Below, piece by piece: positions 1 to 23,082 of a stretch of DNA of 23,082 nucleotides. Below the pieces are notes generated by a model that was not told the origin of the DNA, did no database searches, and saw nothing but the letters and a program-made list of their open reading frames with translations. Both the position numbers and the translations under genes were made by a program. The DNA lies in the IMG/VR virus record IMGVR_UViG_3300010368_000117, positions 1 to 23,082 of that record. The stretch is one strand, 5' to 3'. The stretch is from a virus. How positions within the stretch are numbered: position 1 is the first letter of the stretch; each line of letters starts with the position of its first letter.

Positions 1-408
1 TACACTGGATCCAATAGATTTAAACTTTGCTCCAACATTACCAACCCAGGCACTAAATTTAGCACCTAAACTTTTAAGGCCAGCTGACATCTTATCTATT
101 CCCACGACAGCACCGAGGGAGTTAAGACCCAGCGCCAGAATACCTGCTGATAATCCTGCCAGAAGACCAGCAACACCAAGTCCACCTAAAAGACCAAGTC
201 CACCACCGTCATCTTTTTCAGGACTTGGTGTCGCAGACGCAGGCATAACCTCATCTCGAGGTGCCATCTCCCGTATCATTTCCATCATTGCTAGTTTGTC
301 TTTAGCAATCTGTTGGAAAAATTCCACAAAGCGATCATCAACACTGTCGAGTCTAGTGTTGGTACCTTTCTGTTGTTTTACTAAATCATCAAGAGTTGTT
401 GCCGCCAT
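1..408 (-). CDS. Tape-measure-like tail protein, N-terminal part (runs off left edge)
   Basis: The frame starts at an ATG complementary to 406-408 and stays open for 136 codons to the window edge, so only the N-terminus is visible. Residues 1-50 are charged and probably helical or coiled-coil. A short Pro/Ser/acidic linker follows (about 55-68), then a Gly/Leu/Ala-rich hydrophobic stretch (about 68-104) that looks membrane-compatible, then an amphipathic segment with regularly placed small and basic residues. This mix is common in phage tape-measure proteins, which set tail length and line the tube lumen. The gene lies immediately downstream of a gp26-like protein with a probable -1 frameshift extension, and its start overlaps the end of that extension by 20 bases, as tape-measure genes do in many phages. 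An AAGAGG ribosome-binding site lies upstream. The tape-measure call rests on context and composition, not on a recognised domain. Confidence 0.6.
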   Translation of the reverse strand, partial: MAATTLDDLVKQQKGTNTRLDSVDDRFVEFFQQIAKDKLAMMEMIREMAPRDEVMPASATPSPEKDDGGGLGLLGGLGVAGLLAGLSAGILALGLNSLGAVVGIDKMSAGLKSLGAKFSAWVGNVGAKFKSIGSSV

Positions 409-583
409 TTGCTTTCTTTGCCTCTTCTTCTTCCTGCAATGCTTGCATAAGCATTATTAAATGTATCTCTCTCTCCCAAGGCATCATCATATCCAATTCT
501 GTTAATGTATACTTGTGATGTCTGGTGAGCAAAAAATTCGTTCTGAAATAATTTGCTAGGTCTTCATGAGAGAGACATACTAA
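389..583 (-). CDS. -1 frameshift extension of the gp26-like protein (64 codons)
   Basis: In the -1 frame relative to the gp26-like gene, 64 codons run from the T-run at 583 to a TGA at 389-391. The peptide is LVCLSHEDLANYFRTNF..., then ..ELDMMMPWEREIHLIML.., then a Glu-rich helical tail. The PWERE segment preceded by acidic and hydrophobic residues resembles short C-terminal domains of tail-assembly chaperones made by frameshifting. The frame has no ATG before the Met triplet near codon 32. The only nearby ATG (576-578) is in another frame and stops after four codons, and a TTG start near codon 17 would lose the beginning. If read through by -1 slippage it would give a fusion of 230 + 64 = 294 residues spanning 389-1272. 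An alternative is independent initiation at an internal TTG or ATG to make a very short protein. Confidence 0.7.
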   Translation of the reverse strand, partial: LVCLSHEDLANYFRTNFLLTRHHKYTLTELDMMMPWEREIHLIMLMQALQEEEEAKKANGGNNS

Positions 584-1272
584 AAAAAACTTTGCATTCC
601 TTTGATTTCTATGTTATTATTATATGCACATCCAACACAATCAAAAACAACATTTTGTTTAACTTGTGGCATATCTTCTAAAAATTCCGCAAGTTTCTCG
701 AACTGTTGTTTAGTCATAGACTCTAGAAAGTCGCGAACACTTTCATCAGACTCTTCACTAATATCAATCCTCTCTTCTTCTGTAAGAACCGCCTCTATAG
801 AGTTTGTTAATATAGCAAATCCAAGTTCATCTTCACTGACATTTAGATCGATCGATCCATAGCTCGGATACTTCATCTCTACAGAGATCGTATCATCAAT
901 CTTAATGATCGAGATCTTCTTTGCTTTGCTACATTTAACTTCTTCTAGATCGATTACTAATTCGTTTGGTTCTCCACATTCGCTACAGTTCAGATTGATA
1001 GAAACGTTCTCACCAACAGACTTCGATCGAATCTTAATAAAGAGATATTCAAGATCGAATGTTGTTAAACTGTCTTTCGGCACATCTTCGTGAATACATG
1101 CATTAACAGTATCGATAACTGCATTCATAATCTGATTAATGTCACCAGACTCAGATGCCATTAACAATATCTTCTCTTCTCTCACCAAGTAGGGTCTAAA
1201 ATTTACTTTCTTGCCTGTAGATGGTATTATCATCTCATATTTTGGAGATTCGTTTAACTTGGGTAATGCCAT
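580..1272 (-). CDS. gp26: gp26-like baseplate hub / tail-assembly protein (T4_baseplate family)
   Basis: The 230-residue product resembles the T4 gp26 family (208 residues in T4), a factor needed for baseplate hub assembly. The N-terminus has the conserved pattern of a short beta segment (KYEMIIPSTGKKVNFRPYLV) followed by a helix with REEKILLMA. Two CxxC pairs, C96/C99 and C212/C215, flank the C-terminal half and probably form a zinc-ribbon-like site; C114 is a further cysteine. An acidic helical stretch fills about 148-203. The gene ends in TTT TTT TAG with a likely -1 frameshift into a further 64 residues, which would make it the short form of a chaperone pair acting on the tape-measure protein encoded next. 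No late promoter is obvious just upstream, and the ribosome-binding site is weak (TGAGAA), so translation may depend on the upstream minus-strand transcript. Confidence 0.8.
   Translation of the reverse strand: MALPKLNESPKYEMIIPSTGKKVNFRPYLVREEKILLMASESGDINQIMNAVIDTVNACIHEDVPKDSLTTFDLEYLFIKIRSKSVGENVSINLNCSECGEPNELVIDLEEVKCSKAKKISIIKIDDTISVEMKYPSYGSIDLNVSEDELGFAILTNSIEAVLTEEERIDISEESDESVRDFLESMTKQQFEKLAEFLEDMPQVKQNVVFDCVGCAYNNNIEIKGMQSFF
583..589 (-). promoter_or_regulatory. Candidate programmed -1 frameshift site, T TTT TTT before TAG
   Basis: On the minus strand the gp26-like frame ends AGT TTT TTT TAG, so a perfect X XXY YYZ heptamer (T TTT TTT) sits immediately 5' of the stop codon at 580-582. 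Slipping one base back reads TTT TTT TTA GTA and enters the 64-codon extension. An AAAGGA sequence (598-603) lies 8 bases upstream of the heptamer, which could act as an internal Shine-Dalgarno stimulator as in dnaX. Downstream, ATGTCT (573-578) can pair with AGACAT near 525-530 and a small GTCT/AGAC hairpin is possible, but neither looks strong. P2 uses a closely related T TTT TTG slip in its E/E+E' chaperone genes. Confidence 0.68.
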
Positions 1273-1291
1273 AATTTAATTCTCAATTGTG

Positions 1292-2017
1292 TTAAATTTT
1301 TAAAATATTGTATATCTTGCTGGTCAATGAACTACTATTTGATACTGCGCCAGATGCAGTGATACCCACCGTATCATTTTCTGACATAAACTCGCCGACC
1401 CAGGACTTATAAGCAAAGTCGATATTGAATTGACTCACTTCATTCTGTCCCTCACTGAAATTTTCATATGTAATACTTACGGGATATGCGCGATCCAGCA
1501 ACCAATGATAATTTTTTGTTCCCTTTGTTCCTATATCAACATCCAAATCGAGATTGATGTTAAGTGGACCCAGTTTAAAGTCCTTACTCTTATTAGCAAC
1601 AGGTATACTCCATCCCTTCTTCCATTGGTATATATGAACTGGAAAACAATAATTATCAGCGTAGTTTACTTGATAGCGCCCTTCCTGATCATCAATCTTT
1701 TGATGTATTAAATTTTGCCACTCTTCAAAGTATATACGTGCACCTTGATTATTTAACACACGAAATGTCATAGATACATCAGGATCATTAAATCCATAAA
1801 CTACGTCTTGTGTATCGGCACCCATTTCTCGTTGTACCGTTGCCAACTTACGAGAGGGAAGTGTAATATTAGAACATAAGAATCCCATGTTCTTTGGAGA
1901 CTCTGCGTTCTGACCTATGTTAGGAAGCAAGACACTGAATAGATTCGATCTTGCCAGTCCGCCTCTGCTAGTTATTAGACCCTTAAAGTCTTCTATTGAA
2001 GGAACACCTGCTGCCAT
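1292..2017 (-). CDS. Tail-tube-fold protein of the gp19/gp54 family
   Basis: The 241-residue product begins with IEDFKGLITSRGGLARSNLF, the signature start of T4-like tube-fold proteins (compare the ARPNLFEV region of T4 gp19). It continues with a short LPSRKLATVQREMG segment and a DPDVSMTFRV...ARIYFEEWQNLI motif, all typical of PF06841. It is longer than T4 gp19 (163) and shorter than gp54 (320). Its position beside gp26-like, tape-measure-like and gp48 genes, away from any visible sheath or portal gene, favours a gp54-like role as tube initiator on the baseplate, but a true tube subunit is not excluded. The start ATG (2015-2017) lies just past the preceding stop, with an AGGAG site about 10 bases upstream, so the two genes are likely translationally coupled. 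Confidence 0.72.
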   Translation of the reverse strand: MAAGVPSIEDFKGLITSRGGLARSNLFSVLLPNIGQNAESPKNMGFLCSNITLPSRKLATVQREMGADTQDVVYGFNDPDVSMTFRVLNNQGARIYFEEWQNLIHQKIDDQEGRYQVNYADNYCFPVHIYQWKKGWSIPVANKSKDFKLGPLNINLDLDVDIGTKGTKNYHWLLDRAYPVSITYENFSEGQNEVSQFNIDFAYKSWVGEFMSENDTVGITASGAVSNSSSLTSKIYNILKI

Positions 2018-2018
2018 T

Positions 2019-2615
2019 TTAAATCATACTCCTAGAATCTTTAAACACCTGTGACTTATTGCCCTGAAATTGTGCGGTCGGTAAGAACGTAGCAATCTCC
2101 CACTCGGGTGGCGGCACATATGCCAACTTACCCTCTACTTGACTTGATAGATAATGTTTGAAGCATGGTTTAAAATATTTCATTTTTGCAGATCTCTGCA
2201 ACATCTCATATGTAATTGCAAACTGTGTTGTTTCGTCATATGCTTTATTACTAGTGACTCCCATAAGAGCATCTAAAAACTTCGCTCTTAATGCAATAGG
2301 CAAGTAATGTAGATTTAATCCATAGAAGCCTTTCTTTGCTCTTCCGACAATGATGACTAGGGGAAACGCATCCCAATAGGGAAGTGTTTCTCTATGTTTT
2401 GCATCATAGAAGAACATGTACATATCACCAATGCCAGATGCATTTCTAGCACTATTGATACTTCTTTTCTCTATAGGCTCTTCACTCATTAGCCCGCGCC
2501 GATTCACGTTCATATTCTGCACTTTCTTTCTGAACCACGCCTGAGACTGCTTCGTGCGAGGAGTTATGCCTGCACGGAATGCCTCTGCTTCTACTGTTTT
2601 AAAAATGTTTGTCAT
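2019..2615 (-). CDS. Conserved T4-like phage protein of unknown function (FYDAKH..LPYWDAFPL motif)
   Basis: I do not recognise a characterised fold in this 198-residue protein. The clearest block is residues 64-107: MYMFFYDAKHRETLPYWDAF, then FPLVIIV, then GFYGLNLHYLP, a pattern I associate with proteins of many T4-like and marine myophages. The N-terminal 50 residues are basic and helical; the C-terminal part has a Pro-rich PPPEW segment. It sits directly downstream of the gp4-like gene on the same strand. In T4, gene 4 neighbours gene 2 (DNA end protector), so a gp2-related virion role is possible, but I cannot confirm it from sequence. It has no signal peptide or membrane segment. Confidence 0.75.
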   Translation of the reverse strand: MTNIFKTVEAEAFRAGITPRTKQSQAWFRKKVQNMNVNRRGLMSEEPIEKRSINSARNASGIGDMYMFFYDAKHRETLPYWDAFPLVIIVGRAKKGFYGLNLHYLPIALRAKFLDALMGVTSNKAYDETTQFAITYEMLQRSAKMKYFKPCFKHYLSSQVEGKLAYVPPPEWEIATFLPTAQFQGNKSQVFKDSRSMI

Positions 2616-2619
2616 TATA

Positions 2620-3120
2620 CTATTTAGTCTTTTTTCTAGAGAAAGGTTTGAGTTTCTTTAATGGTTTCGCAGGTTTCGTAGATTTAGGAATAAGTCCCGC
2701 TAAAGGAGAGCCGTTTTTCTCAGTCCATATTTCAAAGTGCCATCCTCGATCTTCGACATATTTCCTAGTGGCATTCCATTTATTTTGATTTTTGATGTAA
2801 GTATATGCTTCTGTTATATACTTTTTGGTTCTCTTTCCAGAAGTAGGAGGTGAGCATTCCTTATGAGGCTTCACTTCGATTAATACAGTTTTGCCATTAG
2901 TGTATACAATTTTAAAGTCCATAAAATATCTATGGTATTTATTATCAACTTCGTATAGGTAAGGTATAATAACTTCTTCACTTGACCAACCTTTTATATC
3001 TACAGATTCATCAAAGTATCGCATACAGTACATTTCCCAACCAGAACGATATACAACCTTTGTTGGATCGCCATTATACTTCTCGGGATTTTTAACAGAG
3101 TATCTTCCAGATCTCGCCAT
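2620..3120 (-). CDS. gp4: gp4-like head completion protein (TnsA/PD-(D/E)xK nuclease fold)
   Basis: The 166-residue product matches T4 gp4 (150 residues) across its length: NPEKYNGDPTKVVYRSGWEM near the N-terminus, IKGWSSEEVIIPY, then a PD-(D/E)xK-like core with YFMDFK (D68) and LIEVKPHKE (E82, K84), and RGWHFEIWTEK at the end. E29 in the first helix is placed like the first acidic residue of TnsA-type nucleases. In T4, gp4 is needed to finish filled heads before tail joining. A lysine-rich tail (about 149-166) is an extension relative to T4 and may bind DNA. This is the first gene of the minus-strand arm and is divergently arranged to the gp48-like gene. Confidence 0.88.
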   Translation of the reverse strand: MARSGRYSVKNPEKYNGDPTKVVYRSGWEMYCMRYFDESVDIKGWSSEEVIIPYLYEVDNKYHRYFMDFKIVYTNGKTVLIEVKPHKECSPPTSGKRTKKYITEAYTYIKNQNKWNATRKYVEDRGWHFEIWTEKNGSPLAGLIPKSTKPAKPLKKLKPFSRKKTK

Positions 3121-3171
3121 AATTTTGCTATAAATAACCTTATAAATCTTTATTTAGCAGGGCTATACTTA
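3121..3171. promoter_or_regulatory. Divergent intergenic region between the two transcription arms
   Basis: This 51-base AT-rich gap is the only place where the two arms diverge, so it should carry initiation signals for both strands. It contains an exact T4-type late promoter on the plus strand (3129-3136). On the minus strand the best candidate is CTAAATA (3151-3157), a two-mismatch relative of the late consensus placed about 30 bases before the gp4-like start. No strong hairpin is visible. Confidence 0.55.
3129..3136 (+). promoter_or_regulatory. T4-type late promoter, TATAAATA
   Basis: An exact TATAAATA lies 36 bases before the gp48-like start codon in the divergent intergenic region. This is the -10-like element recognised by the gp55-type late sigma in T4-like phages, with no -35 needed. 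It would drive the coupled gp48-to-255-residue gene block. Confidence 0.75.
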
Positions 3172-4338
3172 ATGCTTGGACCAAAAAGACAAGAATCGGA
3201 ACAGCAAGCAAATCGTGCTTCTTCAGTAAATACAGGCGAAGTCGTTCTGTACGACGAAACTATAAAGCCCGCTCCCACTACTACTGATGTAAAAACTACT
3301 AATAAAGTACGTGACTATCGGTACCCATTATCTATGCCTACAGGCGGAATAAAGTTTCCGGGTTCGATTACATTTACTGCATATGAGATTGAGGGTTTAG
3401 ATATTGCGGGTGAAATCGGCGAGATTTTTGATTCTTTGTATAAAGCTAGTTCTAAGTTGGCGCGTAATGCTTTCAGAGACCCTGGCAAGGTAGGCGCTGG
3501 ATCCGATGATCAGACTACAGCAGATAAAGAAACCGATCCCACAATAATCGAGCGGCAGAAAAAGGATCTTGCGAAAGTGTCTGCCACTCTTCGATCATAC
3601 GAGAATCTTAAAGGTGGAGTAAAACAAGGAAGTGTTATACTACCGCTTCAGCGTGATTTGAGATTTAGTGACAATGTAGCATATGAAACTGCTAATCTTG
3701 GTGTTTTGGGCGGTGGTCTTGAGACCGCACTTGGAGGTAAAAATCCATTCGCTGGTGCTACCAAGGGCGATGGTTCTTTTAGTACTGCTGCCTCAGCATT
3801 AGCAGCACAAGCGGTTGCTAAGGCAGCTGGTGTTGGTATTGGCGCCTTGATAGGTAGAGGAATTGGAGGCGCTGTACTTGGCGCTGGTGCTACTGAAGGG
3901 CTAGGCGATGCAGTTAAGAGTGCTACTCGTATTGCATCATCACCCAATCAAAGAACGTTGTTTAAAGAAGTTTCTCTGCGCCAGTTTGCATTTACATTTA
4001 AGATGATTGCTACAAGTGCTGCTGAAGCAGATCAGATTAAAAATATTGTCAAGTTCTTTAGACAGGAATTATATCCAGAAAGGATAACAGTAGGTGATAA
4101 TAAAATACCCATAGGCTATAAATTTCCTAATGTATTTCAGATTGATGTTAAGAATCAATTTGGTAAAGATGCTGCACATAAAATTCAAAGATGTTATCTG
4201 AGAGATGTTCAGACATCATATAACGCAACCGGTAATGGCCTGTTAATGGACGGAAACTTTATTGAAGTGGACATTTCATTATCGTTCCAAGAAGTATCTG
4301 CGCTGGATAAAAACAAGGTTAGAGACGGATCATACTAA
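3172..4338 (+). CDS. gp48: gp48-like baseplate tail tube cap
   Basis: The 388-residue product has the gp48 layout (364 residues in T4). An N-terminal segment with YRYPLSMPTGGIKFPGSITF is followed by a middle region. The C-terminal tube-like domain begins near residue 258 with LFKEVSLRQFAFTFKMIATS and continues with AAEADQIKNIVKFFRQELYPE, a KFPNVFQIDV strand, IQRCYLRDVQTSYN and a final DGNFIEVDISLSFQEV strand. In T4, gp48 caps the hub and, with gp54, starts tube polymerisation. Residues about 177-248 are strikingly Gly/Ala-rich and hydrophobic, including GVGIGALIGRGIGGAVLGAG, which looks like a membrane-active helix or a flexible insert. The gene begins the plus-strand operon and its last base is shared with the next start (TAATG). 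Confidence 0.82.
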   Translation: MLGPKRQESEQQANRASSVNTGEVVLYDETIKPAPTTTDVKTTNKVRDYRYPLSMPTGGIKFPGSITFTAYEIEGLDIAGEIGEIFDSLYKASSKLARNAFRDPGKVGAGSDDQTTADKETDPTIIERQKKDLAKVSATLRSYENLKGGVKQGSVILPLQRDLRFSDNVAYETANLGVLGGGLETALGGKNPFAGATKGDGSFSTAASALAAQAVAKAAGVGIGALIGRGIGGAVLGAGATEGLGDAVKSATRIASSPNQRTLFKEVSLRQFAFTFKMIATSAAEADQIKNIVKFFRQELYPERITVGDNKIPIGYKFPNVFQIDVKNQFGKDAAHKIQRCYLRDVQTSYNATGNGLLMDGNFIEVDISLSFQEVSALDKNKVRDGSY

Positions 4339-5072
4339 TGTCGAATTATTTTAAGAAATTTCCAAAGAATCTTTATAAGTTCGGTGATGCCGAAGATCCA
4401 GTTTATTTTCAAAAACTGTCGAAATATGTAGATCTAATCGATACAGTTAGAGACGATATTGGCACATATGTTGAATATGAAATAATGGACTTCGAACGCC
4501 CAGATACACTATCTTATACGCTGTATGGTAAGAGTGACTATGATTGGACATTCTTCTTAATGAATGAGCGTCTGCGCGAAACTGGTTGGCCGATGAGTCT
4601 TCAACAAGTTTATACTGCTGCTGAAAATGACTACTTTCCAAACTACACAGTTAAATTAGATATCACAACCGCTGATAGTTGTGCGACATATGCTGAAAGA
4701 TATCCTATAGGTCAAGAAGTTCTGATAGGAAATCCAAATAGAAGTGGTGTTGTTGTTAGTAAGAATTTAAATGTAGGAGAAATAACTGTATCGTCTGATA
4801 GCGATGTCGCAGGAACTTATTTATCATATGTGGGTGTTGGCATCTCCGAACCCGTGTCGACTATCACATACGAATTTTCAGGAACGCATCATTACGAGGC
4901 ATCTGCTAGTGGTGAAGAGGTCGACTTCTTTTTTGATGCTGTGACAAAGTATCCAGTAACAAATCTAAAATATCTAATTGCTCAGAATGATGAGTCTAAG
5001 AAAATTCGAGTTATCAAAAAAGATAGCATAGAAAAGATCGTCGGCGAATTTCGTCGATTGACCGAGAGATAG
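4338..5072 (+). CDS. gp53: gp53-like baseplate wedge protein
   Basis: The 244-residue product starts with a FKKFPKNLYKF segment and has the gp53 core: YVEYEIMDFERPDTLSYTLYG, then DWTFFLMNERLRETGWPMS. This matches the T4 pattern of LYGNPQLYWVLLMCN. T4 gp53 is 196 residues and links adjacent wedges, with a LysM-like fold. The C-terminal 120 residues here form a beta-rich extension (strands around VLIGNPNRSGVVV and ISEPVSTITYEF). It overlaps the gp48-like stop by one base and is followed two bases later by the hub gene, so translation is coupled. Confidence 0.82.
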   Translation: MSNYFKKFPKNLYKFGDAEDPVYFQKLSKYVDLIDTVRDDIGTYVEYEIMDFERPDTLSYTLYGKSDYDWTFFLMNERLRETGWPMSLQQVYTAAENDYFPNYTVKLDITTADSCATYAERYPIGQEVLIGNPNRSGVVVSKNLNVGEITVSSDSDVAGTYLSYVGVGISEPVSTITYEFSGTHHYEASASGEEVDFFFDAVTKYPVTNLKYLIAQNDESKKIRVIKKDSIEKIVGEFRRLTER

Positions 5073-5074
5073 TA

Positions 5075-6430
5075 ATGGCGCAGAATCAGTCTCAATTTGC
5101 TATTCTTGAAGCATCAATTATTTCTTCATCGACCACAGATGAAGATAAACTTATTGATATAAAGAATAGCATAATAGAATTGCAGTTTTGGGAACATATC
5201 TCGAAACCTTATATCGATGCTAGAATGGTTTTCATTGATGACTTTGGTCTAAGAGAATTGATGGGCATTCAAGGTACAGAGAGAATACGAATTGTTATAG
5301 GTAACGCAGAAGCACCTGAAGAACCTAGCATCATCAAATACTTCTTTTTCTCTAAGATTAACGAAGTGCAGAATTTGAACGAAAGATCTCAGATGTTGTC
5401 AGTTGATCTAGTCGAGGAGCAGGTATATGTTGATGCCATCAAGCAGTTTAGCAGATCGTATACTAGCACTCTAGAAGATATCATAATCGATGTTTGTAAT
5501 AGAGATCTGAATAAAACCGTTACAACTAATGACTTTGCTGGTTCAGTTCAGGGTGTAAGAAAGATTATCGTTCCTTACATGAGTCCTATCGAAACAATTC
5601 AGTGGTTAAAAGATAGAGCGACAACAAAGCTGGGCGCACCCATTTACTTAACCTCAAGCCTATATAACAACGATTTAAAATTAAGCGATCTTGACAATCT
5701 TCTACGGGCGAATGTCTTTAATGATAAGTTGCCTGCTAGATATTCTAAATCGCTGCAGGGCAGCGAAGATCCTCTAAAGACATATTATGAAATCATTTCA
5801 TATAAGAGTGTTGGAAATGAGAATGCTCTTGCACTATATGAGCAAGGAATAATAGGTTCTCTCTATGCTAATCTTGATGCTGGTACAGGAAACTCTGTTG
5901 ATAGTCATGTAACGATTCGCGACATTATTGACGAGTTCTACACTAACGGGCTTATTTCTCCAGAATCAATTCAATCAGTATTTGATCCGTCTTTGTTAAT
6001 TGACGGTAGGTTATCTGATGAATATAATTCATTAGCAATACATCAAGTCACTTCAAGTGGCACCTACAATCAGTTTAATAGTTATCATGATGAAGCAACA
6101 GTCCTAGATGCAGATAATAATATACAAGAGTCGCGTCTAAAAGTCAAGAACAAAATCATTCGTGGTATATTAAAGAAGAATATGCTAGATATTGGTATGA
6201 ACGGTGGTTTATTCTTCCAGGGTAAAATTGATGTCGGAAATAAGATGCGTTTGCTGTTCTTGAGTGCCGATGTTGAGGGAGATCAGAAAGATGTTGTTGA
6301 ACAAATCGACATGAAAAGTTCTGGTGATTATCTCATTCTTGCGATCAATCATAAATTGACTAGCGAAAAGCATGTTGCTCAATTAAGACTTACAAAACTT
6401 GCTGATTTATCGAGCGACTTTAAAATATGA
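5075..6430 (+). CDS. gp27: gp27-like baseplate hub protein
   Basis: The 451-residue product has the N-terminal beta architecture of gp27/VgrG-N hub proteins. LIDIKNSIIELQFWEHISKP is followed by YIDARMVFIDDFGLRELM, a GTERIRIVIG strand, and a helical segment (STLEDIIIDVCNRDL) leading to IVPYMSPIETIQWLKDRATT, the conserved feature of these hubs. The C-terminal part has an OB/barrel-like run (GLFFQGKIDVGNKMRLLFLS). T4 gp27 is 391 residues and forms the trimeric ring joining gp5 to the tube. The assignment is supported by its place directly before the gp5-like gene, with which it overlaps (ATGA at 6427). Identity to T4 is expected to be low. Confidence 0.75.
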   Translation: MAQNQSQFAILEASIISSSTTDEDKLIDIKNSIIELQFWEHISKPYIDARMVFIDDFGLRELMGIQGTERIRIVIGNAEAPEEPSIIKYFFFSKINEVQNLNERSQMLSVDLVEEQVYVDAIKQFSRSYTSTLEDIIIDVCNRDLNKTVTTNDFAGSVQGVRKIIVPYMSPIETIQWLKDRATTKLGAPIYLTSSLYNNDLKLSDLDNLLRANVFNDKLPARYSKSLQGSEDPLKTYYEIISYKSVGNENALALYEQGIIGSLYANLDAGTGNSVDSHVTIRDIIDEFYTNGLISPESIQSVFDPSLLIDGRLSDEYNSLAIHQVTSSGTYNQFNSYHDEATVLDADNNIQESRLKVKNKIIRGILKKNMLDIGMNGGLFFQGKIDVGNKMRLLFLSADVEGDQKDVVEQIDMKSSGDYLILAINHKLTSEKHVAQLRLTKLADLSSDFKI

Positions 6431-7308
6431 ACATATTAAGACCTATCTCAAAAGAGTTCTATGGGGACGATGTTCGTTGGTTCTTTGGCACTGTCATCAA
6501 TGCACATCCTCCTTCTGGTCTAGAGGGTCGTGTTAAGGTTCGTATCAATGGAGTTCACAGTCCAAGTACTGTCGACATTCCTGAGAAAGATTTACCATGG
6601 GCACAAGTTCTAATTCCGACTACTGAAGGTGGCGCATCAGGTATTGGAAAAATACCACAACTAGTGCAAGGCGCGTTCGTGTTTGGAATTTTTATGGACG
6701 GTGCAACATCTCAGTTGCCTCTTGTTTTAGGTTCTCTGCCGCGCACAGAGTATCCCTCTACTACACAAACTCAGCGTAGAGTATCTGGTGTGAATGCAGT
6801 AGACTATGAGAAGAGTCGATTGCAGAATATTATTATTTCAGCATTTAAAGATGATGCTGATCCTAATGCTCGGGTTACACTTCGTAGACAGCAGTCAATG
6901 AAGTTCTTTATTGATAATGGATATTCATTGATTCATTCTGCCGCTATAACAGGCGCTCTTCAAGCACAGTCTAGTTTTTTAATCTATGACGAAAAGTGGA
7001 ATGATGTTAATTATAATGATAAATTAGGTATCGCAGGATGGAGAAAAGTAAACATAGCAAATAGTCGTTACAATAATCTACTTAAATTTACGAGACAATT
7101 TCAACCAAACTCTGACTGGAAACTATTCTCTATACAGATACAATTTGTACTTTATGAATTACGCAATCAGTTCAACCAAGTAAATAGTCGATTGATTGCT
7201 ACTACTAATATAAAAGATGCCAGTGAAATTGTTAATAGATATTACTTAAAAAATACTAATACTAGCGATAGATTTGCGAAAAGTATATATGACGAGGTGC
7301 TTGATTAA
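6427..7308 (+). CDS. gp5: gp5-like hub protein: OB-fold plus degenerate tail-lysozyme domain
   Basis: Residues 15-107 match the gp5 OB domain: WFFGTVINAHPPSGLEGRVKVRI, LPWAQVLIPTTEGGASGIGK, GAFVFGIFMDG, then LPLVLGSLP. Residues about 150-285 resemble the phage tail lysozyme family (Phage_lysozyme2): a helix before AAITGALQAQSSF, LGIAGWRK, LLKFTRQF..DWKLFSIQIQFVLYELRN, and a final RYY helix. In that family the first motif normally reads like NLQAESGF, with Glu catalytic; here Q181 (CAG) takes that place, and GIAGW replaces the usual GIAQW. The domain may therefore be inactive. Unlike T4 gp5 (575 residues), the beta-helix is absent and is encoded two genes downstream. Start and stop overlap both neighbours. 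Confidence 0.78.
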   Translation: MNILRPISKEFYGDDVRWFFGTVINAHPPSGLEGRVKVRINGVHSPSTVDIPEKDLPWAQVLIPTTEGGASGIGKIPQLVQGAFVFGIFMDGATSQLPLVLGSLPRTEYPSTTQTQRRVSGVNAVDYEKSRLQNIIISAFKDDADPNARVTLRRQQSMKFFIDNGYSLIHSAAITGALQAQSSFLIYDEKWNDVNYNDKLGIAGWRKVNIANSRYNNLLKFTRQFQPNSDWKLFSIQIQFVLYELRNQFNQVNSRLIATTNIKDASEIVNRYYLKNTNTSDRFAKSIYDEVLD

Positions 7309-9221
7309 TGGCAAAAGAAAATGCGGCAAAACTTCAGGATGATGTTAAAACGGCAGTAACATCGATTGACACTGCTCCGTTAACAGATGCAGCAAATCAA
7401 TCAACAGAATCTTTTAAGGCAGCAAACGAAAGCGTTACAGGTTCTATTGCAGGTCAAATTCAAGGGGGTGTTGAAGGACTTACTCAGAAATTTGACGCGT
7501 TCTCCGATAAGTTAAGCGATACGACAGTCGAAGGATTAATGACTGACGGAGTAGAAAGTCTCAAGAATATGGGAACGGACTTTGTTAATGGTGCAATTGC
7601 CGGACTAGCATCTAAATTTGCGTCTAGTGTTACTGTTCAGTTCAGTGAACCAGATTCGAATGGCATTGTATATCCTATCGCATCGTCATTGCAATCTGAG
7701 GGCGGCGTCGACGCGACGGTCGGAACCATACTTAGGTTAATCACCGGACTAGGAATTGATGCTGGTAGTCTACAGAAGACTCTTATCGATGCAAGTCCAA
7801 AGGGTTTACTAGATGCAGGTAAAGGTCTTCTTGTTGATAAGATGGGAGCATTTGACGGTGCTAGTGCAATTACAGCATTAACAGAAGCTGCAACGGAATC
7901 TGTACTCACCGTACTAGAAGATGCTACTAGTGGTGTTCTGAATAATATTAAAGATGCTGGTGGTAATACTCTTAATAGTATAGGCAAGAACATCACAAAT
8001 ATTCCTGCTAGTTGGGACGCTAATGGTGCGGTTACTTCGGTTACGTCAGTTACAGGATCAGGTGATAATTTCGACACAGCGTTCGGTGATGCTGTAAGCA
8101 ACATACGCAACGGTCTAGTTGATCTTCGTGCTACCATATCTGATGATAATAATATTAAAGAAAATCTTGCTGGCGCGCTCTCTGACGTTGAGAATCTTTC
8201 GGGCGGCAAAGATGGTAAGACTGTGCAGAGTGCGGTTGGCAATACTGTTAATTATCAGGCATTGTACGAGAAGAAGGGAAGCGAGTATCGTTCACTCGTT
8301 CAGACAAAGTTAGCAAAAAATTCACAACGTGGTATTATTCAGGGTCTTAACATAGAAACTTTAACTACTGTTCGTAAGCAGATTAAAGCATTCGCCCCCG
8401 CTCTTGTTGATGCAGATATCAATCGTGTTATTGAGTTATGTCAAGGTGATGCCGATGAGTTTTCGCAGGCAGTACGATTAGTATTTTCTGCCAACAAGCA
8501 ATCATACTCAGCGATAAGAACATTCTTAAAGAGTATTGATACGACAGTATTTAATGCGACAAGACCTCAATTGACAGATATTGTATTTGAAGAACCTTAT
8601 GTTATTGGTTCATTCGATAAGACTTGGAATAAAGGTACAGGAGATCCTGTATTTCCTTACATATCCTCACTCGAAGAATTGCTCGCCGACATTAAGAATA
8701 TTAAGCGTGAAGTAACAGAAGTTGTTGTGCATTGGACAGAGACTCATACTAATAAAAATATAGGCTCTGAAGAGATTAATAAATACCATCGTGATGTAGG
8801 TCTAGATGGTATTGGTTATCATTACGTAATACGGCGAGATGGTTCTCTTCAGCGAGGAAGACCAGTTAGTCTCGAAGGACAACATTCTCCAATTAATAGG
8901 CATGATCTTCGTAGTATAGGAATAGTGTTCGTTGGTGGTATAAACGTGCCTTCAGGAACACCTAATTCAGAGCAATTCTTGTCTGTACAATCGTTGACCA
9001 GAAGTCAGATTAATACATTCGACCATTTCTGTCGTTCTATCTACTCTATATTTCCAGGAGCACAGATAGTAGGGCATTCTAATATTGATGAGGATGAGTT
9101 TGATCCTGGTTTTGATGTTACGAGTTATGTAAGAGCCAACTTTGGTAAGAAGAGTAAGTTCACTGATCCTCTTACTCAAGAACCATTCACCCTAATTCAG
9201 TTGTTAACAGATGACAAATAA
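7308..9221 (+). CDS. Hub-associated N-acetylmuramoyl-L-alanine amidase with long N-terminal region
   Basis: Residues 1-430 are Ala/Ser/Gly/Asp-rich and largely helical, with no recognised domain; they look like a structural or tape-like tail segment. Residues about 465-612 form an amidase_2 (AmpD/T7 lysozyme-type) domain that cleaves the bond between MurNAc and L-Ala in peptidoglycan. The zinc ligands appear as H475 in VVVHWTETH, H590 in VGHSN, and D599 in DPGFDV; GIGYHYVIRRDGSLQRGRP with Y504 and GQHS with H526 are also conserved. E597 occupies the position where AmpD and T7 lysozyme have a catalytic Lys two residues before the last ligand. The gene lies between the gp5-like and spike genes and overlaps both, so the enzyme is probably carried on the baseplate hub to open the cell wall during infection, possibly taking over from the altered lysozyme domain upstream. 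Confidence 0.82.
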   Translation: MAKENAAKLQDDVKTAVTSIDTAPLTDAANQSTESFKAANESVTGSIAGQIQGGVEGLTQKFDAFSDKLSDTTVEGLMTDGVESLKNMGTDFVNGAIAGLASKFASSVTVQFSEPDSNGIVYPIASSLQSEGGVDATVGTILRLITGLGIDAGSLQKTLIDASPKGLLDAGKGLLVDKMGAFDGASAITALTEAATESVLTVLEDATSGVLNNIKDAGGNTLNSIGKNITNIPASWDANGAVTSVTSVTGSGDNFDTAFGDAVSNIRNGLVDLRATISDDNNIKENLAGALSDVENLSGGKDGKTVQSAVGNTVNYQALYEKKGSEYRSLVQTKLAKNSQRGIIQGLNIETLTTVRKQIKAFAPALVDADINRVIELCQGDADEFSQAVRLVFSANKQSYSAIRTFLKSIDTTVFNATRPQLTDIVFEEPYVIGSFDKTWNKGTGDPVFPYISSLEELLADIKNIKREVTEVVVHWTETHTNKNIGSEEINKYHRDVGLDGIGYHYVIRRDGSLQRGRPVSLEGQHSPINRHDLRSIGIVFVGGINVPSGTPNSEQFLSVQSLTRSQINTFDHFCRSIYSIFPGAQIVGHSNIDEDEFDPGFDVTSYVRANFGKKSKFTDPLTQEPFTLIQLLTDDK

Positions 9222-10665
9222 AGTAGACGATTTAGATAGCAGAATACTTGCGAGCGGAGAAGGCGCTGACGATACTATTGGCGTACCTATAGCTGGGTTT
9301 GTAGATCCGTCCGGTGAATATCCTAATCGTGAGTACTTCTTTGGTTCTAGTGTTAACAAGGCAGCGAAAGGAGAAAAAATAAATAATCTTAGTATTGGCG
9401 GAGGCGACTACGGTGTCTCTATTGATATTCCAACACAAAAACCTTCGCAGTATCCTTATAATCAAGTTCAAGAAACACAATCCGGTCATGCAATAGAAAT
9501 AGACGACACCCCAGGCGGTGAGCGAATTTTAATCAAGCATAGAACAGGTGCTGGAGTAGAGCTACGAGCAGACGGAACTGTTGTTATCGTATCCCTCAAT
9601 CAGAAAATAGAGGTAACAGGTGGTGATCACACCACAATTATTGAAGGAGAAGGCAATCTTGTCTATAAAGGCAACCTTAATCTTACTGTTAGTGGTGATT
9701 ATAATGTCGATGTTGGGGGCAATTATAATCTCAACGTCGCTGGTGACAAAATTGAAAAAATTAAAGGACGACATACAAAAACTGTAGATCGTGATCAGAA
9801 CTATACGATTCGTGGTGCACGAGGTACTCAAGTCGTCGGCATGAACACAGAAACATTACTAGACGATCACAATGTTATTGTAGCAGGTAAGCAGAATAAT
9901 TTTGTACAGGGAAATATAGAGTTATTATCGGGTTCATCATTAATTACTACTGCTGTTGGCGAATGGGTTGCCGCGTCATCGACTGCTAACATTACAGCAC
10001 GACACGTTAGTATAATTGGTCACAAAGGAACTATTGGTGGTCCACTCGTTGATTATTACGGTAAATCATATGGTGGATTTCCTGCTGGTGTAACGAATCT
10101 TGCGACATTCTATGGCACATTAGTAGGTAAAGCGGCAGACGCAATTCGTGCCGATTATACTATGTTCGCATCTATTTCTGAATTCTCAGCTACATCAGCA
10201 ATGTCACTTGTATCGGGTGTATTAGGACCTGTAACTGTTACACCTCCAGTGCCGGTGCCAGGAATCATGCCGTTCATACCTATTCCTCCGACTGCGCCTA
10301 TTCCTAATCCAATGATTGTCGAATTGCAATTATCTACAAGTAACTATGGTATCCGTAACGTATCGGTTGATCCTGCACTGAAAGATAAGATTAGTAAGTC
10401 TGACGACTACAAGGACTTATTCAACTTTGATCCTACCATACATGAGATACGATCTAAATTACGGGATCCAAGTAACTTTAATAATGGCGGTTTTACTAGT
10501 TATCTTGTTGCAGAAGGAAAACTCAATAAAGACTTCAAGAAGAATATTCCAAAGAACATAGGTCGTTCTGCTAATAAGAAAGGAACCGTTCGATTTGGAA
10601 TTAATATATTAGGTAACAATCCTGCTGATACTCGTAGCAAACGCTTTAAGGTGAATACAAAATGA
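9211..10665 (+). CDS. gp5-C/VgrG-like beta-helix spike protein
   Basis: The 484-residue product has a central run (about 95-275) of short beta segments. SGHAIEIDDTPGGERILIKH and GVELRADGTVVIV are followed by repeated VSGDYNVDVGGNYNLNVAGD-type units, the hallmark of the trimeric beta-helix in T4 gp5 C-terminus and VgrG spikes. A Gly/Ala-rich region follows (about 285-338), then a Pro-rich linker (about 344-368). The C-terminal domain of about 115 residues, with SKLRDPSNFNNGGFTSYLV, has no function I recognise. No PAAR tip motif was seen. In T4 the beta-helix is the C-terminal third of gp5; here it is a separate gene. The start ATG overlaps the amidase stop by 11 bases. Confidence 0.8.
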   Translation: MTNKVDDLDSRILASGEGADDTIGVPIAGFVDPSGEYPNREYFFGSSVNKAAKGEKINNLSIGGGDYGVSIDIPTQKPSQYPYNQVQETQSGHAIEIDDTPGGERILIKHRTGAGVELRADGTVVIVSLNQKIEVTGGDHTTIIEGEGNLVYKGNLNLTVSGDYNVDVGGNYNLNVAGDKIEKIKGRHTKTVDRDQNYTIRGARGTQVVGMNTETLLDDHNVIVAGKQNNFVQGNIELLSGSSLITTAVGEWVAASSTANITARHVSIIGHKGTIGGPLVDYYGKSYGGFPAGVTNLATFYGTLVGKAADAIRADYTMFASISEFSATSAMSLVSGVLGPVTVTPPVPVPGIMPFIPIPPTAPIPNPMIVELQLSTSNYGIRNVSVDPALKDKISKSDDYKDLFNFDPTIHEIRSKLRDPSNFNNGGFTSYLVAEGKLNKDFKKNIPKNIGRSANKKGTVRFGINILGNNPADTRSKRFKVNTK

Positions 10666-11429
10666 AGTTATTAGTTGATCCACAATATAATCCAGAGTTT
10701 GAAAGTGAGATCACTTCAGCGACCAAACTCGGTCCTGGTATCACTTGTGCTAAGTTTCTTGGTGCGAAGGGTTCACGTACACAGTTTGGTAAGTTATACG
10801 GTAAAACTTTCTTTGGTGCGCCTGATCTAAAACAGATTGCTAGAAATTTAGTACTGCATACACAGGCAATACAGACGATCATTGCAAATCCACAATTCGC
10901 ACAGCATCGACTAATCGTGAGTGAAGGCATCTATGAACCAAATCCAAAGTTTACTGTACAAGAGATACCCGTTGGTAGTGAAGAAAAGGCAAAGAAACTT
11001 GCTAGGGAAAATAGTGGAGGTTCTTATGGTAAAGGTCCTGATGGATGGGTTGCACGAATACCAGTGTATCAAGGTGAAAGACCATCTGCAAATAGTGTAA
11101 ATGATCTTCGAAGGACGGGACGCGCTATAGTCTATCAACTTATCGATAAGACTGGTAAAACAGATCCTAGAATGTCATTTGATCTTGCGGTATTCTGGAA
11201 AGATTATATTAACTATGATAAGCTATCTCTCGACTATGACACATTTGATCCTAATGGCGACTTGTCTTGTCAGATAGTACTAGAGATGCCCGAAGTTCCG
11301 AGCACGTGGGAAGTAAGTTACAAGTATGGTTTAGAAACGACATATAATGGCGAACTTCAGACGAAAGATGAGCTATTAGAAATTCTTCCTGATGACGAAA
11401 CTACAAGTTCATTTGATTTTTTCTCATAA
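10662..11429 (+). CDS. Hub-operon protein of unknown function (255 residues)
   Basis: I do not recognise this protein with confidence. It starts MKLLVDPQYNPEFESEITSA and has a helical stretch (about 55-80), followed by a mixed region with SEGIYEPN, GPDGWVARIPVYQG, LRRTGRAIVYQLID and DPRMSFDLAVFWKDY. The order of a serine/glycine turn and a later xxTGRAxxY segment faintly recalls M15-type D,D-peptidases (SGYR ... HxxGxAxD), but the His and Asp zinc ligands are not in place, so it would be inactive if related. It ends with an acidic tail. It overlaps the spike gene stop (ATGA), closes the seven-gene coupled block, and its stop lies within a late-promoter-like sequence. A spike-associated or chaperone role is inferred from position only. 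Confidence 0.7.
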   Translation: MKLLVDPQYNPEFESEITSATKLGPGITCAKFLGAKGSRTQFGKLYGKTFFGAPDLKQIARNLVLHTQAIQTIIANPQFAQHRLIVSEGIYEPNPKFTVQEIPVGSEEKAKKLARENSGGSYGKGPDGWVARIPVYQGERPSANSVNDLRRTGRAIVYQLIDKTGKTDPRMSFDLAVFWKDYINYDKLSLDYDTFDPNGDLSCQIVLEMPEVPSTWEVSYKYGLETTYNGELQTKDELLEILPDDETTSSFDFFS

Positions 11430-11432
11430 ATA
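11425..11432 (+). promoter_or_regulatory. Late-promoter-like CATAAATA overlapping a stop codon
   Basis: CATAAATA, one mismatch from the T4 late consensus, includes the TAA stop (11427-11429) of the 255-residue gene and lies 11 bases before an exact copy. It may be a second start point for gp25 transcription or a chance near-copy. Confidence 0.4.
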
Positions 11433-11435
11433 GCT

Positions 11436-11443
11436 TATAAATA
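11436..11443 (+). promoter_or_regulatory. T4-type late promoter, TATAAATA
   Basis: An exact TATAAATA lies 27 bases before the gp25 start, in the 33-base gap after the hub operon. An AAAAAGG ribosome-binding site (about 11448-11454) follows. It should drive gp25 and, with no promoter visible in the next gap, gp6. Confidence 0.8.
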
Positions 11444-11462
11444 AAAGAAAAAGGTTTTACCG

Positions 11463-12119
11463 ATGGCCAAGATTTTCTCAACAGAAGATGGTAATCTTAA
11501 TGCAAGTCCACGCGTGACGCGTGAGCGTGTGTATTCTGATTTCGATTTGACTTTTGCTGCGAAGACAACCGGTGATGGTGATATCTACAAGAAGACAGAT
11601 GCGAGTTCCGTAAAGCAGGCAATTAAAACTTTATTACTGACTAGACAGTTTGAGAAACCTTATCGACCAGAGTTTGGCGCAGACTTATACTCACTATTAT
11701 TCGGTCATGCCGATGATGAGACTGGAGCAGAAATCTCTCAGGCAATCAAAGATGCAATTTTTAGATATGAACCGCGCGTAGAAATATTGCGATTAAAAGT
11801 AAGCGCAATACCAGATAATCATACCGTAAACATTACAATAGAATTTAAAGTTCTTCAAACAGACGTAGTTGATACTATAAAAGTAACACTTGCCAATACT
11901 TCAGTTGGTCCAGTTATTCCAGTTACTTTATCTATTGCTGAGATAATATACAACAATATCATCCAGACTCAGACTGAAGACCGCATGTTAACTGAAGCAG
12001 GATTCTATATTGCAAGAGATATTGGAAGAGTGGTCGATGGTGCTATTCTAACACAAAATGGCGATATGTTATCGTTACCTGGATTTAATTTAGATGATGT
12101 ACTCATCGTATCGCAATAA
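11463..12119 (+). CDS. gp25: gp25-like baseplate wedge protein
   Basis: Residues about 40-145 form a GPW/gp25 domain: VKQAIKTLLLTRQFEKPYRP, EFGADLYSLLFG, AEISQAIKDAIFRYEPRVEI, then two beta strands. The EPR core motif (E103-P104-R105) that anchors gp25 to the gp6-gp7 core bundle and sheath initiation is intact. T4 gp25 is 132 residues; this protein has an extra N-terminal stretch of about 35 residues and about 70 extra C-terminal residues (from near 150) including QTQTEDRMLTEAGFYIARDI, of unknown purpose. It is followed 29 bases later by gp6, its direct partner in the wedge. Confidence 0.88.
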   Translation: MAKIFSTEDGNLNASPRVTRERVYSDFDLTFAAKTTGDGDIYKKTDASSVKQAIKTLLLTRQFEKPYRPEFGADLYSLLFGHADDETGAEISQAIKDAIFRYEPRVEILRLKVSAIPDNHTVNITIEFKVLQTDVVDTIKVTLANTSVGPVIPVTLSIAEIIYNNIIQTQTEDRMLTEAGFYIARDIGRVVDGAILTQNGDMLSLPGFNLDDVLIVSQ

Positions 12120-12148
12120 GTAAGTACAATACTCGGAGATAAGGTATA

Positions 12149-13936
12149 ATGGCAACAACAATAAAGTCTACAGATTTGGACTTTGAGAATATTAAAAGTA
12201 GTCTCAAAGAACACTTGTTGAAGCAAGCAGAGTTCGTAGACTACAACTTCGAAGCATCCGCTATATCTAATCTATTAGATGTTTTGGCGTACAACACTCA
12301 TCACAATGCTTTAGTTGCAAACTATGCATTAAATGAATCCTTTCTTAGCACTGCACAGTTAAGATCTTCGCTAGTAGGTCTTGCTGGCGGTCTTGGATAC
12401 ACAGTCAACTCACGCACCGCTGCATTTGCCATTGTCAACATGTATGTCACTGACATTGATTCTCCATCGAGTTTGACACTACCTGCGGGGTTTACTTTCT
12501 CTACAACGGTTGATAATAAGACATTTACCTTTCAGACTCGTGATGCCTTAATTGCCACAAACAATGGCAGTGATCAGTACTTCTTCGCTTTAAATTCTAA
12601 CATCAATGTTCCTATCTTTGAAGGAACTTCGAAGAGAAAAACATTTATTGCAGGTGTCCTTGGCGAAAACGATTCTTATATAATTCCTGTGACCAATCTT
12701 GATCTAGAGACGGTCTCTGTTACTGTATATGACGCTCCTTCTTCCTCTATTGGTAAAGTATACACTAATATAAACAATACCACAACCATTAATGAAGAAT
12801 CACGAATCTTTGTTTGCAAAGAGACTCCAAACGGTTTCTACGAATTGACATTTGGTAATGGGGTTCGACTTGGCATAACACCAAATCCTGGTAATAAGAT
12901 TGAAGTAGAATACACTACTGTAAATGGTTCTGCAGCCAATGGTGCAAGAACATTTGCTCCTGATAGTCTTGTTGGAGGCAAGGTTTTGAATGTCACGACC
13001 GTATCATTATCTGGTGGTGGTAATGAGAGAGAAGCTATCGAATCAATTCGTAAAAATGCTCCTTATCTCTATGCTGCACAGAATAGAATGGTTACTGCGG
13101 ACGATTATGCATCATTGACACTTCGTAACTTTAAGAATGTTATTAGTGATATTAAGGCATGGGGCGGAGAAGATAATATTCCTGCCACTTATGGTTCTGT
13201 ATTTCTATCGATAGTATTCAGTAATGACGATGCCACTGTTCAATCAAACACTAAGAAATCAATTACCGCTCTTGCGAAAGATTTGTCTGTTGCTTCATTC
13301 GATATAGAGTTTTCAGATCCGATTGAGACATACTTAGAAATCTCTACAGTATTTCAGTTCAATCCAAATCTAACTTCATTGGCACAGACAGAAGTAGAAA
13401 ATGTTGTTAAGTCTAAAATGATCACTTACTTCGAAGATAATCTAGGTGGATTTGACAAGTCTTTCCGTCGATCAAAAATGTTGACTGATATTGATGCTGT
13501 GGATGGGTCTGTGCTTTCAAGTCGCGCTGAAGTTAAAATGCAGAATCGTTTTAATCCTTCGGGAGGCACTATTAATTATACAATTCCTTATCCCGCTTCG
13601 ATAGCAGCACCTGATGATGTGTATTATGTTGTTGAATCAGAGAATTTCTACTTGAATGGTAGAGTATGTTATCTTAGAAATAAATTAACAACTAATATCA
13701 TCCAGGCAATTAATGTTGGTACTGGATTACCAGAGATAGATAACATCGGCTTCTATAATGCAAGTGCAGGAACTATCACTTTACAATCATTTGCAGGTAC
13801 ACTAATTTCAGGCAAAGCTATAAAGATTAGTGCAAGTCCAGGAAATCAATCCGTGATAAATCCATTGAGAAGTAATATTCTATTATTTGATGCCACTGCG
13901 TCTTCTGCTACAGCAGTCCTCACAGATACGATATAA
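12149..13936 (+). CDS. gp6: gp6-like baseplate wedge protein (baseplate J family)
   Basis: The 595-residue product carries the N-terminal gp6 signature: FENIKSSLKEHLLKQAEFVD, DYNFEASAISNLLDVLAYNT, HHNALVANYALNESFLSTAQ, LRSSLVGLAGGLGYTVNSRT. Further on it has FYELTFGNGVRLGITPNPGN and the NAPYLYAAQNRMVTADDYAS segment found in gp6/J proteins. T4 gp6 is 660 residues; dimers of gp6 form the ring that holds the wedges together. The gap to gp25 contains GGAG and AAGG ribosome-binding sequences just before the ATG but no late promoter. The stop codon TAA (13934-13936) lies inside the next late promoter. Confidence 0.9.
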   Translation: MATTIKSTDLDFENIKSSLKEHLLKQAEFVDYNFEASAISNLLDVLAYNTHHNALVANYALNESFLSTAQLRSSLVGLAGGLGYTVNSRTAAFAIVNMYVTDIDSPSSLTLPAGFTFSTTVDNKTFTFQTRDALIATNNGSDQYFFALNSNINVPIFEGTSKRKTFIAGVLGENDSYIIPVTNLDLETVSVTVYDAPSSSIGKVYTNINNTTTINEESRIFVCKETPNGFYELTFGNGVRLGITPNPGNKIEVEYTTVNGSAANGARTFAPDSLVGGKVLNVTTVSLSGGGNEREAIESIRKNAPYLYAAQNRMVTADDYASLTLRNFKNVISDIKAWGGEDNIPATYGSVFLSIVFSNDDATVQSNTKKSITALAKDLSVASFDIEFSDPIETYLEISTVFQFNPNLTSLAQTEVENVVKSKMITYFEDNLGGFDKSFRRSKMLTDIDAVDGSVLSSRAEVKMQNRFNPSGGTINYTIPYPASIAAPDDVYYVVESENFYLNGRVCYLRNKLTTNIIQAINVGTGLPEIDNIGFYNASAGTITLQSFAGTLISGKAIKISASPGNQSVINPLRSNILLFDATASSATAVLTDTI

Positions 13937-13939
13937 ATA
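13932..13939 (+). promoter_or_regulatory. T4-type late promoter, TATAAATA, containing the gp6 stop
   Basis: An exact TATAAATA spans the gp6 TAA stop and lies 36 bases before the gp8-like ATG. The predicted transcript start falls in the short gap, followed by a TAAAGAG ribosome-binding site near 13951-13957. Confidence 0.78.
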
Positions 13940-13967
13940 GATTAACATATTAAAGAGAAATTGACAT

Positions 13968-15305
13968 ATGTCTTCAGCGATTACAAATAAATTCCGAGGT
14001 CTTCTTTTAGATTTATTAAAAGGAGATTTGGATAGTTCATCACCGAATTATTACATCGGTCTTGCTCGGGCGGATGCATTTACTGCACCTGATCCTATCA
14101 ATTCGCCTTACGCGCAATCGCAGATTAGACACTCTCTTCAGGCAGTTAAAACAGTTAGCAACTCTTCTTTTGTGATACCTACGGTTAATTGGGAAAACGG
14201 CACGATATATGAAGCATACGATGATGCCGATCCAGATCAAACTAATTTTTATGTTATGGATAATTTGAATCAAGTCTTTATTTGTATAGAGCAGGGTAAG
14301 ACCGATGATGGGATTGCACAGCCTTCTACAATAGAACCAAATATAACAGGAGGTTTAACATTTAGGACTAATGACGGTTATAAGTGGCGTTTCATGTACA
14401 GGATATCAAATCTTGCTTATTCTAATTATAGGTCTGAAGTATATTCTCCTGTTAAAAATATGATCGGCGAGCAATCATTTATTCAAGAAGAGGTTTTTCA
14501 AAAACAGTTACAGGATAATTCTGTCCCAGGAGAGATTATAGGACTTGCGATCGATAGTACTGGCACAGGTATACCGTCTATTCCATCTATTAGTATTGAA
14601 GGTAATGGAACTGGTGCTCAGTTCACTTGCACATTAAACAACGGCAAGATCACTCGTGTACAGGTCGACTCTGATGTTGATGGTTTATTCAGACACGGCA
14701 CTGGTTATGATTATGCTACTGCAAATTTATCAATAGGAGACGCGGTATTGCGTCCAATATTCTCTCCTAGAGCAGGATTACATGCAGATCTTCAACATAC
14801 ATTTAAATCGAAAGCATTGATGATTCAACAAGATTTTATTGGTGATGAGCAAAGCACTCTATTAGTAGAAAACGATTTTAGTCAAATTGCTCTGTTTAGA
14901 GGTATTACACAATACGGAAGCGACTCTGCGTTTACAGGCAATACTGGCATTGCACTAAAGAGCCTTATTTTAAATAACGATGGTTTGTCCGGAACATTTG
15001 ATGAAGATGCAGTTTTCGTAAATGGACCACAAACTTCAAAAGGAAAAGTGTTGCATTTTGATGCCACAATAAATAAACTGTATTATTGGCAAGACGAAAC
15101 AACAGGATTCAATGCTTTTAATGCTGGTGGCACTGTTACCCAAACTACTGGTGGTGTTAATGCTGGTAATGGACAAATACTATCGGTCATTAATCCAGCA
15201 GTTGACGCATATAGCGGCGATATTTTGTACATAAATAACGTTAGTTCGATCGATAGAGCATCTAATCAAACCGAAGATATTCGCATAGTTATTCAGTTAG
15301 GATAA
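13968..15305 (+). CDS. gp8: gp8-like baseplate wedge protein
   Basis: The 445-residue product begins SSAITNKFRGLLLDLLKG, comparable with the SKFR start of T4 gp8. It contains PNYYIGLARADAFTAPD (the short strand before the first loop), the VIPTVNWENGTIYEAYDD segment, NFYVMDNLNQVFICIEQG, and then TFRTNDGYKWRFMYRIS, which matches the EPGDGYVWEYLFEIP motif of T4 gp8. T4 gp8 is 334 residues and sits as a dimer on the outside of the wedge; the roughly 110 extra residues are mainly in the C-terminal half, which is Gly/Asn-rich and beta. It has its own late promoter and is followed seven bases later by the giant baseplate gene. Confidence 0.8.
   Translation: MSSAITNKFRGLLLDLLKGDLDSSSPNYYIGLARADAFTAPDPINSPYAQSQIRHSLQAVKTVSNSSFVIPTVNWENGTIYEAYDDADPDQTNFYVMDNLNQVFICIEQGKTDDGIAQPSTIEPNITGGLTFRTNDGYKWRFMYRISNLAYSNYRSEVYSPVKNMIGEQSFIQEEVFQKQLQDNSVPGEIIGLAIDSTGTGIPSIPSISIEGNGTGAQFTCTLNNGKITRVQVDSDVDGLFRHGTGYDYATANLSIGDAVLRPIFSPRAGLHADLQHTFKSKALMIQQDFIGDEQSTLLVENDFSQIALFRGITQYGSDSAFTGNTGIALKSLILNNDGLSGTFDEDAVFVNGPQTSKGKVLHFDATINKLYYWQDETTGFNAFNAGGTVTQTTGGVNAGNGQILSVINPAVDAYSGDILYINNVSSIDRASNQTEDIRIVIQLG
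15230..15237 (+). promoter_or_regulatory. Late-promoter-like CATAAATA inside the end of gp8
   Basis: CATAAATA occurs in the last 80 bases of the gp8-like gene, 76 bases before the start of the 1796-residue gene. It is one mismatch from the late consensus and the distance is plausible, but as an intragenic near-match it may be chance (codons for Ile-Asn). Confidence 0.35.
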
Positions 15306-15312
15306 AATTAAA

Positions 15313-18300
15313 ATGGCAAATCAGTTTACAACAACTACGTTATCCGGAACTTATTTCGATGACTATGACACAACAGATAATTATCACCAGATACTATTTA
15401 ATAGTGGGCGGGCTCTTCAAGCGCGGGAACTAACGCAGCTACAAACTCTTGTCTATGAAGAGATGGGACGTTTTGGACAAAACATTTTCAAAGAAGGTGC
15501 TGCGGTATCGGGTGGCGGTTCGAATGTAAATGGTTCATATCAATACATCAAGATTGCATCTACAAATTCTGGTGGTTTGTTTTCTGCCATTCCAGTCGGA
15601 ACAATCTTCAAAGATCCTCTTACAAATATTCAGGCACAAGTATTAGAAGTTGTTCAGGCAAATGGAGATATTCCAGCCTTCGAGTTCGACACTCTTTATG
15701 TAAGATATATCGATAGTGGCGCAGGCACGGTCAGTTCTGAAACTATCACTTTTGGTGATGGTGTCACACTCTATGATCAGACTGGAACAGGATACGAACT
15801 GGTAACTGAAGATCCTAATGCGACAGGATATGGTGTTAAATTTTCAGTGGCGCGAGGAGACTTCTTTGTTTTAGGTCGTTTCGTACACACCGAAGAACAA
15901 TCAATCATTCTTAGCTCATACTCGCAGAGTAATGTCAACAAAACTGTAGGATTTAAAGTTGTACAAGAAGTTGTCACTATTAATGATACTACAGCATTAT
16001 ATGACAATACGAGTGGTATAGTCAACACGTCTTCTCCTGGTGCTGATCGCTATCGTATTAGACTTGTACTGACCACTCAAGATCAGGTCACTTCTGATGA
16101 TACCTTCTTGTGGATTGCCACAGTTGAGAACTCTAAGATCACTGAAGAGATTCAAGTTACAGATGCTTACGACAAAATCAATGATCTTCTCGCGCTAAGA
16201 ACTAAAGAAGAGTCTGGTGATTATATCGTTTCTCCTTTCATTGTTAATCTTTCTGAAGGCGATGTTACTGACTCTAGTCTTGATATGATCATATCAGATG
16301 GTACTGCATATGTCAATGGTTATAGAGTTAATAAGCAGTCCGCGACTAGACTGAGTGTTCCGAAACCAACTAAGACAGAATTTGTTGAGAGTCAAGCAAT
16401 CCCCGTCTACTACGGAAACTACTTTATCTGTTCTGGTAACAGAGGTATTCCAACTATCGATTACAGCATAGTTGAAGTTTATGATGGTGCTGATGCGGGT
16501 GGTGTTGAAATAGGACAGTGTAGAATACGAGCAGTAGAATCTTTCGGCGAGCAGTTTAAAGTTTATGTTTTTGACGTTGCAATTGATCCTAATAAATCTA
16601 TTCGTGATGCTGCGTCTGTTGGCACTGGTGGTAGCGACTACTTCAATATTGTTGCTGAGGGAAGTAATGTTCAATTATACGATACCACTAACAATGATTT
16701 ATTGTTCCCTACTCCGAGAATTAGACCTTCTTCATTCGCTGATTTAAATATAATTGGGCAAGCACTACAAGCAAAGACTGCATCTACAAACATTATTAAT
16801 CTCGATCAGTTGCCTGTAGGTTCATCTTATGTAGAGTCCGGCTCATGGATTGTAGGCACCATATCAAATGATGCAGAATCTGGTTATGTAGTCACCATTA
16901 CAAATGGCGGAAGAGACTGTGCAATCTCAGGTCTAGATCAAGCATCTGCTGATTATAAAGTTCTTGTATATATTTCAAAGACTTCGACAGTTAAACCGAA
17001 GACTCTTTCCTCAAGCACTTTAACAATTGCAGAAAGTTTAATCGATCCAGATAGCGGTCTCCCATATTGGACATTAGCTGTCCCTGATATCTACGAAGTT
17101 GACGAGATACGTGCGGGTAACAGTTCTGGTATTGATATCAAGTCTATGTTTGTTCTTGACGATGGTCAAAGGGACAATTACTATGCTGATGGTCGTTTAC
17201 TTCTGAAAGACGGACATGTTGATCCGGGTGAAATCTATGTAAGTTTCAAACACTTCACTCGTGGATCAGGTGATCTTTATGCTTCAACTTCTTATCCAAT
17301 AGACTACAAAGATATTCCTGATCATGTATTGACTGATGGTTCTGTAATTAATCTGCGAGATTATCTTGACTTCCGTCCTGATCAAAATTATCCTATCGGT
17401 GATAATTCAAGTTTCACTAACATCGTTCCACTTCCACGTAATGGCGATAACATTGTTGCTGATGTTACTTACTATTTGCCTCGTGCAGACAAACTGATCC
17501 TTACACCTGAGGGCGAATTTCAAATATTAATGGGTGAGCAAGCAGAGAATCCACAGTTCAAAACGACTCCCGAAAACACTATGGAGCTGTATAAGATTAT
17601 TCTGAATGCTAATACTCTAGATGAAGACGATCTAGAATTAATGCCTGTCGAGAATCGACTTTACACAATGAAAGATATTGCTAATCTTGAACAGAAGATT
17701 GATGATTTAGAAGCATATACTACTTTAAGTCTTCTTGAATTAGATCAACGTCTATCTCTCGCTCTAGACAGTGATGGTAATGTGCGTTTAGAATCAGGTT
17801 CTATCGCCGACGATCTTGGCGATCAGACTGGTGCTGATATAAATGACGTTGATTTCGGCGCTGCACTCGATCCAGAAAGTCGTTTAGTTCGTCCATCTTT
17901 CACAGAGAAGAATCTACGTCTTATTGTTGACACTGATTTGTCGAGCGGTATAGTTAAGAAAGGCGATAATGTTTATCTTACGCATGACTCGGCAGAGTGG
18001 GCAAGTCAATTACTTGCTTCTCGCGGAGTTCTTGTTAATCCGTTTGGATTGATAGATAATGTGGGAACACTGAAGATTTCTCCAAATACTGACGAATGGA
18101 AGGAGTCTGAAGCACTAGCAAGTAAAGCATTAGCAGGTAGTAATAGGATTGATGCAGTTCAGGCATTCTTGTGGAACAACCACGTCTGGAACTGGCAGGG
18201 TCGAAATGGAGAAGAGGTTAGATTGAATTATGCTAAACTTACTAGTAATAATGCTAACATTAGAAGGCAAGAAATTCGACGTGCAACTAATAACTATGCT

Positions 18301-20703
18301 ACTAGTAAATCGACATTCAAGACTGATGCGCAGACAGGTAACTATGTTACACGTATAGTTGCGTCGGACACTCTTCGACAAGTGGTTGGAAATCGTATTG
18401 TTGATATTGCTATTGTACCTTGGATTCGCTCGCGTAAAGTTTATTTCAAAGCACAAGGCCTTACTCCTAATACCAAGTTTACTCCATTCTTTGATGGACA
18501 GGATGTGAGTGAGTGGTGTCGACAAGAGTCTTCTTTTGTTCAATGGTCGGATCGATCTGAAGATGTTGGTAACAAATACACTCAGAACACAATCAATGAG
18601 CATCCTGCAGGCACCAGTTCTTTGATTTCAGATGCTAATGGTGAAGTTATTGGATCGTTCTTTATTCCTAACATTCAACCTGAAGCGGTGATTGAACGCA
18701 CTACTAGAAAATCAAAGAGATGGTTTAAAACTAGAACTAGTGCCTCTTACTCGATTCGTTTTCGCGCTGGTGTTCGCGAGTTTAAACTCCTTGATATTAA
18801 TGTTAATGATTGGGCAGGCGCAGGAAGCAAAGCGTTTGCTTACTACACTGTTCAAGGCGCATTGCCTAACAGTCGTAGTGTTACTCTTGCTACCCCTCTG
18901 AGTCAAGGCAAGCAGGGATTTACTGCTAAAGAGTTGAAATCAGTTATCGATCGAATTGGTGTAAATAATATATCGATTGTTGATCCTAGACTGTCAGGAC
19001 TTTATGGACCAGACGAAACTTCTTTGAGTGCCGCTGCATTAGCAAGTATTGCGGGCAATAAGTCTATGTCAAAGGTAATATCAGATTATATCGATGTTAA
19101 CAAGAATCAGTTTGCTGATATTCTACCCGCGAATCCTGTTTCTATTCCGATGAATCCATTAGCACAGACATTCTTTGTTGACAATCAGTTTGGTGTAACA
19201 TTAACTAAACTTGATTTATTCTTTAAAGCAAAACCAGAAAGTTCTAATTTGCCAGTTTCTATTCATATTCGTCCAGTAGTTAATGGCAAACCTTCGTTGA
19301 CTGAGATTGTAACTGATTCTCACGTTTACGTCAATTCTGCTGATGTTGTTGTTACTCCTGATATCGAACAGCTATCGACTATCACTACCAATTCCACTAG
19401 TTTTGTGTTCGAAGAGCCAGTGTACTTGAAACCTTATACATCCTATGCTATAGTCATTACTTCACAATCAACTCAGTACGAGTTATATAGTGCTAAGACT
19501 AGTGAGTTTGTAATTGGTTCTTCAAGTCGTGCGATTACTACTCAACCTGCACCAGGACTGTTGTTCTTACCACAAAACGGAGTTAACTGGTTAGAGTCTA
19601 AAGATCAAGATATCATGTATCGTTTGACTCGTGCTAAGTTTGGCACTTCGGGCGGTGCTAATGGCAGTCTTATTTTAAGAAACGCTGATGTTCCTGCAAC
19701 TCTATTAGCAGATGCTGCTCTGAGGACTACAATAAGCAGTTCTATTGTTTATGTCGCCCACAAAGGTCATGGTTTATTCTCAGGTGATACCGTACAACTT
19801 GATAGTTGTGAAGATGTGGGTGGTATTAATGCTGCGACATATCTCAACGGATCACACACTGTCGATTCTGCGGATATATTCGGATATACTTTCGATGCTG
19901 GCAGCACTGCGTCTGCAACTGCTGTTGGTGGTGGTATCAACTGTCTATCGCTAGGTAATATGCCATTCTCCATCGTTAATCCACATATTGAAACAATTAT
20001 TCCTAATTACACTTCATTATCTACATCTGCTAAGTGGACTTCTGGACGATCCGTTTCAGGTAGCGAAACTCGATTCACACAAGATGCTGAGTATAAGACT
20101 ATTTCTTTGAAGCAGAATATTGAATTCTCAGAGATAAAAACAATCTACAATACCAACACTGAAGATGCTGAACTTGGTGCAGGAGAATCTTCTGTATACT
20201 TTAAGATAGATATGAAGAGTTCAACCGATTATGTTTCACCAATTGTTGATCTCCAGCGTTCATCTTTAGTTCTTGTTGACAACTTAATTGATGACGAATC
20301 TGTTACTACATACATCAATCCTGCGCTTGCGGCAGGCGCCACAGCAAATGTAAGACCTGCACAATATATTATGAAGCCTGTAATTCTTGAGCATAACGCA
20401 GTAGGTATTGAAATTAAATCAGATGTTCAAATTTTACCTGGTTCGAATGTCGCTGCGTTCTACCGAACTGCTTCTGCTGACCAAAATATATATGATCAAC
20501 CCTGGATAAGTAAAGAAACCATTAGTGCTGATACTAATGCATCAAGTACTTCTGATTTTAAAGAACTTGTATGGTTACCAGGAGACAGAGGAGGCACTTT
20601 GCCAGCATTCAATCAGGCACAAGTTATGTTCACAATGTCTTCGAATAATGCTGCGGTTGTTCCTAAGTTTAAACGAGTCCGCTTAAAGTACTTGGCAGTT
20701 TAG
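15313..20703 (+). CDS. Giant DUF4815-type baseplate/tail protein
   Basis: The 1796-residue product opens with NYHQILFNSGRALQARELTQLQT followed by RFGQNIFKEGAAVSGG, the signature of the DUF4815 family found in large baseplate-associated proteins of marine T4-like phages. Near 785-815 is a coiled-coil-like segment (MKDIANLEQKIDDLEAYTTL). Near 1035 is AIVPWIRSRKVYFKAQGLTP, then FFDGQDVSEWC. Near 1282 is LAQTFFVDNQFGVTLTKLDL, then FFKAKPESSNLPVSIHIRPV, typical beta-sandwich stretches of this family. A compact module with HGLFSGDTVQL...NGSHTVDS...YTFDAG lies at about 1476-1543. No gp7 or gp10 gene is otherwise visible, so this protein may cover a peripheral wedge role; that is inference. No frame break is seen over 5.4 kb. 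Confidence 0.78.
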   Translation: MANQFTTTTLSGTYFDDYDTTDNYHQILFNSGRALQARELTQLQTLVYEEMGRFGQNIFKEGAAVSGGGSNVNGSYQYIKIASTNSGGLFSAIPVGTIFKDPLTNIQAQVLEVVQANGDIPAFEFDTLYVRYIDSGAGTVSSETITFGDGVTLYDQTGTGYELVTEDPNATGYGVKFSVARGDFFVLGRFVHTEEQSIILSSYSQSNVNKTVGFKVVQEVVTINDTTALYDNTSGIVNTSSPGADRYRIRLVLTTQDQVTSDDTFLWIATVENSKITEEIQVTDAYDKINDLLALRTKEESGDYIVSPFIVNLSEGDVTDSSLDMIISDGTAYVNGYRVNKQSATRLSVPKPTKTEFVESQAIPVYYGNYFICSGNRGIPTIDYSIVEVYDGADAGGVEIGQCRIRAVESFGEQFKVYVFDVAIDPNKSIRDAASVGTGGSDYFNIVAEGSNVQLYDTTNNDLLFPTPRIRPSSFADLNIIGQALQAKTASTNIINLDQLPVGSSYVESGSWIVGTISNDAESGYVVTITNGGRDCAISGLDQASADYKVLVYISKTSTVKPKTLSSSTLTIAESLIDPDSGLPYWTLAVPDIYEVDEIRAGNSSGIDIKSMFVLDDGQRDNYYADGRLLLKDGHVDPGEIYVSFKHFTRGSGDLYASTSYPIDYKDIPDHVLTDGSVINLRDYLDFRPDQNYPIGDNSSFTNIVPLPRNGDNIVADVTYYLPRADKLILTPEGEFQILMGEQAENPQFKTTPENTMELYKIILNANTLDEDDLELMPVENRLYTMKDIANLEQKIDDLEAYTTLSLLELDQRLSLALDSDGNVRLESGSIADDLGDQTGADINDVDFGAALDPESRLVRPSFTEKNLRLIVDTDLSSGIVKKGDNVYLTHDSAEWASQLLASRGVLVNPFGLIDNVGTLKISPNTDEWKESEALASKALAGSNRIDAVQAFLWNNHVWNWQGRNGEEVRLNYAKLTSNNANIRRQEIRRATNNYATSKSTFKTDAQTGNYVTRIVASDTLRQVVGNRIVDIAIVPWIRSRKVYFKAQGLTPNTKFTPFFDGQDVSEWCRQESSFVQWSDRSEDVGNKYTQNTINEHPAGTSSLISDANGEVIGSFFIPNIQPEAVIERTTRKSKRWFKTRTSASYSIRFRAGVREFKLLDINVNDWAGAGSKAFAYYTVQGALPNSRSVTLATPLSQGKQGFTAKELKSVIDRIGVNNISIVDPRLSGLYGPDETSLSAAALASIAGNKSMSKVISDYIDVNKNQFADILPANPVSIPMNPLAQTFFVDNQFGVTLTKLDLFFKAKPESSNLPVSIHIRPVVNGKPSLTEIVTDSHVYVNSADVVVTPDIEQLSTITTNSTSFVFEEPVYLKPYTSYAIVITSQSTQYELYSAKTSEFVIGSSSRAITTQPAPGLLFLPQNGVNWLESKDQDIMYRLTRAKFGTSGGANGSLILRNADVPATLLADAALRTTISSSIVYVAHKGHGLFSGDTVQLDSCEDVGGINAATYLNGSHTVDSADIFGYTFDAGSTASATAVGGGINCLSLGNMPFSIVNPHIETIIPNYTSLSTSAKWTSGRSVSGSETRFTQDAEYKTISLKQNIEFSEIKTIYNTNTEDAELGAGESSVYFKIDMKSSTDYVSPIVDLQRSSLVLVDNLIDDESVTTYINPALAAGATANVRPAQYIMKPVILEHNAVGIEIKSDVQILPGSNVAAFYRTASADQNIYDQPWISKETISADTNASSTSDFKELVWLPGDRGGTLPAFNQAQVMFTMSSNNAAVVPKFKRVRLKYLAV

Positions 20704-20940
20704 ATGATGTCTGATCGCTTTCTTAAAGTGGAGGGCGCTCCTGGGTTTGTTCGAGATACAGAGACTAATGCTATATTAAATAGAAATCACTCTGAGATCG
20801 AAATTGCCCAAGAGCGCAAGCGAATACGAAATATCAAGAAGCAAGAAGATCAAGAATTGCAAAATACCGTCAATATTCTTCAGGAAGATATGGCAGAAAT
20901 CAAAGGTATATTAAATTTATTGCTGTCCAGAAGCATATAA
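20704..20940 (+). CDS. Small coiled-coil protein of the late tail cluster (78 residues)
   Basis: The gene follows the giant baseplate gene with no gap; two tandem ATGs (20704 and 20707) are available. The N-terminus (FLKVEGAPGFVRDTETNAIL) followed by a long charged helix (about 28-72, ending MAEIKGILNLLL) resembles small proteins found after large tail genes in marine T4-like phages, where a VRDxxTxAIxN motif precedes a coiled coil. The function is unknown to me; an oligomeric adaptor or scaffold role is a guess. Its stop TAA lies inside the late promoter of the fibre gene. Confidence 0.78.
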   Translation: MMSDRFLKVEGAPGFVRDTETNAILNRNHSEIEIAQERKRIRNIKKQEDQELQNTVNILQEDMAEIKGILNLLLSRSI

Positions 20941-20943
20941 ATA
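20936..20943 (+). promoter_or_regulatory. T4-type late promoter, TATAAATA, containing a stop codon
   Basis: An exact TATAAATA includes the TAA stop (20938-20940) of the 78-residue gene and lies 32 bases before the fibre gene ATG. A TAGGAT ribosome-binding sequence near 20968-20973 follows. Confidence 0.8.
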
Positions 20944-20975
20944 ACCTATATAACTGAACATGGTAGATAGGATTT

Positions 20976-23082
20976 ATGTCTAGACCGCTCAAACATCTTG
21001 GCTCTGGAGCACTTCAAGAACTAGCTATTCTAGATGTGGACTATGTTGCTTATAAAGCAGGACTGCATCTCGGTCGAATTTCTTCGTCTGATGCTTCTGC
21101 ACTAACGTTGGTGTCAGGCGGTGATACTGTAGGAGAATTCGGGGATTCTTATTATGAGAGTTCTGTAGGAGCTGTGCCTGGAACTTATTGGTCAGTAACA
21201 TTTAATGCTGAATTAATATCAGATCCTGAAACTGGTGTTCACACAACTGTATTCACACAACAAGACGAACTTCCTTCTCCTCTTTACATTGGCGACACTC
21301 TTAATGTTGTAGTTAATGGCGATGCATTTACTGGATTCGAAGAGATTGGTTTCGAACTTTCGTTAGATGGTAGTGCATCATATACTGTTGATGATGTTAG
21401 GACTTCTCCTACTTCTAATACAACTGAAAATACAAGAGTAGAGTGGGAAGACTTTGTAAATTCCGAAGGTCTTCTAGGCACATACTCTGCTGAATTTGAT
21501 ATAACAGTTACTCAATCTGGTCTTTTGAATGCTACCCTAACCGTCAACTCAACTGATCGTGATAATGTTGCAAATCCAACATCTGATATTAGCATTGTAT
21601 TTCCTACAGTAGATGTTGAAGCTGCTCTGCCTCCAGTTGCTACAGTCACCTCTACACTACTTTACCAGAATACTCAAGCACAGAAAGCAATTGATACTAA
21701 TAATATTCTAAAGAAGAATCCTGTATTCTGGGATAGAAATCAGGCGCTGCCTGGCATCAAAGAAATGAGTGATGCAGAATTGGATGCATTTACTGAAGTT
21801 CTTGTTGCTAAGATTGTTGCGAACGAGTTGCCGGGTTCTTTCAGATTAAACGCAAACAGCCCGGGCGCAGGTTGGGTTGAATTTATCCCCGCTGCATTTG
21901 TCGACACTCGTGGTGACGGCACTATTATCAGCTATTCTATATGGGTTAAACAGACGGGTGTTGCGCCTACTACAGTAAGACCATTGTATATTGATCGAAT
22001 TGCTGGTCAGTATAATGGATTAAAAGAATACAATGATGCTCAGATCGAATTTACTTTTGGCGAGAGAGTGAAGAAGGCGATCGACACAACAGGTATCGGT
22101 AAATATCAATTACGATCTTCTGCTCAAGGCGCACCAACTGCACCAGGAACTTGGGTCGCTCGAGGCAGTGCAGTTGATACACGTCTCACATACGTATATG
22201 ATCTTGGTTATGATGTTGGTTCACAATATACAGGAGAATATGAAGAAAGTTATACGGGAGCTTACACTCCAACTTATGATAGAGAATTCTTAGCCAACTA
22301 TAATCAAACATACATTGGGGATTATCTAACAGACTATGCTCAGAATTATATTGACGAGTTCAATGTCGACTTAGACTATGTAGGCGAGTACATCTCTCAA
22401 TTCTCAGGTAACTTTGCTGCAACATATGATAGTCAAGACTATGATGCTCAATTTTCAGCAGACTTTATCTCGTCTTACGTTAGCCAATTCAGTGAAGGTT
22501 ATCAAAGTGATTATCAAGGTATTGAATACTTAGGTTTAGAATACATTTCAGATTATGCCTCAGAATACGAGAGTGTATATACTTCGGAGTATACTGGCGA
22601 CTATGAAGGTATTGTTTATCAGAAAGATTATATTGCCGATTACTTGGGCAGCTTTGTTGGTTCTTATGAAGGTAGTTTCGCTGAGACCTACGATGGTCCA
22701 GGTTATATTGCTGGCTTTATTTCACTATATACTGGCGAATACGAAGGCGCATTTTCAGAAAACTTCGGAAGACGATTCGAAAGCACTATATTATACGCAG
22801 TAGAATACGGTTCAACATATATCGGCGATTATGGGAGTTCGTTCAGTGTTTCATTCCTAGATGCCTACGAGGGAGCAGATTATAATTCTCAATTCTCTAT
22901 AAACTATTCTACCGTTTATGGAAGTGATTATCTAGTAGAATTTTCTTCTGCCTATGATTCTGTAGTATATGATACTGCCTTTGCAACAACATATATTGGA
23001 GACTACGAAGGATCTTTTTCACTGCAATTTATAAATGAATTTGATGCTGGCAGCTATGTAGGCGACTACATTAGTCAATATA
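20976..23082 (+). CDS. Tail fibre-like protein with aromatic four-residue repeats (runs off right edge)
   Basis: Starting at the ATG at 20976, the frame is open for 702 codons to the window end. The first residues (MSRPLKHLGSGALQEL) match the N-terminal type I associate with baseplate-attached fibre proteins of marine T4-like phages. Residues about 50-230 are beta-rich and acidic with an Ig-like feel (strands around YWSVTFNAELI and AEFDITVTQSGLLNATLTV). Residues 240-400 include AQKAIDTNNILKKNPVFWDR and a SPGAGWVEFIPAAFVDTRGD segment. From about residue 406 (22191) onward the sequence becomes a long array in which nearly every fourth residue is Tyr or Phe, with Gly/Ser/Ala, Asp/Glu and aliphatic residues between. 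An internal methionine-free stretch and no break support a single gene. A receptor-binding or adhesion role is inferred. Confidence 0.8.
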   Translation, partial: MSRPLKHLGSGALQELAILDVDYVAYKAGLHLGRISSSDASALTLVSGGDTVGEFGDSYYESSVGAVPGTYWSVTFNAELISDPETGVHTTVFTQQDELPSPLYIGDTLNVVVNGDAFTGFEEIGFELSLDGSASYTVDDVRTSPTSNTTENTRVEWEDFVNSEGLLGTYSAEFDITVTQSGLLNATLTVNSTDRDNVANPTSDISIVFPTVDVEAALPPVATVTSTLLYQNTQAQKAIDTNNILKKNPVFWDRNQALPGIKEMSDAELDAFTEVLVAKIVANELPGSFRLNANSPGAGWVEFIPAAFVDTRGDGTIISYSIWVKQTGVAPTTVRPLYIDRIAGQYNGLKEYNDAQIEFTFGERVKKAIDTTGIGKYQLRSSAQGAPTAPGTWVARGSAVDTRLTYVYDLGYDVGSQYTGEYEESYTGAYTPTYDREFLANYNQTYIGDYLTDYAQNYIDEFNVDLDYVGEYISQFSGNFAATYDSQDYDAQFSADFISSYVSQFSEGYQSDYQGIEYLGLEYISDYASEYESVYTSEYTGDYEGIVYQKDYIADYLGSFVGSYEGSFAETYDGPGYIAGFISLYTGEYEGAFSENFGRRFESTILYAVEYGSTYIGDYGSSFSVSFLDAYEGADYNSQFSINYSTVYGSDYLVEFSSAYDSVVYDTAFATTYIGDYEGSFSLQFINEFDAGSYVGDYISQY
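22191..23082 (+). repeat. Aromatic tetrapeptide repeat array within the fibre gene
   Basis: About 297 residues can be written as about 75 four-residue units such as YTGE, YIGD, DYEG and SQFS, nearly all holding one Tyr or Phe. The aromatic register shifts only when single residues are inserted or lost. At DNA level the units are not identical: IGDY is written ATCGGCGATTAT and ATTGGAGACTAC, so the pattern is kept by protein-level selection rather than by recent duplication. The array continues past the window end. Confidence 0.85.

Follow-up and report, generated by a model that had tools for sequence, protein, structure and literature searches.

Phages lambda and P2 each produce a short and a long tail assembly chaperone (G/GT and E/E+E', respectively) by a -1 slip ahead of the tape-measure gene, the frameshift site of P2 being T TTT TTG. 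The tail assembly chaperones (TACs) of T4-like phages were reportedly identified by Vladimirov, Gautam and Davidson (Virology 566:9-15, 2022), who are said to have found a frameshift in several T4-like groups and separate genes 26 and 51 in T4. PMC12846349 credits to these authors the poly-T -1 signals of the TAC-N genes of T4-like phages, and describes a -1 frameshift at the TAC locus of the Vandenendeviridae/Andersonviridae (Pseudomonas phage Adele), where a GTTTTT motif is conserved close to the TAC-N end. The locus studied here resembles lambda G/GT and P2 E/E+E' in its gene layout, and it resembles the locus of Adele, which belongs to other phage families, in its predicted -1 frameshift. 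With the T4-like gp26/gp51 TACs it shares the family, the place before the tape-measure gene and the poly-T -1 site, and as far as that work is reported nothing essential differs. The original prediction, which knew of no description of such a scheme in T4-like phages, was therefore mistaken on this point: the scheme was already proposed for them in 2022, and our locus is a new, divergent example of it.

The stretch of DNA analyzed (hereafter the window, 23,082 nucleotides) carries on the minus strand, at 1272-580, a gp26-like gene encoding a protein of 230 amino acids (MALPKLNESPKYE...GMQSFF*), which we interpret as the short tail assembly chaperone, TAC-N. The protein matches PF12322 (T4_baseplate, E=1.7e-56), which assigns it to the gp26 family, as well as phrog_150 (E=2.1e-56, positions 5-232 of the 282 in the profile). 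Its AF2 model has a mean pLDDT of 85, and its identity to gp26 of named phages is at most 39.5% (tblastn). The gene ends AGT TTT TTT TAG, as first read from the sequence, with a T TTT TTT heptamer at 589-583 (minus strand) that is decoded in the 0 frame as TTT TTT and followed by the TAG stop at 582-580. The run of eight T is the sole homopolymer of at least eight nucleotides in the window, and an in-phase T TTT TTN is found at 3 of the 7,537 codon positions of the window genes. The AAAGGA announced 8 nucleotides upstream of the heptamer is located at 603-598.

Past the end of gp26 the minus strand can be read on in the -1 frame for 64 codons (583-389, LVCLSHEDLANYFRTNFLLTRHHKYTLTELDMMMPWEREI...GGNNS*), up to a TGA at 391-389, beyond the ATG of the next gene at 408, in agreement with the original prediction. 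This extension matches phrog_634 (gp51, "baseplate hub assembly catalyst") with E=1.7e-22, and we refer to it as TAC-C. It also matches the C-terminus of phrog_150 (positions 236-278 of 282), which indicates that some phrog_150 members hold both domains in one chain. Its structural model contains three predicted helices (mean pLDDT 79). Reading through the junction would give a predicted fusion, TAC-NC, encoded at 1272-389 on the minus strand and made of 294 residues, 230 from gp26 and 64 from the -1 frame.

The gene that begins at 408 on the minus strand overlaps the extension by 20 nucleotides and is cut by the window end after 136 amino acids (408-1). This fragment has no significant family match in Pfam or PHROG, and we therefore base its tape-measure identity on its position and on its relatives: the closest of these have homologous downstream ORFs of about 430-500 amino acids, and in HTVC008M the gene at the corresponding place is named "putative tail tape measure". 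Elsewhere in the window, on the plus strand, Gp5-like functions seem to be split over three consecutive ORFs (6427-10665), unlike the single gp5 of T4: an ORF with Gp5 OB and Phage_lysozyme2 domains (6427-7308), a 637-amino-acid protein whose C-terminal part is an Amidase_2 domain (7308-9221) and a protein with the Gp5 trimerisation beta-helix (9211-10665). A long plus-strand ORF at 20976-23081, also cut by the window end, contains degenerate Y-rich repeats (SEYTGDYEG, GSYEGSFAETYDGPGYIAGF); it has no Pfam match and no tandem repeat was called in its DNA, and it is probably a tail fibre gene.

A tblastn search over phage records detected gp26 in 674 records and the extension in 494. The frame relation between the two was surveyed on fetched loci, that is IMG/VR contigs and named phages. 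The extension lies in the -1 frame at all 168 loci with both domains and in the +1 frame at none, which rejects a +1 frameshift; the sole chain with both domains in the same frame is T4 gp51. An in-phase T TTT TTN heptamer is present in 121 of the 123 distinct gp26/extension junctions, against 0.04% of codon positions (13/29,649) in the remaining gp26 gene sequence. In 118 of these junctions it is T TTT TTT, T TTT TTC or T TTT TTA and lies no more than 13 nucleotides from the gp26 stop, and at three loci (L075, L118 and L152) it is placed further upstream because the 0 frame continues for a few codons. Among the 127 distinct relatives, 57 have six T followed by C and 17 have six T followed by A, and these keep the same frame offset as the window. 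Since both the last letter of the heptamer (T, C or A) and its distance to the stop (0, 3 or a few more bases) vary, what is conserved is a slippery heptamer in codon phase and not one inherited string. It extends from the Kyanoviridae (phages of Synechococcus, Prochlorococcus, Pelagibacter and Methylophilales) to phiM12, pf16, Moby, LG08, Aeromonas phage P19 and Vibrio phage K491, and distant relatives (L172-L198) show the same arrangement. The expectation that gp26 homologues would share a slippery run and a start-less -1 frame is thus generally borne out, the exceptions being the Vibrio phages K483 and YC, the only two of the 123 junctions that lack the heptamer.

We next consider the elements that may stimulate slippage. 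The AAAGGA motif inside gp26 (603-598, minus strand) is Shine-Dalgarno (SD)-like and forms an anti-SD duplex of -5.6 kcal/mol in the window. Across the family the anti-SD binding energy is strongest 5 to 10 nucleotides upstream of the heptamer, where its mean is -6.5 kcal/mol versus -4.9 kcal/mol when codons are shuffled synonymously (z about -17; this value ignores relatedness and hence overstates independence, as the 127 loci are related). These sequence comparisons give good support to an SD-like stimulator conserved beyond synonymous expectation. Downstream, a candidate stem would pair AUGUCU (578-573, minus strand), which starts 4 nucleotides after the heptamer, with AGACAU (523-518, minus strand). 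Compared with synonymous shuffles, nucleotides 0-90 of the extension form more stable folds (mean z -1.85 across the 127 related loci), an effect that weakens to a mean z of -0.30 at nucleotides 90-165, and the 84-nucleotide stretch of the window folds slightly better than its shuffles (z -1.06). There is one compensatory change: at a pair that is C-G in 18 of 20 sequences the window has U-A, the result of two silent substitutions (TGC to TGT and AGG to AGA). Codon choice at the stem arms is biased: Arg is written AGG in 17 of 20 relatives, against 10 of 128 Arg codons in the rest of gp26, and Cys is written TGC in 17 of 18 cases, against 25 of 124 elsewhere. A covariation shuffle test of the clade stem was not significant. 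With the codon bias in favor, the covariation shuffles giving no support and the fold of the window being weak, we regard a downstream stem in the window's clade as suggestive.

The first ATG of the window extension is codon 31 (counted from 0), within the conserved core, which agrees with the prediction that no ATG lies near the start of the -1 frame; the earliest NTG, at codon 17, is a TTG that lacks an SD, and in the window we found no start codon ahead of the -1 domain that is plausible and has a ribosome-binding site. Ninety-two of the 127 distinct loci have no ATG before extension codon 17, that is until past a conserved block. The coding signal points the same way: the first 19 extension codons, which lie 5' of most possible starts, have a pN/pS of 0.27 when read in the -1 frame, against 1.00 and 1.68 for the 0 and +1 frames, and purifying selection is thus confined to the -1 frame. 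GenBank records start "gp51" at differing codons or omit it. Together, the start-site, coding and annotation tests indicate that in most of these phages the C-domain is reached from gp26 rather than self-started. For the window itself an independent gp51 start was rejected, as there is no SD and a conserved block lies 5' of any start. The cyanophage records of DSL-LC03 (L069), S-WAM1 (L089) and ACG-2014d (L087) carry no gene at all over the gp51 domain.

The reading that competes most directly with a fusion is that the -1 frame holds a small gene in its own right, gp51, translated from an internal start. The majority of GenBank records annotate such a gene, among them P-SSM2, P-SSM4, phiM12 and HTVC008M, the first ATG falls at extension codon 2 or 3 in 24 of the 127 loci, and an overlapping TAATG is found in the Vibrio phages YC, K483 and K491 and in Pseudoalteromonas phage XG4. 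However, start positions are not conserved among relatives, an SD-like sequence precedes the first ATG, GTG or TTG in just 9 of 121 loci and is missing from every potential start that the window offers ahead of its conserved core, several records call no gene there, and a separate gene leaves both the in-phase heptamer and the SD-like site unexplained. We consider this reading very improbable. The TAATG junctions take two forms. In Vibrio phage YC (Ackermannviridae; L082:2630-2675) the gp26 stop overlaps an ATG in the frame of the C-domain and no heptamer is present, and in Vibrio phage K483 (L080:2640-2685) a TAATG likewise stands in place of the heptamer. Vibrio phage K491 (L084) and Pseudoalteromonas phage XG4 (L083) have heptamer and TAATG together. 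Viral contig scans with the divergent gp26 of K483 and K491 as queries found no relatives. Because YC and K483 have the TAATG and no heptamer, frameshifting is not shared by every member of the wider family, and coupled reinitiation may produce the C-domain in some lineages.

The same fusion could also arise by normal translation if the polymerase, slipping at the eight T/A pairs, added a U to some of the mRNAs. The run of eight T in the window's clade has a length at which such slippage is conceivable, but the polymerase would be expected to slip poorly at the shorter T6C and T6A runs of 57 and 17 of the 127 relatives, and the heptamer stays in codon phase, with the SD-like element at a distance relevant to the ribosome; transcriptional slippage is, in our estimation, slightly less credible still. 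A sequencing or assembly indel that split one fused gene (with nine T) was rejected and has a negligible chance of being right, for although homopolymers are error-prone and T4 gp51 is a genuine single-frame fusion, the same offset recurs at 168 loci that include named isolate genomes, it is found with the non-homopolymer T6C and T6A heptamers, and a near-identical separate contig (L002; identity 100% in gp26 and 98.5% in the downstream gene) carries the same T run.

In T4 the two chains are distributed differently. T4 gp26 (208 amino acids) matches phrog_150 over 14-235, whereas T4 gp51 (249 amino acids) matches it in a single frame over 13-280 of 282 and matches phrog_634 in addition. By hhalign the N-domain of T4 gp51 aligns with the gp26 family (E=4.5e-9) and its C-domain with the extension family (E=2e-4, probability 46%). 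The Phe-Phe of T4 gp26 is written TTC TTT, meaning that the heptamer is lost, as expected after frameshifting was lost. These profile matches and the lost heptamer indicate that T4 encodes the two forms as two genes, gp26 being the short form and gp51 the long form with the same C-domain as the window's fusion, whereas the window phage and its relatives would use one gene and a frameshift. Genes 26 and 51 of T4 are divergently oriented neighbours (L071:5803-7229). Beyond the T4-like phages, the phage-tail structure matched by the predicted gp26 model among PDB structures is HK97 gp13 (2OB9), at weak Foldseek scores (E about 1-5, probability 0.41/0.21, TMt 0.42/0.47); the model also matches gp26 family members in a viral structure library, and a PDB sequence search with gp26 gave no match. 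As the match to a solved TAC is weak, we infer the tail-assembly role from position, homology and the two-form architecture.

In all, we estimate at about 0.92 the probability that the TAC gene of this marine T4-like phage is read in two ways, as a short gp26-like protein and as a -1 frameshifted fusion with the gp51 domain. The comparison of sequences strongly supports this mechanism through the frame, the heptamer, selection in the -1 frame, the lack of a start site, the SD-like stimulator and the same-frame gp51 of T4, and every comparative test run supported the original prediction of a gp26-gp51 fusion made by -1 frameshift before the tape-measure gene. Most ribosomes would terminate at the TAG that follows TTT TTT, yielding the 230-residue TAC-N, and a minority, stalled on T TTT TTT, would slip back one base and read 64 codons more, aided by the upstream AAAGGA and perhaps by the downstream stem. 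The product of the slip would be the 294-residue TAC-NC with the helical "gp51" domain at its C-terminus. By analogy with lambda G/GT, the mixture of short and long forms would cover the tape-measure protein, whose gene lies directly downstream, and keep it soluble, and the C-domain of the long form would contact or recruit tail-tube subunits; slippage itself, the ratio of the two products and their part in tail assembly are inferred.

As the core idea was published in 2022, the gain here lies in breadth and detail. What may be undescribed is how widely relatives were surveyed, the statistics on the stimulators, the candidate stem and the pair of Vibrio phages in which an overlapping TAATG replaces the heptamer. 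We tentatively propose, as a reading that is possible but somewhat doubtful, that the T4-like TAC family has switched among three routes to the long form: a T TTT TTN frameshift tuned by a conserved SD-like site upstream, with a stem formed by unusual AGG and TGC codons in the window's clade; gene duplication with loss of the heptamer, as in T4; and an overlapping TAATG start where the heptamer has been lost, as in Vibrio phages YC and K483. Within this joint reading the stimulators and the third route are perhaps undescribed. If gp26 and gp51 are one frameshifted chaperone, many annotations are wrong or missing, since gp51 is called with arbitrary starts or omitted, and the "baseplate hub" gp26 and "hub assembly catalyst" gp51 of hundreds of marine phage genomes would become one frameshifted tail assembly chaperone. 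The gp26/gp51 step of T4 would thereby become testable as chaperoning of the tape measure.

Follow-up and report, generated by a model that had tools for sequence, protein, structure and literature searches.

What sort of protein carries a long array of aromatic tetrapeptides, and how would such an array be built into a virion, is the question raised by the 3' end of a viral DNA of 23,082 nucleotides (the whole stretch analysed, hereafter the window). This 23-kb virus fragment has a T4-like tail gene order, in which gp5-, gp25-, gp6- and gp8-like genes are followed by genes for 1796-aa and 78-aa proteins and then by the array gene, whose position corresponds, by T4 gene order, to that of T4 genes 11/12, gene 12 encoding the short tail fibre. 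The open reading frame of the array gene (20976-23081, plus strand) comprises 702 codons and has no stop up to the window end; it is incomplete at its 3' end, so that the return arm, tip and C-terminus described below would lie beyond the contig. In sequence searches of Pfam, PHROGs and the PDB the window array protein found no match. Elsewhere in the tail region, positions 7308-9221 encode a 637-aa protein with a C-terminal Amidase_2 domain behind a long Ala/Ser/Thr-rich part, probably a cell-wall-cutting tail component. The features that the argument needs are the following.

15313..20703, plus strand: 1796-aa tail protein (DUF4815 / phrog_358), between the gp8-like and the fibre genes.
20704..20940, plus strand: 78-aa virion structural protein (phrog_473), upstream of the array gene.
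20976..23081, plus strand: array gene, 702 codons in the window, incomplete by comparison with full-length relatives.
20976..21155, plus strand: N-terminal segment (MSRPLKHLG.GALQEL...), the conserved start of the family by alignment and BLAST.
21183..21626, plus strand: Ig/cohesin-like beta-sandwich, residues 70-217, AF2 pLDDT about 90.
21714..21965, plus strand: D2, helix-strand-strand-strand, ending ...YSIWVKQ, from AF2 and a domain HMM.
21966..22184, plus strand: D3, second copy of the D2 domain (YQLRSSAQGAPTAPGTWVARGSAVDTR) by the domain HMM, interrupted by the array.
22191..23081, plus strand: putative outgoing arm, an aromatic ladder with some 72 [Y/F]-x-[G/S/A]-x rungs.
22602..23081, plus strand: regular superrepeat of 29 residues, in which six units have 4 residues and a seventh has 5 or 6.

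An earlier note on this DNA had described Tyr or Phe at nearly every fourth residue, and the counts bear this out: residues 406-702 (297 residues) hold 72 Y/F, and 59 of the 71 spacings between them are exactly 4, the rest being 5 (eight), 6 (three) and 2 (one), while shuffling gave 16.8 +/- 3.2 distance-4 pairs with a maximum of 30 in 5000 shuffles. Position by position, a unit is made up of Y/F, then I/S/T/A/E/L, then G/S/A, then D/E/S/T/Q. As the note also stated, the array is not repetitive at the DNA level, the sole case being a 12-mer present in two copies (22197-22221). The period of four that it had proposed, by contrast, stood locally and fell for the array as a whole: a spectral check peaked at 4.2, not 4.0, the mean spacing is 4.18, and a 29-residue superperiod is present. 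The longer units are spaced 7 units apart, 6 of 10 intervals being exactly 7 (random P about 2.5e-5), and in 22602..23081 there is one extra residue per 7 rungs, an architecture conserved in relatives. Spacings of 4 and 29 agree with neither the 3-residue period of collagen nor the 7-residue period of a heptad coiled coil, a mismatch that the note had rightly pointed out; silk, RTX and choline-binding repeats, considered as further candidates, were set aside because their spacing does not fit. Within the unit, the rung and +2 positions are conserved (0.91 and 0.84) and the +1 and +3 positions variable (0.60 and 0.68), a pattern that fits a strand burying one of its faces. Monomer structure prediction, which had been proposed as a check, succeeded in part: AF2 modelled the N-terminal domains and left the array unfolded at pLDDT about 20-35, both in the window fragment and in a complete short relative.

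A related-locus search with the window protein as query gave no relatives. They were recovered instead by a spacing grammar (T-[AT]-[CT] at 12/15-base spacing) applied to viral contigs, so that the metagenome search for period-4 aromatic arrays suggested in the earlier note did yield relatives and many arrays. The scans recovered 84 and 120 stretches, many of which were simple repeats in other frames, and retention was limited to ORFs that had suitable arrays and a minimum length of 200-300 aa. The 29-residue architecture is found in dozens of viral contigs, with up to 15 perfect consecutive repeats of the form Yxxxx(Y-[TS]-G-[ND]-[FY]-xxx)x3, and pure 4-residue arrays lacking the superperiod in many more; since the first grammar scan demanded the superperiod, its frequency there is no measure of abundance. 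Homology of the relatives is confirmed, at the level of sequence, by the non-repeat N-terminal half, the nearest being 57-61% identical to the window protein over its first 409 residues (BLAST). Among 50,697 records probed with four different queries, the only deposited phage with a family member was Phage C48C1 (Kyanoviridae), whose WJE88074.1 is a 3347-aa 'hypothetical protein'; the mention in the note of YTGNY-like arrays in marine phages was thus well founded. In the D2/D3 region this protein is 45% identical, and it likewise has tetrapeptide arrays and the C-terminus ETYTLYVRVA, but its arrays are purely 4-residue, with Arg in some rungs, and it has several extra globular inserts. No description of such arrays or fibres was found in open-access papers, and the fibre class is apparently undescribed so far.

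Several loci recovered on the way deserve mention in their own right. A match in Vibrio phage F23s1 proved to be a tandem-repeat artefact in the wrong frame, and the 119 hits from genome contigs of bacteria and archaea were simple repeats except for L328, the sole real array gene among them, which adjoins masked sequence. A 1281-aa ORF of a mussel endosymbiont (L249) has a different aromatic 4-residue array (YDQWFEEEYDGWFNRNYDNWF), and in a structural protein of Synechococcus phage S-RIM2 (L005:4405-10143), a fibre protein different from the array family, aliphatic tetrapeptides (GNVTGNLTGDVTGN) form a comparable array close to the C-terminus. Tandem pairs of array genes on the same strand occur in L191, L098, L170, L113, L129, L120, L007, L026 and L186; their N-terminal domains are related but different and their layout is identical, and they possibly represent two fibres per phage. 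In L045 (10819-13900) the array frame breaks after 700 aa and resumes in another frame (477 aa), through either a sequencing error or a frameshift.

Because the window gene is cut off before the tip, we infer its own tip, return arm and C-terminus from the relatives. Complete relatives, from viral metagenomes and 442 to 4,485 aa long, all have the conserved N-terminal domains, the array and a conserved C-terminus (ETYTLYVRVA, TFWKRIA, LKLWVRTA and similar), and they share one layout, in which collar-like N-terminal domains are followed by an outgoing arm, a hypervariable centre, a return arm of the same length and the C-terminus. Where a clear non-array segment is present it lies mostly at 0.45-0.57 of the array, with exceptions in L196, L114, L209, L007 and others; automatic tip detection fails for Arg-rich and 8-spaced arrays. 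With hand-set tip boundaries, the rung counts of the outgoing and return arms were 63/65, 99/100, 262/267, 336/340, 352/355 and 495/491, the largest inequalities being 172/148 and 206/230. The array to which the earlier note drew attention would be only the outgoing half of a hairpin, and the note had seen neither the hairpin nor the superperiod.

The two arms also gain and lose residues at matching places. L201 (3513 aa) and L206 (2769 aa), which are 76% identical and both belong to the window's clade, differ by indels of 170, 32, 96 and 58 from base to tip and of 56, 96, 32 and 172 from tip to base, with mirrored breakpoints. Shuffling the order of indels alone is a weak test, and a position test was used instead, in which the return-arm indels were placed randomly and the offset was optimised. 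For this pair the mean mirror mismatch was 2.3 residues, and random placement gave 61.8 (p 0.0005). L215 and L156, from an independent lineage with pure-4 arrays, show indels of 72, 20, 100, 16 and 28 in both arms, in mirror order, with a mismatch of 0.6 versus 28.1 (p 0.0005); the nearly identical L200 and L207 differ by one large indel per arm, mirrored (166 and 189, p 0.14). Overall, 9 of 13 pairs gave p values of 0.0005 to 0.03 and four were not significant, pairs lacking mirrored indels including L215/L125 (p 0.65) and L186/L099 (p 0.24); within-clade pairs share members and are not independent, and at least three lineages are covered. Of 440 indels, 319 had a length divisible by 4, and mirror-compensated indels measured 12, 16, 20, 28, 32, 72, 96 and 100. 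These mirror-image indels argue that the arms lie side by side and antiparallel, rung against rung, and the hairpin pairing of the two arms is, as far as comparison of relatives can tell, strongly supported. The window's own clade is the only one in which composition is mirrored about the midpoint. In L204, 8-residue zones face each other, acidic VPEQ in the outgoing arm opposite YERQQDIT in the return arm, which suggests charge pairing between the arms.

The extra residues follow a rule that likewise spans both arms. In the window's clade there is one for every seven rungs, and either arm may carry it. Counting from the tip of L201, extras stand on the outgoing arm alone from rung 31 to rung 171; further down, those of the return (b) and outgoing (o) arms follow one another as b b o b b o b b o at a constant offset, the extras of both arms forming a single 7-lattice (p 0.008). 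The union of the arms in L211 is a lattice of 7s and 3s (p 0.012), and the same test gave p 0.076 in L206 and p 0.042 in L014. This shared lattice explains the superperiod of the window array, and also the fact that 58 residues (2 x 29) in one arm stand opposite 56 (2 x 28) in the other. The extra residue is probably a beta bulge.

We then asked how the array is held at its ends. The N-terminal segment (20976..21155) is probably a virion anchor or a first collar-like copy. The beta-sandwich that follows is inserted in the window's clade only, and its model matched pilin and cohesin domains in the PDB at Z 8-9, the fold being a common one. Next come tandem copies of a domain composed of a helix, a strand, a GTWxxxGxxxDT strand and a YxIWxK strand; in D2, AF2 places the helix at 266-282 and strands at 289-292, 300-311 and 317-325. 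The last copy before the array has no final strand. When its own C-terminal 16 residues were added to the truncated D3, the D2-HMM score rose from 32.8 to 42.6 bits, compared with 35.8 bits for the natural following residues and 34.6 for a shuffled C-terminus, and in 47 of 48 proteins the C-terminal peptide beat its shuffled version (Wilcoxon 1.6e-9). In an AF2 model of a complete short member, the C-terminal peptide forms a strand (pLDDT 66-85) and the preceding 200 array residues are unfolded (<35). Judged by these profile scores, the C-terminal peptide is the last strand of D3 in complete relatives, which would make the array and tip one giant loop insertion in D3. The top PDB match of the short-member model was T4 gp11, a weak one (Z 3.5, rmsd 4.0 A, 48 residues) that spans D3 and the C-terminus; a BFVD search with the same model gave nothing significant.

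A related architecture is known from T4. Its collar ('flower') domains consist of a helix and a three-stranded sheet with big loop insertions (PMC3004832). In gp37, domain D11 (882-1009) is inserted into collar domain D10 (811-881 + 1010-1026), its stem arms (882-931 and 960-1009) have the tip in between, Gly921 packs on Phe970 of another chain, and the needle tip binds receptors (PMC6957217); the D10 fold is the gp12 collar fold, also found in parts of gp10 and gp11 (PMC6957217, PMC3004832). D2 and D3 show the helix followed by a three-stranded sheet, by prediction only, and the closure of a loop insertion by a C-terminal strand was seen in the same 47 of 48 proteins. As in the gp37 needle (D10/D11, PDB 2XGF), a terminal collar domain is split by a single insertion, two equal antiparallel arms run out to a small tip and back, and the last residues (...NYIVRLA in gp37) close the collar as the C-terminus of the array family closes D3. 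The Gly-Phe packing of the gp37 stem has its parallel in the conserved rung and +2 Gly/Ser positions. The gp37 arms, however, measure about 50 residues and hold seven histidine-coordinated irons, whereas those of the array family measure about 80 to 2000 and are almost free of histidine, which makes up 0.19% of the 53,156 array residues counted in 51 proteins, with 3 HxH motifs in all and none in the window array; aromatic tetrapeptides and a regular bulge lattice also set them apart from the gp37 stem.

The collars of gp10, gp11 and gp12 share with the array family the genome neighbourhood and, for gp11, the weak fold match, but the array family has two or three tandem copies per protein, the last loop of which bears the giant array. 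Both gp10 and gp11 have a GSW/GTW strand motif and a C-terminal strand ending R-x-A, like the family. The T4 C-termini (gp10 ITVYRWIRIA, gp11 FYHFERTA, gp37 FNYIVRLA), whose resemblance had been spotted by eye before scoring, ranked above all 1809 background C-termini (gp10), in the top 0.17% (gp11) and in the top 0.6% (gp37) with the family C-terminus profile, which the gp12 C-terminus did not match. Profile-profile comparison (hhalign) with single T4 gp11, gp12 and gp37 sequences was not significant. The triple-stranded beta-helix of T4 gp5, an octapeptide structure, is alike in that Gly recurs every 8 residues in many superrepeats, but its chains are parallel with no return arm, and the array family tolerates odd multiples of 4 as indels.

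Taken together, it is very likely that the array protein represents the first half of a fold-back fibre attached to the baseplate. Its N-terminal domains, laid out like the collars of T4 gp10/gp11/gp12/gp37, would anchor the protein at the tail, and the third of them (D3) would carry, in the loop that joins its last two strands, a huge insertion consisting of the outgoing aromatic tetrapeptide arm, a variable tip domain and a return arm with the same number of rungs, after which the C-terminal strand (~TLYVRVA) would close the anchor domain. Pairing of the arms would be antiparallel and in register, each 4-residue rung facing a single rung of the other arm; at every seventh rung one arm or the other would have an additional residue, probably a beta bulge, and the aromatic and Gly/Ser residues would form a buried face. 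Since the arms are matched rung by rung, both ends of the thread would be at the virus and the variable domain at the far tip. The fibre shaft with stacked aromatics that had been envisaged at the outset fits the tail-gene neighbourhood, the buried-face conservation and the antiparallel paired arms. The array would be beta-structured, presumably, by analogy with the gp37 needle, as a trimer of hairpins with six strands, and the best reading is an enormously enlarged fold-back needle in which aromatic/glycine packing replaces the histidine-iron sites.

Antiparallel pairing might instead take place between molecules, the outgoing arm of one chain lying against the return arm of another in a bipolar head-to-tail bundle, and indel mirroring alone cannot separate the two kinds of pairing. 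We regard this as improbable, as the C-terminal strand completes D3, so that the start and end of the array adjoin in one anchor domain (though arms may swap inside a trimer), and the baseplate position favours a single attachment point. Most phage fibres have their N-terminus at the base and their C-terminus at the tip. A straight parallel homotrimeric shaft with a knob in the middle, in which the second half of the array continues outward and the C-terminus is the tip, would conform to this orientation, and a central domain alone would not prove a turn; yet such a shaft predicts neither equal arms over an eightfold size range nor mirror-image compensating indels, a shared bulge lattice or a C-terminal strand completing an N-terminal domain, and the greatest variability is central with a highly conserved C-terminus, which leaves it a shade less probable still. 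The same slight chance is given to a disordered, sticky Tyr-rich tether whose arm symmetry stems from gene duplication or recombination: the AF2 confidence is indeed at the level of disorder, but the alternation of conserved and variable positions, the rung-exact cross-arm bulge lattice and the position-matched indels require a structural constraint. The earlier note had also raised a new solenoid. A beta-solenoid with a 29-residue coil and seven aromatic ladders is least probable of all, although up to 15 perfect repeats, each built as 5 + 3 x 8 and having Gly-Asn/Asp in every other unit, would lend themselves to it: many relatives are pure 4-residue arrays with no superperiod, indels come mostly in 4-residue quanta rather than multiples of 29 and have their compensation at the mirrored place in the opposite arm, and 58 residues face 56.

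Returning to the fold-back fibre, the tip is the part most free to change, L201 and L206 being 0.39 identical there versus 0.75-0.87 in the arms and N-terminus, and the central tip may well be the host- or receptor-binding part. A sugar-binding surface on the array, the further option in the earlier note, stays a candidate, the variation lying in the central tip domain and not in the array. In C48C1, a globular insert (L002:14137-14853) is similar to a virion structural protein of Vibrio phage F86 (L003:5307-8435), over the C-terminal part of the latter, and this F86 protein is encoded beside long-tail-fibre genes; the similarity would represent a shared adhesion module, as expected of exchangeable receptor-binding heads. 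Towards its C-terminal part the C48C1 protein (L002:8701-18744) contains several more globular inserts, and it also carries a nearly exact internal duplication (KTRHRSYLYYSTDTSTNQQFFEPRVDDM...); it lacks a simple symmetry, its own being more complex than that of other relatives. The T4 needle measures 150 by 25 A (PMC3004832), corresponding to roughly 2.3 A for each residue of an arm; on this scale, threads built from arms of 90 to 2000 residues would reach about 20 to 450 nm, and more if the strands were fully extended.

We think it likely, though with less assurance than for the window protein itself, that marine phages have a widespread and undescribed class of adhesion fibres: beta ladders in which a single chain runs out and back, with as many as about 500 aromatic rungs in each arm, a length exceeding that of the virion, one bulge per seven rungs shared between the arms, and arm lengths that evolve as matched mirror images. 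The model offers a fold hypothesis for many giant proteins of tailed-phage contigs that lack annotation and escape searches of Pfam, PHROGs and the PDB, and it locates their probable host-binding part in the central tip. The paired indels are an unusual form of coevolution, with matching insertions thousands of residues apart, and they make antiparallel pairing testable from sequence alone. The finding suggests that a needle as small as that of T4 can be enlarged about 40-fold, and very thin and very long protein threads might be designed with the tetrapeptide ladder as their unit.
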